Source of the DNA: Pseudovibrio sp. M1P-2-3
Lineage (GTDB): Bacteria; Pseudomonadota; Alphaproteobacteria; Rhizobiales; Stappiaceae
Direction: 5' to 3'
Length of the DNA: 64,000 bases
NCBI RefSeq assembly: GCF_031501865.1
Contig: NZ_JARRCW010000001.1
Location: 1,187,001-1,251,000, forward strand
In this document: piece by piece, positions 1 through 64,000 of the stretch
Layout: every line of letters begins with the position of its first letter
Position numbering within the stretch: position 1 is the stretch's first letter
Program-made: the position numbers and the translations under genes
Notes under the pieces: generated by a model
What the model saw: only the letters and a program-made list of their open reading frames with translations
Told to the model about the DNA's origin: nothing
Database searches by the model: none

Positions 1-617
1 CTAGCTTCGGCAGGTAAGTTGAAACTAATCCTCTCAACGTCAGGAAAAAAACGCTCCAGAAAAGCTTCATGCCGGGAGTTCTTAACAACGGAAACCTTTG
101 AACCCTTTACTTGTTCAGGCAATGGATCGAAGTTTGAGCCTATAGGTATGATAAAAACTCCAGGGAAGCGCATATAAGATTTTGAATATAATAGTTTATC
201 GAGCCTGTTAGGAGTTTGTGATATCCCGGCAATAATCGCATCCCCTTCTCGGCCTTCAAGTGCTGGAAGCAGCTGGGAGAAGGGCTTGATCTGGAGGCTA
301 CAGGCGATTTCCATTTCCTCACAGATAGCTCGTGCCAAATCAACATTGAATCCCATCAGCCGTCCCTCACCATCCCTAAAAGAGAATGGAGGAAAGTCGT
401 CTGTGGTCAGGAACCTAATTTTATCTGGTACTTTGGCTGGAGTTTCAAAAAAATTGGAAGGTGGGGAGAATAAGGGAATATTCTGTGTTACCCAATTATT
501 ACCATCACTTTTTTGTCCGCTATATTTCTGAGCTACAGCATTCCCTATGCCAATTATTGATAATTGTAAAAACAGGCAGACAGTAAATAATTGGGCGTAT
601 ACACTGGGGCGTGTCAT
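1..617 (-). CDS. Periplasmic solute-binding protein, family 3 (5' part, runs off the left edge)
   Basis: The frame is open from an ATG at 617 to the window edge, giving about 205 residues without a stop. It opens with a signal peptide (hydrophobic stretch at residues 9-25, then NAVAQ). From about residue 65 it reads like an SBP_bac_3 domain: DDFPPFSFRDGEG, then MGFNVDLARAICEEM, then a GDAIIAGISQTPNR segment. Such proteins bind amino acids or other small polar solutes for ABC importers, or act as sensor domains. The ligand cannot be told from this half, and the C-terminus and any permease genes lie outside the window. It is divergent from the glycosyltransferase at 751, with about 130 bases between them for promoters. 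Confidence 0.8.
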   Translation of the reverse strand, partial: MTRPSVYAQLFTVCLFLQLSIIGIGNAVAQKYSGQKSDGNNWVTQNIPLFSPPSNFFETPAKVPDKIRFLTTDDFPPFSFRDGEGRLMGFNVDLARAICEEMEIACSLQIKPFSQLLPALEGREGDAIIAGISQTPNRLDKLLYSKSYMRFPGVFIIPIGSNFDPLPEQVKGSKVSVVKNSRHEAFLERFFPDVERISFNLPAEA

Positions 618-750
618 TGCAATCTTTCAGTCTATTTACTCAGATAACGTAAGAAATGGTCAGTGTGTGATCAATCTAGAAGAATTTATAGCGCGCAAAT
701 TACTCGATATTTCTTAATATATCGAGGTTCGCAAGGGGAGTGGCCGAGAA

Positions 751-2478
751 ATGGATCTGCTCACAGAATTTTCTGACCATTCTTCGAGGGCCAAACCTCA
801 AGAAGATGTGGAGATAAATCATGTCTATATCGAATTGACATTGAAATCGGGAATTCGGTTTGCTTCCTTTGGAACTTTGGAGGTCAAGCCTGAAAGTTGT
901 TTGAAATCCAACCCATTCCAAATACAAGGCATCCTTTTTGTTCCCGCCCTGACTAAAGACGGGGAAAGAGTTGTCGTAATCTCTCCTCAAATACATCAGC
1001 TTGATAATGTCATTGAACTGTTAAGTGCATACCCCTTACTCAAGGCTAAAACAGTTCTGGTTACTAGAAATTACTTTGAACGGCTTATTCTAACTGGAAC
1101 AGGCGTTGTTGGCTTGGTGTCTCGGAAGCCGGAGATATCAGCTTTCCAAGGGCTGACTGCAGAGCAAAAATTATTCTTTGCTGGTGTGCCACTTGCTTAT
1201 TTTGTAGGGAACATTGTCACTTGGAGCATCCTGTTCCTTTCAGTATTCACCGCCATAAAACTAATAGCTATTTCAATAGGCCTTATGAGATTGTATGCAA
1301 CTTTGGAGGTTCCAAAGTTTACAGGTCACTCTTCTCAAATTGATGAGTGGCCTACCTATACAGTGCTGGTACCACTCTTTAATGAACCTCAAATTTGCAA
1401 GCAGTTAACCGATGCTATGAGAGCTCTCGACTATCCTAAGAAAAAGCTGGAACTTTATTTTCTCGTGGAGGAGGAGGATCATGATACCCAGCTGGCTCTG
1501 GATGCAAACAAAGCCAGTTATATGAGTATTTTTGTTGTTCCAAAGGGCTCTCCGCAAACCAAACCCCGCGCATTGCAAACGGTCTTGCGGAAATGCCAAG
1601 GCGAGTTTCTAACAGTCTATGATGCAGAGGACCGCCCCGAACCAGATCAACTTAAAAAATCAGTGGGTGCTTTTAGAAGGTTACCAGAGGATTATGCCTG
1701 CCTGCAGGCTTCTTTATGCATAGATCACGCTCAAAAGGGCTGGCTACTTAGACAATTCGCTTTTGAGTATGCCGGTTTGTTTGATGTCATGTTGCCGTGG
1801 TTAGCCCGTTGGCAGGTGTTTTTGCCCTTGGGGGGGACTTCAAACCATTTCAAGCGTTCTGCCTTGCAAAAGGTTGGAGGATGGGATCCGTTTAACGTCA
1901 CTGAGGATGCAGATTTGGCGGTCAGACTCATGCGCAACAGGTATAAAATTGGGGTCCTAAAGAGCACTACTTATGAAGAAGCTCCCACAACACTGAAAGC
2001 TTGGTTATCCCAGCGGAGCAGGTGGCATAAGGGCTGGATTCAAACCATGGCTGTACACCTGCGCAACCCGCTTTTACTATTTAAAGAACTGGGTTTAGTT
2101 AATAGCATAGTTTTTATGATCTATTTTGTAGGTGGGATGTTATGCCTTTGGTTCGGTCCATTGACACTGATTAGTCTGCTAGGGTTGCTTGTTGTATTTG
2201 CGTTTTCCAACGAGTTAACGACTCCTATACCGTTACTTTTAAGTCCATTTGGCCTTCTTGGAATACTAAGCGTTCTTATTGGGTTTGGCGGACCTGTCCT
2301 GTCCATTTACGCTGGTGCCAGAAGGAGGAACCTTTCCCCCAAAGTGTGGGAGCTTGTGACCATACCCGTTTATTGGCTACTCGCCAGTTATGCTTCCTAC
2401 CAAGCCTTGTGGGAGTTTTTTATGCGCCCCCACCATTGGCGCAAAACTAGACATGGGCTTGTCAGCAGGCCAATGTGA
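751..2478 (+). CDS. Membrane family 2 glycosyltransferase, XagB/BcsA-like
   Basis: 575 residues. The first ~130 residues look like a GspE-N/MshEN-type domain (for example ILFVPALTKDGERVVVISPQ), an arrangement known for alphaproteobacterial XagB-type transferases. A hydrophobic pair follows (about 140-185), then a GT2 catalytic domain: LVPLFNEP, the DAEDRPEP acidic motif, TEDADLAVRL, and QRSRWHKGWIQ (the QxxRW motif of processive polysaccharide synthases). Four or five membrane segments follow from about residue 430. It probably polymerises a cell-surface polysaccharide from a nucleotide sugar at the inner membrane; the sugar is unknown. An AAGGGGAG-like ribosome binding site sits a little far upstream of the ATG. 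It converges on the SH3 protein, 16 bases away. Confidence 0.85.
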   Translation: MDLLTEFSDHSSRAKPQEDVEINHVYIELTLKSGIRFASFGTLEVKPESCLKSNPFQIQGILFVPALTKDGERVVVISPQIHQLDNVIELLSAYPLLKAKTVLVTRNYFERLILTGTGVVGLVSRKPEISAFQGLTAEQKLFFAGVPLAYFVGNIVTWSILFLSVFTAIKLIAISIGLMRLYATLEVPKFTGHSSQIDEWPTYTVLVPLFNEPQICKQLTDAMRALDYPKKKLELYFLVEEEDHDTQLALDANKASYMSIFVVPKGSPQTKPRALQTVLRKCQGEFLTVYDAEDRPEPDQLKKSVGAFRRLPEDYACLQASLCIDHAQKGWLLRQFAFEYAGLFDVMLPWLARWQVFLPLGGTSNHFKRSALQKVGGWDPFNVTEDADLAVRLMRNRYKIGVLKSTTYEEAPTTLKAWLSQRSRWHKGWIQTMAVHLRNPLLLFKELGLVNSIVFMIYFVGGMLCLWFGPLTLISLLGLLVVFAFSNELTTPIPLLLSPFGLLGILSVLIGFGGPVLSIYAGARRRNLSPKVWELVTIPVYWLLASYASYQALWEFFMRPHHWRKTRHGLVSRPM

Positions 2479-2494
2479 GAAAATGGTAGGTTGA

Positions 2495-5041
2495 TTACCT
2501 GTGTCTGCCACCACCATGTCTGCCGCCGCCATGCCTTCCACCACCATGCTTCGATGACCTGTGACTACGATGGGGAGATTTGCGCGTGTGTGTTGGCTGG
2601 TGGCGACTGGCCCGGTGTTTATGAACCCTCTGGTTGCCGCGTTGCCTTACATGTTGCTCGCGTTTCAAGTGAGAAGGAGCACGATGAGCAGTCGCCTTTT
2701 TATTTGTCCGTTTCTTTACAGCGGGTTGCTTTGTTTGATCGGGCTTACGACTGGCTTTTGGTGTAAATTTCCCGTGGTTCAGGTTCTGCGGTGTAATACG
2801 ATTTTGGCGATTTAGATTTTCTAATCGAGGTGTATCAACCCCTTGCCATTTACCGCCATTAAAACTTTCCCATTTTCCGTTTCTCTCTCTATAGACACGA
2901 CCATCCCTACCAGCAAAAATATTCCCCTGACGGTTTGCCTTAATAAGGTTGTTGCGAGCGTGAGATCTTTGCCACTTTCCTGAGTTCCTGTTGAGCGAGC
3001 CGCGCTTTTTGCGAGCCCATTCCGATCCCAGTTGAACTTTACCAGTTTTCCATGCGCCATATACGCCTTTACCACCTGCAATGAATGCCCTGTTTCCAGT
3101 AATGGGATTGGTAGCTGCAATAAAACCGGCAGTCCCTCGAGGGCCAGAGTATATACCCCCTCGAATATAGCGGCCGGTATTGGGGTTATAAACCCGGCCA
3201 TATGCTATGCCTCGATATGGGCCGTAGGCGTAACCATAATTTCCAAACACTCCTCTTGTGGGGTTATAGAAGATACCAGACCCATAGGTGATTGGTCGTG
3301 GAAAGTATGGCGGGTAATAACCTGGTCGCCAGGGGCGCCAGTATGGGGGGTAATAGTACCCACTTCCATAAACATATGTATCCCATGCCAAGTAACTCCA
3401 CAGGTAGCCCATTGTGTAGCCAAACCAAACAGCAGCTGTTCCGTTATCTGTGTCATCACTATAATTATATGTTCTCACATAGGTTGTGTTATAAACTGGG
3501 GAACTGGACGGGATTGTATAGATTTCATCGGGTACACTTGTTGCGACTTCCCAAGGTCCTTGAGGAGAGGGGCCAATGAACCACACTCCATCTTGAACAA
3601 CAAAATAGTTGTCACCAACTTGAATGACCTGCGCGCTAGTATTCGTTGCGTAGGACATTGAAGTTTCTGGAATTGGCTCAAATTGGGGATCGCCTGCATA
3701 AGAAACATCAGGTTGAACTGACCCAAGCTCCACGCGTGCCACTGTTGGAATGCTGGCCTTAACGCGTGCCTCTTGGCTTTCCGATGTTCCTGGGACTGAT
3801 GATCTAACGCTATAATATGGAGTATTGTCAGGAATTAGCTGAAAATCTGGGGGCAGACTTGTGCTGGCAAATGTCCACGGGCCGTCCAGAGAAGAGGATC
3901 TGAACCAACGACCAGAAGTGAGGACGTAGTATTTTTTTTCAGTAGTTTGAAAGAAGACGTCGCTATTGGTGTTGGAGGCCCATTGCAAGCTTGTGCCGGG
4001 TACGGGATTCCATTTGGGTTGGCCGTCAAACAGCAAAAGTTCAGAGGGCTTACTTACATAAATGACTTTTGGAGTTGGAGAGTTCCCAAATCCCTTATTG
4101 GGAATATTAGCCTTTACCTCCTTCAAGTTCTCTGTGTCTGGCAGTTGGTTGAAAGCTTGGGGGAGTTTACCTGCATCTACCCAAGGCCCCTTCAAAGTGG
4201 GTGACGTGAGCCAAGCATCTTCATCCAAAAGAAAATAGGCCCCTGTTTTTTGAAATTTGAAAAGATCCCAGTTTGTGTTGACAATAAACAATATACCCTC
4301 AACCCCGGGGACAGGAGCTTCAATTGCATCTCCATCTGTTTGCACAAGGATTGCAGGAGTGAAGCTATAAAATATGGGTGGAGGTGAGGTACCAAGTCCG
4401 TCTACATTCTTGATTTGAGCCGCTGTTGTTAAAGAGGCAGTTAGCCTCTCTTTAGACATGCTAATAGCTTCTACTGGCAATAAAGAGCCGACCTCCAAAG
4501 ACAGGTTTGAAAGTTGTTCTTTGCTTAATGTCGAGAAATTTATTTCTGTCAGTTGAATATTGGAAAGTGTAACAAGATCCTCGCTTGTTGATGCATAAGT
4601 TTGAGCGGAGAAGGTAAGAACCCCATATATGGGTTCGCTGTCGGGGGCGCTGCGATACTCAGCAGCAGTTTTGGCTTTGAGTAGGGTGTGGTTGTCCCAT
4701 TCAGTAATTTGGGGTTGGTAGAGCGTAAGGACAGACCCATCAGGGGCATTAAATGTTCGTGGCCATCCTCCTTCCTCATCATTGACATTTAAATATTGAC
4801 CACTGATGAAACCTGATACTCCGGAGAGGGTGACTGCACACCAACTACCACTCTCATTGCAATTATCAATATCTAGGGGAGTGCCTTGGGTCACAGTTTG
4901 AATAACAGGGTAGTTGGTGCCCGGCCCTTGTCGCATGTTTACATTGGTTGTCGTGCTCCCTGGGTAAGCAATTGCCCAGTTGCACAATAGTAAAAACGGT
5001 AAAATGCAGAGCCTGATAGGGTTCACAAGGCACACTCCCAT
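2495..5041 (-). CDS. Large secreted SH3-domain protein with repeats and a His/Arg/Gly tail
   Basis: 848 residues, function unknown. A signal peptide (about 1-25, ending AIAYPG) is followed by a bacterial SH3 domain (NMRQGPGTNYPVIQTV, about 33-90), a fold often used for cell-wall or peptide binding. From about 220 to 510 there are three related units of 85-95 residues, each with a PVPG/PIPE turn, a YYVL..GRWF-like core and a GPW motif. A Tyr/Pro/Trp-rich stretch (about 560-600) and a Gly/Tyr repeat region come next. The end (about 740-848) is very rich in Lys, Arg and His and closes with GGGRH repeats. Similar proteins are often labelled carbohydrate-binding; that label is weak. The ATG has a good GAGGGGA site. 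Its position next to a polysaccharide synthase suggests an envelope role (inference). Confidence 0.75.
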   Translation of the reverse strand: MGVCLVNPIRLCILPFLLLCNWAIAYPGSTTTNVNMRQGPGTNYPVIQTVTQGTPLDIDNCNESGSWCAVTLSGVSGFISGQYLNVNDEEGGWPRTFNAPDGSVLTLYQPQITEWDNHTLLKAKTAAEYRSAPDSEPIYGVLTFSAQTYASTSEDLVTLSNIQLTEINFSTLSKEQLSNLSLEVGSLLPVEAISMSKERLTASLTTAAQIKNVDGLGTSPPPIFYSFTPAILVQTDGDAIEAPVPGVEGILFIVNTNWDLFKFQKTGAYFLLDEDAWLTSPTLKGPWVDAGKLPQAFNQLPDTENLKEVKANIPNKGFGNSPTPKVIYVSKPSELLLFDGQPKWNPVPGTSLQWASNTNSDVFFQTTEKKYYVLTSGRWFRSSSLDGPWTFASTSLPPDFQLIPDNTPYYSVRSSVPGTSESQEARVKASIPTVARVELGSVQPDVSYAGDPQFEPIPETSMSYATNTSAQVIQVGDNYFVVQDGVWFIGPSPQGPWEVATSVPDEIYTIPSSSPVYNTTYVRTYNYSDDTDNGTAAVWFGYTMGYLWSYLAWDTYVYGSGYYYPPYWRPWRPGYYPPYFPRPITYGSGIFYNPTRGVFGNYGYAYGPYRGIAYGRVYNPNTGRYIRGGIYSGPRGTAGFIAATNPITGNRAFIAGGKGVYGAWKTGKVQLGSEWARKKRGSLNRNSGKWQRSHARNNLIKANRQGNIFAGRDGRVYRERNGKWESFNGGKWQGVDTPRLENLNRQNRITPQNLNHGKFTPKASRKPDQTKQPAVKKRTNKKATAHRAPSHLKREQHVRQRGNQRVHKHRASRHQPTHTRKSPHRSHRSSKHGGGRHGGGRHGGGRHR

Positions 5042-5281
5042 TCAATCCCCTCTATTTTCGCAGCTGCGATGTAGAGGCAAATGTCTTTGCGCTTATTGTG
5101 TCGTGGCCAAGCTAAGAAACATGCATAACTTTGATGTGGCATTGTAGCAAAAAAGGAAAGGTAGAGTTTAGGATAACTCTCTTGGGCTAATTTGCTAAAA
5201 GCTATGTAAAGAATGCCCTACCTATCTGATGTTTAGAGTTGTTTTGATGGATAACTTGATCAAGTTAAAGCGAGTAAACTG

Positions 5282-6427
5282 CTAATCCAAACGTTTTTTG
5301 AACCTGAGAGCCGCAACCAAAATTCCAATTACGAAGAATGCGATGAGCCAAATCATGTCGTTTTGCATTTCCGCGAGAGTTGCATCACGTAAAACAATGC
5401 CACGGATGATCCGCATGAAGTGAGTGGCTGGAAGAAGCTCTGAAATGTATTGGGCGATGACTGGCATGCCTTCAAAGGGGAACATGAAACCGGATAGCAA
5501 AATAGATGGCAGAAGGATAAAGACTGTCATTTGCATTGCTTGAAGTTGGTTAGTTGCAATAGTAGACAGAACTAGACCCAGCGATAAGCATGAACCAATG
5601 AATAAAAGTGTACCGCCGAGCAGGCTTATCCATTTGGACCCAAAAGGGACTCCGAATAAGAAATGCCCCAGTGCCAATATAATTATGGCCTGCAATAGAC
5701 CGATAAATATGTATGGGATAATTTTGCCGATCATTAATTCTAATGACCAGACGGGGGTATTAATGAGCATTTCCATATTTCCCCGTTCACTCTCCCGTAC
5801 AATTGCGGCCGAAGTAAACATAATCATGGTCATTGTAAGAATAACGCCAACGAGGCCCGGTACAATATTTATTGCTGATCTTTGCTCAGGGTTATAAAAT
5901 AGGGCCACTTCGAAAGTGGCTGTGTTTCGATTTGGAGGTTGCTTAAGTAATTCTGTAAGAGGCATATTCCTGAAGCTTTTAATCGCTCCGGCTATTGTTG
6001 TGTCTGAACCATCTACGATCCATTGCCCGACGGGTCTACTTGTTTCCTGATTTGTGGATGGTGGCAGTCCTAATCCGACACTTGGACTCCTCGCAAGTCG
6101 TTGCGCAAGATCAGATGGTAGAATTAAAACGGCACGAACCTCACCCGATTGAATTCCTTTTTGTGCTTCGGGAATGGAAGTATAGTGTTGTGTAAACTCA
6201 ACAACGTCGGTGGCTTCTAGTATTTGTTCCAGAATTTGCCCTAATTCTGAATGGCTAAAGTCTAAAATGCCAACTGGAATATTTCTTATATTTGTATTTA
6301 TGGAATATCCAAAGAGAGCCAACTGAATGAGAGGTATCAAAATAATCATGGCAAAAGTAATTCGGTCGCGGCGTAACTGAACGACTTCCTTCCATAAAAT
6401 TGCTTTAATACGGCGTAGGGACTTCAT
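5282..6427 (-). CDS. ABC-2 type transporter permease (YhhJ/YbhR-like)
   Basis: 381 residues. One membrane segment near the N-terminus (about 22-42) is followed by a periplasmic domain of roughly 140 residues and then five membrane segments (from about 180 to the end), the usual ABC2_membrane_3 layout. The ERGNMEMLINTPV stretch before the second segment and the FPFEGMP loop are typical of drug- or lipid-exporting ABC-2 permeases. It is the last gene of a three-gene operon; its ATG overlaps the end of the ATPase gene by four bases, so translation is probably coupled. Only one permease gene is present, so it would act as a homodimer or with a partner encoded elsewhere. Substrate unknown. Confidence 0.9.
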   Translation of the reverse strand: MKSLRRIKAILWKEVVQLRRDRITFAMIILIPLIQLALFGYSINTNIRNIPVGILDFSHSELGQILEQILEATDVVEFTQHYTSIPEAQKGIQSGEVRAVLILPSDLAQRLARSPSVGLGLPPSTNQETSRPVGQWIVDGSDTTIAGAIKSFRNMPLTELLKQPPNRNTATFEVALFYNPEQRSAINIVPGLVGVILTMTMIMFTSAAIVRESERGNMEMLINTPVWSLELMIGKIIPYIFIGLLQAIIILALGHFLFGVPFGSKWISLLGGTLLFIGSCLSLGLVLSTIATNQLQAMQMTVFILLPSILLSGFMFPFEGMPVIAQYISELLPATHFMRIIRGIVLRDATLAEMQNDMIWLIAFFVIGILVAALRFKKRLD

Positions 6428-7365
6428 TGGCGTCCACTTCCCGTACTGGTAACAAATACATCCTCAAGATTTGGACGAACTATTTCAATTCGTGTTGCTT
6501 CTCTTGTCTGGGGAAGATGTTGCAACCACTTATCAGGTGTCTCAACTTCTTTGGTGACCAAAACACGCAGCCTAGATCCAATTTGCGCGGCTGATGTAAT
6601 TTCAGGTATGTGGGTTAAGTCTTCCCGCATTTTTCTTAAACCGGCTCCCTCTACCTCCAGTACTGTTGTATCCATAGCCTCCATCAGGCCATCAGGTGTG
6701 CCATCCGCTCGCTTTTTTCCTGCATCCAAAATCGCAATTTTATGACACCTTTCTGCTTCATCCATAAAATGGGTCGAAACAATGATACTGGTTCCGGCAT
6801 CGCTAAGATCAAATAGTTGTTCCCAAAAATCACGCCGTGTTTCCGGATCCACTGCAGAGGTGGGCTCATCTAGAAATAATAGTTTTGGTGAATGCAAAAC
6901 CGAGGCGGCAAGAGCAAGTCTTTGTCTTTGCCCACCGCTCAGTTGTCCAGAGAAACGGTGAGCAATTTCTCCTAGCTTATAGCGATCGATTATCTCTGAG
7001 ATTCGTTGTTTTTTCTGTTTTCTGGCCATCCCATAGATATCTGCGACAAAATCTAGATTCTCTAAAATGGTCATATCGCGATAGAGGGAGAATGTCTGTG
7101 TCATATAGCCGATTTTATAGCGTAGCTCAGCGGCATCTTTTGGTACAGAAAGGCCTAGGACACCTACTGTGCCCTCACTTGGAGTGAGAAGGCCTGTCAA
7201 CATCCGCATTGTTGTTGTTTTTCCGCAGCCATTTGGCCCCAAAAAACCATAGATAGTCCCCGCATTTATCTCAAGGTTCACGTTATCGACAGCGCGAAAG
7301 TTGCCAAACATCTTACTCATGCCTTTTGCAATGATGACGGGGTCAACACCATTATTTTTGTTCAT
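6424..7365 (-). CDS. ABC transporter ATP-binding protein (efflux, YbhF-like)
   Basis: 313 residues, a single nucleotide-binding domain. Walker A is GPNGCGKTT (about residue 41), the signature is LSGGQRQRLALA (about 143), Walker B is LLFLDEPTSAVDP (about 162) and the switch histidine is in STHFMDEAERC. The last ~80 residues form the C-terminal regulatory extension common in ABC-2 exporters. It powers the permease encoded immediately downstream. Its start overlaps the upstream HlyD gene by four bases, as its end overlaps the permease gene, so the three genes form one tight operon. E. coli YbhF and RbbA have two fused ATPase domains; this one has one. Confidence 0.92.
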   Translation of the reverse strand: MNKNNGVDPVIIAKGMSKMFGNFRAVDNVNLEINAGTIYGFLGPNGCGKTTTMRMLTGLLTPSEGTVGVLGLSVPKDAAELRYKIGYMTQTFSLYRDMTILENLDFVADIYGMARKQKKQRISEIIDRYKLGEIAHRFSGQLSGGQRQRLALAASVLHSPKLLFLDEPTSAVDPETRRDFWEQLFDLSDAGTSIIVSTHFMDEAERCHKIAILDAGKKRADGTPDGLMEAMDTTVLEVEGAGLRKMREDLTHIPEITSAAQIGSRLRVLVTKEVETPDKWLQHLPQTREATRIEIVRPNLEDVFVTSTGSGRQ

Positions 7366-8312
7366 GGGAGTATGACCTGCACTGGAATTCCGTTTGGTAG
7401 ATCGGAAGCACTCTCGGGAAGTTGTATTTCTGCAAGATACATCAATCTTGTTCTGTCTTGCTGGTTTAAGCCGTAATACGGTGTAAAAGATGGGTCAGAA
7501 CTAATCCAACTTACAGTCCCTTCATACGTACTGTCTAAACCATCAATTTTTATCTGAAGTTTATCCCCCTGCTTAACTTTTACTCGGGACGGCTCAGGAA
7601 CATACACTCTTGCGTAAGGTGCTGCTCCAGCAAGTAATATTGCCACAGGGCTGCCTTGTGTCACTCGTTCACCAAGATTCCATGGAAGGCTGTCAAGCCA
7701 ACCATCTCTGGAGGCTTTTACTGTCAAGTCTGAGAGTTTACTTTGTTGGTTTGCTAGCGATGCCTTTGCAATCATCAAGTCTGCTTGGGCAATACGAATA
7801 TCCTCTTCCCGATTTCCGGCCAAAAGTTCATCTAACCTGGATTGGTTCTTTTCAAGCACTGCTTGTGCAACTGCACGAGCGGTAAAAACTTTATCGTATT
7901 GGGATTCACTGGCGGTGCCACTTTTCATTAAGTCTTTATAGCGGTTATACGCCAATTGGGATTCGGAAAGGAGTGCTTTATCTGTGGCGACTTGAGCTCT
8001 AGCTTGTGTGATATCTTCCGCGCGAGGGCCGGATTTTTCTTTGTCTAAACTCGCTTGTGCTCTGGCAACTTCTGCGGCTAGACGGTCAAGTTCCGCTTGC
8101 TGCTGCGAAGCATCCAGCTGCACCAGAACAGTCCCTTTCTTTACATAGCTCCCCTTTTTTACCGGCAGGGCAATAATAATTTCACTGGCTGTAGCAGACA
8201 GAGCTACACGGTCCCTCTCAAGCATGCCGAGTGCCAGCTTGCCACTGTCTTGATTACAAGCAGTAAGGCCAGCGACCACCAATAAAGAGAAGATGCCCAA
8301 AGCAAGTTTCAT
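7362..8312 (-). CDS. HlyD-family efflux adaptor, lipoprotein
   Basis: 316 residues. The N-terminus has a lipoprotein signal with lipobox LTAC (Cys19), so the protein should be lipid-anchored in the envelope. A biotinyl-lipoyl half (IIALPVKKGSYVKKGTVLVQLD, read in pieces) precedes a long alpha-helical hairpin (about 70-190, rich in Ala/Gln/Glu), then the second lipoyl half and a beta-barrel ending. This is the membrane-fusion subunit linking the ABC pump to an outer-membrane channel; no TolC gene is in the window. It is the first gene of the operon. Its AAGGG ribosome binding site lies inside an inverted repeat (see 8318-8350). Confidence 0.88.
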   Translation of the reverse strand: MKLALGIFSLLVVAGLTACNQDSGKLALGMLERDRVALSATASEIIIALPVKKGSYVKKGTVLVQLDASQQQAELDRLAAEVARAQASLDKEKSGPRAEDITQARAQVATDKALLSESQLAYNRYKDLMKSGTASESQYDKVFTARAVAQAVLEKNQSRLDELLAGNREEDIRIAQADLMIAKASLANQQSKLSDLTVKASRDGWLDSLPWNLGERVTQGSPVAILLAGAAPYARVYVPEPSRVKVKQGDKLQIKIDGLDSTYEGTVSWISSDPSFTPYYGLNQQDRTRLMYLAEIQLPESASDLPNGIPVQVILP

Positions 8313-8317
8313 ATTTT

Positions 8318-8350
8318 CTACCCTTAAAATATGACTTTATTTTAAGGTAG
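8318..8350 (-). promoter_or_regulatory. Inverted repeat covering the ribosome binding site of the efflux operon
   Basis: On the minus strand CTACCTTAAAATA, a six-base loop and TATTTTAAGGGTAG lead into AAAAT and the ATG at 8312. Nine central base pairs are perfect (8323-8331 with 8338-8346), and the outer ACC/GGGT part pairs with one bulge. The Shine-Dalgarno AAGGG is the 3' arm, so the mRNA could hide it by folding. The same sequence could instead be a DNA operator. Confidence 0.5.
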
Positions 8351-8367
8351 TCCATAGATGTGTTTAT

Positions 8368-8423
8368 ATCGTTTACAACGATTTCTTTCTCTTTAAGTAA
8401 TGAATCTTTGTGTATACTTAAAG
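8368..8423. promoter_or_regulatory. Palindromes upstream of the efflux operon (candidate operator)
   Basis: ATCGTT-TAC-AACGAT at 8368-8382 is a perfect 6-3-6 palindrome of the kind bound by TetR-type dimers. CTTTAAGTA at 8391-8399 is repeated inverted as TACTTAAAG at 8415-8423. Both lie 55-110 bases upstream of the hlyD-like start. No regulator gene is adjacent. The rest of the gap up to trkH (8424-8693) shows no gene and no clear terminator. Confidence 0.35.
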
Positions 8424-8693
8424 TTGAAAGTTCTCAAAAGAAAATTGAATTTTTAATGACACGATGAATAAAAAGGCTTTTTGTAAACACTATTCCTCTC
8501 TTCATGCCCTTGGCATATTCCTATAAAGCAGAATGAGTATCAGTAGATTATTTTAAAGAGGGTTATCTTTGACTGTTATGTAGGACGGCTTTTCAAGGAA
8601 ATTAACGGAGTTTGCATCGCTCTCTTGCTATCGTGAAATTTCGCATAAAGCAGTCAGATAATCAACAAGGCTTAAAAGAAAGAAATTAGTTTG

Positions 8694-10136
8694 ATGAAGC
8701 TCGTTGCCCCAGTGCTTCGCGTGCTTGGATTTGCCTACATTGCTTTGGCGCTCCTTCTGCTTATACCACTCATGTGGGATCTACTTGCCAACAATCCGGA
8801 TTGGTTGGCATTTGCTTTCTCTTCGATAATCATAGGTATGATTGGGCTCTTACTTTCCGTCGCTATGGGCGGATACAAGATTGAGAGCATCAATTCGCGA
8901 CAAGCATTTTTGATAACCGCGTCTGCGTGGATTACAATCCCTGCATTCGGTGCTCTCCCATTTCTTGGTTTAGGGGTGGGGTTCCATAATGCTTTTTTTG
9001 AAAGTGTTTCCGGCTTTACAACGACTGGGTCGACAGTCTTGATGGGGTTGGATTCCATGCCTCCGGGTCTGCTGCTCTGGCGCTCTTTAACGCAATGGAT
9101 TGGCGGGGTAGGAATTATTGTGATGGCAAGTCTGCTTTTACCCCTTTTGAGAATAGGGGGAATGCAGCTTTTCAGAACAGAAAGCTCTGATAAAAGTGAG
9201 AAGATTGTTAGCCGAACCACTGACCTTGTGCGTTGGGTTATGGGGCTCTATGTGGTTCTTACGACCTTGTGTACTCTACTCTATCATCTTTCTGGAATGT
9301 CGTGGTTCGATGCACTCAACCATGCTTTGACAACACTCTCATCAGGTGGATTTTCTACCCACGATAAATCATTCGCGTATTTTGAGAGCCAAGCTGCTGT
9401 TTTCTTCGGTATTATTTTCATGATTGCCTCCGGCCTTCCTTTTGTCTTGATGATCAAAGCGGTGCGGCGCTCACCCAAGGTCCTCTTACAAGACCCTCAG
9501 GTTGTGACATTCATGGCAATTCTATTATTGTTCTCGATGGGCGTTTGTATTTATCTGGGCCTAAACAACGAAGTTCCATTTAAAGAAGCATTCTTGGAGT
9601 CAATGTTTGTTGTCACATCAGTGGTAACAACAACTGGCTTTGGTCTGGGAGATTATACGAACTGGGGTCCGCTTATTATCGGGGTTATTATGATGCTGAC
9701 CTTCTTCGGTGGGTGTACTGGGTCAACTTCGGGTGGGATCAAAACATTTCGGTTTATTGTGTTTTTCGGCACAGTACGCGCGAATATGAAGCAAATGATC
9801 AGACCGGATCAGGTGGTCGTTATTCGGTATGGGGAAACCAATGTAACCCCCGACCTTGCTTTTTCTGTTCTAGCATTTTTAGTTGTCTATTTAAGTACTG
9901 TGGGCATTGTTACGGTAGTTTTGACAGGTTTTAATCTTGATCTTGTGACGGCTTTGAGTGCCGCTGCAACAGCTATCGGTAATGTCGGGCCGGGGCTTGG
10001 GCCGATTGTTGGGCCAGCAGGAACTTTTGCAGATATCCCTTTAGGTGCAAAATGGGTTCTTTCGGGTGCAATGTTACTGGGGAGACTGGAACTGTTCACG
10101 GTATTGATCCTATTGGATCCTGAATTTTGGAGATAA
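8694..10136 (+). CDS. trkH: TrkH-type potassium transporter subunit, copy 1
   Basis: 480 residues from the ATG at 8694; a TTG directly before it could also start. It has about ten membrane segments in the four-fold TrkH/KtrB pore plan. The four pore loops can be seen: SGFTTTGSTVL, TTLSSGGFSTHD, TTTGFGLGDYTNW and AIGNVGPGLGPI, each with the selectivity-filter Gly. The protein forms the K+ path in the inner membrane and needs a cytoplasmic TrkA gating ring, which is not encoded here. The next gene is a close paralogue of the same length, so this is a tandem duplication. The ribosome binding site is weak (AAAGAAAG). Confidence 0.93.
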   Translation: MKLVAPVLRVLGFAYIALALLLLIPLMWDLLANNPDWLAFAFSSIIIGMIGLLLSVAMGGYKIESINSRQAFLITASAWITIPAFGALPFLGLGVGFHNAFFESVSGFTTTGSTVLMGLDSMPPGLLLWRSLTQWIGGVGIIVMASLLLPLLRIGGMQLFRTESSDKSEKIVSRTTDLVRWVMGLYVVLTTLCTLLYHLSGMSWFDALNHALTTLSSGGFSTHDKSFAYFESQAAVFFGIIFMIASGLPFVLMIKAVRRSPKVLLQDPQVVTFMAILLLFSMGVCIYLGLNNEVPFKEAFLESMFVVTSVVTTTGFGLGDYTNWGPLIIGVIMMLTFFGGCTGSTSGGIKTFRFIVFFGTVRANMKQMIRPDQVVVIRYGETNVTPDLAFSVLAFLVVYLSTVGIVTVVLTGFNLDLVTALSAAATAIGNVGPGLGPIVGPAGTFADIPLGAKWVLSGAMLLGRLELFTVLILLDPEFWR

Positions 10137-10386
10137 GCGCTGTGAAAACAGGCAATAATGAGTTGTAAATGAAGGGAATTTATCAAAGCCCTATCCGAGA
10201 TACGGCATATCGCTCTAGTGAGCTATAAAATATGAAGGGTGAAATGCTGTGGAGAGCTAGGGTAAAACTGACCCACTTTACTGTGATAACACTTGCGAGT
10301 TTCCACGCCAGCCGCATAGTGGCTCCTTAGTACATTCCCAATTGGGAACCTTTTTCTTTCTTTTTTGCTTACACAGAGACTATAAT

Positions 10387-11832
10387 TTGATTTCTTTTCG
10401 GCCAGTTTTAAGTGTTCTGGGATACCTTTATGTTGGTTTGGCCGCAGCAATGCTCATTCCCGCAATTGTCGATGTTGCCGCCCGTAATGCTGACTGGCAA
10501 GCCTTTGTGCTTTCGTCTTTAGTGGTTGGCTTGCTGGGACTACTGTTGATCGTTGCAATGGGCAGCGCCCTTGAAGCAGGGCTGGATACCCGTCAAACAT
10601 TTTTGTTAACGACACTTTCCTGGATTTCCCTACCTGCCTTTGGAGCTTTACCATTCCTATGGTTGGGCGTTGCATATGTTGATGCCGCATTTGAAGCGGT
10701 ATCAGGATTTACAACCACGGGTTCTACAGTTCTGACAGGTTTGGACTCCCTGCCTCCTGGGCTTTTGGTTTGGCGTTCTTTGATGCAGTGGATGGGGGGC
10801 GTCGGTATTGTCGTTATGGCTATTGTCTTGTTGCCATTCCTGAAAATTGGCGGAATGCAGCTGTTTCAAACTGAAAGCTCGGATCATAGTGAGAAGATTG
10901 TAGGCCGATCAATCGAGTTGATTCGCTTGATCGGTCTTACCTATTTGTTTTTGACCAGCTTGTGCCTCGTTGCCTACTGGGCTTCAGGTATGTCCTTATT
11001 TGATGCGTTCAATCATGCTCTGACAACTATCGCGACCGGTGGATACTCGACACATGATTCATCTTTTGGGTTTTTCAAAAACCCTGTCACTGGGTGGATT
11101 GCCGTTCTTTTCATGATTGTAGGATCGCTGCCATTTGTACTTGTAATTCAAGGTCTCAGGGGGCAGCCCTTAGTGCTTTGGCGGGATCCGCAAGTCAGGG
11201 CATTCCTTGTGTTTCTATTGCTTATTACAATGGCTCTTACAATCTATCTCGGGGTTTCGGGGCAAGCTGAGTTCTCACAGGCCCTTCTTCAGGCCGCATT
11301 TAATGTGGTTTCGGTTATTACTGGGACCGGCTACGCTATGGGTGATTATACGGCGTGGGGAGCTCCGGTTATTGGGCTTGCGCTTCTTTTAAAGTTTGTT
11401 GGCGGGTGTACGGGATCAACAACTGGTGGAATTAAAATTTTCCGTTTCCTAGTGTTTTTTGGAACTGTAAAAGCACACATGCGCCGAATGGTTCGGCCTA
11501 ATCGTGTCATCTCGGAAAGCTATGGCAGTACACGGCTGACGCCAGAGTTGACTTTTTCTGTTCTCGCGTTTCTTGTCGTTTATTTAGGTACAGTCGGGCT
11601 CCTTACCCTCGTATTATCCGCCTTTAACCTTGATCTGGTGACTGCGGTTTCCGCTGCGGCCACGTCGGTTGGCAATGTAGGGCCAGGATTGGGAACGACT
11701 ATTGGCCCTTCAGGGAATTTTGGCCCATTACCGGATGCGGTTAAGTGGATCCTCAGTGCCGCGATGCTTCTTGGACGGCTGGAGCTGTTTACTGTTATTA
11801 TCTTGCTGGATCCAGACTTCTGGTCACGCTAG
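10387..11832 (+). CDS. trkH: TrkH-type potassium transporter subunit, copy 2
   Basis: 481 residues from a TTG at 10387 (ISFRPVLSVLGYLY follows). I chose this start because it lines up with copy 1 and gives nearly the same length; the frame could open earlier at a TTG at 10342. Pore loops are SGFTTTGSTVLTG, TTIATGGYSTHD, VITGTGYAMGDYTAW and SVGNVGPGLGTT. The third loop differs from copy 1 (ITGTGYAMG against TTTGFGLG), so affinity or ion preference may differ. The 250 bases between the copies contain no gene and could hold a separate promoter. Confidence 0.92.
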   Translation: MISFRPVLSVLGYLYVGLAAAMLIPAIVDVAARNADWQAFVLSSLVVGLLGLLLIVAMGSALEAGLDTRQTFLLTTLSWISLPAFGALPFLWLGVAYVDAAFEAVSGFTTTGSTVLTGLDSLPPGLLVWRSLMQWMGGVGIVVMAIVLLPFLKIGGMQLFQTESSDHSEKIVGRSIELIRLIGLTYLFLTSLCLVAYWASGMSLFDAFNHALTTIATGGYSTHDSSFGFFKNPVTGWIAVLFMIVGSLPFVLVIQGLRGQPLVLWRDPQVRAFLVFLLLITMALTIYLGVSGQAEFSQALLQAAFNVVSVITGTGYAMGDYTAWGAPVIGLALLLKFVGGCTGSTTGGIKIFRFLVFFGTVKAHMRRMVRPNRVISESYGSTRLTPELTFSVLAFLVVYLGTVGLLTLVLSAFNLDLVTAVSAAATSVGNVGPGLGTTIGPSGNFGPLPDAVKWILSAAMLLGRLELFTVIILLDPDFWSR

Positions 11833-11859
11833 AGTTTTTAACTCTCACGAAAGACAATC

Positions 11860-12564
11860 ATGATTTTTGAAAGTACGCTCGTAACGGGCAGGCTGGTCAA
11901 ACGCTATAAGCGTTTTCTCGCTGATGTTATATTGGATGAGACTGGGGAAGTTGTAACGGCTCATTGCGCAAATTCCGGTTCTATGATGGGGTTGTGTGAG
12001 GAGGGGATCCGTGTCTGGCTCTCCAGATCAGATAATCCGAAACGAAAACTCAAGTACTCATGGGAGCTTTTGGAAATAGACGGTGCAATGGTTGGGATTA
12101 ACACCTCCAGACCAAATAGGTTGGTAGAGGAGGCGCTGGAAACCAACCTTATTACACAGCTGAGTGGATATAAAAGTTTAAGGCGTGAGGTTAAATACGG
12201 AAAGAACTCTCGTATCGATATACTTCTTGAGGATCTGGCTGGTCAGAGTGTTTACGTTGAAGTGAAAAATGTCACGCTAGCTCGAAGCAGCGCTGTTTCA
12301 GAGTTTCCTGATAGCATTACAGCTCGAGGTGCAAAGCACCTTGCTGAGCTGTGTGATATGATTGATCAGGGGCACCGATCTGCTATGGTGTATCTGATAC
12401 AACGGGATGATTGTGACATAGTGACTATTGCCCGGGACATAGACCCCAAATATGGACAGGCCTTTGATTTAGCTCGAGAGAAGGGAGTGGAGTTCTATGC
12501 ATTGCAATGCTCGATTACTCCCCAATCAATCAAGGCCGAGAAAGTCGGAGCTGTTCGCTTTTAG
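11860..12564 (+). CDS. sfsA: SfsA family DNA/RNA nuclease (sugar fermentation stimulation protein)
   Basis: 234 residues, the normal length. An N-terminal OB-like part (residues 1-80, with CANSGSMMGL) precedes a nuclease-like core: NTSRPNRLVEEAL, then RIDILLEDL and VYVEVKNVTL, the D...ExK pattern of PD-(D/E)xK nucleases. E. coli SfsA was named for effects on maltose metabolism; its true role remains unclear. The ATG follows trkH by 27 bases. The stop codon TAG (12562-12564) touches the end of the IS110 element, which lies immediately downstream without disturbing the frame. Confidence 0.92.
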   Translation: MIFESTLVTGRLVKRYKRFLADVILDETGEVVTAHCANSGSMMGLCEEGIRVWLSRSDNPKRKLKYSWELLEIDGAMVGINTSRPNRLVEEALETNLITQLSGYKSLRREVKYGKNSRIDILLEDLAGQSVYVEVKNVTLARSSAVSEFPDSITARGAKHLAELCDMIDQGHRSAMVYLIQRDDCDIVTIARDIDPKYGQAFDLAREKGVEFYALQCSITPQSIKAEKVGAVRF

Positions 12565-12578
12565 AGTATCCGTCTTGG

Positions 12579-13514
12579 TCAAGCCGTTTTTGGTTGCCAT
12601 TGCCGGTCCGCTTTTATGAGAGCGTTTGCCAGTTCGATTAGCTTACGCATGAGAGCTATTATGGCGATTTTGGGAGGCTTACCAGCCGCTCGCATCTGGT
12701 TGTATTTGGCTTTCAGGTCTGGATTATAACGGCTGGCAACAACGGCAGGCATGTAGAGTGCATCGCGTACCGGCTTGCGCCCTGCTTGAATAAAAGCAGC
12801 GCCCCGCCAGCGTCCTGACTGGCGGGTCATGGGGGCCAGCCCCGCCAGAGCAGCGGCCTGTTTACGGGATAATTGTCCAAGCTCTGGCATTTCAATCACC
12901 AGCGCCGCGACGGCGACCTGTCCCAGCCCGGGAATAGAGTGTAAAATCTTTGCTGCCCGCGCCCTTTGAGGGCTCTGCTCAATTTGCTTTTGAGTTTCGG
13001 CGTTAAGGGCCTCCAATTGCTTTCGCACGAGTTTCAGGCGTTGCTGTGTCTGTTTGCGAACCAGGTTCACCCGTTGTGTTTTCAACCGGTTCTCCAGTTG
13101 CGTGGCTTCTTTTACAAGAGCTTGACGTGCAACGCGTATCTCTTTGAGATGACATAGGCTTGCATCGACTGGCTTGTCTGGTTCCAACTGGAAATCCTGC
13201 CCCATTTGGGCCAGCAGGCGCGCATCAATCCGGTCCGTCTTCGCCCTCTTGCCTTTGGCCTGTGCAAACCGGCGTGCTTGCCATGGGTTAACTTTGCTCA
13301 GAGGATAGGAACCCGACAATGCCAACTCAAAAGCGCCGTGATAAGAACCTGTGGGTTCAAAAATAATTCGAGCGACAGGCAGGCCTTTCAGCCAGCTTTT
13401 TAACTGTCTGTACCCTGCAGCTGTATTGGTAAACTGCTTGCTCTGCTCATCCGGCAGGCAGTACACATCAAGATGGTCTTTCGAAATATCGACACCAATG
13501 GTAACCTCAGACAT
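12579..13514 (-). CDS. IS110-family transposase (DEDD recombinase)
   Basis: 311 residues, apparently intact. The N-terminal RuvC-like DEDD domain begins GVDISKDHLDVY (first Asp) and continues with IIFEPTGSYH (Glu) and KTDRIDARLLAQ (the two Asp). A coiled-coil stretch spans about 125-185. The C-terminal Transposase_20 domain has SIPGLGQVAVAALV and AALAGLAPMTRQSGRWRG; the serine expected as the covalent nucleophile is probably in this Gly/Ser-containing segment. The enzyme recombines the circular element with target DNA, guided in this family by a bridge RNA. The start ATG at 13514 comes directly after the structured leader. Confidence 0.95.
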   Translation of the reverse strand: MSEVTIGVDISKDHLDVYCLPDEQSKQFTNTAAGYRQLKSWLKGLPVARIIFEPTGSYHGAFELALSGSYPLSKVNPWQARRFAQAKGKRAKTDRIDARLLAQMGQDFQLEPDKPVDASLCHLKEIRVARQALVKEATQLENRLKTQRVNLVRKQTQQRLKLVRKQLEALNAETQKQIEQSPQRARAAKILHSIPGLGQVAVAALVIEMPELGQLSRKQAAALAGLAPMTRQSGRWRGAAFIQAGRKPVRDALYMPAVVASRYNPDLKAKYNQMRAAGKPPKIAIIALMRKLIELANALIKADRQWQPKTA

Positions 13515-13680
13515 CTTCGCAAGTATCCTATGCTTGTCGTGCAGAGCTTTGGGCTGCTGCGTATCCGTTCAGGCCTGTTGCGAAGACGGTGGCCGATCAT
13601 ACTCTAAAACGGTCCCTTGTGACCTAGCGCGTCCCGATCCGACCACCGCCACTGCCCTCCCGACTCAATACGGTGGCCAT
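13515..13680 (-). ncRNA. Candidate IS110 bridge RNA with target- and donor-binding loops
   Basis: Read on the transposase strand there are three structured parts. (1) A 5' hairpin, GCCAC/GTGGC (13677-13673 with 13652-13648). (2) A loop closed by GGTGG..ATC with GATC..CCACC (13647-13636 with 13598-13588) and split by a GGTC/GACC hairpin. (3) A loop closed by the perfect 8-bp TTGCGAAG/CTTCGCAA pairing (13585-13578 with 13522-13515) and split by a GCAGCAGC/GCTCTGC hairpin. Loop 2 carries GGGACGCGCT (13635-13626), matching the left flank GGAACGCGCT at 9 of 10, and TTTTAGAG (13609-13602), complementary to the right flank plus core. Loop 3 carries ACGGATAC (13568-13561), identical to the transposase-distal IS end, and GACAAG (13538-13533), complementary to the other IS end plus core. 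Order and strand sense fit a bridge RNA. Exact ends unknown. Confidence 0.7.
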
Positions 13681-13719
13681 TGGCCTATATTCGCAGAAGA
13701 CACTAAAAAGCATAAGACA

Positions 13720-13823
13720 AGCGCGTTCCGTTTGACTGGGTTCAGTCAAACGACAGGAATTCGCTCAAAATGAATAAGTTAGAGCACAAAGCGTGAATAC
13801 GCATGAACGCGATGTACTCTAGA
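13720..13823. repeat. Palindromic intergenic repeat, copy A (left arm split by the IS)
   Basis: The right arm AGTCAAACGACAGG..GCTC (13744-13766) faces a partly degraded left arm CGCGTTCCGTTTGACT (13722-13737) around GGGTTC. A second part, from AATAAGTTAGAG to GATGTACTCT, forms an imperfect hairpin. Both parts align with copy B at 31893-32003. The first bases of the repeat, TTAGAG, are now at 12561-12566 on the far side of the IS. The remaining bases up to gpt (13824-13986) show nothing recognisable. Confidence 0.8.
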
Positions 13824-13986
13824 TCTGGAGGCAGAGACTTGTTGGCCCGTTGTCCTACATGCCTTAGCAGACGATAAAGGGTGCAGAAAGAAAAAGCGCA
13901 AGAACAGAGTATAGCTCTGAATCTTGCGCTCAATGATCTTGAGTTACGAGAACGGCTCGTGGGCCGCTGAAAATACCGAGATGTAG

Positions 13987-14487
13987 TTAGCCCAAGGTAT
14001 CTTTATTAATTGGTGGCTGGAACTGCCAACCCATATCCCAAGGGAAGTACACCCAAGTATCCTGAGAGAGCTCGGTTACAATCGTATCCGCCATCTCACG
14101 GCCTTTAGGCTTTGCATAGATGGTGGCAAGGTGAGCCTTAGGTAGCATTTCCCGAACAACCTTGGCTGTTTTGCCAGTATCAACGAGATCGTCTATTATG
14201 AGGACACCCTCTCCTCCATCCTCAATAAGGTTCGGACTAATCGGCTTGATAACGTCGAGTTTTCCCTGCTCGTCGTAATCATGGTAGGAAGCGATGCAAA
14301 CAGTCTCAATTGTCCGTACGCCCATTTCTCTGGCGATGATACCAGCAGGAACCAGCCCCCCGCGCGTAATACAGACGATAGTATGGAAAGGGCCTTTTTC
14401 TGCCAGACGCCATACAAGAGCGCGGCAGTCTCTATGGAACTGATCCCAGGAAACTGGGAAGGCTTTAGATTGTGGGTCGTGGTGCAT
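13987..14487 (-). CDS. gpt: Xanthine (guanine) phosphoribosyltransferase
   Basis: 166 residues, close to E. coli Gpt. The PRPP-binding loop is [17 protein letters not shown] (about 94-110), preceded by [16 protein letters not shown], a segment that helps hold pyrophosphate. The ending [13 protein letters not shown] matches the purine-binding hood of Gpt (WVVFPWE-like). It converts xanthine or guanine plus PRPP to XMP or GMP in purine salvage, at the cytoplasmic membrane or in the cytosol. It is 10 bases downstream of the CinA-like gene on the same strand and probably co-transcribed with it. Confidence 0.93.
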
Positions 14488-14497
14488 AGTCCGTCCT

Positions 14498-15247
14498 CTA
14501 GGAATTTCGTTTCATGGCTGCGTCCACTGCAGCACGAACATCGGTCAGTGCACTTTGAAGTACATCAAGTTTGCGGGCTCGTACAACTATCTGTGTGGAA
14601 AATTTACCATCTTTTACCTGTGGGTATGACCCAATCATAGCTTGAGGGTGGTCATGTTGCAGCTGTTGGAGCTGCAAAGCAATGGAACTTTCTGGTCTGG
14701 GAAGGTCTACGGATTGTGAAATAATCTTTGTTCCCCGTTCAAGAGATGGGGCCAAAGCTTGCATCATTGCCTGCATGATTTTGGGAACACCTGCCATGAC
14801 ATGGACGTTTTCCATAATAAAACCCGGAGCAATAGATATTTTATTGTCAATTAGGTCCGCACCCAAAGGTACTCGGGCCATTCGTTGCCGTGCTTCGCTA
14901 AATTCCCCTTTCGGGTAATGGGCTTCCATTGCGGCCATTGCTTTGGGGTGTTTATGGACAGGGACACCGAAAGCTTTTGCTATTGATTCTGCTGTAATAT
15001 CATCGTGGGTAGGCCCAATACCTCCAGATGTGAAGACATAAGTATATCGGGTTCTTAAGGCATTGACGGCCTCCACTATCCTGTCTTCTTCATCGGGTAC
15101 AATGCGCACTTCTTTCAAGTCGATCCCCCACTCAGTGAGGTGCGAGGCTATATAGCCGATATTTTGATCTTTTGTCCGGCCGGATAGGATTTCATCGCCA
15201 ATTACAAGAATTGCGGCAGTAACGACATGTATTTGCTCATTTTCCAT
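14498..15247 (-). CDS. CinA/MoaB-like molybdopterin-binding domain protein
   Basis: 249 residues from the ATG at 15247; the frame opens at a TTG at 15262. The MoCF_biosynth domain is clear: [20 protein letters not shown] at the start, then [21 protein letters not shown] with the TSGGxGPTxDD motif (about residues 68-80). It matches the short competence/damage-inducible protein A family, which lacks the C-terminal NMN-deamidase domain of full CinA. Some CinA N-domains act as ADP-ribose pyrophosphatases (COG1058); that role is plausible but not shown here. It sits directly upstream of gpt. Confidence 0.88.
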
Positions 15248-15298
15248 CTTTAAAACACCCAAACTTGAAAAAATCGGCCTAGACCTTGGTAAATTACC

Positions 15299-16483
15299 TT
15301 AAACTGCAATGCTGTCAGGTTTCCACTCATAAACCCAATCAAAACGCCCCAGCAGCTTTTCTGGAGTTGTATGCCTCATGATCAAATTTCGAGCTATGTC
15401 TGTTGGGAAACCCATATGGTAAACTCGGCCATTATTTTGGGCTTGCGTAACTACTTTTTCAACACGGCTTCGTCTTAGCTGCTCATACTTTGCCAAAGAC
15501 TTTGGAAGTGCCCCGTATTTCTCAATAACCTTGCTGAGAATTGCAACATCTTCAATGGCCATTCCGGCTCCTTGAGCCATAAAAGGTAGCATCGCATGGG
15601 CAGCATCGCCCACAAGAGCAACAGGCCCTTTAACCCAAGGAAGTGTCGGGTCGGTTCCACATAGTGCCCAACGCGTCCAAGATGTAGCCTTCCCGATAAT
15701 TTTCCGAGGGGTTGGGTGCCACCTGCAAAAATGTTTTTCAACATCTTCAGGGGTTGCTGGGTGTGACCAATTCTCCGAAGTCCAGTCTTCCAAAGTTACA
15801 CAAACCAGATTAAATTCCCGAGCGCTTTTTACAGGATAGTGTACGAGATGAGAACGCTCTGCCATCCACAAGCCGGTGGTTTGCATCAACTCCTCAGGAA
15901 TATCCCTACTGGGAACCGTGGCCCTATATGCAACTCGTCCGGTTGTGGACGCAGGAGGAAGCCCGAGAATATTTGTGCGGGTTTTAGACCAGACACCATC
16001 TGCCCCGACTAATAGCGCGTAGGCTTGTGTCTGTGACCCTTGGTTTTTGAACTTAAGGTGCAGTCCCTCGGGTGCTATATCTGCAGTGTCCAGTTTATAG
16101 CCCAAGTGCAACTGAATTGTGGGTGAGGCGAGTACCGCGTCTTTTAAAATCGACTGTAAATCTGCTCTGTGAATAACCAGATAGGGTGCCCCGTATTTGT
16201 CTTCGGCTGCTTGGCCTAGGGGGACTTTGGCAATGAGCTTGCCGTTTTTTCCGGAGGAAATGTTAATTGCGCTGGGCATAGTGGCGACAGCTTGCAATTT
16301 GGATAAAAGGCCAAGTTCTGCTAGACAGTGGCAGGCATTGGCGGACAATTGCAAGCCGGCTCCAACCTCGGAAAGTTCAGGAGCGGCTTCAAAAATATCT
16401 ATTTCATAGCCTTGCTGCGCAAGGAAGAGGGCGCAGGTCATGCCGGCAACGCCCGCGCCGGCAATCGCAATTTTCTTTTGCAT
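15299..16483 (-). CDS. FAD-dependent monooxygenase (salicylate hydroxylase-like)
   Basis: 394 residues of the class A flavoprotein monooxygenase family. The N-terminal dinucleotide fold is IAGAGVAGMTCALFLAQ followed by an acidic residue at strand end (DIFEAA). The DG motif is LVGADGVWSKTR (about 165) and the second FAD motif is VALVGDAAHAMLPFMAQGAG (about 285-305). Members hydroxylate aromatic or quinone-like compounds using NAD(P)H and O2; the substrate cannot be read from sequence. No aromatic-degradation genes adjoin it, so a ubiquinone-like or general role is equally possible. The gene begins 52 bases downstream of the zinc-finger gene. Confidence 0.87.
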   Translation of the reverse strand: MQKKIAIAGAGVAGMTCALFLAQQGYEIDIFEAAPELSEVGAGLQLSANACHCLAELGLLSKLQAVATMPSAINISSGKNGKLIAKVPLGQAAEDKYGAPYLVIHRADLQSILKDAVLASPTIQLHLGYKLDTADIAPEGLHLKFKNQGSQTQAYALLVGADGVWSKTRTNILGLPPASTTGRVAYRATVPSRDIPEELMQTTGLWMAERSHLVHYPVKSAREFNLVCVTLEDWTSENWSHPATPEDVEKHFCRWHPTPRKIIGKATSWTRWALCGTDPTLPWVKGPVALVGDAAHAMLPFMAQGAGMAIEDVAILSKVIEKYGALPKSLAKYEQLRRSRVEKVVTQAQNNGRVYHMGFPTDIARNLIMRHTTPEKLLGRFDWVYEWKPDSIAV

Positions 16484-16535
16484 CCTAGCCTTTCTCGGTA
16501 CTTCCGGTGTCGGCCTGATGGAACAACCGGTCTGT

Positions 16536-16781
16536 TTAGCTTGTAGCCGGTGTCCAGAGACTGTCGGCTGGGTCGGATTGATCCCTATTTAGGTTGCTAT
16601 CATACTTATAAAGGGTTGAGCAGTAAGGGCATACAATTTCTTTTTCAGAGCCCATATCGAGAAAAATATGGGGGTGATCAAAAGGAGGTTTGGACCCAAT
16701 GCACATGAATTCTTTCGCACCGATTACAATACTCTCCTGACCGCTATTGTTATGAAAGTGTGGAGTGCTGCCTTCAGCCAT
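16536..16781 (-). CDS. Zinc-finger protein, zf-CHCC family (NDUFS6-like)
   Basis: 81 residues. The motif is complete: FMCIGSKPPFDHPHIFLDMG followed by IVCPYCSTLYKY, giving Cys, His, Cys and Cys zinc ligands. Small proteins of this family are widespread in alphaproteobacteria and are homologous to the mitochondrial complex I subunit NDUFS6. A zinc-bound accessory role in respiratory complex I is therefore likely, though the gene is remote from any nuo genes here. It may be co-transcribed with the FAD monooxygenase downstream. The 273 bases between it and the hydrolase gene probably hold divergent promoters. Confidence 0.88.
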   Translation of the reverse strand: MAEGSTPHFHNNSGQESIVIGAKEFMCIGSKPPFDHPHIFLDMGSEKEIVCPYCSTLYKYDSNLNRDQSDPADSLWTPATS

Positions 16782-17054
16782 AAGTCATAATCTCCCAAAA
16801 TTGCTAATATGGTACTTGTTGTTATTTGAGAATCGTAAGCATTCAAAATCTGGTTACGGTTATTTGAAAAGCTGGTTGTCTCGTGAATATGGTTTTGAGT
16901 GCTCTTTCCTCTCAATGCAATGGGGCTTTGATTGAATTCCTTAAATTTCCTCGGGAACTGCGTTGAAAAAATATATTCTGACTTTCTTCCTTAGTTTTTT
17001 GACACTATCTTCACGCCGATAATTCTTTCCCTACCAAGTACGAGTTAGAAGAGC

Positions 17055-17807
17055 ATGCCAGTTTTTGACAATAATGGAATCCCGTTCGCATATCTTGATC
17101 AAGGGGAAGGTGACCCAATTATTTTGGTGCACGGTTTTGCATCCAACAAAAATGTAAACTGGGAGTACACAGGCTGGGTGGATCTTTTGGTCAAAAGTGG
17201 CCGCCGTGTTATCGCAATTGACAATCGCGGCCATGGAGAAAGTCATAAATTCTATAGTGCGGAAGATTATGGTGCTCCTTTAATGGCACAGGATGTTCTG
17301 GATTTGGTTGAGTTCCTGCAATTGGAAAAAGTTGATTTTATGGGCTATTCAATGGGAACTCGAATTTGTGCATTTTGCGCCCTTGCCCAACCCGAACGCG
17401 TGCGTTCGCTTGTTTTTGGTGGAATGGGATACGGCTTGATCAGCGGAGTGGGATCACCAGAGCCAATTATTGAAGCTCTCTTAGCTGAACGTCTTCAAGA
17501 TGTAAGTAATAAAACTGGGCGGGCCTTCAGAGCGTTTGCAGAACAAACAAAGTCGGACCGCTTAGCTCTTGCAGCTTGTATGCAATCTGCTCGGAAAAAA
17601 ATATCGGAACAGGATATTGCGGGCATTTCAGCGCCAGCGCTTATTGCAGTGGGTACCAAGGATGAAGTGGCCGGAGATCCTCAAGCTCTGGCAGACTTGA
17701 TGCAGAGTGCGCAAGTTCTTGCGATCCCGAACAGGGACCATATGGTTGCTGTTGGAGACAAAGTTTTTAAACAGGGTGTGCTTAGCTTTTTGCAAAATTG
17801 CAATTAA
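17055..17807 (+). CDS. Alpha/beta hydrolase
   Basis: 250 residues. Fold markers are LVHGFASN (oxyanion HG, about residue 27), AIDNRGHGES (about 57), the nucleophile elbow GYSMGTR (Ser about 98), an acid in VGTKDEVAG (about 200) and the catalytic His in NRDHMVAVGD (about 230). These make a full Ser-Asp-His triad. Family members are esterases, lipases or haloperoxidase-like enzymes, and no specific substrate can be given. The ATG at 17055 has an AGAAGAG site. It is followed at 130 bases by cysE and may have its own promoter. Confidence 0.88.
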   Translation: MPVFDNNGIPFAYLDQGEGDPIILVHGFASNKNVNWEYTGWVDLLVKSGRRVIAIDNRGHGESHKFYSAEDYGAPLMAQDVLDLVEFLQLEKVDFMGYSMGTRICAFCALAQPERVRSLVFGGMGYGLISGVGSPEPIIEALLAERLQDVSNKTGRAFRAFAEQTKSDRLALAACMQSARKKISEQDIAGISAPALIAVGTKDEVAGDPQALADLMQSAQVLAIPNRDHMVAVGDKVFKQGVLSFLQNCN

Positions 17808-17981
17808 GTCCCTTTTAGTATTTGACCTAAATGGGACCGGTCTAGAATGCCCTGTGTTCCCTGCAAATGTAGGTCAACAGGTTGACACTCGTAAGTTTTA
17901 TGGGTGTTCTCTTGGTTAGAGTAGAAAAGTTCCTATGTTATGCAGCTAGGAACCATAAATGTGTTCACGGAGGTGCCCTGC

Positions 17982-18821
17982 ATGACACAGCCAACAAAAA
18001 AAGCGACCAGACTGGCGATGCACGATCCTGTTTGGCAGCGTGTCAGGCTTGAGGCTGAAAAAATGGCTAAAAACGAGCCGGCTTTGGCCTCGTTTGTCTA
18101 TGAGACTGTCTTGCATCATGACACTCTTGAGGATGCCATAGTTCACCGTCTGGCAGATCGTTTAGGGCATATTGTTGTATCGTCCTCTCTTATCCGCCAG
18201 ACCTACAGAGAAGCTCTGGATGATGATACATTCATTTCTAATGCGTTTCGGGTTGATATTTCCGCGGTTTTGGACAGAGATCCCGCTTGTGAACGCCTCC
18301 TTGAGCCTTTGCTGTATTTTAAAGGGTTTCACGCCCTGCAAACGCACCGTTTAGCGCATTGGCTCTATAAAAAGGGGCGTGAGGATTTTGCTTTCTATTT
18401 GCAAAGTCGAAGTTCGGAAGTGTTTCAGACTGATATTCACCCAGCAGTTCCAATGGGACTCGGAATTTTCATAGATCACGGGACCGGTTTGGTTATCGGC
18501 AAAACGGCTGTCGTTGAGGATGATGTCTCTCTTCTTCAGGGGGTAACTCTTGGGGGGACTGGCAAAGAAAGCGGTGATCGCCACCCGAAAATTCGCCATG
18601 GTGTTCTGGTGGGAGCTGGCGCCAAAATTTTAGGAAATATTGAAGTGGGGCACTGTTCTCGCATAGCAGCAGGCTCCGTAGTTCTAAAACCTGTGGCACC
18701 ATGCACGACAGTTGCCGGGGTCCCGGCTAAGGTTGTAGGAGAGGCTGGCTGTGATCAGCCCGCGAGAGCCATGGATCAAACACTAGGTCAAGAAAAAACA
18801 ACGCAAAACAAACAAGGATAA
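17982..18821 (+). CDS. cysE: Serine O-acetyltransferase
   Basis: 279 residues from the ATG at 17982, chosen for its strong GGAGGTG site; the frame opens earlier at 17940. The N-terminal helical SATase domain (about 20-120) is followed by a left-handed beta-helix of hexapeptide repeats with the catalytic region DIHPAVPMGLGIFIDHGTG and LLQGVTLGGTGKESGDRHP. It makes O-acetylserine from serine and acetyl-CoA, the first step of cysteine synthesis. The C-terminal ~25 residues are polar and variable; in many CysE proteins the tail mediates feedback inhibition and cysteine synthase binding. Confidence 0.95.
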   Translation: MTQPTKKATRLAMHDPVWQRVRLEAEKMAKNEPALASFVYETVLHHDTLEDAIVHRLADRLGHIVVSSSLIRQTYREALDDDTFISNAFRVDISAVLDRDPACERLLEPLLYFKGFHALQTHRLAHWLYKKGREDFAFYLQSRSSEVFQTDIHPAVPMGLGIFIDHGTGLVIGKTAVVEDDVSLLQGVTLGGTGKESGDRHPKIRHGVLVGAGAKILGNIEVGHCSRIAAGSVVLKPVAPCTTVAGVPAKVVGEAGCDQPARAMDQTLGQEKTTQNKQG

Positions 18822-18903
18822 TGGGGTCAAAAGGGCTTGGCAGCACCATAAAATTCTATAGGTTTGGGGCCCATTACATTTGGAGAATGAGAAGGAGACG
18901 GCT

Positions 18904-19119
18904 GTGAAGCCAGACGAAATTCGGAAGCTGGAGACCTACCTGCGCAATACGTTCAAGTCTCCCGGTATTAGCGTTCGGCCACGCCCTCGCAAGGATGACT
19001 CCTGCGAAGTATATGTGGCGGATGAGTTCTTGGGCGTTATCTTCCGTGATGATGAAGATGAGGACCTTTGCTGGAACTTCCAGATGGCGATTCTGGAAAT
19101 TGACGTTGAAGACCTCTAA
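18904..19119 (+). CDS. DUF3126 family protein
   Basis: 71 residues from a GTG at 18904 preceded by AAGGAGA; an upstream TTG would add eight residues. The sequence (KPDEIRKLETYLRNTF, then RPRPRKDDSCEVYV, FLGVIFRDDEDEDL) matches the small DUF3126 family of alphaproteobacteria. It is acidic at the C-terminus. Function unknown. It follows cysE by 82 bases, an arrangement I recall from other alphaproteobacteria, and ends in a strong terminator. Confidence 0.85.
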   Translation: MKPDEIRKLETYLRNTFKSPGISVRPRPRKDDSCEVYVADEFLGVIFRDDEDEDLCWNFQMAILEIDVEDL

Positions 19120-19134
19120 AGGTTCAGTTTTGTT

Positions 19135-19163
19135 AAAAAGGGCTCCAAGTTGGAGCCCTTTTT
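19135..19163 (+). terminator. Rho-independent terminator after the DUF3126 gene
   Basis: Perfect 13-bp stem AAAAAGGGCTCCA (19135-19147), three-base loop, TGGAGCCCTTTTT (19151-19163), ending in a T run. It probably ends the cysE-DUF3126 transcript and separates it from the carbonic anhydrase gene. Confidence 0.9.
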
Positions 19164-19223
19164 GTGTCAATCTATTGTAACTACTGAAATTTGGGAAACC
19201 AGAGGATAAAAGGGGAGGTGACC

Positions 19224-19751
19224 ATGCAATGTTATCAACTTGGAGATAAAAAGCCGACGTTTCCAGAAAATGGTCAGTATTGGGTGGCACCAACTGCTAC
19301 ATTGATTGGCGACGTTATCCTCGGAGAGGAAGCCAGTGTTTGGTTTGGCGCTATTTTGCGGGGCGACCGTGAGGCGTTACAAATTGGTTCTCGAACGAAC
19401 ATTCAAGATGGATGTGTCTTGCATACCGATATGGGATTCCCGCTTGAAATCGACGAAGGGGTGACCGTTGGCCATAACGCAATTTTGCACGGGTGTAAAA
19501 TTGGGAAGGGCTCTTTGATTGGTATGGGCGCTACTATTCTAAATGGCGCGAAAGTTGGTCGCCATTGTATAATCGGTGCAAACTCACTTATTCCTGAAGG
19601 GAAAGAAATTCCAGATTTCTCCTTGGTCGTGGGGATTCCCGGGAAAGTTATTCGCTCGTTGCCTGAAGATATTAAAGAAACTCTTGAAGGCTCAGCCCAA
19701 GGGTATGTCGATAACTGGCGCCGCTATAAAGACGGGCTCTCTGAACTTTAG
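19224..19751 (+). CDS. Gamma-class carbonic anhydrase family protein
   Basis: 175 residues from the ATG at 19224, with GGGGAGGTG just upstream. It is a left-handed beta-helix of hexapeptide repeats. The zinc-ligand histidines can be seen in QDGCVLHTD and [27 protein letters not shown] matches the YrdA/PaaY/CamH group. Members hydrate CO2 or may be inactive structural subunits; mitochondrial relatives sit on complex I. The closest functional label is gamma-CA-like; activity is not certain. It stands alone behind a terminator. Confidence 0.9.
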
Positions 19752-19814
19752 GGGTATTTTCGAGGCAAGTTCATCATTTGGATTAATGCGCATCTTTGCA
19801 GAGTGATAGCTACG

Positions 19815-20426
19815 TTAGTCTTCTATGGTTGCCACGGTTGTAACACGCCTATCTGAGATCGCACTCCATTTGGCGGGGTCATAGCTGGATTGGCGTTTTA
19901 CAAACCGGTAAGGGGTCGAATACCAAGGCAATATCGGATCGAGTAAATTATCCAGCACCAGATCTCCAAGATCTGTACGTACTACTAAAACCGCATGTCC
20001 ATCATTACTGGTATCCTTGACGACGGTTATGAGCAGCGCACTTGCGGGCCAGCCTAGCTTTATAAGAGAGCGCTGTTTTTCCAAGACATATTCTTCGCAA
20101 TCACCAGCCCCAGAGGTTGGGTAAGTCCAGTACTCAGGAACCTTAAAGAGATTTTCATCAGTGGCAGGGACAATTTTCTGGTTCACTTGACGGTTAATGG
20201 AATGTAGTTGTTTCCATTTGGTTTGCGTGAGAGCCACTATTTTTGCGGTCTTTACCGTTGTGTTGCATATATGTGAGTTTTCAATACAGAAATTGACATG
20301 ACCAATGGGGGGAGGGGTTTCTCCTAGCATAGGCATAAATCGGCCAATAATCGGGGAAGCGTTCACCAAGCTTGTTAGAAGAAAAAAAGTTAGAAAGGAG
20401 AAAATTAGTTGTTTAATATTAAGCAC
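19815..20426 (-). CDS. Transglutaminase-like cysteine peptidase (BTLCP, LapG-related)
   Basis: 203 residues from a GTG at 20426 with a GGGGAGGT site. A signal peptide (LIFSFLTFFLLTSLVNA) sends it to the periplasm. The catalytic triad of the family is visible: Cys in SGAGDCEEYV (about 110), His in NDGHAVLVVR and Asp in LVLDNLLDP. LapG, a c-di-GMP-controlled protease that releases surface adhesins, belongs to the same Pfam family, but many alphaproteobacterial members have no known target. The adjoining gene encodes a double PilZ protein, which hints at a c-di-GMP connection; no LapD-like gene is seen. Confidence 0.87.
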   Translation of the reverse strand: MLNIKQLIFSFLTFFLLTSLVNASPIIGRFMPMLGETPPPIGHVNFCIENSHICNTTVKTAKIVALTQTKWKQLHSINRQVNQKIVPATDENLFKVPEYWTYPTSGAGDCEEYVLEKQRSLIKLGWPASALLITVVKDTSNDGHAVLVVRTDLGDLVLDNLLDPILPWYSTPYRFVKRQSSYDPAKWSAISDRRVTTVATIED

Positions 20427-20576
20427 TGTAATACCTCCCCTAAAGGTTAGTTCTACAGTAAATTATTGACTTTGATTTTGGGGTAATCTGGGTGACTTAG
20501 TTTTACTAGAAGATTCTATAATTTTTATTTGTATTGTTTATTATTTTGCATAGAACTACTAAAGGCGAGGCGACTA

Positions 20577-21197
20577 TCAGTCGCCTAAATGCTGTTCCAA
20601 GAGATCTTGATTATGAATAACTGCGAACTCTAACGCGATACCATCCTCGGTATGGCGGATGACGCGTGCTCTCATTTTCCCAATGCCTATGGAAGTTCCT
20701 GGCTCGGGTTTTAGAGAGGTCTTTATAGCTGCACCGGAAAGTGAAACATCCAAAATCCGGCACTTGTGCTTGGTGCCATCTTCTAAAATAAGACTGGTGA
20801 AGGGGTTCTTGGGAATGAAACGTTCGTGACGTCTATCTTCCGGTAAGTTAAAACGCTCTTTATTTGCCAGCCAAGTAAGCATGCCAGCAAGTTTGTCCTG
20901 TTTGCGTTCAGTTGTCTTTATTTCTAAGGCGAAGCCCCCTGAAAAAATTCTGGTAATGGTGCCTTCAACTCTTCCAATATGGTCAACGTAGATGATGACA
21001 CGATCATCAACCTCGCCTGATACAGGAGCTAAAACATAGGCCCCACCTGGTGACATGTTTTTAATTTGACAAGGGTATTCTTGGCGGTTTTGCATCATGC
21101 AACGACCAAGAAGGTCAACATTGACACGAGAGAAGCGGCGCCTTTCAGGTCTACGTTCTGAGATCTTCTTGATAACTGCTGTATGCCGATTTGTCAT
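20577..21197 (-). CDS. Tandem PilZ-domain protein
   Basis: 206 residues with two PilZ domains. The first has RRRFSRVNVDL followed by NMSPGGAYV (about 18-95). The second has RRHERFIPKNPF followed by DVSLSGAAI (about 120-200). Both keep the basic RxxxR switch and the (D/N)xSxxG motif needed to bind cyclic di-GMP. There is no output domain, so it would act by binding partners or as a c-di-GMP sink. It lies upstream of the BTLCP peptidase on the same strand, with 150 bases between them. Confidence 0.88.
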   Translation of the reverse strand: MTNRHTAVIKKISERRPERRRFSRVNVDLLGRCMMQNRQEYPCQIKNMSPGGAYVLAPVSGEVDDRVIIYVDHIGRVEGTITRIFSGGFALEIKTTERKQDKLAGMLTWLANKERFNLPEDRRHERFIPKNPFTSLILEDGTKHKCRILDVSLSGAAIKTSLKPEPGTSIGIGKMRARVIRHTEDGIALEFAVIHNQDLLEQHLGD

Positions 21198-21308
21198 AGT
21201 TTACTGCCCTTACCGACAAACGCACAACGAACGTTTTCCTATAATCGATTTGGGGAGGATGCTATTGGGTTAAAGTTAATAGAGTCTAACGGAATTGATA
21301 TGTAACTT

Positions 21309-21974
21309 TTAGCTTTTCCCTCCATTAATAACGTGAAGATGGCCAACGCGTTTAATTTTCAGATTTGTTGCGATGGGGCCTACTGAAGGAGGAAAGGGAT
21401 TTTGGCCCGTGGAAATGGGGGGATTCTTTCTCCATAACCGCTTACCTGTTTTTTGTTTTTGAGCAATGCATACTCTTGCGGTTTCGGGCTTTATAAGTTG
21501 CATACTTGAAATGCTATTCGTTACTAAAGGCTGGGCCCCTAACCAGCCCGGTTGTTCTATGGGTATGATACAGCCCAAAATTCGCGTGCACCCTTCGCCT
21601 CTTACAGTTAAAGGCAATAGTAGCATTTCCAAATTTACTATCTGACCGTTGTCAGTTTTTGATGTGATTTCTAAAAAGGCGGGCACTCTTTTTTTCGTAA
21701 CTGATTGTAAGGATGCTGATATGGTATGCGTATCCTCCCCATTCCACATATTTAGGAACTCACGGCCTCGCAATTCTTTGCAAAATAAAGAGCATAGGCG
21801 CGTTCCTGCTAGGCGATAGCGATAGGAGTCTGCATTCCTCATTTCGAGGATAAACGTATCTCTTAAGAGTGCTTTAATTGCAGAAGGCTGGATGTCCCCC
21901 CTTTCGGGAGTTTTGCGTTGGCCACGCAATTCGTTCCAGTAATCAAAGAGTTGACATGTAGAGCCGTGTTTCAT
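21309..21974 (-). CDS. PAS domain protein (PAS_5/DUF1332 family)
   Basis: 221 residues. The PAS_5 family features are present: LFDYWNELRGQRKTPERGDI at the start, then FILEMRNADSYRYRLAGTRL and FCKELRGREFL (about 40-75), and LLLPLTVRGEGCTRILGCI (about 115-135). There is no kinase or GGDEF output domain. Such proteins are common in Hyphomicrobiales and often sit near PilZ genes. In Caulobacter the relative MopJ belongs to a similar PAS-only class; that link is only a suggestion. The C-terminal ~70 residues are basic and show no recognised fold. Confidence 0.82.
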   Translation of the reverse strand: MKHGSTCQLFDYWNELRGQRKTPERGDIQPSAIKALLRDTFILEMRNADSYRYRLAGTRLCSLFCKELRGREFLNMWNGEDTHTISASLQSVTKKRVPAFLEITSKTDNGQIVNLEMLLLPLTVRGEGCTRILGCIIPIEQPGWLGAQPLVTNSISSMQLIKPETARVCIAQKQKTGKRLWRKNPPISTGQNPFPPSVGPIATNLKIKRVGHLHVINGGKS

Positions 21975-22204
21975 GATCCCCCAACAGAGTTTGTGTTTAG
22001 CCGCTACTTGGGACTCGCTGAACCAGTTTCCTGTCTATTGATAGTTTTCTCCATCCACCCGTCGGGGGTGGGCAAGATTTGGGGAGCAATCTTGCAGTAG
22101 GAAATCACGTTAAGAAAAAACTGGTGAACTGGCGGATTTTGCAAAAACGGGGCAGGGTGTGTATTTGCAAGTCATGAGAAATTTTTAGTTGGGGCAATGA
22201 CCAT

Positions 22205-22939
22205 ATGTCAGAGCAAAAAACCGTAGCAAAAGAGCCAGTTTTTAATTTACCCGCTGTTGTAATTGGCCTGTCGTCTATTCTTGGTTTTATTCACCTTCTG
22301 CGTGAGTATGTGCTTCCGCGTGATTGGGATATTGAGGTGATACTCTTATTTGCGTTCTGGCCAATCCGATTTGCGGAAAACTCTAATGTAATTGGGAGTT
22401 GGCCAGGAGGTGTAGCGAGTGAGTTATGGAGTTTTGTTACCTATAGCTTTTTGCATGGCAGTTTTACCCATCTGATGCTCAATGTTATCTGGATGGCGAT
22501 TTTTGGGACTGCTGTTGCACGTCGTTTTGGTACCATGCGCTTTTTAAGCTTTTCGTTGGTCTGTGCTATTATGGGGGCCTTGGCTCACCTGGCAACCAAC
22601 TGGGGGGATACTGCGCCCATGATAGGAGCATCTGCAGCTATTTCAGGCCAAATGGCGGCCTCTTTTCGATTTGTTTTTGGTACTGGTGGACCGCTGAGTG
22701 CTCTGCGTGCAAACCACCCAAGTGATTATGTCGTGCCAGCGCAGCCTCTTAGGGTCGCAATCTCAGATAAGCGAGTGTGGGGCGCTGTTGTTGCTTGGTT
22801 TGGCATTAACTTTATCTTTGGGTACTGGAGCATGCCTATTATGTCTGCTGGTGCAAGTATCGCTTGGCAAGCACACGTAGGCGGGTTTGTTGCAGGCCTA
22901 TTGCTATTTCGATTCTTCGATCCAGTTGCGCGGAGGTGA
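22205..22939 (+). CDS. Rhomboid-family intramembrane serine protease
   Basis: 244 residues with six or seven membrane segments. The core is present: SFLHGSFTHLMLNVIWM (loop and helix with HxxxN), the catalytic serine in GASAAISGQ (about 145) and the catalytic histidine in WQAHVGGFVAGLL (about 222). The usual GASGA reads GASAA, a tolerated change. Between them a hydrophilic insert of ~45 residues is longer than in GlpG. It should cut membrane proteins within the lipid bilayer; substrates unknown. It stands alone, with CBS protein next on the same strand. Confidence 0.9.
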   Translation: MSEQKTVAKEPVFNLPAVVIGLSSILGFIHLLREYVLPRDWDIEVILLFAFWPIRFAENSNVIGSWPGGVASELWSFVTYSFLHGSFTHLMLNVIWMAIFGTAVARRFGTMRFLSFSLVCAIMGALAHLATNWGDTAPMIGASAAISGQMAASFRFVFGTGGPLSALRANHPSDYVVPAQPLRVAISDKRVWGAVVAWFGINFIFGYWSMPIMSAGASIAWQAHVGGFVAGLLLFRFFDPVARR

Positions 22940-23074
22940 TAAAAAGCGCCTTTGCTCTAGGGATTTTAAACGATGGGCTATGCAAAGCTCTAGTTTTTAG
23001 TCATGATACATTAAACATAAAAAGTAGAGGGTAAAGATCAACTGGTTAAGCTGTATTGAAGGTAGGAGGAAACC

Positions 23075-23506
23075 ATGACAGTTGCGGCTATATTGGCAAA
23101 TAAGGGACATAGAGTTGTCGTAGAGAGTTCGGAATGCACACTTTCCAAGATTTGCCAAGTTCTGGAAGCAGAGAAAATCGGGGCAATTGTGATCTGTGAT
23201 ACGGAAGATGTGATTGCCGGTATTGTGTCGGAACGTGATGTTGTAAAGGCAATTTCAAAGTTCGGTCCAGACATTCTATCTAAACCTGTTTCCGAGTTTA
23301 TGACCGCCGGTGTTGTTACGTGTGAAGAGGGAGACACTATCAATACCGTTATGGAAAAAATGACTGAGGGTCGATTTCGTCATATTCCAGTACTGCAAAA
23401 CAGCAAGTTACGGGGAATCATCTCCATCGGGGATGCTGTTAAATTCCGGATTGCGCAGGTTGAGCAGGAAGCGGAAGACATGCGGAAATACATTCATACC
23501 GGTTAA
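23075..23506 (+). CDS. CBS-domain protein
   Basis: 143 residues made almost wholly of two CBS domains (about 10-65 and 75-130). Each has the typical ending: GIVSERDVVKAIS and GIISIGDAVKFRI. CBS pairs bind adenine nucleotides and regulate partner proteins. No partner domain is fused. The ATG has a near-perfect AGGAGGA site at the right distance. It converges on the patatin gene; a small GCACAG/CTGTGC hairpin (23519-23536) lies between them without a T run. Confidence 0.92.
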   Translation: MTVAAILANKGHRVVVESSECTLSKICQVLEAEKIGAIVICDTEDVIAGIVSERDVVKAISKFGPDILSKPVSEFMTAGVVTCEEGDTINTVMEKMTEGRFRHIPVLQNSKLRGIISIGDAVKFRIAQVEQEAEDMRKYIHTG

Positions 23507-23585
23507 TTGAAATTCATTGCACAGTGAATGCTGTGCTTAGTGGGCTTTTCCGGTAGGACATTGAAGGTTAAGTCCACTTCTTTCT

Positions 23586-24584
23586 TCAAGATGGGATTTT
23601 ATCAATTAAACTCAAAATGTCTGGGCAAGACTTTATTGTTGTTTGATAACCTACATCGATGGTTTCTTTTGCACGGTGAAAGTCAAACAGCCCGATGTGC
23701 CCCAAGCGCATGCTTAGAGTTACATCAGGAGGGTCTCCGGCAAGGCGGGAACGGCCAATTCGGTCCTGAATGATGTTGAAACTTTCCATCATAACCCCTG
23801 ATATGCCGGGTAGTGAACGGGACTTTCTTCCAAAGAACTGCCTCCGCATAGCTTTATCGGCTGCCTTCCCAAGTGACTTCTCGCGGGAGTTCTCAAAGTC
23901 TGAAGGTGAATTAGGAGGGGCAGGAGGAACGTCGTGGACAACAGTTGTGCCTCGTCCGAAGTTATCGTAGTTGAGGTTGACAGCTATGACAACACGAGCC
24001 CCTAAAGCACGGCAAGCTGAAACGGGTATGGGATTGACTAAGGCACCATCCACCAGCCAGCGCCCCCCAAGTCGTACCGGCTCGAACACTCCTGGCAACG
24101 CGTAGGAACACCGCATAGCATGAGCAAGTGATCCGGACTTTATCCAGATTTCATGACCCGTACCAAGCTCCGTAGAGATGGCGACAAATGGCCTGTCCAG
24201 ATCCTCAATTCGTATATCTCCGACACGTTTGGCCAGAAGATCCGAGAGCTTTCTTCCAGAAATTAATCCGGAGCCACCAAAGGCGAAGTCCAGAAGTCCG
24301 AAAACCTTGCGTTTGGTAAGTTCCTTTGAAAAAGCGTCGAGTTCTTCCAGCTTGTTGGCCAGATAGCAACCTCCAACAACAGAACCCATGGAAGTGCCAC
24401 ATACTATATCGGGCCTAATACCTGTTTCCAACAGAGCCTTTATAACACCTATATGGGCCCAGCCACGGGCAGCTCCCCCACCAAGGGCCAAACCAACTGT
24501 TGGCCTGAAGTGTGGAAGGGGGTCCGTTTTCTCTTCAGAGCTACCTTCTTTGGAGGAAGGCCAGAGCGTAAGGTTGGTGAGCAC
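23586..24584 (-). CDS. Patatin-like phospholipase
   Basis: 332 residues from a GTG at 24584. All patatin motifs are visible: oxyanion GGGAARGWAHIG (about 35), nucleophile elbow GTSMGSVVGG (Ser about 66) and the dyad aspartate in DGALVNPIPVSA (about 182). Relatives such as RssA are membrane-associated acyl hydrolases. The C-terminal ~110 residues contain a poorly conserved linker and a basic patch (RRQFFGRKSR). It is downstream of hisI and folE on the same strand, with 87 bases after its upstream neighbour, and probably belongs to that cluster. Confidence 0.9.
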   Translation of the reverse strand: MLTNLTLWPSSKEGSSEEKTDPLPHFRPTVGLALGGGAARGWAHIGVIKALLETGIRPDIVCGTSMGSVVGGCYLANKLEELDAFSKELTKRKVFGLLDFAFGGSGLISGRKLSDLLAKRVGDIRIEDLDRPFVAISTELGTGHEIWIKSGSLAHAMRCSYALPGVFEPVRLGGRWLVDGALVNPIPVSACRALGARVVIAVNLNYDNFGRGTTVVHDVPPAPPNSPSDFENSREKSLGKAADKAMRRQFFGRKSRSLPGISGVMMESFNIIQDRIGRSRLAGDPPDVTLSMRLGHIGLFDFHRAKETIDVGYQTTIKSCPDILSLIDKIPS

Positions 24585-24671
24585 GGACTCTATCCTGTTC
24601 TGTCTTCTCTGATCTACCCTATTACCTAAGGAACGAACCTATAGAAAACATAAATGGAGCGTGCTTTTAAG

Positions 24672-25145
24672 CTAACTTTTTCGGTTGTAGACTTTTTCTG
24701 GGTCATAAACAGGCTCTTTTTCAACGAAGTTCAATACAAAACTTCCTACTTGAGTTTGTTCGACTTTCCTGAAAAAGCAGGACCGGTACCCGACGTGACA
24801 CGTTGCCCCGTTCCCTTCAACGCGTACGCGAAGCCAGAGGGCGTCCTGATCGCAGTCTGTACGAAGCTCCAGAACTTTTTGAATCTGGCCGGATGTAGCT
24901 CCCTTCCTCCAGTATTCTTGCCGAGAGCGGCTCCAGTACCAGGCTTCCCCACTTTCGATAGTGCGCTGTAGACTTTCGGCGTTCATATACCCAACCATCA
25001 GTAACTCGCCACTGTCGAAGTCGCTCACGGCTGCTGCAATCAAGCCATCTCGATCGAACTTTGGGGCGAATGCTGTTCCAAGCTCAACAGTCGCCTTGTC
25101 GGTTCGCTCTGAAAATAGCGGTGGGGCACTTTGGAAATTACACAT
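24672..25145 (-). CDS. hisI: Phosphoribosyl-AMP cyclohydrolase
   Basis: 157 residues, HisI alone without the HisE fusion. Motifs: [30 protein letters not shown], and the metal-binding [11 protein letters not shown] followed by [13 protein letters not shown] with its cysteines. It opens the purine ring of PR-AMP in histidine biosynthesis. Its 5' end is 24 bases from the end of folE, so the two are probably co-transcribed. The rest of the his pathway is elsewhere. Confidence 0.95.
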
Positions 25146-25169
25146 AATAGGTTTGCTGTCTGCTGGAGT

Positions 25170-25799
25170 TTATGCGCGGAGCAAAGTCATAAATCTTGCT
25201 TGCTCTTCCGGATTACTTTCGAAAACTCCAGAGAACTGAGTAGTGATGGTTCGCGCGCCGGATTTTTGAATACCACGCATCGCCATACATTGATGCTCGG
25301 CCTCGATCATGAGCGCCACACCTCGTGGTGCCAAATGTGTATTAATAGTAGCCGCTATCTGCGCGGTCATGTTCTCTTGCGTTTGCAGCCGTTTGGCAAA
25401 AACATCAACAACGCGAGCGAGTTTAGACAGGCCAACGACTTTATGATCAGGGTAATAGGCGACATGGGCTTTACCGGTAAAAGGCAGCACGTGATGTTCG
25501 CAAAAAGAGGTGAATTCGATATTTTTCAAAAGAACCATATCCATATAGCCGCCAACTTCTTCAAAGGTGCGCGCCAGATGTTCACTTGGGTCTTCGGTAT
25601 ATCCGGAAAAAAGGTCCTGAAACGCATTAACCATGCGCTTTGGGGTGTCTAAAAGTCCTTCCCGATCAGGGTTATCTCCTGTCCACCTAAGGAGAACACG
25701 GGCAGCGGCCTCTGCCTCTTCACGTGTGGGAATGGAGGCGTTGATTTGTTCCGCCGTTTCAGGAGCCGTGTCATTTATTGATTTCAGGACCACGTCCAT
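25170..25799 (-). CDS. folE: GTP cyclohydrolase I
   Basis: 209 residues, normal for the family. The zinc Cys/His set is present in [17 protein letters not shown] and [13 protein letters not shown], and the conserved [16 protein letters not shown] follows the first motif. It turns GTP into dihydroneopterin triphosphate for folate (and related pterin) synthesis. The N-terminal 35 residues are variable. It is the first gene of the folE-hisI(-patatin) series; the 268 bases upstream, shared with the Fe-S scaffold gene, should contain the divergent promoters. Confidence 0.96.
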
Positions 25800-26067
25800 A
25801 TTTTAAACTCCAACAATGCGCGATGTAGCCTAACATGGCCTTACATTCTTTTTAACGCTAACAGGTTACAGCCACGTTATAATAGGGCTTTCCTCAGAGT
25901 AGGTGTCACTAAGCGCTGTCCGGTTATTTTCTTGGTGTCCAAGGCCCAACAGTCATGGTGCCAACTTGTGATTAACCCCTTGTTGGCCTACATACTCATT
26001 AGCGGTAGGGTGTATATATGTTAAATGTGCGACGGAATAAAGAGCTTTCCCTCCGTAAAGGGTTCTA

Positions 26068-26523
26068 ATGTTAGACGATATATATAATTTAAAAATACTG
26101 GAATATGCCGGAAATATTCCACATTTGGGAAAACTTGAAGAACCGCAAGCCTCTGCAAAGGCGCATTCAAGACTGTGTGGCTCCACAGTCATGGTCGAAA
26201 TTTCAATGAAGGATCAAGTTGTCACCCAGTTTGCGCAGGATGTCAAAGCTTGTGCCTTGGGACAAGCCTCGGCAGCCATTTTAGGCCAATCGGTTATCGG
26301 AGCAACGGCGGATGAGCTTAGGCTCGCTCACAAGCAGCTTTATTCAATGCTTAAAGAAGGGGGCAGTGTTCCGACTGGGCGCTTTAGTGAGCTGTCTTTT
26401 CTCGAGCCTGTCAAAGAGTATAGGGCTCGCCATGCTTCAACCCTTTTGGCCTTTGACGCGGTTGTTGATGCAATAGATACTCTGGAAAAAGATAAGTCAC
26501 AGCCCAGTGAAGACGGCAACTAG
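26068..26523 (+). CDS. Iron-sulfur cluster assembly scaffold protein (IscU/NifU-N-like)
   Basis: 151 residues. The NifU_N fold is recognisable: YNLKILEYAGNIPHLG, then SRLCGSTVMVEI with the first Cys and DVKACALGQASAAIL with the second. At the site of the third Cys of IscU the sequence reads EYRARHASTLLAF, so His takes that place, as in a group of alphaproteobacterial scaffold-like proteins. It probably carries nascent Fe-S clusters, but the altered ligand set leaves doubt. It is followed after two bases by yidD, indicating an operon. Confidence 0.85.
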   Translation: MLDDIYNLKILEYAGNIPHLGKLEEPQASAKAHSRLCGSTVMVEISMKDQVVTQFAQDVKACALGQASAAILGQSVIGATADELRLAHKQLYSMLKEGGSVPTGRFSELSFLEPVKEYRARHASTLLAFDAVVDAIDTLEKDKSQPSEDGN

Positions 26524-26525
26524 TT

Positions 26526-26900
26526 ATGTGCTTGGCCTGCAGACGTAAAGTGCTTTTGACGAAAAAAGAGAAGCTAAAAGCACGCGAAAAGGTTGGGGCT
26601 GGGGCCGCTTGTGCTATCTTTTTCATTCGGATCTATCAGCATTCACTTTCCCTCCTGATCGGGAGAGCTTGTCGGTATGCGCCAACTTGCTCTCATTATA
26701 CCGAGCAAGCAATAAGAAGATTTGGATTCTGGGCTGGAGGATGGATGGGGTTAGCGCGTATTTTGCGCTGTAACCCATTTGGAGGAAGTGGGTTTGATCC
26801 CGTTCCCAATTGTCTACCACACAAAGCAAGGTGGTTTATGCCCTGGAGGTATGGATATTGGAACAGCGATCATATCGACCCCTCGACCCGTCTTGAATAA
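26526..26900 (+). CDS. yidD: Membrane protein insertion efficiency factor YidD
   Basis: 124 residues. The short Haemolytic domain is clear: IRIYQHSLSLLIGRACRYAP, then TCSHYTEQAIRRFGFW and RILRCNPFGGSGFDPVP. YidD is a small, membrane-associated, cysteine-rich protein that helps YidC insert membrane proteins. In many bacteria it lies between rnpA and yidC; here it sits with the Fe-S scaffold gene, an arrangement I know from other Hyphomicrobiales. The first 30 residues form a basic extension. Confidence 0.93.
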   Translation: MCLACRRKVLLTKKEKLKAREKVGAGAACAIFFIRIYQHSLSLLIGRACRYAPTCSHYTEQAIRRFGFWAGGWMGLARILRCNPFGGSGFDPVPNCLPHKARWFMPWRYGYWNSDHIDPSTRLE

Positions 26901-26945
26901 GCTGCCTTTATATCCTGAGCAGCGTATGCTTAGCCCAGTGGAAAT

Positions 26946-27389
26946 TTAGCAACCTTTATTTCCTGGGGAAGGGGTTACTCCGCTAAGGGTATGGAAATCA
27001 CCTTGAACAAATTTTAGTTTCTGCGTCCTGTCATTAATAATAACTCCATATGTTTTTCCGGTTTCGAAATTTAAGGTCCACACATACGTAGATTTGTTCT
27101 CAGTCTCAGGTTTCGTCCAGACGACCTGAATGACTTCTGGTGCTATTTTCGTAAGGGTGTAATCAGCTGTGCCGCTACGAATATTGTCCGGTTTTGTGAC
27201 GTCGTTCCAGACTAATCGCTTGCCATCACAATATAATGTTTCCAATCGGGTTTCGAGAGACTTTGCCCCCTCTTTTGTTTCCTGCCAGGTCTGGCTCATT
27301 GTCTTTCCAAGCAAGTCTTGGGAGTAAGCCTTGCTTGCAAGGATGAGGCTGGTTGCGAGTAGAAAAAGGAGATAAAGAGGGTGCTTCAT
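26946..27389 (-). CDS. Secreted protein of unknown function (lipocalin/MoaF-like)
   Basis: 147 residues with a signal peptide (LYLLFLLATSLILASKAYS). The mature part has alternating strands, and its ending YGVIINDRTQKLKFVQGDF recalls the MoaF C-terminal domain, a small beta-barrel. I do not recognise a specific family with certainty. Two cysteines remain in the mature protein (about 54 and the last residue), which could form a disulfide in the periplasm. It converges with yidD, 45 bases away. The next upstream feature is the promoter of tRNA-Tyr. Confidence 0.6.
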   Translation of the reverse strand: MKHPLYLLFLLATSLILASKAYSQDLLGKTMSQTWQETKEGAKSLETRLETLYCDGKRLVWNDVTKPDNIRSGTADYTLTKIAPEVIQVVWTKPETENKSTYVWTLNFETGKTYGVIINDRTQKLKFVQGDFHTLSGVTPSPGNKGC

Positions 27390-27591
27390 GATATCCGTCT
27401 TTTCATAGGGCGGTGTTGTCTACAAACTCCAGTGGCCGGCAAGAGGCCGTATCGCTATTTTTTATAGCTAACCGGACTTTCTTTGAGGTTATTGGCACCT
27501 TTAAAACTCCTCGTTTGGCTTTAGAGTTTTAGTGAATGGAGCGAACTTCAAAGTTATTCAGTGCTAAATGGTGGGTAAGTTTGTAAGGGCG

Positions 27592-27620
27592 TTGACTTTG
27601 TGAGCTATAACAAGCATATA
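27592..27620 (+). promoter_or_regulatory. Promoter of tRNA-Tyr (copy 1)
   Basis: TTGACT (27592-27597), 17 bases, CATATA (27615-27620), 29 bases ahead of the mature tRNA. The second tRNA-Tyr has the same arrangement. Confidence 0.65.
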
Positions 27621-27649
27621 GCGCCCATCGAAGCGCACCAAGCGTTTTC

Positions 27650-27734
27650 GGAGGAGTGCCCGAGTGGCTAAAGGGGGCGGACTGTAAATCCGCTGGCTAT
27701 GCCTACGTTGGTTCGAATCCAACCTCCTCCACCA
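27650..27734 (+). tRNA. tRNA-Tyr (GTA), copy 1
   Basis: 85 bases including encoded CCA. The acceptor arms GGAGGAG and CTCCTCC pair, the anticodon loop reads CTGTAAA (GTA), a long variable arm (class II) is present, and the T loop is GGTTCGAATCC. It is identical to the gene at 46216. Only the tRNA itself is shared between the two places, not the flanks. Confidence 0.97.
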
Positions 27735-27763
27735 TTTTCCCCTAGTATGCAGGTTGGTGAGAT

Positions 27764-28171
27764 ATGTCCGAGTCCTATGAAGACATTCCACGTTTTTCCT
27801 TTGGCGATTCCCCTGAGTTGGCTGATGAGTTGCTTCACCTTGTCTTGGTTGGTCAAAAGACTGCATCCTGTGGTGATTTACACTCCTATGAGAGTGAGGG
27901 ACTTCCTCTTCCCAAGGCCGGTGATCAGTTTATTGTTCAAACGGGAAAGGGCGAGGATTCCTGTCTTATTGAAATGATCAGTGTAGATATTCGCCGGTTT
28001 GATGAAATTGATGAAGTCTGGGCGGTTTTGGAAGGTGAAGGTGATCTAAGCCTTCGACACTGGCAGGATGGGCACCAAGAGTTTTTCGAACGTCAAGGTG
28101 TTTATGCGAGAGATATGAAGCTTGTTTGTGAGTATTTCAAACTTGTGAAAGTCCTCAATAAAGACGGTTAA
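27764..28171 (+). CDS. ASCH-domain protein
   Basis: 135 residues. The ASCH fold markers are GDSPELADELLHLVLVGQKTA (read in pieces), KAGDQFIVQTGKGED, and FDEIDEVWAVLEGEGDLSLRHW. The domain is PUA-like and thought to bind RNA; some members act as N4-acetylcytidine amidohydrolases. The ATG has a GGTGAG site 30 bases after tRNA-Tyr, so it may be read from the tRNA promoter. Confidence 0.9.
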   Translation: MSESYEDIPRFSFGDSPELADELLHLVLVGQKTASCGDLHSYESEGLPLPKAGDQFIVQTGKGEDSCLIEMISVDIRRFDEIDEVWAVLEGEGDLSLRHWQDGHQEFFERQGVYARDMKLVCEYFKLVKVLNKDG

Positions 28172-28234
28172 AGACTTGGAGGATTTGTAATTTGCTCTCA
28201 AGTTCGCCTTTTCTGGCTGCTTGGTCTGAGTGGC

Positions 28235-29704
28235 TTATACCGTAAGCGTACTTTTTGATTTGTTATTTTCCTCATTTAGGTGATGGTACTTTGAGTGCTT
28301 GCTGATCGTATCCCATATTTCAAAAGTCACCTTTTCCCATGTTCTTAACTTTGATCTTGGTGGAACCCGATCTTTATAGGGGTGGGGGTTCAAGGTGTAG
28401 TTAACAAGGAGCTCCGCGAGTTCCTCGGGGATTTCAGGGTCAAAATAGGTAACGTAATTGTCTGCGACTTCCGGAATAGAGGTGGCATTTGAAGCCATTA
28501 CTGGTGTTCCGTGCCACAATGCTTCTCCCACAGGGAGACCATACCCTTCATAAAGACTTGGGTATATAAGCAGCTCAGCGTTTTCGTAGAGCTTCTTTAG
28601 TTCGCTCTGGCTTGGAGCTTGAACAAAGGTTGTTGTGGCGAGAACTTCTTTGTCGATAATCTCTTCAGTCAATTTTTCCAGTGTGTTTTTGCAGAACTGC
28701 CCCGCACAAACGAGATGGGGAACCGGAATGTCCGGATAGTGCTTTTTGAGATAATCCAGAGCTTTGAATACCAGCTTTCCATTTTTTCTTCCCCAGACGT
28801 CGCCCACCATTAAAAAATAGGGCTTAGTCTGGCCACGGGATAGCAGAGAGGCTTTGCTCTCAATCGAAAACTCGTGGGCAAGATGGCATGTTGAAATATT
28901 TGTAGGATTGGGAAGTCTGTTTTGCTTAGCATAAGCTATAACGTCCCGAGCGGTGAACTGGGAATTACTAAGGAGTTTGATAGGGGATTTGAGGATGTTG
29001 TCCAGATAATCCTTCCAATCCAGATGGCAAGATTTATCCTGATCGCCCATACGCAAGGGGGACAAATCGTGGATCATTCCAAAGACTTCAATGTCCTTGG
29101 AGGGATTCGTGAAACAGTGAAGAAAACGGGAAAGTGTCTTAACGCTTCCCAAAGATAGAACGGGAGCAAGCGTCAAGTCCGCGTCTTCATGATGAATTAG
29201 GCCTTTGGCTGGGGGGGCTAGCGAGAGAATGACTAAGTCGCTCTGGTTTTTTAGTTGGCGGAAGGACCGACGAAAGAAGGACAGCCCCTCCTTTTGTAAT
29301 GAACGTACCTTTTCCCGTTTACCAAGAATTTGTTGTTTTTCGATCAAGGTTGGACATTGAAAAAATAGTTTTGCGTCAACTTTGCTGTGCAGGCCGGTCT
29401 TATTGTCAAAACAGATGAAGGCTACTTTCAGGTTTGAGTTATATAGTGCCTTTCCAACCTCTAACAGGGATCTGGTTAACCCTGTTGCTTCTTTCATCTT
29501 TGGTGAAATATCTTTGATTTCGCTAAGGTCATAATAAAGGTCTGGTGCTGTTTTCACGTTTGGCTTGTAGCCTACCTCCCCTTTGGACAATCCCTTGGAT
29601 CGATAAAAGGAATATAAGCGAGTAGGGCTTGTGGTGCTATCCTTGGAACTTGGCGGGGGATCTATGATCATATAATGTGATTTGTCTTTAAAGAGCTGGA
29701 CCAC
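28235..29704 (-). CDS. Family 4 glycosyltransferase (group 1)
   Basis: 489 residues from a GTG at 29704; an ATG 33 bases further in is an alternative. The C-terminal Rossmann domain is typical of GT4: FLMVGDVWGRKNGKLV, then PSLYEGYGLPVGEALWHGTPV with the EX7E-like motif and SNATSIPEVADNY. The N-terminal ~230 residues are unusual and only weakly similar to other transferases. It likely adds a sugar from a nucleotide donor to a glycan or lipid. No polysaccharide cluster surrounds it. It is divergent from thrS. Confidence 0.85.
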   Translation of the reverse strand: MVQLFKDKSHYMIIDPPPSSKDSTTSPTRLYSFYRSKGLSKGEVGYKPNVKTAPDLYYDLSEIKDISPKMKEATGLTRSLLEVGKALYNSNLKVAFICFDNKTGLHSKVDAKLFFQCPTLIEKQQILGKREKVRSLQKEGLSFFRRSFRQLKNQSDLVILSLAPPAKGLIHHEDADLTLAPVLSLGSVKTLSRFLHCFTNPSKDIEVFGMIHDLSPLRMGDQDKSCHLDWKDYLDNILKSPIKLLSNSQFTARDVIAYAKQNRLPNPTNISTCHLAHEFSIESKASLLSRGQTKPYFLMVGDVWGRKNGKLVFKALDYLKKHYPDIPVPHLVCAGQFCKNTLEKLTEEIIDKEVLATTTFVQAPSQSELKKLYENAELLIYPSLYEGYGLPVGEALWHGTPVMASNATSIPEVADNYVTYFDPEIPEELAELLVNYTLNPHPYKDRVPPRSKLRTWEKVTFEIWDTISKHSKYHHLNEENNKSKSTLTV

Positions 29705-29793
29705 AACCTATTATTTTTGTAGAGAACAGGGTCTACACTTAACTTTCTAACCGCTTACCTGCCTTGTCTGCAGGAGTGAGCTGGAGTATTGAT

Positions 29794-31737
29794 ATGATTC
29801 AACTGACTTTTCCTGATAATTCTGTTCGTGACTACGATAAGGGTATTACCGGAACGCAAGTTGTTGGCGGCATCTCCAAATCTTTACAGAAAAAAACACT
29901 GGCGATGGCTCTTGATGGAGAGCTGAGAGATCTTGCGGATCCAATCCTGGAGAGCAGCCGGATCGAGTTTATCAACCGCGATGATCCCCGGGCTCTAGAG
30001 CTTATTCGTCATGATGCTGCACACGTGATGGCTGAAGCCGTGCAGGAGTTATGGCCAGGCACACAAGTGACAATTGGTCCGGTTATTGAAAACGGGTTCT
30101 ACTACGATTTCAAACGGGACACTCCTTTTACGCCGGATGATCTGCCTAAAATCGAAAAGAAGATGAAGCAGATTGTCGACCGCAACGCCAAATTTACCAA
30201 GGAAGTATGGAGCCGCAATGATGCTAAAGCCTACTTCGAGGAAAAGGGTGAAGCTTACAAGGTCGAACTGATCGATGCTATTCCTGAAGAGGAAGATGTA
30301 AAAATCTACCGTCAGGGTGAATGGCTTGATTTGTGTCGTGGTCCGCACATGGTTTCTACCAACCAGATCGGTCAGGCTTTTAAGCTAATGAAAGTGGCTG
30401 GTGCCTACTGGCGTGGTGACAGTGATAATGAGATGCTGACCCGTATTTACGGAACGGCATGGTCCAATGATAAGGATCTGAAAGCATATCTGCATATGCT
30501 GGAAGAGGCCGAGAAGCGGGACCACCGGAAGCTGGGCCGTGAAATGGACCTCTACCACTTCCAAGAGGAAGGACCGGGCGTAGTTTTCTGGCACCATAAG
30601 GGCTGGCAGCTGTTCCGTTCCCTCACAGATTATATGCGCCGTCGGCTGGAAGGGGACTATCAGGAAGTGAATGCTCCGCAAATTCTTGATAAGTCTTTGT
30701 GGGAGACCTCCGGTCACTGGGATTGGTATCACGAAAATATGTTCGTTACCGAAACCGAAGACCACCGTATCTTTGCTATTAAACCTATGAATTGCCCTGG
30801 GCATGTTCAGATCTTCAAACACGGGTTGAAATCTTATCGGGATCTGCCTTTGCGTATGGCAGAGTTTGGCGCGGTTTCTCGCTATGAGCCTTCGGGAGCT
30901 TTGCATGGCCTGATGCGTGTGCGTGCGTTCACGCAAGATGATGCTCATATTTTCTGTATAGAAGATCAAATGGCTGAAGAATGCCATAAGATTAATGACC
31001 TGATTCTGTCCGTTTACAAGCACTTCGGCTTTGAAGAAGTTGTCGTTAAACTGTCTACCCGCCCGGAAAAGCGTGTTGGTTCCGATGAAGTCTGGGATCA
31101 TGCTGAAACAGTTATGACTGAAGTCTTGAAAGAGATAGAGGAACGGTCTGGCGGAAAGATCAAGACCGGCATCTTAGAAGGTGAAGGTGCTTTCTATGGG
31201 CCTAAGTTCGAATATACGTTGCGAGACGCTATCGGCCGCGAGTGGCAGTGTGGAACAACTCAGGTCGACTTCAATCTCCCAGAACGCTTTGGTGCGTTCT
31301 ATGTGGACAGTGATGGCGACAAGAAGAAGCCAGTGATGATCCACCGGGCTATTTGTGGATCACTGGAACGTTTCCTTGGCATCTTGATCGAGAACTTTGC
31401 AGGTCATTTCCCGTTATGGCTCGCACCGCAGCAGTTTGTTGTGGCAAGCATAACATCCGAGGCGAATGATTATGCCGAAGAAGTTTACCGGGAGTTGACC
31501 AAAGCTGGTTTGCGCGGTGAGATGGATCTTCGTAATGAGAAGATCAATTATAAAGTGCGTGAACATTCTGTTGGCAAGGTGCCTGTGATTTTGGTTGTTG
31601 GTAAACGCGAGGCGGAAGAGCGTGCGGTGAATATTCGCCGCTTGGGCTCGCGTGATCAAACACCATTATCCTTAAGTGAAGCCGTTTCCACACTATGTGA
31701 GGAAGCGATTGCTCCCGACCTTAAAGAGGAACGCTAG
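29794..31737 (+). CDS. thrS: Threonyl-tRNA synthetase
   Basis: 647 residues from the ATG at 29794, which has GGAG upstream and gives the usual [12 protein letters not shown] start. Domains in order: TGS (1-60), editing domain with [12 protein letters not shown] (HxxxH) and CRGPHM (about 60-240), class II catalytic core with motif 2 [20 protein letters not shown] and motif 3 [13 protein letters not shown], zinc ligands in MNCPGH, and the anticodon-binding domain at the end. It charges tRNA-Thr; two tRNA-Thr(TGT) genes lie 9 kb downstream. Confidence 0.97.
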
Positions 31738-31752
31738 CTTCCTGATATCAAT

Positions 31753-31786
31753 ATATGAAAGGGCCTTGAGCCCTTTCATATTTGCT
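31753..31786 (+). terminator. Rho-independent terminator of thrS
   Basis: Perfect 12-bp stem ATATGAAAGGGC (31753-31764), loop CTTGA, GCCCTTTCATAT (31770-31781), then a short TT tract. It lies 16 bases after the thrS stop. Confidence 0.85.
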
Positions 31787-31824
31787 AAGTATAAGCTGTG
31801 TTTGGACGAATTGGACTGCAGTAT

Positions 31825-32003
31825 TCTTGCGAAAAGTGGATGCAAGTTTTCGGATAACGGGATACGCAGTCAAGGAAATAGAGCAGTTCCTATTAGAGCG
31901 AATTCTTGTCGTTTGATTGGGTTCAATCAAACGACAAGAATTCGCTCAAAATAAATAAGTTAGAGTGCACAGCGTGAATGCGAATGAACGCGATGTGCTT
32001 TAG
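31825..32003. repeat. Palindromic intergenic repeat, copy B (intact)
   Basis: The centre is a perfect 23-bp inverted repeat (31896-31918 with 31925-31947, arms beginning GAGCGAATTC) around GGGTTC. TTAGAG at 31893-31898 corresponds to the IS insertion point in copy A. A second, imperfect hairpin runs to 32003. The stretch before it (31825-31860, GAAAAGTGGATGCAAGTTTTC) is a further weak hairpin resembling common rhizobial intergenic elements as I remember them. No coding sequence is seen between thrS and the gene at 32090. Confidence 0.85.
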
Positions 32004-32089
32004 AACGTGTCGCGTTAGATATCTAGGTTCTTTGTTTTAAGCTGTACAATGGGAGGTGAAAAGTTTGGTGAATGTTGCCAAAACTGGTG

Positions 32090-33154
32090 TCAGTTAACTG
32101 CTTCAATCTCTACTTCAATATTACGCTCACCAGACAGAACTGAAAATGTGTGTCTGTAAATCTGCCCGCCATTGTTAGCTAAAACATCATAGGTCCCAGC
32201 AGCAAGGGCAAGGTCTAGAAATGCCCCATTACCAGTGGCAACCGTATCGCCGCCTGGTGTTAGAATTGTCCAAGAGGTGTTCGCGAGAGATATACCATCG
32301 TTTCCGCTGACAAGCTTGAGAGTGACTTCACCGGCGCGGTGATAGAGTGTCGCCTCTGTAAGTTTACCGGCTTGTACATGAAGTTCCGCACGTACCACTG
32401 CATTAATCTCGCCAAAGCGGCTGACTACGTGATAGGTCCCCGCAGAAATGGGAACAAGTTGCCCTGGCTTCACATTTGATGCAATAATTTGACGATTACC
32501 TGTCGCATCGTAAGTCATATCATATATGTCAAAAAATACTTTGCCGCCAGGTATGCTGATTTCGTCAGAAAAAGCCGAATCGAGTCGAATTCCTCCTGCA
32601 TTAAGGAGGATCGTCCCTGTTGTAACTCCAGACTTTAACGTGTAGCGCGTGGTGGCAGTAACTTTTCCGAATATGGTATGAACCAGATATGCCCCTGGAT
32701 CGAGACGAAACTCTGCATCGCTATTTTTAATGGTTCCAGCCGGCTCGAGTTCTCCGTCTGGGAGCTCTTTAAAAATATGCCACCTGAGACCCTTGGTGAG
32801 GTTTGGGCTATCTTCCGCCAAGCGAGCAACAAGGTACAGCGTCGCCTTATCATTGGCTTCTTGTACAATGGTATTCTGGCTTGGGGTTGGCGCATAGCTT
32901 AGGGCGCTTGTGCCAAATGTTGGACTGAGCGAGAGTCCTTGATAACCGCTCAAAGGATCATAACTGATGGGAGGAGTGATCTTGTCAAGCGTGCTTTTAC
33001 GGGCTGTCTCTTGGTCAAGAACGTCTGGCGCAAAAGGCGAAACAGGTTTGGCAGAAGGAAAGACAATTGCATCCTGTGCAAAGCTAGGGGACGAGAGGAT
33101 TAGTGAAGTAATCACTAAACTCATATATCCCATATACCGCGCAGGATAAATCAT
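32090..33154 (-). CDS. Secreted beta-repeat protein of unknown function
   Basis: 354 residues from the ATG at 33154 (a GTG at 33187 is also possible). A signal peptide ends in SSPSFAQD. After a Pro-rich stretch of ~90 residues come three related units of ~85 residues. Each ends in a strand pattern such as DPGAYLVHTIFGKVTA, SAGTYHVVSRFGEINA and AAGTYDVLANNGGQIY. These look like carboxypeptidase-regulatory or Ig-like beta-sandwiches. No catalytic motif is visible. Likely periplasmic or surface-exposed; function unknown. About 240 bases upstream separate it from the nitroreductase gene on the other strand. Confidence 0.65.
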   Translation of the reverse strand: MIYPARYMGYMSLVITSLILSSPSFAQDAIVFPSAKPVSPFAPDVLDQETARKSTLDKITPPISYDPLSGYQGLSLSPTFGTSALSYAPTPSQNTIVQEANDKATLYLVARLAEDSPNLTKGLRWHIFKELPDGELEPAGTIKNSDAEFRLDPGAYLVHTIFGKVTATTRYTLKSGVTTGTILLNAGGIRLDSAFSDEISIPGGKVFFDIYDMTYDATGNRQIIASNVKPGQLVPISAGTYHVVSRFGEINAVVRAELHVQAGKLTEATLYHRAGEVTLKLVSGNDGISLANTSWTILTPGGDTVATGNGAFLDLALAAGTYDVLANNGGQIYRHTFSVLSGERNIEVEIEAVN

Positions 33155-33427
33155 AGCTTTTTTAAGCTTTCCCACCAATGCATACACCCGAATACGTTAT
33201 GTTATGTGTTGCTAGTATGTGACAGTGTTTCAAAATGTACACTAACAACTCTTTGTGTGACGTTAACGCGACATTTCCAGATTTGAAAGTCTTTAATGTA
33301 GTTTTACAGCAACAATTTGGAAAATATACGCAATTATGGCGAGAGTTTGGCAGGGTTTCTCTTGATACTTATTAAATAATTTTTCATGGCTGAGCGCCCC
33401 ATGGTCCACAAGGCAGATAAAAGAATC

Positions 33428-34012
33428 ATGAATGCGCCTTTAACTCACTCCTCCGAAATTGTTAAATTTCTCTTACGCCGCCGCTCGCACCTAAGCATAA
33501 TGATGGAGCCGCCTGGCCCGTCGGCGCAGCAGATTGAAACGTTACTCACAGTGGCATCAAGAGTTCCGGACCATAAGAAAAAGGTGCCATGGCGTTTCAT
33601 TGTTTACTCTAAAGAGACTAGGCAACGGCTTGGCAAAGACCTACACACGTTGCTAATTGGTCTTGGAAGTCCCAAAGACGAACCTAAAAAACAAGTAGAA
33701 ATTGAAAAGTTCCAAAACTCTCCGTTGGTTATAGGGGTGTTGTCCTGCCCGAAAACAGATTGCGATGTCCCCGTCTGGGAGCAGGAGTTGGTGAGCGGTG
33801 CTGTTTGTATGAATTTATTAGTTGCCGCTTCAGGTTTGGGCTTCGCGGCTCAATGGCTGACGGGCTGGTTTGTACATGAAGACGCTAGTGCTAAAGCGCT
33901 AGGGGCTAATGAAGGAGAGCGCTTCGCTGGCTTTATTCACATGGGGCAAGCCGCGTCGGTTCCGTCAGAACGTCCACGACCAAACATCAGCTCACTTGTT
34001 CAATACGTTTAA
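33428..34012 (+). CDS. Nitroreductase family protein (YdjA-like)
   Basis: 194 residues from the ATG at 33428, chosen because MNAPL...FLLRRRSH matches the usual family start; an ATG at 33386 would add 14 residues without a visible ribosome binding site. FMN-binding features: RRRSHLSIM at the start, ASRVPDHKKKVPWRFIVY (about 40-57), and AASGLGFAAQWLTGWF (about 135). Short members of this kind use FMN and NAD(P)H to reduce nitro- or quinone-like compounds; the true substrate is unknown. The flavin reductase-like gene follows after 14 bases. Confidence 0.88.
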   Translation: MNAPLTHSSEIVKFLLRRRSHLSIMMEPPGPSAQQIETLLTVASRVPDHKKKVPWRFIVYSKETRQRLGKDLHTLLIGLGSPKDEPKKQVEIEKFQNSPLVIGVLSCPKTDCDVPVWEQELVSGAVCMNLLVAASGLGFAAQWLTGWFVHEDASAKALGANEGERFAGFIHMGQAASVPSERPRPNISSLVQYV

Positions 34013-34026
34013 AAATAGAGTATCTT

Positions 34027-34623
34027 ATGTTTTATGAAGCCGATAAGCCCCACGGGTTGCCGCATAATCCATTCAAAGCACTTGTTGCACCGCGACCTAT
34101 TGGCTGGGTCTCCACGAAAAGCAAGGCCGGTGTTTTTAATTTGGCTCCATATAGTTTCTTCAGCGCAATTGGAGATAACCCTCCGATGGTTGCTATTTCT
34201 TCAAGTGGCTACAAAGATACGGTTGCAAACATAGATGCAACTGGTGAGTTCGTTTGTAATATGGCGACCTATGATCTGGCTCAAGCGATGAACCAATCCT
34301 CAAGGATGGTCGAGGAGAGTGTATCAGAATTTGATTTGGGGCGGGTTACACCTGTTCCCGGTCAAATGATTGAGGTGCCACGTGTGCGAGAAGCAAAAGC
34401 AGCTCTGGAATGCAAGTCACTTTCGGTTCAACGTCTCGTAGACCTTGAAGGGAGCGAGACTAATCAGTGGCTTATTTTGGGTCAGGTCGTTGGGATTCAC
34501 ATTGACGACAGTGTTTTAAAAAATGGCCTTGTTGATACGTCTAAGCTCGGGCTGCTTAGTCGGCTTGGTTATATGGATTATGCAGTCATAAAAGACGTAT
34601 TTACTTTGGATCGGCCTGTATAG
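34027..34623 (+). CDS. Flavin reductase-like FMN-binding protein
   Basis: 198 residues of the split-barrel flavoprotein family. Typical parts: ALVAPRPIGWVSTKSKAGV (about 17-35), NLAPYSFFSAIGDNPPMVAIS (read in pieces), DTVANIDATGEFVCNM, and LGQVVGIHID. Relatives reduce FMN for monooxygenases or act as small oxidoreductases. The pairing with a nitroreductase suggests a shared redox job, otherwise unknown. It ends 21 bases from the convergent gene at 34645. Confidence 0.9.
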   Translation: MFYEADKPHGLPHNPFKALVAPRPIGWVSTKSKAGVFNLAPYSFFSAIGDNPPMVAISSSGYKDTVANIDATGEFVCNMATYDLAQAMNQSSRMVEESVSEFDLGRVTPVPGQMIEVPRVREAKAALECKSLSVQRLVDLEGSETNQWLILGQVVGIHIDDSVLKNGLVDTSKLGLLSRLGYMDYAVIKDVFTLDRPV

Positions 34624-34644
34624 TGGTTTGCTTCAGCGCATGCT

Positions 34645-35331
34645 CTAACATTTTGCTAATGGTGAAAGTTGTTCGAGAGAGTTGAGAAACACACCGTCAA
34701 AGCCGCATTTGAGTGCTTCTGTATATCTGTGTTTGAGCTGGCTTTCTGATAGCCCGCCTTGGGGAAGGGAAGCCAGACACATAGTACCCCTAGATCTAGC
34801 AAGAAATAGAATTTGATTCTGGGCCAATGAAAATGGGGAAAGAAGGTCGCCGTGACTGTCAAAAGAACTGGAAGCATTCAGGGTCTTTGCGGCAGCATTT
34901 TCATCAAAACTTAAGACTGCTATCCGCTGGCTCGCATTAGTGAAGGATGCCAAGTTGAGGAGGGCAGTTGCTTTTTGTCCAAAACGAAGCGACAGGGCCA
35001 AAGCGTTAAGAGGGAATGAGCATTCTATTTCTAGCGCTGATAAGATGGCGTCTAACCGGGTTACGTCCTGTCCCCTTGTCAGGAACTCTGCATGGATACC
35101 TGCTATATGAACTTTCATAGGTGTTGGCAGAAACTCACGTAAATAGGCTTCCTCAGACCTCTCGATTTCCAAATATATATGAATAGATTTTGCAAGTTCT
35201 TCGAGGTATTCAGTCCGGATGTTTGCGCTGTTTTCAGGCGTTATTCCAGTAAGTATGATCGCTTTTAGTAGGGGGAATCTCTCCCGCTGGAACGATTGGA
35301 TCTGATCAGGTGTTAGCTTGATGCTGTTCAT
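34645..35331 (-). CDS. Unknown protein, possibly a degenerate HpcH/HpaI aldolase
   Basis: 228 residues, no signal peptide or membrane segment. I do not recognise it with confidence. The end, YTEALKCGFDGVFLNSLEQL, resembles the C-terminal GFDGK..HP..V motif of CitE-like lyases, and an earlier piece, VTRLDAILSAL, sits where these enzymes have DLxxL. The metal-binding Glu/Asp residues of the lyases are not evident, so if related it may lack activity. It is separate from both neighbours, converging with the flavin reductase gene. Confidence 0.45.
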   Translation of the reverse strand: MNSIKLTPDQIQSFQRERFPLLKAIILTGITPENSANIRTEYLEELAKSIHIYLEIERSEEAYLREFLPTPMKVHIAGIHAEFLTRGQDVTRLDAILSALEIECSFPLNALALSLRFGQKATALLNLASFTNASQRIAVLSFDENAAAKTLNASSSFDSHGDLLSPFSLAQNQILFLARSRGTMCLASLPQGGLSESQLKHRYTEALKCGFDGVFLNSLEQLSPLAKC

Positions 35332-35478
35332 GGCTTTGTCTTATTTCAGCGAAGTTCTAATAGTTCTATTTAACAAAGATGCCTCAGACATCATCTCGTA
35401 ATTTGTACGAGATGAACCCTTCCTTAACACTTATTCTCATTAAATTATCATATTGTAATTACTACAGGTCACCTATGC

Positions 35479-36615
35479 ATGATATTTCGGAACTTTTTAT
35501 GTTGGGTTAAGAACGCGCCGGAGCAAAAACGTATTTTGGCCGTGGGGGCTTTGACACGTTCTTATTTGCATGCAGGATTGAATGATCAAACGCGCAGTGA
35601 GGCTGAAGCGGCACTGACTTTTATGCTTGATGACACTTCAATTCCTGTGCGCCGAGCTCTTGCTGAGTTTGTAGCCAAAGAGCAGGGGGCTCCAATACAT
35701 GTGGTATCCAGCTTAATATGTGATGAAGACGAAGTGGCTCTGCCAGTTCTTGAAAAAAGCGTAGACGTTAGTGATTTGATTTTGATTGATACTGTGGCGG
35801 TGGCAACAATAGAAAGACAATGCGCTATCGCAAAAAGGGCGCCGCTTACCGCAGCTGTTTCAGGGGCTTTGTGCGAAGTTGGAAGTGTGGAGGCTTGCGG
35901 GGTGCTTTTGCAAAACGAACACGCGCATATTACAGCCTCCAGCTTTATTAGAGTTATCGAGCGTTTTGGGGAGGAGCCGATTATCCAGACGAGTCTCTTG
36001 GATAGAGGGGATGTGCCTAAGCTTGTTGAGCACGATTTACTGAGAGAGTACGCAGGGTCCTTGAAGGAGCACCCTATGGTCAAAATGGAAGGGTTTAGTG
36101 AGGATCCTGAGCATATGGTGGCAGATGCCAAGGACAGGGTCTCATTGGCGTTCGCTCGAAAACTTGAAGGTCAAGAATTAGGCCTCTTTGTTGAGCATCT
36201 CAGAAAACGCGGCTACTTGACAGGGCTTCTTCTTTTACGCGCCGCTGCCATAGGTCAGATGAGCTTTTTGGAAGTGGCATTGTCTGCACTCTCAAAAGTG
36301 CCACAAAATCGAATTTGCAAAATGCTTCCTAAGCCGGATCATACTGTATTTGCGGTAGTTTTGAGAAAGGCGACGGTCCCCGCTCGAATCCGCCCCCTTA
36401 TAGTATCTCTACTGCACTTATGGGGGAAAAAGAGCGCGCCAAAGTTGTCTCACAAAGGTAAAGCATGCCTAGTTCTCGAAACCCTCTTGGACAGTGAGGA
36501 GGTTTCAGAACTCGCTGATCTGGGAGACCTGCATGGCCTCTTATCAAGTATATACATTGAAGTCTCGCGCCAGAAAGCCAAGGAGACAGCTCACGGGATG
36601 CTTGAGGCAGCATAA
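35479..36615 (+). CDS. DUF2336 family protein
   Basis: 378 residues, rich in alpha-helix. The start KRILAVGALTRSYLHAGL and DDTSIPVRRALAEFVAKEQGAP (read in pieces), followed by LPVLEKSVDVSDLILIDTVAV, match the alphaproteobacterial DUF2336 family, which has HEAT-like repeats. Its function is unknown; some members lie near flagellar or c-di-GMP genes. The stop codon is two bases from the end of nadK on the opposite strand. Confidence 0.85.
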   Translation: MIFRNFLCWVKNAPEQKRILAVGALTRSYLHAGLNDQTRSEAEAALTFMLDDTSIPVRRALAEFVAKEQGAPIHVVSSLICDEDEVALPVLEKSVDVSDLILIDTVAVATIERQCAIAKRAPLTAAVSGALCEVGSVEACGVLLQNEHAHITASSFIRVIERFGEEPIIQTSLLDRGDVPKLVEHDLLREYAGSLKEHPMVKMEGFSEDPEHMVADAKDRVSLAFARKLEGQELGLFVEHLRKRGYLTGLLLLRAAAIGQMSFLEVALSALSKVPQNRICKMLPKPDHTVFAVVLRKATVPARIRPLIVSLLHLWGKKSAPKLSHKGKACLVLETLLDSEEVSELADLGDLHGLLSSIYIEVSRQKAKETAHGMLEAA

Positions 36616-36617
36616 CC

Positions 36618-37394
36618 TCAGTATTTGAACATTTCCCCTAGAACCCTCTCATCCAACCGCTGGTCTTGGTCAAAAAGGATATGGCCTTGAGATGTAGCAT
36701 CTTCATAGGTTGCAATTTCAGAGATATTGCGAAACTCGACATGGTCGGCGCTCACACTTACAGGCCTTTTATCCGCTTCCAGCACTTTGATGTGGACCGT
36801 CGACTGGTTTGGTAATAATGCGCCTCGCCATCTCCGCGGTCGGAAAGCACTGATGGGAGTTAATGCGAGCAATCTGGATTGTAGCGGCAAAATTGGACCG
36901 TGGGCTGACAAATTATATGCAGTGCTCCCTGCAGGCGTCGCGATGAGAAGGCCATCACAGATCAGTTCATCCATCCGAACGCGGCCATCAACAGAGACTT
37001 CAAGTTTCGCTGCTTGATGGGTCTGCCTTAACATAGAGGTTTCGTTAATTGCCCGTGCTTTGAATGAACGCCCTTTAACGTCTGTTGCCTCCAGATTGAG
37101 CGGGTGGATCGTTGTTTCATCTGCCTTTTGCAAGCGCTCCAGAAGGCCGTCAGGGTTATATTCATTCATGAGAAAGCCAACAGAACCACGGTTCATGCCA
37201 TAAATTGGCTGGCCGGAGTTCATGAAGCGGTGCAAACACTGAAGCATCATGCCATCACCGCCTAAAGCGACTAAAACATCCGCTTTATCGGGGTGGGTGG
37301 AACCGTAACGCTGAACGAGCTCTTCGGCGGCCGTATCTGCCTCTTCCGTACCGCTTGACAAAAAGCTTAAAGATTGAATTTCCCGTTGTATCAC
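36618..37394 (-). CDS. nadK: NAD kinase
   Basis: 258 residues from a GTG at 37394 with a GGGGAGGA site. Family motifs: LVALGGDGMMLQCLH (GGDG, about 45-58), YGMNRGSVGFLMNEY (about 68-82), and DGLLIATPAGSTAYNLSAHGPI (read in pieces; about 145-165). It phosphorylates NAD to NADP. It converges on the DUF2336 gene. Confidence 0.95.
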   Translation of the reverse strand: MIQREIQSLSFLSSGTEEADTAAEELVQRYGSTHPDKADVLVALGGDGMMLQCLHRFMNSGQPIYGMNRGSVGFLMNEYNPDGLLERLQKADETTIHPLNLEATDVKGRSFKARAINETSMLRQTHQAAKLEVSVDGRVRMDELICDGLLIATPAGSTAYNLSAHGPILPLQSRLLALTPISAFRPRRWRGALLPNQSTVHIKVLEADKRPVSVSADHVEFRNISEIATYEDATSQGHILFDQDQRLDERVLGEMFKY

Positions 37395-37794
37395 CGCGTT
37401 TCCTCCCCTTTTTAGGGAAGTATCAGGTTAGTGGGAATTTTCAAGTGCGTTGTTGGAGTACCTTTCGGCTTAGAGAACTTTGAGCGGCGCACTTTTACAG
37501 CCAGAAGAAGAGGGGGCATACAAAGGCCCTCCATGTTCTGCTCATGTAAAATGAATTGGGACGCGAAGGATACAAAATAGGAAATATTTGGAAGGCAAGG
37601 AACGGGAGTCTGGCTTCCCCACCTTGGGGTCTCTAATATAATGATATTACAAGAGTGCAGTATACTTTATATGTATTTAGAATGTAATTTCTCTTTGCTA
37701 AGACATGAGCGAAAGTGTGAGTGCGGCGGTCTTACACTCTCGTTCATGTCCTAACTTCATTATACTCTTCTCAAAATGGTTGCCCTCCGGCACA
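37395..37794. other. Intergenic region with a long imperfect hairpin
   Basis: No coding sequence is convincing. A 20-base inverted repeat with three mismatches (37702-37721 with 37731-37750, arms starting GACATGAGCG and ending CGTTCATGTC) lies 45 bases past the end of anmK. As RNA read left to right the mismatches become G-U pairs. There is no T run on either side, so it is not an ordinary terminator. Confidence 0.5.
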
Positions 37795-38925
37795 TTATAG
37801 AGGATCAGCTATTTTGCCGCCCCTAAGCGGGTGGGGTGCGCCCGTTGTATTTGGAAAGCTGATAGGCAAACCGGCTTTTGACCGGACTGCGAGAAATGCA
37901 AAGCATTCAGCTTCGGTGAAATCTCCATTCCACCCGATGTCTTCCGCTGTTTTAACTTCTACTTGGCACCGCTTTGCTATTTCCCGCAGGAGGGAGTGAT
38001 TTTTTCTGCCTCCACCACAGATATAAAGATACCGTGGACGGCTGGGCAATAAGTCTAGGCCTTTGGCAACACATGAAGCCGAAAAAGCTGTCAAAAAAGC
38101 GGCTCCATTTTCGAAACACTGGTTACTTGCCATCACGTGGGTAAAACTGTTTCTGTCTAGAGACTTGGGGGGAGCTTGATAGAAGAAAGGGGCCTCCAGA
38201 AGAGATGCCAGCCTTTCTTCATCAACTATGCCTTGATCTGCGAACACTCCATCCCGATCCATATTCCCTTTACTATGATTTTTAACCCAATCGTTTATTG
38301 GTGCGTTTGCGGGGCCGCAGTCAAAGGCTATTAATTGGTCTCCGCCGTCCCACCAAGTTATATTTCCTACTCCGCCAAGGTTCAAAACAGCACAGTCGGC
38401 AGGGGAATGGGGCAGGGGGGAAGAAAGAAGGAGAGCTTGATGGTAGATGGCAGCCAAGGGAGCGCCGTGCCCTCCTGCAGCTACATCTAAACTCCGAAAA
38501 TCATAGCATACTGGTATTCCAAGTGTCGCCGCCATTAGCTGGCCATCACCCAACTGCCGAGTTGCTCCCAGTTTAGTAGCAGTTGGGGGGCGGTGCAGAA
38601 CGGTTTGGCCATGGAAGCCGATAATGGAGATCTGGTTTCGTGTTAACCCGTGCTCTGTGATAAAATTTTGAATACTCGCAGTCTGTTCGAGCGTTAATAA
38701 GCGTTCCGCCTTTTTGAATATTTCGGGCTCGGGGCCATTGAAATTCCAATTTCCAGCTTCAATGGAGGCTTCTTGCAGTATGGATAGGGTGCTGTTTGTG
38801 TAGGGGGTAAAGGCGGATGGACCAAACTCCTCGATAACCGAGCCATTGGTTTTAATTGCGGCTATGTCGATATTCCCGTCTAAAACGGTACCTGTCATCA
38901 GGCCAATTGCCCATATACTCTGCAT
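37795..38925 (-). CDS. anmK: Anhydro-N-acetylmuramic acid kinase
   Basis: 376 residues from the ATG at 38925 (GGGGAATTA upstream); a GTG at 38952 would add nine. The ATP-binding start is IGLMTGTVLDGNIDIAAI (usual GTSLDG reads GTVLDG), then IIGFHGQTVLHRPP, NLGGVGNITWWDGG and FDCGPANAPINDWV, and the ending ICGGGRKNHSLLREIA. It cleaves and phosphorylates 1,6-anhydro-MurNAc in peptidoglycan recycling. In many relatives tyrS adjoins; here it does not. Confidence 0.94.
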   Translation of the reverse strand: MQSIWAIGLMTGTVLDGNIDIAAIKTNGSVIEEFGPSAFTPYTNSTLSILQEASIEAGNWNFNGPEPEIFKKAERLLTLEQTASIQNFITEHGLTRNQISIIGFHGQTVLHRPPTATKLGATRQLGDGQLMAATLGIPVCYDFRSLDVAAGGHGAPLAAIYHQALLLSSPLPHSPADCAVLNLGGVGNITWWDGGDQLIAFDCGPANAPINDWVKNHSKGNMDRDGVFADQGIVDEERLASLLEAPFFYQAPPKSLDRNSFTHVMASNQCFENGAAFLTAFSASCVAKGLDLLPSRPRYLYICGGGRKNHSLLREIAKRCQVEVKTAEDIGWNGDFTEAECFAFLAVRSKAGLPISFPNTTGAPHPLRGGKIADPL

Positions 38926-39278
38926 TAATTCCCCACTGACTACTGCTGCCACGTTCCGGCAAAGCCTAAGTGAAGCCCCGAAACAGTTCTATCATGAATT
39001 TACGCTTTCCCCAGAAGGCCTTCCTGCGTTTGTCTCGGTCAAAATGAATACTCAGGCAGTTCTATATGTGTTGTTACGTAACTTTGTAGAATTCGTTGTA
39101 CGGATTTGAGAAAATACTGTGTGTGCTGGTTTATTCTGTCAGTTAGCCCTCTGGATATTGCTTCTGGAATGCTTAAGAGAATAATAAGAAATTTAATACT
39201 CAAAATGAGTATGAATGTGTCTTCATTTGGCATATTTGCCTAATGAAATATCAAAAATAATAAATGTGAGAATAGATA
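38926..39278. other. Intergenic region, nothing recognised
   Basis: 353 bases between the divergent anmK and sodium symporter genes. AT-rich towards the symporter, so promoters are likely. No RNA gene or convincing short coding sequence was seen. Confidence 0.4.
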
Positions 39279-40610
39279 ATGGCTAGGGATCATTGGGGAA
39301 GCCGCTTTGGTTTTATTATGGCCGCAGCGGGTTCGGCTGTTGGTTTGGGCAATATATGGAAGTTTCCTTATCTCGCGGGGTCTGAGGGTGGTGGAGCCTT
39401 TCTGATTATTTATCTGGGCTTCATGGCCACTATTGGTTTTTGTGTTATGGCGGCCGAAATAGCTATTGGGCGGCGCTCCCAGCTCAACCCTATTGGTGCA
39501 TTTAGAACCATTGGTGGTAAAGGGTGGTCTGTATTTGGCTATCTGGCGACAGCGGCAGCAGTGCTTATTCTATCCTATTATTCCGTAGTTGGTGGCTGGA
39601 CTATTGCATATTTTGTGAAGACATTAACAGGTGCACTGTCCGTATCTGACACGGGGGACTACGGAGAACATTTTTCCCTACTGATCAGTTCACCCTTCGA
39701 ACCAATCTTCTACCATGCCATATTTATGGGATTAACCATCTTCGTGGTTCTAAAGGGTGTATCTGGCGGTATTGAAAAAGCCTCGAAGCTTCTAATGCCG
39801 ATTTTGTTTGTGCTGCTGGTGTTTATGGTGATCCGTTCTCTCACATTGCCTGGTGCAATGGCAGGGGTTGAGTTCTTCTTGAAGCCAGACTGGTCAGTTG
39901 TCGATGCTGACGTGGTCGCCTCTGCACTTGGACAAGCATTCTTCAGTCTTTCTCTGGGTATGGGCGCATTGATCACCTATGGTTCTTATCTGGGCAAGAA
40001 AGATTATATTCCAGGGTCCGCAGGTTGGGTTGTTTCCTTGGATACACTGGTTGCAGTTCTTGCTGGATTTTTGGTTCTTCCAGCAGTCTTCGCATTTGGA
40101 ATGGACCCAAAAGCCGGTCCAGGATTAACATTTGTTGTTCTTCCGGCAGTATTTGATCATATTTGGGCTGGCGAGCTGTTTCAGGCCGTCTTTTTCCTCA
40201 TGCTGACTATCGCGGCGTTGACATCAGCTATTTCTTTGTTGGCAAACCCTGTTTCTTATCTCAGTGACCAGTTCAATATTCAGCAAAAAACGGCTGCAAT
40301 TGTTGTTGGTATTGTGATTTTCTTCCTTGGGGTACCTGCCTCGCTCGCTCTTGGTGACTGGAGCCATATTACTGTTGCAGGGATGGATATCTTCAGCACT
40401 ATGGAGTTTATCGTTGACAAACTTGCGCTGCCGATTGGCGGAATTGCCACGAGCATCCTTGTGGGCTGGTTTGCTTACCCGAAAATGGTCGATGAGCTCA
40501 CCAATGGTGGTACGGAAAAATTCGCATACCTTCCAATTTGGAAATGGGTTTGCCGAGTGTTCGCACCGCTTGGCATTCTATGGATTTTAATTCACGGCTT
40601 GCTTACCTGA
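39279..40610 (+). CDS. Sodium-dependent transporter, NSS (SNF) family, copy 1
   Basis: 443 residues with 11-12 membrane segments of the LeuT fold. The first helix has GSAVGLGNIWKFPYLAG with the unwound Na+/substrate-binding Gly; later segments include FFSLSLGMGALITYGSYL and the helix 8 region FLMLTIAALTSAISLL. It imports an amino acid or similar solute with Na+. Substrate unknown. A paralogue on the opposite strand lies at 42770-44098 with many identical stretches, so the two are old duplicates or related acquisitions. Confidence 0.93.
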   Translation: MARDHWGSRFGFIMAAAGSAVGLGNIWKFPYLAGSEGGGAFLIIYLGFMATIGFCVMAAEIAIGRRSQLNPIGAFRTIGGKGWSVFGYLATAAAVLILSYYSVVGGWTIAYFVKTLTGALSVSDTGDYGEHFSLLISSPFEPIFYHAIFMGLTIFVVLKGVSGGIEKASKLLMPILFVLLVFMVIRSLTLPGAMAGVEFFLKPDWSVVDADVVASALGQAFFSLSLGMGALITYGSYLGKKDYIPGSAGWVVSLDTLVAVLAGFLVLPAVFAFGMDPKAGPGLTFVVLPAVFDHIWAGELFQAVFFLMLTIAALTSAISLLANPVSYLSDQFNIQQKTAAIVVGIVIFFLGVPASLALGDWSHITVAGMDIFSTMEFIVDKLALPIGGIATSILVGWFAYPKMVDELTNGGTEKFAYLPIWKWVCRVFAPLGILWILIHGLLT

Positions 40611-40954
40611 TAATATCCAGAGTAAGGGGCGGCAAACTTTAGTCCCTTGAATGAATGGGGCAGTGGAGTTCTTCTAGCTTTCTGAAGCATTTGAAGACCA
40701 TCACTGTCCCTTTTTTAATTGTAGTGTTCGCGACAATGGCCGCCGTAAGAAGGTCATGGAATACCGTCCCTAAACACAAATACTCCTGTGAATGCAGCTG
40801 CATTCAATCCGGTGCGGTGAAAATTATTGAATACGGTTATTCTCCAACCGGCTCTAAGCTTATATAAAATAATATATTATTCACGTATTCGACAAAATCT
40901 GCCCTTCAAAAAACACTGTGCTGTGAATTTTCTGAAAAAAAATGATTTGCTGTA
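40611..40954. other. Intergenic region before the tRNA-Thr pair
   Basis: No gene seen. It contains a perfect 18-base palindrome TGAATGCAGCTGCATTCA (40789-40806) of unknown meaning; it could be an operator or chance. The part next to the tRNAs is very AT-rich. Confidence 0.4.
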
Positions 40955-40983
40955 TTTACAAACCCCCACCTCATGCTTAAAAG
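40955..40983 (+). promoter_or_regulatory. Possible promoter of the tRNA-Thr pair
   Basis: TTTACA (40955-40960), 17 bases, TAAAAG (40978-40983), ending 14 bases ahead of the first tRNA. Weaker match than the tRNA-Tyr promoters. Confidence 0.35.
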
Positions 40984-40997
40984 CACCTCCAGCGAAG

Positions 40998-41073
40998 GCC
41001 GGTATAGCTCAGATGGTAGAGCACCTGACTTGTAATCAGGGGGTCGCGGGTTCGATCCCTGCTGCCGGCACCA
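40998..41073 (+). tRNA. tRNA-Thr (TGT), copy 1
   Basis: 76 bases with encoded CCA. Acceptor GCCGGTA/TGCCGGC, anticodon loop CTTGTAA (TGT), T loop GGTTCGATCCC. Identical to the next gene, 25 bases downstream. Confidence 0.97.
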
Positions 41074-41098
41074 TTCGCTTTAAAACTTATGTGACGAC

Positions 41099-41174
41099 GC
41101 CGGTATAGCTCAGATGGTAGAGCACCTGACTTGTAATCAGGGGGTCGCGGGTTCGATCCCTGCTGCCGGCACCA
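41099..41174 (+). tRNA. tRNA-Thr (TGT), copy 2
   Basis: 76 bases, identical to the tRNA at 40998. The two are probably processed from one transcript. The exact identity points to recent duplication or to gene conversion. Confidence 0.97.
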
Positions 41175-41496
41175 CTGTTTATCTCCCAAATTTATCATAA
41201 AATACAAGCATTGGTTTTCCAACGCTTTTTTAATCTGCTGAGTGCCTGTCCGGTTCTGTTGTTGTCGGAGCTGCATAAGTATTTTTCTAAATAATTCAAT
41301 TGTTTACCCCTCCCTAAAGGTTGTTCGGTCCTGCGTGCGTATTCGGTAAGAGTTGCCGTAGGGTACAAACAGAACTTGCAGCACCATGTAAAATTTCGAT
41401 ATGTGAATATCCCTAAGTACCTTCTTGCAGTTGTGGCGGTGCGCTTTGGGTTTTCAGCTCTCCGTACCTCCCCATACAAAGAACTGGAATATTCGG
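41175..41496. other. Intergenic region, nothing recognised
   Basis: 322 bases between tRNA-Thr and the MFS gene. The frame of the MFS gene extends back to 41425, but protein similarity does not begin until about 41497. No terminator or RNA gene seen. Confidence 0.35.
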
Positions 41497-42699
41497 GTGA
41501 ATATCTCTACTTTAACTTTCTTCTCATCAATGTTCGGATCTCGGCTTGGGGATCAACTCCTTTTGTTTGTTGTGCCGCTGGTGGTTTTCCAAACAACAGG
41601 AAGTGTTTCCCTTTCGGGCCTTGCATTTGCTGCAGAAACCTTACCACGAGTTCTTTTTTTCCCCGTTTGCGGTGTTCTTGCTGACCGATTTTCTCCAGAA
41701 AAACTCATCAGGATAAGTCAAGCAGGTAGAGCTGTCGTCTGTGCCCTTGGGCTAGCAGGGCAATATTATTACGATAGTCTTTACTGGATTATCTCTATCG
41801 CGGCACTGTGCGGACTTTTGACGACGCAGGGCTTTATGGCGAGAGAGGTCATGCTGCCGCAAATCTTCAAGAAACTCGCCTTTACAAAGGTGCAGTCCTA
41901 TGCCCAGACTGTTGATCAGGCATGTATTGTTCTTGGGCCCTTTATTGCAGCGGCACTGTTTAACTGGTTTGGCTGGCAAATTGTGGTTGTAGTCAGTGGG
42001 GCTCTTTTTGTTTCCGCTGATATTATGATTCACTTATGGCGGCGCTTAAACGATATTGTTCTGACACGTGCAGGCACTTCGGATGTTCACTGGAGTGAAC
42101 CATACCGAAAGGCATTTGGACACCTGTTGTACTTACCGGGCTTGAAGAAGGTCATTGCGCTCACTGCTCTGGTGAACCTGATCTTCGGTGTTACACTTGC
42201 AACATCAGCCAGTATGGTCACCGGTCTCTATGAACAGTCAGAGGACTTCTATGCTCTCTTGCAATCGGTCGGAGCTATCTGCACTTTTGTTGTTCTGCTT
42301 CTGACGGGTCTAAGTCGCTTCAAGCTCTCAACAATCGGTATTTTGGCCTTTGGGGGGGTGGCTCTGGGAGGTGTCATTACCGGCATTACCAGTAATTACT
42401 GGATTTACCTTACAGGCTATTGCTTTGTGCTTGGCTTTGACAGCATGTTCAATGTTTATATCCGGAGTGTACGCCAGAAGATCATTCCCCCTGAAGATTA
42501 CGGAAAAACAACTGGTGTTGCCATATTATTCAACAATATCACAATGCCCATTTCAGGACTTCTTGTAGGGTTGGTGGCAGCTGTTGAGTATACAGGCTTC
42601 CTCATTCTAGGTTTGACTGCTTTCACATTGGTTTCAGGAGTAGTCATTAGCTTGATGCCCAGCAGTTCGGACAGGAAAGAAGCGTTGCAGAAACTGTAA
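41497..42699 (+). CDS. MFS transporter, EntS/MFS_3-like
   Basis: About 400 residues from a GTG at 41497; the start is uncertain (a TTG at 41425 is also in frame, an ATG at 41530 would cut into the first helix). Twelve membrane segments are visible. Markers are FFSSMFGSRLGDQLLLFVVP (first helix), GVLADRFSPEKLIRIS (the MFS loop 2-3 motif) and an LGPFIAAALFNWFGW segment. It resembles exporters of siderophores or drugs (EntS group). Substrate unknown; no siderophore genes are nearby. A strong terminator follows. Confidence 0.85.
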   Translation: MNISTLTFFSSMFGSRLGDQLLLFVVPLVVFQTTGSVSLSGLAFAAETLPRVLFFPVCGVLADRFSPEKLIRISQAGRAVVCALGLAGQYYYDSLYWIISIAALCGLLTTQGFMAREVMLPQIFKKLAFTKVQSYAQTVDQACIVLGPFIAAALFNWFGWQIVVVVSGALFVSADIMIHLWRRLNDIVLTRAGTSDVHWSEPYRKAFGHLLYLPGLKKVIALTALVNLIFGVTLATSASMVTGLYEQSEDFYALLQSVGAICTFVVLLLTGLSRFKLSTIGILAFGGVALGGVITGITSNYWIYLTGYCFVLGFDSMFNVYIRSVRQKIIPPEDYGKTTGVAILFNNITMPISGLLVGLVAAVEYTGFLILGLTAFTLVSGVVISLMPSSSDRKEALQKL

Positions 42700-42716
42700 G
42701 TCACTCGCTGTAGATT

Positions 42717-42752
42717 AAAAAAGGCCGCTCTGATCTCAGGGCGGCCTTTTTT
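42717..42752. terminator. Bidirectional terminator between convergent transporter genes
   Basis: AAAAAAGGCCGC (42717-42728), 12-base loop, GCGGCCTTTTTT (42741-42752). A/T runs on both sides let it serve the MFS gene and the sodium symporter on the opposite strand. Confidence 0.88.
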
Positions 42753-42769
42753 TTAAGGTGGCAGCTAAC

Positions 42770-44098
42770 TTAAACCAAACTCTTATAAAGTACCCACAAA
42801 ATGGCAAGTGGGCTAATGATACGTATCATCCACTTCCAAGCCTCTAAGAATTTATAGGGGTTTTCACCATCGTTTGTGAGCTGTTTAGCCATAGTGTTAT
42901 ATGCAACCCACCCTGCGAAGAGGGCAGTAAAAATCCCACCGATTGGAAGCATATAGGTATCGACGGCATAGACCATTAAGTCGAAGAAGGACTTGTCGAA
43001 GAGTGCTACATTGCCCCATATGCCAAGAGACAAAGAGCAAACGCAGCCAACGAGGAAGATAAGCAAGCCAATGATTGTTGCAGACCACTTTCGGGTTACG
43101 CCAAATGTCTCAGAGAAGTAGGCAACTGGTATTGAGAGTATCGAAATGGATGAGGTTAGTGCAGCTATCAACAGCATGGCAAAAAAGATAATCTGGAAGA
43201 TATACCCGCCCCACATATTGCTGAAAACTGCGGGCAGGGTGATAAATATCAGGCCGGGGCCCGCGCCGGGGTTAAAGCCAAACGCAAAAACAGCAGGTAA
43301 GACCAGAAGGCCTGCCAAAAACGCCACAACACAATCAAGAAAGACAACCCAATAAGCTGCGCTTCGAATATCGGTTTTATTATCCAGATAGGAGCCATAG
43401 GTGATCATCGCTCCCATGCCGAGGGAAAGACTAAAGAACGCCTGACCAAAAGCGGCAATTACCATGCCTTGATTGATCTGTTCCCATTTCGGCATCAAGA
43501 AGAACGTAATGCCTTCGCGGGCACCTGGAAGTGTGATGCTACGAAACACAAGAAGGATCAGGATTACAAAGAGAAGCGGCATTAGAATTTTAACCGACTT
43601 TTCGATGCCTTGTGTGACACCAGCTAGAACAATGCCAACGGTTAGCACCATGAAGATGCCGTGGTAGAGAAGAGGTTCAATGGGAGAGCCGACCAGATTA
43701 TTAAACTGCTCTTCCAGTAAAGGGCCGGATAAGGAGCTTGTGCTTCCCATAATGCTTTTGAGGATATAAGCAATCGTCCATCCGCCTACAACTGAGTAGA
43801 AAGACAGGATCATTAGGGCGGTTATCACACCCAGAATGCCGACGGGCATCCATTTCTTACCACCCATTTTGCGGAAGGCGCCCACAGGGTTCAGTTTGGA
43901 AGCGCGTCCAATCGCCAACTCTGTCATCATTAATGCAACGCCAAACGTTGCCATGATGACTATATAGAGTACTAAGAAAGCCCCTCCGCCTTCTGTTCCT
44001 GCAAGGTACGGGAATTTCCAGATATTCCCCAATCCAATGGCCGAACCTGCAGCAGCCATTATAAAGCCGAACCGGCTTCCCCACTGTTCTCTTTGCAT
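42770..44098 (-). CDS. Sodium-dependent transporter, NSS (SNF) family, copy 2
   Basis: 442 residues from the ATG at 44098; a GTG 21 bases upstream is less likely. LeuT-fold helices as in copy 1: GSAIGLGNIWKFPYLAG, FFSLSLGMGAMITYGSYL and MLLIAALTSSISILS. It differs from copy 1 mainly in loops and in the C-terminal third, so substrates may differ. It faces the MFS gene across a shared terminator. Confidence 0.93.
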   Translation of the reverse strand: MQREQWGSRFGFIMAAAGSAIGLGNIWKFPYLAGTEGGGAFLVLYIVIMATFGVALMMTELAIGRASKLNPVGAFRKMGGKKWMPVGILGVITALMILSFYSVVGGWTIAYILKSIMGSTSSLSGPLLEEQFNNLVGSPIEPLLYHGIFMVLTVGIVLAGVTQGIEKSVKILMPLLFVILILLVFRSITLPGAREGITFFLMPKWEQINQGMVIAAFGQAFFSLSLGMGAMITYGSYLDNKTDIRSAAYWVVFLDCVVAFLAGLLVLPAVFAFGFNPGAGPGLIFITLPAVFSNMWGGYIFQIIFFAMLLIAALTSSISILSIPVAYFSETFGVTRKWSATIIGLLIFLVGCVCSLSLGIWGNVALFDKSFFDLMVYAVDTYMLPIGGIFTALFAGWVAYNTMAKQLTNDGENPYKFLEAWKWMIRIISPLAILWVLYKSLV

Positions 44099-45037
44099 AT
44101 TTCTTTCTGCCAAGTGCACTTAGTTAAAATGACACACAGTTGTGTATGTTTAGCAAACTCATCGTGCTGTTAAGGCTCAAGTGCGCACTCAAAGGCACGG
44201 TTAGAATACATCAGGGCGATGCATTAGTTTTAGAAAGAGCCGGATGAATAGTGGGAAAGTACGTAGGTGCAATTAGATAGTGTGGCGCAATAGGTCACCA
44301 CTTTTTTGTTTCTAGAAGATGGAAGGCATATTATGCCGATATTGTAGAGCATTACTATCAGTAATGCCTTAAATTAATTATCTGGAGAGCACATGTTCTG
44401 TTGTCTATGTTTACTTTTCTTCAAAAAATATTGAGAGTTAATCACAGGTTTTTCGAGCAAACATGATAGCGCCGATGTGTGTTTGCAGCTTCCGCATTTG
44501 CTCGATTATACTTTATCGCCAATACTAAAAGAGGTCATTAAAGGTCTGTATCATGCTTAACGGCACTGCGATACATTTTGCGACGCTCGGGACTAACATT
44601 TGTAAGCTCACGCGATACTTGCTTTTGCATATGTCTGATCCAGCGAGTTCTGAGTGTCGGTTTCATCGGCCTCTCCGTTTTTTTATGTCGCTCTATAGGG
44701 TTAATTTAAGAAGAAATCAGAAGGCCGGCAATTTAACTATTGGTCATCAACTACACAAAGTATTGAATAGCTTTGATCACACTGAGAGCGGGGAGTGGGC
44801 CTCATGCCTATGAACTGCCTGTTCTGCCAATTTGGGTTTGCTTTATAATGACTGGCATGTGCGCATAGGAAATCTCTTGGGACGAGGTGGTCCTCTCTCG
44901 ATTTTTCTGGGAGGCGCTGGTGGGGTCTTGTGTGACCATTTAGTTTATGAGTGAACGGGGTGCCTTTTATATCTTCGTTGTGAGGCGTTTGGGGGATATT
45001 GAGGCGCGTGGCCCTGTTCACTCATGGAGTTGTTTAT
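44099..45037. other. Long gene-poor region
   Basis: 939 bases between the symporter and rlmB. No reading frame here has a convincing protein or ribosome binding site. A 14-base inverted repeat with one mismatch (44947-44960, ATGAGTGAACGGGG side, with 45012-45025) encloses 51 bases. The region may contain a decayed gene, a small RNA or only regulatory DNA; I cannot tell. Confidence 0.4.
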
Positions 45038-45862
45038 CTAAAGCCCCATTTTGCTGCGGCAAATATAAAGAGAAAGTATAGCTGCATTGGACACATTAAG
45101 TGATTTGATTGGGCCGGGCATATCAAGTCGCGCCAGTGCATCACATTTTTGTCTAATGCCATGCCGTACTCCTTTGCCCTCTGATCCAAGAATAAGAAGC
45201 GTCTTGTCACTGAACTCTGTTTCTTCAAGCGAGGCCGGTCCTTCACTATCCAGTGCTATGGCTTGGTACCCCTCCTTTTGCATTTCATCCACAAAGCGCG
45301 CCAAGTTTGTAACGCGAACATGATTGATCATATCCAGTGCGCCGCTGGCTGTTTTTGCAAGAACGGGACCCTCTTCTGGGGCGTGCCTGCGCGTCGTTAC
45401 GACCGCATCTGCGGAGAGCGCGACAGCAGAGCGTAAAATGGCACCCACATTATGAGGGTCTGTAACTTGATCAAGCGCCAAAACCAGACGGCCTGAACCC
45501 AACTCTTCTGCGCCCAGATCCGGCAGAGGGTCCACAAGTAAGACAGCTCCCTGATGAACTGCATCTTTTGGTACCAGCTTATCAATTTGTCTGGGAGGCA
45601 GAGTCTCAACGGGTACATCAATCTTGATGTTGCGCTCTTGAAGTCTTTGCAGTGCATTTGGGCTTGCAAAGAGCTTGTGCCTCTTTCGTTGTGGGTTGTT
45701 GAAGGCAGCTTCAATTGTATGAAGGCCATAAATATGAAATGGTCCCTCTTCCTTGTCCTTACTTATGTAGCGCTTTGTATTAGTCGCATGGCGGGCGTTG
45801 TTACCGCTCCGGCGTGGTTCTTTTTGTCCTTTTGGACCTTGTGTCTTTTTTTGATAGCTCAT
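45038..45862 (-). CDS. rlmB: 23S rRNA 2'-O-methyltransferase RlmB (TrmH family)
   Basis: 274 residues from the ATG at 45862; a GTG at 45889 is also possible. A basic N-terminal extension of ~40 residues precedes the L30e-like substrate domain (GLHTIEAAFNNPQRKR, about 45-120). The SPOUT domain has motif 1 LDQVTDPHNVGAILRSA, motif 2 LILGSEGKGVRHGIRQKCD and motif 3 SLNVSNAAILSLY, forming the SAM-binding knot. It methylates G2251 of 23S rRNA. It lies upstream of, and divergent from, the tRNA-Tyr/tuf operon. Confidence 0.92.
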   Translation of the reverse strand: MSYQKKTQGPKGQKEPRRSGNNARHATNTKRYISKDKEEGPFHIYGLHTIEAAFNNPQRKRHKLFASPNALQRLQERNIKIDVPVETLPPRQIDKLVPKDAVHQGAVLLVDPLPDLGAEELGSGRLVLALDQVTDPHNVGAILRSAVALSADAVVTTRRHAPEEGPVLAKTASGALDMINHVRVTNLARFVDEMQKEGYQAIALDSEGPASLEETEFSDKTLLILGSEGKGVRHGIRQKCDALARLDMPGPIKSLNVSNAAILSLYICRSKMGL

Positions 45863-46093
45863 GATGCAGGCAATATCATATGTGTTCACGTTCGCAAGGA
45901 AGTTGATCGTACTCTATCTATTAATCCGCGGATCATGAGATAATGGTTACTGATAATCCGTATAGTGCGGGGCAGGGGGGAATATTTTGGCGCTGACGTT
46001 GGATAACCCCTACAAAATTCATGGTTTTTCACAGGTAGGAGCGAGAAAAACATAATGATTGTTGATTTTGCACATTGTTTTTAAAAAAGTGCG

Positions 46094-46122
46094 TTGACAG
46101 TTGCGTCTAGGAGCGGCATAAA
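46094..46122 (+). promoter_or_regulatory. Promoter of the tRNA-Tyr/tRNA-Gly/tuf operon
   Basis: TTGACA (46094-46099), 17 bases, CATAAA (46117-46122). The transcript start would be ~85 bases ahead of tRNA-Tyr. The rest of the gap to rlmB (45863-46093) shows no gene. Confidence 0.7.
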
Positions 46123-46215
46123 CCGCGCCACAGGAACGAGGCAACGACCTTCGGGTTGGCGCTTAATTTCTGAAATGCAGTAAATCACAGAGTGATTTAT
46201 GAAGAGTTGGTGCAC

Positions 46216-46300
46216 GGAGGAGTGCCCGAGTGGCTAAAGGGGGCGGACTGTAAATCCGCTGGCTATGCCTACGTTGGTTCGAATCCAACCTCCTCCACCA
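46216..46300 (+). tRNA. tRNA-Tyr (GTA), copy 2
   Basis: 85 bases, identical to the gene at 27650, with encoded CCA. It heads the tuf operon, as in the E. coli tufB operon where tRNA genes precede tuf. Confidence 0.97.
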
Positions 46301-46315
46301 CTAACATTATGGTGT

Positions 46316-46389
46316 GCGGGTGTAGCTCAATGGTAGAGCAGCAGCCTTCCAAGCTGAATACGAGGGTTCGATTCCCTTCACCCGCTCCA
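46316..46389 (+). tRNA. tRNA-Gly (TCC)
   Basis: 74 bases with encoded CCA. Acceptor GCGGGTG/CACCCGC, anticodon loop CTTCCAA (TCC), T loop GGTTCGATTCC. It lies between tRNA-Tyr and tuf. Confidence 0.97.
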
Positions 46390-46510
46390 TTAACTTCTTT
46401 TGTGTTTCAGATCTTTCCTAAACAGATTACGGATTGAAAAATCTCTTTGGTAGAGGCTTCTTTCTCGTAACCTTATTAGTAAATGCTTATTTATATAGAG
46501 AGCTACGCCC

Positions 46511-47686
46511 ATGGCGAAGGAAAAATTTGAGCGTACTAAGCCGCACGTCAATATTGGTACTATTGGTCACGTTGATCATGGTAAGACAACTTTGACTGCA
46601 GCAATCACTAAATCTTTCGGTGATTTTAAGGCTTACGACGAAATCGATGGCGCTCCTGAAGAGCGTGCTCGCGGTATCACCATTTCAACAGCACACGTTG
46701 AATATGAAACCGAAGCTCGTCACTACGCACACGTTGACTGTCCAGGCCACGCCGATTATGTGAAAAACATGATCACTGGTGCGGCTCAGATGGATGGCGC
46801 GATCCTCGTTGTTAACGCTGCAGATGGCCCAATGCCTCAGACACGTGAGCACATTCTACTCGCACGTCAGGTTGGTGTTCCTGCTCTGGTTGTCTTCATG
46901 AACAAAGTTGACCAGGTTGATGATGAAGAGCTTCTTGAACTCGTAGAAATGGAAGTTCGTGAACTTCTGTCTTCCTACGAATTCCCAGGCGATGATATTC
47001 CTATCATTGCAGGTTCAGCTCTTGCTGCTCTTGAAGACCGCGATGACGCGATCGGCAAAGACAAGATCGTTGAGCTGATGGCTGCTGTTGATGATTACAT
47101 TCCTACTCCGGAACGTCCTCGCGACCTGCCATTCCTGATGCCAATCGAAGATGTGTTCTCTATCTCTGGCCGTGGTACTGTTGTAACCGGTCGTGTAGAG
47201 CGCGGTATCATCAACGTTGGTGAAGAAGTCGAAATCGTTGGTATCAAAGATACGACTAAGACCACTGTTACTGGTGTTGAAATGTTCCGCAAGCTGCTTG
47301 ATCGCGGTGAAGCAGGCGACAACATCGGCGCACTTATTCGCGGCGTAGCTCGTGAAGAAGTTGAGCGTGGTCAGGTTCTTTGTAAGCCGGGTTCCGTTAC
47401 TCCGCACACAAAGTTCAAGGCAGAGGCATACATCCTCACCAAGGAAGAGGGTGGTCGTCATACACCATTCTTCACCAACTACCGTCCACAGTTCTACTTC
47501 CGTACAACTGATGTGACTGGTGTTGTTTCTCTGCCAGAAGGCACGGAAATGGTAATGCCTGGCGATAACATCTCAGTTTCAGTTGAACTGATCGTGCCTA
47601 TCGCTATGGAAGACGGTCTGCGCTTCGCTATTCGCGAAGGTGGTCGTACCGTTGGTGCCGGCGTTGTAGCTGAAATCATCGAGTAG
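46511..47686 (+). CDS. tuf: Elongation factor Tu, copy 1 (tufB position)
   Basis: 391 residues, full length. G motifs are GHVDHGKT (18-25), DCPGHADYV (about 80) and FMNKVDQV (about 135), followed by domains 2 and 3 with [18 protein letters not shown]. It delivers aminoacyl-tRNA to the ribosome. It sits in the tRNA-Tyr/Gly-tuf-tRNA-Trp-secE order. The second copy begins at 63610 after fusA. The two differ at 20 of the first 39 codons, all silently, and then almost not at all. Confidence 0.98.
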
Positions 47687-47788
47687 TGATATAATAAAGT
47701 TTGCAGGGTGTGTTGAATTTAATTGGCGCACTCTGGATGTCAGCATCGGTACTTGTCTTTGTAGGCGCTGAAAGTTCGGTGTAAATAT

Positions 47789-47864
47789 AGGGGTATAGCT
47801 CAGTTGGTAGAGCGACGGTCTCCAAAACCGTAGGTCGCGGGTTCGAACCCTGCTGCCCCTGCCA
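47789..47864 (+). tRNA. tRNA-Trp (CCA)
   Basis: 76 bases with encoded CCA. Acceptor AGGGGTA/TGCCCCT, anticodon loop CTCCAAA (CCA), T loop GGTTCGAACCC. Placed between tuf and secE, as in many proteobacteria. Confidence 0.97.
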
Positions 47865-47969
47865 TTTTAGGCTTGATTTGATGGCTGATGTATCATAGAT
47901 AGAGTTTTTCGAGCGAGGGTGCGTGAAATGTTTCACGCGCCTTAGTGTCGTGAGATGGGCCGGAGTCGG

Positions 47970-48161
47970 ATGGCAAAAACCAATCCATTTACATTTATTC
48001 AACAGGTTCGCACGGAAACGTCTAAAGTTACGTGGCCAACCCGTCGTGAGACAATCGTAACTACGGTTATGGTGTTTATTATGGTGGCTCTTGCGGCTTT
48101 GTTTTTCCTTGCTGCTGATCAGTTGATGAGTATGGCGATTACCTGGGTGTTGGGCTTTTAG
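47970..48161 (+). CDS. secE: Protein translocase subunit SecE
   Basis: 63 residues from the ATG at 47970 (CGGAG upstream). The short form typical of alphaproteobacteria: an amphipathic helix with FIQQVRTETSKVTWPTRRET, then one membrane helix. Part of the SecYEG channel. Co-transcribed with nusG, 38 bases downstream. Confidence 0.95.
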   Translation: MAKTNPFTFIQQVRTETSKVTWPTRRETIVTTVMVFIMVALAALFFLAADQLMSMAITWVLGF

Positions 48162-48199
48162 TCGCTAGCATTTGGCTGGAGTAGGAGCGGAAATTTAGT

Positions 48200-48733
48200 A
48201 TGGCAAAACGTTGGTATATCGTTCACGCCTATTCAAACTTTGAGAAAAAAGTCTGCGAAGCCATTAAAGAAAAGGCTAGGCAGCAGGGGCTTGAGGATCT
48301 TTTTGAAGAGGTTCTGGTTCCAACTGAGAAGTTTGTTGAAGTTCGTCGTGGTCGCAAGGTGGATGCCGAGCGGAAATTCTTTCCAGGATATGTTCTTGTT
48401 AAGATGGAGATGACGAATGATGCCTATCATTTGATTAACGATACGCCTAAGGTCTCTGGATTCTTGGGAAATGATAAAAAGCCCATGCCTATTTCCGAGG
48501 CGGAAGCGCAGCGTATTCTTAATCAGGTGCAGGAAGGCGTTGAAGCTCCGAAGCCTTCAGTGAGTTTTGAGGTTGGTGAACAAGTTCGCGTTTCTGACGG
48601 TCCGTTTGCTTCTTTCTCAGGTCTTGTTGAAGAGGTCGATGAGGAAAGAGCGCGCCTGAAGGTTACAGTTTCTATTTTTGGCCGGGAAACACCGGTCGAG
48701 CTCGAATATGGGCAAGTCGACAAAGTTGGCTGA
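48200..48733 (+). CDS. nusG: Transcription antitermination factor NusG
   Basis: 177 residues. The NGN domain ([20 protein letters not shown] start, [20 protein letters not shown]) is followed by the KOW domain ([23 protein letters not shown]). It binds RNA polymerase, limits pausing and links transcription to ribosomes or Rho. Its operon partners are secE before and rplK after. Confidence 0.97.
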
Positions 48734-48856
48734 TCCATTTAAAGGGGCGGCAGGTGATGTGCACTTCGCCGGTGTGTAAAACCAGACCGCCCGCCCTCTT
48801 GTATCCCTTCTGCTTCTATAGAAAGTGAAGGGAAATATTCCTTTTGGAGAGGATTT

Positions 48857-49285
48857 ATGGCGAAGAAAATTGAAGGTTATCTAAAGCTTCAGGTGCCGGC
48901 CGGTTCAGCTACACCGTCCCCACCAATCGGTCCTGCGCTGGGTCAGCGCGGTCTGAACATCATGGAGTTCTGTAAGGCATTTAATGCTAAGACTCAGGAT
49001 GTTGAGAAGGGTGCACCTTGCCCGACCACCATTACTTACTATTCTGACAAGTCTTTCACTTTTGAAATTAAGACTGCTCCTGCGTCTTTCTTCATTAAGA
49101 AAGCTGCTAAGATTAAGTCTGGCTCTCAAACTCCAGGCCGCGGTACTGTTGCTTCCATCACGAAGGCGCAGGTTCGCGAAATCGCGGAAGCAAAGCTGAA
49201 AGACCTTAATGCTAACGACGTCGAAGCTGCAATGCTGATGATCGAAGGTTCTGCCCGCTCAATGGGCGTGGAAGTTACGGAGTAA
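48857..49285 (+). CDS. rplK: 50S ribosomal protein L11
   Basis: 142 residues, normal length. The Pro-rich N-domain has [19 protein letters not shown] and the C-domain has [10 protein letters not shown] at its end. It forms the GTPase-associated centre with L10 and L12. An AGAGGA site precedes the ATG. The gene overlaps nothing; rplA begins 5 bases after it. Confidence 0.97.
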
Positions 49286-49290
49286 GATCA

Positions 49291-49986
49291 ATGGCTAAAG
49301 TTGGTAAGCGTATTAAAGCTGCTCGTGAGGGTGTTGATCGCAATAAGCTTTACTCTCTGGATGAGGCAATCTCTCTCCTAAAGAATAATGGCGCGGTTAA
49401 GTTCGATCAAACTGTTGAGCTTGCTATTAATCTGGGTGTTGATCCTCGTCATGCAGACCAGATGGTTCGCGGAGCGTGCGTTCTTCCAAACGGCACAGGT
49501 AAAACAGTTCGCGTAGCTGTATTTGCTCGTGATGCAAAGGCTGATGAAGCAAAAGCAGCTGGCGCTGACATTGTTGGTGCAGAAGAACTTGTTAAAGAAG
49601 TGCAAGGCGGCGAGATTAACTTCGACACCGTAATTGCTACTCCTGACATGATGCCACTGGTTGGTCGTCTTGGTAAGGTTCTTGGTCCACGCGGTATGAT
49701 GCCTAACCCAAAGGTTGGCACAGTTACTCCTGATGTGACTAAGGCTGTTAAAGACGCAAAAGGTGGTTCTGTTCAGTTCCGTGTGGAAAAAGCAGGTATC
49801 ATTCATGCAGGCGTTGGTAAAGTTTCCTTCGAAGAAGGTAAGCTTGCTGAAAACGTTAAGTCCCTCGTGGACGCAGTGGTAAAGGCGAAGCCATCAGGCG
49901 CTAAGGGTTCTTACCTGAAGCGTATTTCAGTGTCCTCTACAATGGGACCTGGAATTAAAATTGATCTCGCTTCTGTTGCTGAGTGA
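49291..49986 (+). CDS. rplA: 50S ribosomal protein L1
   Basis: 231 residues. Recognised by the [20 protein letters not shown] start of domain I and the signature [18 protein letters not shown] (about 128-145). L1 binds 23S rRNA at the stalk and in E. coli represses its own rplKA operon by binding mRNA. The site for such control would be upstream of rplK here; I see no obvious copy of it. Confidence 0.97.
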
Positions 49987-50295
49987 ATATAAAAGTTTGA
50001 AATTATTCCTCTCTTCGCGTAAGAGAGGAATTTGTGGCAAATCTTAATGATTTGCCAATTCCTTGTCCGAGACTGCAGGTGTCGTTTGCGACTTAAGCTT
50101 TTTAAGGCCTGCATAGATGGAGTAGAATCATTTGACTGAAATTTTTCAGTTCTTTGGTTCGAACCGTACTGCCTTGCTGCGCCAAACGGCTAGCGAGGGG
50201 ACAGGAACCCTGAGCGTCGTTTGAAAACTATCAGTTTTCTTGCGGCAAAGGCAAACCGGCGATGAGTTTTACTTGTCGCCAAATGGAGAAGGCAA
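49987..50295 (+). promoter_or_regulatory. rplA-rplJ intergenic leader (candidate L10 leader)
   Basis: 309 bases without a gene. It starts with two hairpins in tandem: 50005-50031 (11-bp stem, CCTCTCTT side, followed by TTT) and 50036-50056 (GGCAAATC/GATTTGCC). The first may terminate some rplKA transcripts. The second half (50140-50290) has several short pairings and lies where L10 autoregulates rplJL in other bacteria. I cannot assign the exact L10-binding structure. Confidence 0.5.
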
Positions 50296-50814
50296 GTGGA
50301 AAGAGCGGATAAGCAAAAGTTCGTAGCGTCCTTCAACGAAGTGCTGTCTGGCGCTGGCGTTGCAGTCGTTGCGCACTATGCAGGTCTTTCAGTGTCCCAG
50401 ATGACTCAGCTTCGTTCAGAGGCTCGTGCTGCTGGTGGTACTGTTAAAGTTGCAAAAAACCGCCTGGTAAAGCTTGCCCTTCAAGGCACAGATCTAGAGC
50501 ACATCAGTGATCTTTTCTCAGGCCCAACTGTAATCGTCTACTCTGACGATCCGGTTGCTGCCCCGAAAGTTGCTGCAAACTTTGCTAAGGCTAACGAACA
50601 GTTCGTTATCCTCGGTGGTGCTCTTGGTCCGACCAATCTGGATGTTGCAGGTGTTAACTCACTGGCAACAATGCCGTCTCTGGACGAACTGCGTGGCAAG
50701 CTTGTTGCTATGCTGCAGACCCCAGCGACACGCATCGCCCGGATTGCAAGCGCGCCGGCCGAGCAGACAGCTCGCGTCATCAACGCGTATGCCGAGAAGG
50801 ATCAAGCCGCGTAA
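50296..50814 (+). CDS. rplJ: 50S ribosomal protein L10
   Basis: 172 residues from a GTG at 50296 with GGAGAAGG upstream. The rRNA-binding domain ([21 protein letters not shown], read in pieces, then [11 protein letters not shown]) is followed by the C-terminal helix that holds L7/L12 dimers ([16 protein letters not shown] ending [13 protein letters not shown]). It forms the base of the ribosomal stalk and usually represses its own mRNA. Confidence 0.96.
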
Positions 50815-50874
50815 GGCGGAACCACATTATTTTTGTCAAAACCCAAGCGGTTCGAACATTAAGGTACTAAGAAA

Positions 50875-51240
50875 ATGGCTGATCTCGAAAAGATCGTAGA
50901 AGAACTCTCCACACTGACAGTTATGGAAGCTGCTGAGCTTTCCAAGCTGCTCGAAGACAAATGGGGCGTTTCTGCAGCTGCTCCTGTAGCTGCTGCTGCT
51001 GCTGCTCCAGCTGCTGCTGTTGAAGAAAAGACAGAATTCGACGTAGTTCTGGCTGATGCTGGTGCGAAAAAGATCAACGTGATCAAAGAAGTTCGCGCAA
51101 TCACTGGTCTTGGCCTGAAAGAAGCTAAAGAGCTCGTAGAAGGTGCTCCAAAAGCAGTTAAAGAAGGCGTTGACAAAGCTGAAGCTGAAGAGCTGAAGAA
51201 AAAGCTTGAAGAAGCTGGCGCAAAGGTTGAACTCAAGTAA
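50875..51240 (+). CDS. rplL: 50S ribosomal protein L7/L12
   Basis: 121 residues. N-terminal dimerisation helices ([20 protein letters not shown]), an Ala-rich hinge (about 38-52) and the factor-binding C-domain ([20 protein letters not shown]). It recruits translation factors to the ribosome. A hairpin after the stop partly ends transcription before rpoB. Confidence 0.97.
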
Positions 51241-51257
51241 TCTTGAGTTTGCATATT

Positions 51258-51286
51258 ACGGCCCTGAAGAAACTCGGGGCCGTTTT
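51258..51286 (+). terminator. Attenuator-type terminator between rplL and rpoB
   Basis: ACGGCCC (51258-51264) pairs with GGGCCGT (51277-51283), followed by TTT. In E. coli a partial terminator at this place lets ribosomal protein genes be read more than rpoBC; the same role is likely here. A further hairpin, CTACACGA/TCGTGTAG (51351-51358 with 51376-51383), lies closer to rpoB. Confidence 0.7.
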
Positions 51287-51425
51287 AGCTACCCTGGCAG
51301 GGGTTTCCCGGCCGGGGTTTACGTCCCAAAACGGGGACGGTTCTGGGAAGCTACACGATTGCAAGGTCTTTGATCTCGTGTAGTTTCGCTGAACCGTCAC
51401 CATTTGAGTGATACGAGGAGCGACA

Positions 51426-54400
51426 ATGACGCAGACGTTCAACGGTCGCAAGAAGGTCCGTAAGTATTTCGGATCTATCCGCGATGTAGCGGCTATGCCA
51501 AATCTTATCGAAGTGCAAAAGGCGTCTTATGACCAGTTTTTGCAGGTTGATAAGCCCGAGGGTGGCCGTGTTGACGAAGGCCTAGAGGCCGTTTTCAAAT
51601 CCGTTTTCCCTATCTCGGATTTTGCTGGGACATCCCTACTTGAATTCGTAAGTTACGAATTCGAGGCACCAAAATATGACGTGGACGAATGCCGTCAACG
51701 TGATATGACATATTCAGCTCCCCTGAAGCTGACTCTTCGCCTCATCGTTTTTGATGTGGATGAAGAAACTGGTGCCAAGTCCGTTAAAGACATCAAAGAG
51801 CAAGACGTCTTTATGGGCGATATGCCATTTATGACAGCAAACGGTACGTTTGTCATTAATGGTACGGAACGAGTAATCGTATCTCAGATGCACCGCTCTC
51901 CGGGTGTATTCTTTGATCACGACAAGGGTAAAACCCACTCTTCCGGCAAGCTGCTGTTTGCAGCACGTATTATTCCATATCGTGGATCTTGGCTGGATAT
52001 CGAATTTGATGCGAAAGATATTGTTCACGCTCGCATCGACCGTCGACGCAAGATACCAGTAACGTCCTTGATGATGGCTTTGGGGCTGTCGCCGGAAGAA
52101 ATTCTGAACACTTTCTATAAGCGTGTCGACTTTGTAAGCGAAGGCTCCGGCTCTTGGCGTATTCCATTCGATGGAACGCGCTTGAAGGGAACAAAAGCTC
52201 TCAGCGACTTGGTGGATGCGAAAACTGGCGAAGTTGTTGTTGAGGAAGGTAAGAAAATTACCGCCCGCACAATTCGTCAGCTGGACGAGCAAGGCGTTAC
52301 CGCTCTCAAAGTTACAGATGAAGAACTGATCACTCAGTATCTCGCCGAAGATATGGTGGATATGAAGACTGGTGAGATCTTTGCTGAAGCTGGTGAAGAG
52401 ATCACTGAAAAGCTGCTTGCTGATCTGACTGGCTTTGGTATTACAGAAATTCCTGTTCTGGATATCGATCACGTAACCACTGGTGCATACGTGCGCAACA
52501 CATTGGCCGTCGATAAGAACGATAGCCGTGAAGATGCGCTGTTTGATATCTACCGTGTAATGCGTCCAGGTGAGCCACCTACCATCGAAACAGCAGAAGC
52601 TATGTTGAATTCGCTGTTCTTCGATCCAGAACGCTATGATCTTTCCGCGGTTGGTCGCGTGAAGATGAATATGCGTATGGACCTTAAGTGTGAAGACACT
52701 GTTCGGGTTCTGCGCAAGGAAGATATTCTGGCTGTTATTGCGACGCTGCTTGACCTTCGTGATGGTCGCGGTGAGATCGATGACATCGATAACCTTGGCA
52801 ACCGTCGTGTGCGCTCTGTTGGCGAACTGATGGAAAACCAGTATCGTGTTGGTCTGTTGCGTATGGAACGTGCAATCAAAGAGCGTATGAGCTCTGTTGA
52901 GATTGACACAGTTATGCCACAGGACCTGATTAACGCGAAGCCTGCAGCTGCTGCTGTGCGTGAATTCTTCGGTTCTTCCCAGCTTTCACAGTTTATGGAC
53001 CAAACCAACCCATTGTCTGAAGTGACGCATAAGCGTCGTCTGTCTGCATTGGGCCCTGGTGGTTTGACCCGTGAGCGTGCCGGCTTTGAAGTACGTGATG
53101 TGCATCCTACGCACTATGGTCGTATCTGTCCGATTGAAACACCGGAAGGTCCGAACATTGGTCTGATCAACTCGTTGGCGACCTTTGCTCGTGTCAATAA
53201 GTACGGTTTCATCGAAAGCCCGTACCGTAAAGTTTCCGACGGCATTGTGACCAATGAAGTTATTTACCTCTCCGCCATGGAAGAGAGCAAATACTACGTT
53301 GGTCAGGCGAACGTTGAGTTCGGCGAAGACGGTCGTTTCCTCGTTGATATGGTTCAGTCCCGTCATGCGGGCGAGAACATGTTGGTTCCTGCCGAGCGTG
53401 TGGACTTTATGGACGTGTCACCGAAGCAGCTTGTTTCCGTTGCTGCCTCTTTGATTCCGTTCCTTGAAAACGATGATGCGAACCGCGCCCTTATGGGTTC
53501 CAACATGATGCGTCAGGCTGTGCCGCTGGTTCGTGCACAGGCGCCATTTGTTGGAACTGGTATGGAGCCGGTGGTTGCTCGCGACTCAGGCGCTGCAATT
53601 GCTGCTCGTCGCGGTGGTGTGGTTGATCAGGTTGATGCGACACGTATCGTTATTCGTGCCACTGAAGATCTTGATCCGTCCAAGTCCGGCGTTGATATCT
53701 ACCGCTTGATGAAGTTCCAGCGTTCCAATCAGGATACCTGTATCAACCAGCGTCCACTGGTAAACGTGGGTGATCGGGTTGGTAAGGGCGATATCATTGC
53801 TGACGGTCCATCGACAGATCTGGGTGATCTGGCTCTTGGCCGGAACGTGATGGTCGCGTTCATGCCTTGGAACGGTTACAACTTCGAGGATTCGATCCTT
53901 CTGTCCGAGCGCATCGTACGCGATGACGTGTTCACCTCTATCCACCTCGAAGAATTCGAAGTGATGGCGCGTGATACAAAGCTTGGCCCTGAAGAGATCA
54001 CCCGCGATATTCCAAACGTTTCTGAAGAGGCTCTCAAGAACCTCGATGAAGCTGGTATCGTTTACGTGGGCGCCGAAGTTAAACCCGGCGATATTCTCGT
54101 TGGTAAGATCACACCAAAGGGTGAAAGCCCGATGACGCCGGAAGAAAAGCTTCTGCGCGCTATCTTTGGTGAGAAAGCTTCCGACGTTCGCGATACGTCC
54201 ATGCGTCTGTCTCCAGGTGTGTCCGGTACTGTTGTTGAAGTACGCGTCTTTAACCGTCATGGTGTTGAAAAAGACGAGCGTGCAATGGCAATTGAACGCG
54301 AAGAGATCGAGCGTCTGGCAAAAGACCGCGACGATGAGCAGGCAATTCTTGACCGTAACGTCTATGGCCGTCTTGCCGAGATGATTATGGACAAGGAATG

Positions 54401-55568
54401 CGTTGCTGGTCCTAAAGGCTCTCGCAAGGGTGTTGTCATCTCTGGTGATGTACTCAACGAGTTCCCGCGCTCTCAGTGGTGGCAGTTCGCGTTTGAAGAC
54501 GAAAAACTGATGAGCGAGCTTGAAGCGCTTCGTGGTTCTTATGATGAGAGCCGTAAGCGTCTTGAGCAGCGCTTCATTGACAAGGTCGAGAAGCTACAGC
54601 GTGGTGATGAGTTGCCACCTGGCGTTATGAAGATGGTTAAAGTCTTTGTTGCGGTTAAGCGTAAGATCCAGTCCGGTGATAAAATGGCTGGTCGTCACGG
54701 TAACAAAGGTGTGGTTTCCCGCATCATGCCATGTGAAGACATGCCGTTCCTTGAGGACGGTCAGCACGTTGACATCGTTCTGAACCCTCTTGGGGTGCCA
54801 TCGCGTATGAACGTTGGACAGATCCTTGAGACCCACTTGGGTTGGGCATGTGCCGGAATGGGGCAGCGTGTTGGCGAGCTTTATGATGAATATCGTAAGA
54901 ACGGCAACGTAGAGCCTCTGCGCGTGAAGATCTCCGAGATCTATGGCGACAACATGAAGGGTGATCCTGTCGAGAAATTCGACGATGATGGAATCGTCCG
55001 TCTGGGTGAGCAGCTTAAGAAGGGCGTGTCCATTGCGACACCAGTCTTCGATGGTGCTCGCGAGCCAGATGTTGTTGACATGCTGAAAATTGCGGAAATG
55101 GATTCTTCCGGGCAGTCCCGTCTGTATGATGGCCGTACCGGTGAGAAGTTCGACCGTCCTGTGACTGTTGGCTACATCTACATGTTGAAGCTGCATCACT
55201 TGGTTGACGACAAGATCCATGCGCGTTCAATCGGACCATACTCGCTTGTTACGCAGCAGCCTCTGGGTGGTAAAGCCCAGTTTGGTGGACAGCGCTTCGG
55301 TGAGATGGAGGTGTGGGCACTGGAAGCTTACGGCGCCGCATACACCCTTCAGGAAATGCTTACCGTTAAGTCGGATGACGTTGCTGGTCGTACAAAAGTT
55401 TATGAAGCGATTGTACGTGGTGATGACACCTTTGAAGCAGGTATCCCTGAGAGCTTTAACGTTCTGGTTAAGGAAATGCGTTCCTTGTGTCTCAATGTAG
55501 AACTTGAGGACAAGACGAAGGTAGTTCCTGTCAATGATGATGCCGAGACAATGGATGCTGCGGAATAA
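51426..55568 (+). CDS. rpoB: RNA polymerase beta subunit
   Basis: 1380 residues from the ATG at 51426 with GAGGAG upstream; the frame opens 18 bases earlier. It starts [12 protein letters not shown]. The rifampicin region [31 protein letters not shown] (about 505-540) carries the usual sensitive residues (Asp, His and Ser). The C-terminal part has the [10 protein letters not shown] and [20 protein letters not shown] motifs. An alphaproteobacterial insertion around residues 240-340 is present. Part of the core polymerase with RpoC. Confidence 0.98.
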
Positions 55569-55618
55569 GGTGTTCCGCGCACCCCTTTGTTGTCAATTTT
55601 GATTTTCCTGCCGGAAGA

Positions 55619-55645
55619 GGGGAGCTTGCAAATCGCAAGTTCCCC
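55619..55645 (+). promoter_or_regulatory. Hairpin in the rpoB-rpoC gap
   Basis: GGGGAGCTTGC (55619-55629) pairs with GCAAGTTCCCC (55635-55645), 11 bp with one G-U, but no T run follows. It may be an RNase processing site or protect the rpoC mRNA end. It lies 26 bases ahead of the rpoC start. Confidence 0.55.
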
Positions 55646-55671
55646 GAACCGCGCATTTTAGGAGAGAGCTG

Positions 55672-58600
55672 ATGTCGCAAGAGGTCATGAACCTGTTCAA
55701 CCAACAGGCTCCAGCACAGACCTTCGATCATATCCGCATCTCAATCGCCAGTCCGGAAAAAATTCTTTCCTGGTCTTTCGGTGAGATTAAAAAGCCGGAA
55801 ACGATCAACTACAGAACGTTCAAGCCTGAGCGTGATGGTCTGTTTTGTGCTCGTATCTTTGGTCCTGTAAAGGACTACGAGTGTTTGTGCGGTAAGTACA
55901 AGCGCATGAAATACAAAGGCGTCATCTGTGAGAAATGTGGTGTTGAAGTCACCCTTTCACGCGTGCGCCGTGAACGGATGGGTCATATCGAGCTCGCAGC
56001 TCCTGTGGCACACATCTGGTTCCTGAAATCTCTGCCATCTCGTATTGGTACACTTCTGGACATGACGCTCAAAGATCTTGAGCGCATTTTGTACTTTGAG
56101 AATTACGTTGTAATCGAGCCGGGTCTTACAGCTTTGAAACAGCATCAGCTGCTTTCAGAAGAAGAGTATGTAAACGCTCAGGACGAATACGGCGAAGATG
56201 CCTTCACCGCGATGATCGGTGCGGAAGCTATCCGCGAAATTCTGATGTCTATGGACCTTCAGCGTGAGAGCGAGAAGATCCGTCAGGAAATTGCAGAAGC
56301 TACAACCGAGCTGAAGCCTAAGAAGCTGGCTAAGCGTCTTAAGGTTGTTGAAGCGTTTATCGAGTCAGGTAACCGTCCCGAGTGGATGATCTTGACTGTT
56401 GTTCCGGTGATCCCGCCAGATCTTCGTCCATTGGTTCCTCTGGACGGTGGCCGGTTCGCGACATCAGATCTTAACGATCTGTATCGCCGTGTGATCAACC
56501 GTAACAACCGCTTGAAGCGTCTGATCGAGCTTCGTGCTCCCGATATCATTATCCGTAACGAAAAACGTATGCTGCAGGAATCTGTTGATGCGTTGTTCGA
56601 TAACGGACGTCGTGGCCGTGTGATTCAAGGTGCTAACAAGCGTCCGCTGAAATCACTCTCCGACATGTTGAAGGGTAAGCAGGGTCGTTTCCGTCAGAAC
56701 CTTCTTGGTAAACGCGTGGATTACTCCGGTCGTTCCGTTATTACCGTGGGTCCTGAGCTGAAGCTGCATCAGTGTGGTCTTCCTAAGAAGATGGCTCTGG
56801 AGCTATTCAAACCGTTCATCTACTCCCGCCTTGATGCCAAAGGCTTCTCCTCTACGGTTAAGCAGGCGAAAAAGCTGGTTGAGAAAGAACGTCCGGAAGT
56901 CTGGGATATTCTTGACGAAGTGATCCGCGAGCATCCGGTTCTTTTGAACCGTGCGCCAACGCTGCACCGTCTTGGCATTCAGGCCTTTGAACCTACATTG
57001 ATTGAAGGTAAAGCTATCCAGCTGCACCCACTCGTTTGTTCTGCGTTTAACGCTGACTTCGATGGTGACCAGATGGCGGTACACGTACCACTGTCTTTGG
57101 AAGCCCAGCTTGAAGCCCGTACCTTGATGATGTCTACAAACAACATCTTGCATCCGGCGAACGGTGGTCCAATCATCGTGCCGTCTCAGGATATTGTTCT
57201 GGGTCTTTACTACCTCTCCATCATGGCTGAGGGAGAACCAGGTGAAGGCATGGCGTTCGGTAACATGGGCGAGCTGCATCACGCGCTCGAAACCAAGGCA
57301 ATTACCGTACACACAAAAATTCGTGGCCGCTTCAAGTCAATTGATGAGTTTGGTAATCCAACATCAAAAATCTACGAGACAACACCTGGTCGTCTCATGA
57401 TTGCTGAATTGCTGCCAAAGCATCACGAAGTGCCTTTTGATGCTTGTAACAAGCTGATGACGAAAAAAGAAATCTCCAAGATGATCGATACGGTTTACCG
57501 TGCCACCGGTCAAAAAGAGACAGTCATCTTCTGTGACCGTGTCATGCAGCTCGGATTTAAAAACGCTTGTCGCGCTGGTATTTCCTTCGGTATGGATGAC
57601 ATGGTTATCCCTGATACGAAGGCTGGCCTTGTGGACGGCACATCCAACATGGTTACCGAGTACGAACAACAGTACAACGACGGTCTGATCACTCAGGGCG
57701 AGAAGTACAACAAGGTTGTTGATGCTTGGGCCAAGTGTACGGACAAAGTTGCTGACGAGATGATGAAACGCATCTCTGCAACAGAGTTCGAAGAGGATAG
57801 TGGTCGTCAAAAACAGATGAACTCTGTTTACATGATGGCGCACTCCGGGGCTCGTGGTTCACCTGCTCAGATGAAGCAGCTAGGCGGTATGCGTGGATTG
57901 ATGGCGAAACCTGACGGTTCCATCATCGAAAACCCGATTATCGCGAACTTTAAAGAAGGCCTGTCAGTTCTCGAGTACTTCAACTCCACCCACGGTGCTC
58001 GTAAGGGTCTGGCGGATACAGCGTTGAAGACTGCGAACTCCGGTTACCTGACACGCCGCCTTGTTGACGTTGCACAGGACAGTATCATTCTGGAGCCTGA
58101 CTGCGGATCCCAAAACGGTATTTCGGTTTCACCGATTGTTGATGCTGGTAACGTTATTGCCACATTGGGAATGCGCGTACTTGGCCGTACCACGGTTGAT
58201 GATGTTATTAACAATGAGACCGGCGAAGTTATCGTACCTAAGGGGCACTTGATTGATGAGAAGGACGTAGATGCTATTGAAGCAGCTAAAGTCCAGATGA
58301 TCAAAATCCGTTCTGTGCTGACTTGTGAAACCAAGACAGGCGTTTGCGGTGCATGTTATGGCCGTGACCTTGCACGCGGTACACCTGTCAACATGGGTGA
58401 AGCTGTTGGTGTTATTGCCGCTCAGTCCATTGGTGAGCCAGGTACCCAGCTGACCATGCGTACCTTCCATATTGGTGGTACGGCGCAGGTTGTTGATAGT
58501 TCGTACGTCGAATCCAATTTCGAAGGTACGGTTAAAATGCGTAACCGTAGTGTTGAGCGTGATTCCGACGGCAACAGCATTGTTACCGCTCGTAACATGT

Positions 58601-59871
58601 CCATCCTCGTTATCGATAGTGATGGTAATGAGCGCGCATCGCATCGCTTGGCGTATGGTTCCAAGCTTCATGTTGATGAAGGTGATGAAGTTAAGCGCGG
58701 CGAGCGTCTGGCTGAGTGGGATCCATATACCCGCCCAATCCTGACTGATGTCTCCGGTAAAGTTTCCTTCGAGGATCTGGTTGATGGGTCTTCTGTGAAA
58801 GAAACAACCGATGAGGCAACCGGTATCACCAAACGCGTGGTCATCGACTGGCGTTCAAATGCGCGTGCAGCTGACCTGAAGCCTGCTATTGTCATTAATG
58901 ACAAGGACGGCAAGCCGAAGAAGCTTCCACGTGGTAATGATGCACGTTCCTTGCTGTCTCCTGACGCGATTTTGTCAGTGCAGCTGGGTGATACGGTTTC
59001 TGCTGGTGACGTGCTGGCACGTATTCCTCTTGAGTCTGCCAAGACGAAAGATATTACCGGTGGTCTGCCGCGTGTTGCTGAATTGTTCGAGGCACGTCGT
59101 CCAAAGGATCATGCGATTATTGCTGAAGTTGATGGTACAATTCGTTTTGGCCGTGACTACAAGAATAAGCGCCGCATCATTATTGATCCAAGCGAAGAGG
59201 GTCTTGAGCCGGTCGAATACCTTATTCCAAAAGGCAAGCACTTCTACTTCCAGGAAGGGGACACAATCGAGAAAGGTGAATACCTTGTCGATGGTAACCC
59301 AGCGCCACATGACATTCTTGCCATTAAGGGTGTTGAGGCACTTGCAGCCTACCTTGTGAATGAAATTCAGGAAGTCTACCGTCTTCAGGGTGTGGGCATC
59401 AACGATAAGCACATCGAGGTTATCGTTCGTCAGATGCTTCAGAAAGTTGAGATCACAGATCCAGGTGAGACCGAGTTCTTCGCTGGTGAGCAGGTTGATC
59501 GTATTGACTTTGATGAATCAAACCAGAAGGCAATCGATAAGGCTCGTGATCCGGCTAAAGGGGTTCCTGTGCTGCTTGGTATTACCAAGGCAAGCCTGCA
59601 GACACGCTCCTTCTTCTCAGCAGCGTCCTTCCAGGAAACAACGCGTGTTCTCACAGAGGCCGCGGTCCATGGAAAGATCGATCCGCTGGATGGCTTGAAG
59701 GAAAACGTGATTGTGGGTCGCTTGATCCCGGCAGGTACCGGCGGAACCATGAACAAGATCCGCAAGGTGGCTACATTGCGCGATGATCTTATTCAAGATG
59801 CACGCAGGGCAAGCTCCAATGCGGGCAACGCCGATGCGATGCTTGAGGACTTTAGTAGCGGGTTTAACTAG
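55672..59871 (+). CDS. rpoC: RNA polymerase beta' subunit
   Basis: 1399 residues, similar to E. coli. The first zinc site is [20 protein letters not shown] (four Cys, about 70-90), the active-site loop is [14 protein letters not shown] (three Asp) and the second zinc site includes [15 protein letters not shown]. The trigger-loop region has ETLMTM-like [16 protein letters not shown]. The ATG has GGAGAG upstream. It ends 20 bases before a strong terminator. Confidence 0.98.
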
Positions 59872-59891
59872 GCTACTGCAGGAAACACAAA

Positions 59892-59915
59892 AAAGGCCGC
59901 CACTTGGCGGCCTTT
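59892..59915 (+). terminator. Rho-independent terminator of rpoC
   Basis: Perfect 10-bp stem AAAGGCCGCC (59892-59901), loop ACTT, GGCGGCCTTT (59906-59915), followed by GCTTTT. The next gene begins 17 bases on, so its ribosome binding site is just beyond the hairpin. Confidence 0.9.
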
Positions 59916-59931
59916 GCTTTTGGAGAAGAAA

Positions 59932-60246
59932 ATGGAAGACAAAAAACTCTCTGACATGATCGACAGTGACTCTGGGCCAATAGTATATGTGCTTGTTGGC
60001 CGCGGCTGGGAAGTTGAGGATGGCGATCCGGAAGATGCCATACCGTTTAACATCCTTTTAACAGCAGCCGATGATGATGCCGCTGTGCGTCGCTCGCTGG
60101 AATCTTTAGGTGAGCAAGGCTATGTTTCTGCAGAGCTGGACCAGATCGGTGTGGTCACGGAAGTGCCCGAGGACGACACTTTGGGAGATGCCTATCAAGA
60201 CGCGCTGGCCGGAAATGTGGCGATCATTGCCTTTAAGGACTCTTGA
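59932..60246 (+). CDS. Small acidic protein of unknown function
   Basis: 104 residues from the ATG at 59932 with GGAGAAG upstream. It is strongly acidic (over 20 Asp/Glu) and has no signal peptide or membrane segment. Pieces such as GPIVYVLVGRGWEVEDGDPE and LDQIGVVTEVPEDDTL suggest a compact alpha/beta fold. I do not recognise the family. It lies between the rpoC terminator and the str operon, with good codon usage and ribosome binding site, so it is very likely real. It must be read by terminator read-through or from its own promoter. Confidence 0.7.
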   Translation: MEDKKLSDMIDSDSGPIVYVLVGRGWEVEDGDPEDAIPFNILLTAADDDAAVRRSLESLGEQGYVSAELDQIGVVTEVPEDDTLGDAYQDALAGNVAIIAFKDS

Positions 60247-60607
60247 AACTGAGTTTACCCAACGCCATTTTGGTGGGAAATCAGCAGTGCCGTTGGCGAA
60301 AAAGCCCCTACGCACTGATATAATTTGAGTTCCGGAAGATTTTCTATGGAAACCACTTGACCTTTGATGTGCTGGTGAGTAGTTTTCGCGCAACCTTATG
60401 GCAGGCGGTAAGCAATGTCCTTTTTTGGTAACGCCGCGTTACTGAAATACTGAAGCTTAAACGCTGTCGGGTTCAAAGACGAATATGTGTTGGAAGCTTG
60501 TATAGGTTTGTACAACGATAGCTGCTGCATCTTGTTTGGGTGTGTTGCGCTGCGTGCAAAGCTTATCGGCTTTTGGCTGAAGAACATTAGGTAAAGGGCA
60601 ATTAAGT
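60247..60607 (+). promoter_or_regulatory. Leader region of the str operon
   Basis: 361 bases without a gene. The region should hold the promoter for rpsL-rpsG-fusA-tuf, but I see no consensus pair as good as that of the tRNA-Tyr operon. No clear terminator or riboswitch was seen. Confidence 0.35.
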
Positions 60608-60979
60608 ATGCCGACGATCAACCAGTTGATCCGTAAAACACGGACCGTTCCGCCGAAGCGGAACAAGGTACCGGCAATGGAGGCCTGCCCGCAGAAGCGC
60701 GGCGTGTGTACTCGTGTGTATACAACGACTCCAAAGAAGCCGAACTCGGCTCTTCGTAAAGTGGCAAAGATCCGCCTTACAAATGGCTTTGAAGTAATCG
60801 GTTATATTCCTGGTGAGGGGCATAACCTGCAGGAGCACTCTGTTGTGATGATTCGCGGCGGTCGTGTGAAGGATTTGCCGGGTGTGCGCTACCACATTAT
60901 CCGTGGTGTGCTTGATACCCAGGGTGTTAAAGATCGTAAGCAGCGTCGTTCTAAGTATGGCGCTAAGCGTCCGAAATAA
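60608..60979 (+). CDS. rpsL: 30S ribosomal protein S12
   Basis: 123 residues. It starts [12 protein letters not shown]. The streptomycin-linked loops are wild type: [18 protein letters not shown] (Lys43) and [12 protein letters not shown] (Lys88). It shapes the decoding centre. First gene of the str operon; rpsG follows at 13 bases. Confidence 0.97.
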
Positions 60980-60992
60980 TAGGATATAATAG

Positions 60993-61463
<471 letters not shown>

Positions 61464-61488
61464 TTACCTGGAATAGAGGCTGACTGCC

Positions 61489-63564
61489 ATGTCACGCACG
61501 CATAATATCGAGGACTACCGTAACTTCGGCATCATGGCTCACATTGATGCTGGTAAGACGACGACAACAGAGCGTATCCTCTATTACACCGGTAAGTCAC
61601 ACAAAATCGGTGAAGTTCATGATGGTGCTGCCACTATGGACTGGATGGAGCAGGAGCAGGAGCGTGGTATTACCATTACTTCTGCTGCTACTACAGCTCA
61701 CTGGAATGGTAAGCGTCTGAACATCATTGATACTCCAGGTCACGTTGACTTCACAATTGAAGTTGAACGTTCCCTGCGTGTTCTTGATGGTGCTGTAGCT
61801 CTTCTTGATGCAAACGCTGGTGTTGAACCTCAGACTGAAACCGTATGGCGTCAGGCTGACAAGTACAACGTTCCGCGTATGATCTTCGTCAACAAGATGG
61901 ATAAGCTCGGTGCTGATTTCTACCGTTGTGTAGAAATGATCGAGAAGCGTCTCGGCGCAAACCCGCTTTGCTTGCAGCTGCCAATCGGTGCTGAAAGCGA
62001 ATTTGCTGGTGTTGTCGATCTTCTGAAGATGAAGGCATTGGTTTGGAATGGCGAGAGCCTCGGCGCAAGCTGGGATGAGCTCGATATTCCTGCAGAACTT
62101 GCTGATAAAGCAGCTGAATTCCGCGATAAACTTATCGAGGGTGCAGTTGAAGTCGATGAAGCAGCAATGGAAGCTTATCTTGAAGGTGAAGAGCCTTCCA
62201 ATGAGAAGCTTCAAGAGCTTATTCGTAAGGGTACGATCGCAGGGGACTTTGTTCCTGTTCTGTGTGGTACGGCGTTTAAGAACAAAGGTGTTCAACCTCT
62301 TCTTGATGCTGTTGTCGATTACCTGCCAAGCCCAGTCGAAGTTCCTGCCATTAAAGGCATCGACGCTAAGACTGAAGAAGAAACTGTACGCGAGTCTTCT
62401 GATGAAGAGCCGCTCGGTATGCTTGCATTTAAGATCATGAACGATCCGTTCGTTGGTTCTTTGACATTCGCACGTATTTACTCTGGTGTACTTTCCAAGG
62501 GTTCTTCTGTGCTGAACACTGTTAAAGGCAAGCGCGAACGCGTTGGTCGCATGATGCAGATGCACTCAAATTCCCGCGATGACATCGATGTAGCCTATGC
62601 AGGTGATATTGTTGCTATCGCAGGCCTGAAGGACACCACTACTGGTGATACTCTTTGTGATCCTCTCAAGCCAGTTATCTTGGAACGTATGGAGTTCCCG
62701 GATCCGGTTATCGAGATCGCTGTAGAGCCTAAAACCAAAGGTGACCAAGAGAAGATGGGTCTTGCCCTGAATCGCTTGGCTGCTGAGGATCCGTCCTTCC
62801 GCGTAAAGACAGATGAAGAATCCGGCCAGACTATTATTGCTGGTATGGGTGAACTTCACCTGGATATCCTTGTTGATCGCATGAAGCGTGAATTCAAGGT
62901 TGAAGCAAACATCGGTGCGCCTCAGGTTGCTTACCGTGAAACCATCACCCGTCCTGCGGATGTTGATTACACGCATAAAAAGCAGTCCGGTGGTACTGGT
63001 CAGTTTGCTCGCATTAAACTCTCTATCCTGCCTAACGAAGTTGGTGCTGGATTTGAGTTTGATAACACGATTGTTGGCGGTAACGTGCCTAAGGAATACA
63101 TCCCTGGTGTATCCAAAGGTATCCAAAGCGTCATGTCTTCCGGTCCACTTGCTGGGTTCCCGATGGTTGATATCAAGGCTGTTCTTACGGACGGTGCCTA
63201 TCATGATGTTGACTCCTCGGTTCTAGCGTTTGAGATCGCCGGTCGTGCTGGTTTCCGTGAAGCTATTTCCAAAGCTGGACCTAAACTTCTGGAACCAATT
63301 ATGAAGGTTGAGGTTGTTACCCCTGAAGATTACATGGGTGACGTGATTGGTGATCTGAATTCCCGTCGTGGACAGATTGCTGGTACCGAAAACCGCGGTG
63401 TCGTGACCGTTATCACTGCTATGGTTCCGCTGGCCAACATGTTTGGTTACGTCAACAACTTGCGCTCTATGTCGCAAGGACGTGCGCAGTATTCCATGGT
63501 GTTCGATCATTACGATCAAGTCCCTCAGGCTGTTGCTGATGAGGTTATGGCGAAGTACGCCTAA
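61489..63564 (+). CDS. fusA: Elongation factor G
   Basis: 691 residues. G motifs are [30 protein letters not shown] and [14 protein letters not shown]. Domains II-V follow, with the domain IV loop [10 protein letters not shown] and the final [24 protein letters not shown] segment. It drives translocation on the ribosome. Only 25 bases separate it from rpsG; tuf follows at 45 bases. Confidence 0.98.
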
Positions 63565-63609
63565 ACCTAATCGCAGTCAAAAGGATTACAGAGAGAACGG
63601 AGAAATCCG

Positions 63610-64000
63610 ATGGCTAAAGAAAAATTTGAACGTACAAAGCCACACGTCAACATCGGCACAATCGGCCACGTTGACCACGGCAAAACAACTTTGACAGCTG
63701 CGATCACCAAATCTTTCGGTGATTTCAAGGCTTACGACGAAATCGATGGCGCTCCTGAAGAGCGTGCTCGCGGTATCACCATTTCAACAGCACACGTTGA
63801 ATATGAAACCGAAGCTCGTCACTACGCACACGTTGACTGTCCAGGCCACGCCGATTATGTGAAAAACATGATCACCGGTGCGGCTCAGATGGATGGCGCG
63901 ATCCTCGTTGTTAACGCTGCAGATGGCCCAATGCCTCAGACACGTGAGCACATTCTGCTCGCACGTCAGGTTGGTGTTCCTGCTCTGGTTGTCTTCATGA
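63610..64000 (+). CDS. tuf: Elongation factor Tu, copy 2 (tufA position; 3' end outside window)
   Basis: 130 residues are visible, and the protein is identical to copy 1 over that length. GHVDHGKT and DCPGHADYV are present. The ATG has AGAGAACGGAG upstream. In the first 39 codons it differs from copy 1 at 20 third positions; in the following ~91 codons it differs at only two. This marks recent gene conversion of the interior of the gene. It is the last seen gene of the str operon; in this family rpsJ usually follows. Confidence 0.98.

Follow-up and report, generated by a model that had tools for sequence, protein, structure and literature searches.

A predicted bridge RNA in the leader of an IS110-group element of Pseudovibrio sp. 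M1P-2-3

The 205-bp leader of an IS110-group element in Pseudovibrio sp. M1P-2-3 very probably encodes a bridge RNA of the IS621-like type, and we consider this the best explanation of the sequence features as a whole. The element, its junctions, four complementarities, the variation of the guides, a conserved fold and promoter-like boxes can all be read in the DNA. These data support an interpretation made earlier from the letters of the window alone (hereafter, the sequence-only reading), the window being the whole stretch of 64,000 nucleotides analysed.

The element, its junctions and its target repeat

Judged by domains, end layout and junctions, the window element is confirmed as a member of the IS110 group with an intact recombinase gene. 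Both PF01548 (DEDD RuvC-like) and PF02371 score above the Pfam cut-off in the product, and alignment to IS621 (PDB 8wt6; E 6.1e-38, 134 bits over 297 aligned residues) places D9, E53, D94, D97 and S233 at the IS621 catalytic positions. The combination of the two domains with a conserved serine is that of the IS110 group. ISCro4 (PDB 9t56; E 1.3e-35) is the second solved relative of this recombinase, after IS621. The non-coding ends are 205 bp upstream of the gene versus 12 bp between gene and core, the long upstream and short right end of the IS110-group layout. Assignment to the IS1111 group, in which the RNA region lies downstream of the gene, fails, given that the region here is upstream and only 12 bp follow downstream. 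The element and its surroundings comprise the following features.

12565–13721, minus strand: IS110-group element, the CT core at each end included; 11 near-full genome copies have diverging flanks, and empty repeats show the uninterrupted site
12579–13514, minus strand: gene for a 311-aa recombinase (Pfam DEDD_Tnp_IS110 and Transposase_20; alignment to PDB 8wt6)
13515–13719, minus strand: leader of 205 bp, predicted to encode the bridge RNA; its fold is kept in 21 elements
13720–13821, minus strand: 102-bp dispersed, MITE-like repeat whose inverted ends are TAGAGC/GCTCTA; the genome has at least 40 matches, 30 of them read
13720–13729, minus strand: left target half and CT core, GGAACGCG-CT, as window letters
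12559–12566, minus strand: CT core and right target half, CT-CTAAAA, as window letters

The genome has 11 near-full copies of the element, 98.6–100% identical to the window copy. All 11 leaders carry the same four guides, as confirmed by script in the 10 that are unbroken; these 10 copies also have the 311-aa frame, and nine of them encode one identical protein. Ten near-identical copies with intact gene and leader suggest that the element is functional. The right flank starts with CTA in 10 of the 11, the exception being copy L005. On the left, the neighbouring sequence in seven copies is GGAACGCGCT, from one end of the 102-bp repeat, as it originally was in L011; the left flank of L009 and L010 is a different one, common to both, and that of L008 differs from either. 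L011 was considered as a copy in a different target and rejected: its left end has since been interrupted by about 1.05 kb of inserted DNA, and before that it too lay at the 102-bp repeat. The inserted DNA (positions about 445–1500) lies a short way upstream of where the RNA should start. Four left ends, those of L009, L010, L013 and L018 (two intact, two truncated), have as left flank another repeated sequence, which ends in CGACACGCT.

Thirty copies of the 102-bp repeat (L021–L050) were read, and in most the ends are ...ACGCGCT-CTA and ...ATGTGCT-CTA. Nine bear the left end of an element, eight of the window type and one of a sister type (L012/L029). Another 17 are uninterrupted at that end, where CT is followed by CTA in 16 and by CCA in one (L033), and four (L045, L046, L049 and L050) have no readable insertion end. 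Comparison of the 17 uninterrupted with the nine occupied ends gives the order left target-CT-element-CT-right target, with no other duplication of the target, which is IS110-group insertion at a CT core. The element ends proposed in the sequence-only reading are fixed by these empty repeat copies together with the 11 aligned genome copies.

Of 16 genomes of the genus, the window's own included, 11 contain the repeat, and the best recombinase match outside the window's own genome has 59% identity and is partial, with 56–57% for longer matches (searches of 101 genomes around the window's own, of the order and of the class). The repeat is therefore probably older in this lineage than the element. 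Plasmid records gave 73 matches, all at 60–80% identity, and none of the 73 covers 80% of the element. A possible lead to the identity of the 102-bp repeat is the Brucella name Bru-RS1. The stop codon of an SfsA gene (PF03749; 11860–12564) lies inside the target site at 12559–12566, and the stop thus seems to come from the repeat end. Two tandem genes for TrkH-type cation transporters (PF02386) are found at 8691–10136 and 10342–11832.

Four guides and their variation among related elements

Four short stretches of the leader match or complement the target and the element ends. A check of coordinates and letters found all of them in the positions, order, strand sense and loops given by the sequence-only reading.

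13626–13635, minus strand: left target guide GGGACGCGCT; its last two bases are the core, and it covaries with flanks
13602–13609, minus strand: right target guide TTTTAGAG; its last two bases pair with the core, and it covaries with flanks
13561–13568, minus strand: left donor guide ACGGATAC, equal to the distal element end at 12573–12566
13533–13538, minus strand: right donor guide GACAAG, the reverse complement of core plus near end, CTTGTC, at 13721–13716

The left target guide agrees with left flank plus core, GGAACGCGCT (13729–13720), at nine of ten bases, the mismatch being G against A (a possible G·T wobble), and TTTTAGAG is the reverse complement of core plus right flank, CTCTAAAA (12566–12559). 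When the leader was shuffled 20,000 times with dinucleotides preserved, and the left target guide scored at nine or more of ten, that guide occurred in 202 shuffles, the right target guide in 87, the left donor guide in 58 and the right donor guide in 1,144. At least two guides were present in 18 shuffles, and the ordered set of four in none, as expected from the earlier claim that the four matches are unlikely by chance.

Related elements were taken from overlapping sets of 101 genomes around the window's own, itself included (16 with a match at 1e-40), 397 genomes of the order (12 matching at 1e-75) and 385 of the class (four at 1e-75), with six named contigs added. Relatives occur in contigs named Methylocystis, Sphingomonas, Pseudotabrizicola, Paracoccus and Rhodobacteraceae. 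The comparison set holds 21 elements with a readable leader and, where the recombinase is present, at least 45% protein identity; it includes the window copy (L001) and L014. Omitted were near copies (L055 of L054, L074 and L082 of L058), L056 with 74 leader bases, L061, L068, L070, L079 and L114 with no leader or start, and the own-genome loci L002–L011, L057, L073, L081, L115 and L116 as well as all fragments except L014. Elements below 45% identity (among them the G025 element, L063, L064 and L075) are outside the set and were judged by eye.

The left guide was scored over eight bases outside the core, with three offsets for own and permuted pairs alike. Left guides match their own flanks at 118 of 168 positions in the 21 elements (permuted mean 76.4, sd 5.2), and right guides at 82 of 108 in the 18 elements with a right flank (permuted mean 44.0, sd 5.6); none of 20,000 permutations reached either value, in a test that, like the column scan below, ignores relatedness among elements. 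The best left guides are those of L109 (8/8) and of L112, L113, L062 and L054 (7/8 each), and the best right guide is that of L062 (6/6). Left guides are poor in L111 (3/8), L117 (4/8) and L119 (4/8), where 13 of 20 other flanks match as well, and right guides are poor in L107 and L111 (3/6 each).

An unguided scan of the alignment in both senses peaked for the left flank at column 91, window position 13634, in the same sense (z 5.7), and for the right flank at column 130, window position 13609, as complement (z 6.7), each with 0 of 2,000 permutations as high. Both peaks fall inside the first-loop guides proposed earlier. The runners-up scored 3.4 (the neighbouring column 90) and 3.1, and removal of four close rows (leaving 17 and 16 elements) gave the same columns with z of 5.8 and 6.6. 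Hence the comparison called for by the sequence-only reading, run across 21 related elements, has scores and scan agreeing that the first-loop guides vary with the target, and that they correspond to both target strands, as pairing by a bridge RNA would have it.

That reading also held that copies with other flanks and an unchanged first loop would count against it. Taken literally, L008, L009 and L010 are such copies, matching at 6/10, 7/10 and 7/10 with the guide unchanged. They keep the core-proximal bases and the right-hand CTA, which suggests to us that mismatches farther from the core are tolerated, and the interpretation is retained. At the right target of L005, none of six bases matches.

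L014 is a decayed sister of the element, with the left end only and the gene absent. Its guide, GGGATGTGCT, differs from GGGACGCGCT at two bases and adjoins the flank GCGATGTACT, the opposite end of the same 102-bp repeat. Since the two ends of the repeat differ at two bases, the two guide differences correspond to the two end differences. This correspondence is a single instance: L019 and L045 lie at that same end with the guide lost, and L012 has a sister-type left end at the first repeat end with its guide region broken. The fragments with a left end only (L012, L013, L014, L018, L019, L045 and L132) might have been free-standing guide RNA genes; we rejected this because no two of them break off or decay at the same place, and read them as truncated remnants.

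The second-loop guides correspond to the ends of their own element and covary with them, with few end changes among the 21 rows. The distal end is ACGGATAC in all 18 rows that have that end; in two of these, L060 and L112, the left donor guide reads ATGGATAC, with a possible wobble. In three of the 21 rows (L051, L053 and L054) the near end is TCTC and not TGTC, making the end CTTCTC, and the guide is GAGAAG and not GACAAG. In L052 and in L062 a single near-end base has changed and the guide has not, and the left core of L053 is TT in place of CT. In the distant G025 element, the ends CACAGATG-CT-TGCATG and the guides ACAGATG and CATGCAAG agree with one another by eye and are unlike those of the window element.

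Fold, promoter-like boxes and competing explanations

Rfam returned no bridge RNA family, either over the whole window at the gathering threshold or within 13500–13850 at E-values up to 1, and a home-made alignment was therefore used. RNAalifold on the 21 rows gave 35 pairs, 23 of them with two-sided changes. Six pairs were omitted, in columns 1–4/211–214 (donor complementarity) and 168–169/175–176 (inside a guide). In the 29 pairs kept, 94.6% of cells are paired versus a shuffled mean of 79.5%, and two-sided changes occur in 22 versus a shuffled mean of 11.8, a count that none of 500 shuffles reached. Slid versions of the structure are 32–56% paired, a comparison in which the structure has the advantage of being derived from the same 21-row alignment. 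The family fold consists of a 5′ stem-loop and two stem-loops with internal loops, the donor stem having three pairs. The first of the two loops is placed as follows.

13588–13647, minus strand: target loop with closing stem (GGTGGTCGGATC / GATCGGCCACC), helices 2 and 3 of the alignment

The two-loop fold claimed by the sequence-only reading thus holds in the 21-element alignment; the window leader on its own does not fold neatly into that shape. Taken singly, it has its minimum energy, −75.2 kcal/mol (z −2.51; matched by 3 of 200 shuffles), in a structure that pairs the two ends of the leader. We set this fold aside because the element ends are paired in it and part of these ends is upstream of the likely RNA start. 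A 140-aa frame on the plus strand across the leader was taken as spurious.

Two promoter-like boxes lie at opposite ends of the element.

12577–12582, minus strand: −35-like box TTGACC at the distal end, predicted to be used only in circle-joined ends
13709–13714, minus strand: −10-like box TATGCT at the near end

Joining of the ends sets TTGACC 17 bp before TATGCT. All 18 elements with both ends have TTG at the 17-bp spacing, and their −10-like hexamers match TATAAT at two to five of six bases, so by sequence a promoter is predicted at the joined ends. From the −10-like box, the 5′ end of the RNA would be near 13702. A junction promoter is described for IS621 in PMC11208160 and PMC11208158.

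For this element we infer transcription, RNA binding, circle formation and catalysis along the lines of the published mechanism. The element would be excised as a circle with its ends joined as ACGGATA-CT-TGTC, which would build a promoter for transcription of the leader. In the RNA, the first loop would pair with the chromosomal target GGAACGCG-CT-CTAAAA at the end of the 102-bp repeat, and the second with the joined element ends. The recombinase would then swap strands at the CT core, leaving the other target bases unduplicated.

It is conceivable, though we think it unlikely, that the bridge RNA is real and that this copy or its lineage is on the way out, with a weakened 5′ hairpin and an RNA that may work poorly. 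Three of the 12 consensus pairs of that hairpin (helix 1) fail in the window copy, and the leaders of L012 and L014 show an unbroken stem by eye; however, the genome's 11 copies of such high identity, 10 of them with gene and leader intact, point to recent spread of this very RNA, and only fragments remain of the sister, whose stem is better. A leader RNA acting mainly as a regulator of transposase expression, as untranslated region or antisense, with target choice residing in the protein, would suit a leader that reaches the start codon, and for ISPpu9, control of the transposase through its 5′ untranslated region and two small RNAs is reported (PMC8450116). We regard it as very improbable as the main role, for it leaves unexplained two short stretches that vary with the flanks and a third that varies with an element end; the regulatory role and the bridge-RNA role are compatible. 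Least credible of all is that the guide–flank matches reflect chance or shared ancestry (related elements in related flanks) and not pairing: the elements are related, the permutation tests model no tree and one repeat is the left flank in eight of the 11 own-genome copies, which are thus not eight independent tests of the left guide, but the scan peaks at the exact guide positions in the predicted opposite senses and is stable without four close rows, the full guide set is absent from the shuffled leaders, and the two guide changes of L014 correspond to two target changes.

Relation to known systems and possible rearrangement footprints

The bridge-RNA reading makes the window element like IS621 (PMC11208160, PMC11208158) in recombinase family, catalytic residues, CT core and junction promoter, in an RNA encoded by the left end, ahead of the gene, with a target loop followed by a donor loop, in left guides that resemble the bottom-strand partner and right guides that pair with the top strand, and in insertion into dispersed palindromic repeats. 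It differs in its guides and target, its distant protein and, in the window copy, its imperfect 5′ hairpin; the target is the end of a MITE-like repeat in an alphaproteobacterial genus. IS110-family elements that insert into REP sequences were described before bridge RNAs were known (PMC1525189); they share the preference for a dispersed palindromic repeat, and the repeat families differ. For the IS110-type element ISMch6, a relative of ISEc21 with its seekRNA, PMC11187229 describes how changed guides redirected insertion in nature; that case concerns two elements in different targets, whereas here the L014 guide corresponds, in one instance, to the opposite end of the same repeat. It is well supported that the window element is a new example of the recently described bridge-RNA systems and not a system of a new type. 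It adds an alphaproteobacterial lineage whose guides, targets and ends are readable directly from sequence, and the aligned set of 21 RNAs is a natural record of guide tolerance.

The right end of copy L005 (G000:C2 near 170528) joins the middle of an IS66 tnpB gene, reading CT-TGTC where CT-CTA is expected. Its right flank is a fragment of IS66 TnpB (PF05717, E 6.3e-12); the match begins at profile position 58 of 101, which means that this gene lacks its first half. The nearest tnpB paralogue in the genome (82% identity) reads GCAAGGCG-CT-TGTC at the break, which resembles the left junction of the element, AACGCG-CT-TGTC.

We tentatively raise the possibility, which is somewhat doubtful for the two cases jointly, that the genome holds two natural footprints of guide-directed rearrangement: retargeting in L014 and a bridge-RNA deletion in L005. 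In L014, the two point changes between GGGACGCGCT and GGGATGTGCT would have directed insertion to the other repeat end, with the right half CT-CTA shared. In L005, the RNA may have recombined the right junction onto a counterfeit left junction in IS66 tnpB, AAGGCG-CT-TGTC, known only from the 82% identical paralogue, with deletion of the intervening DNA. Insertion into tnpB followed by recombination between element copies would explain the L005 junction, as would guided deletion. Searches of open-licence literature on IS110 with adjacent deletion or circular intermediate, and on bridge RNA from 2025 on, returned no title on this element or on an L005-type footprint. The sister pair at opposite repeat ends and the L005 junction make retargeting and off-target rearrangement by a bridge RNA testable in nature.
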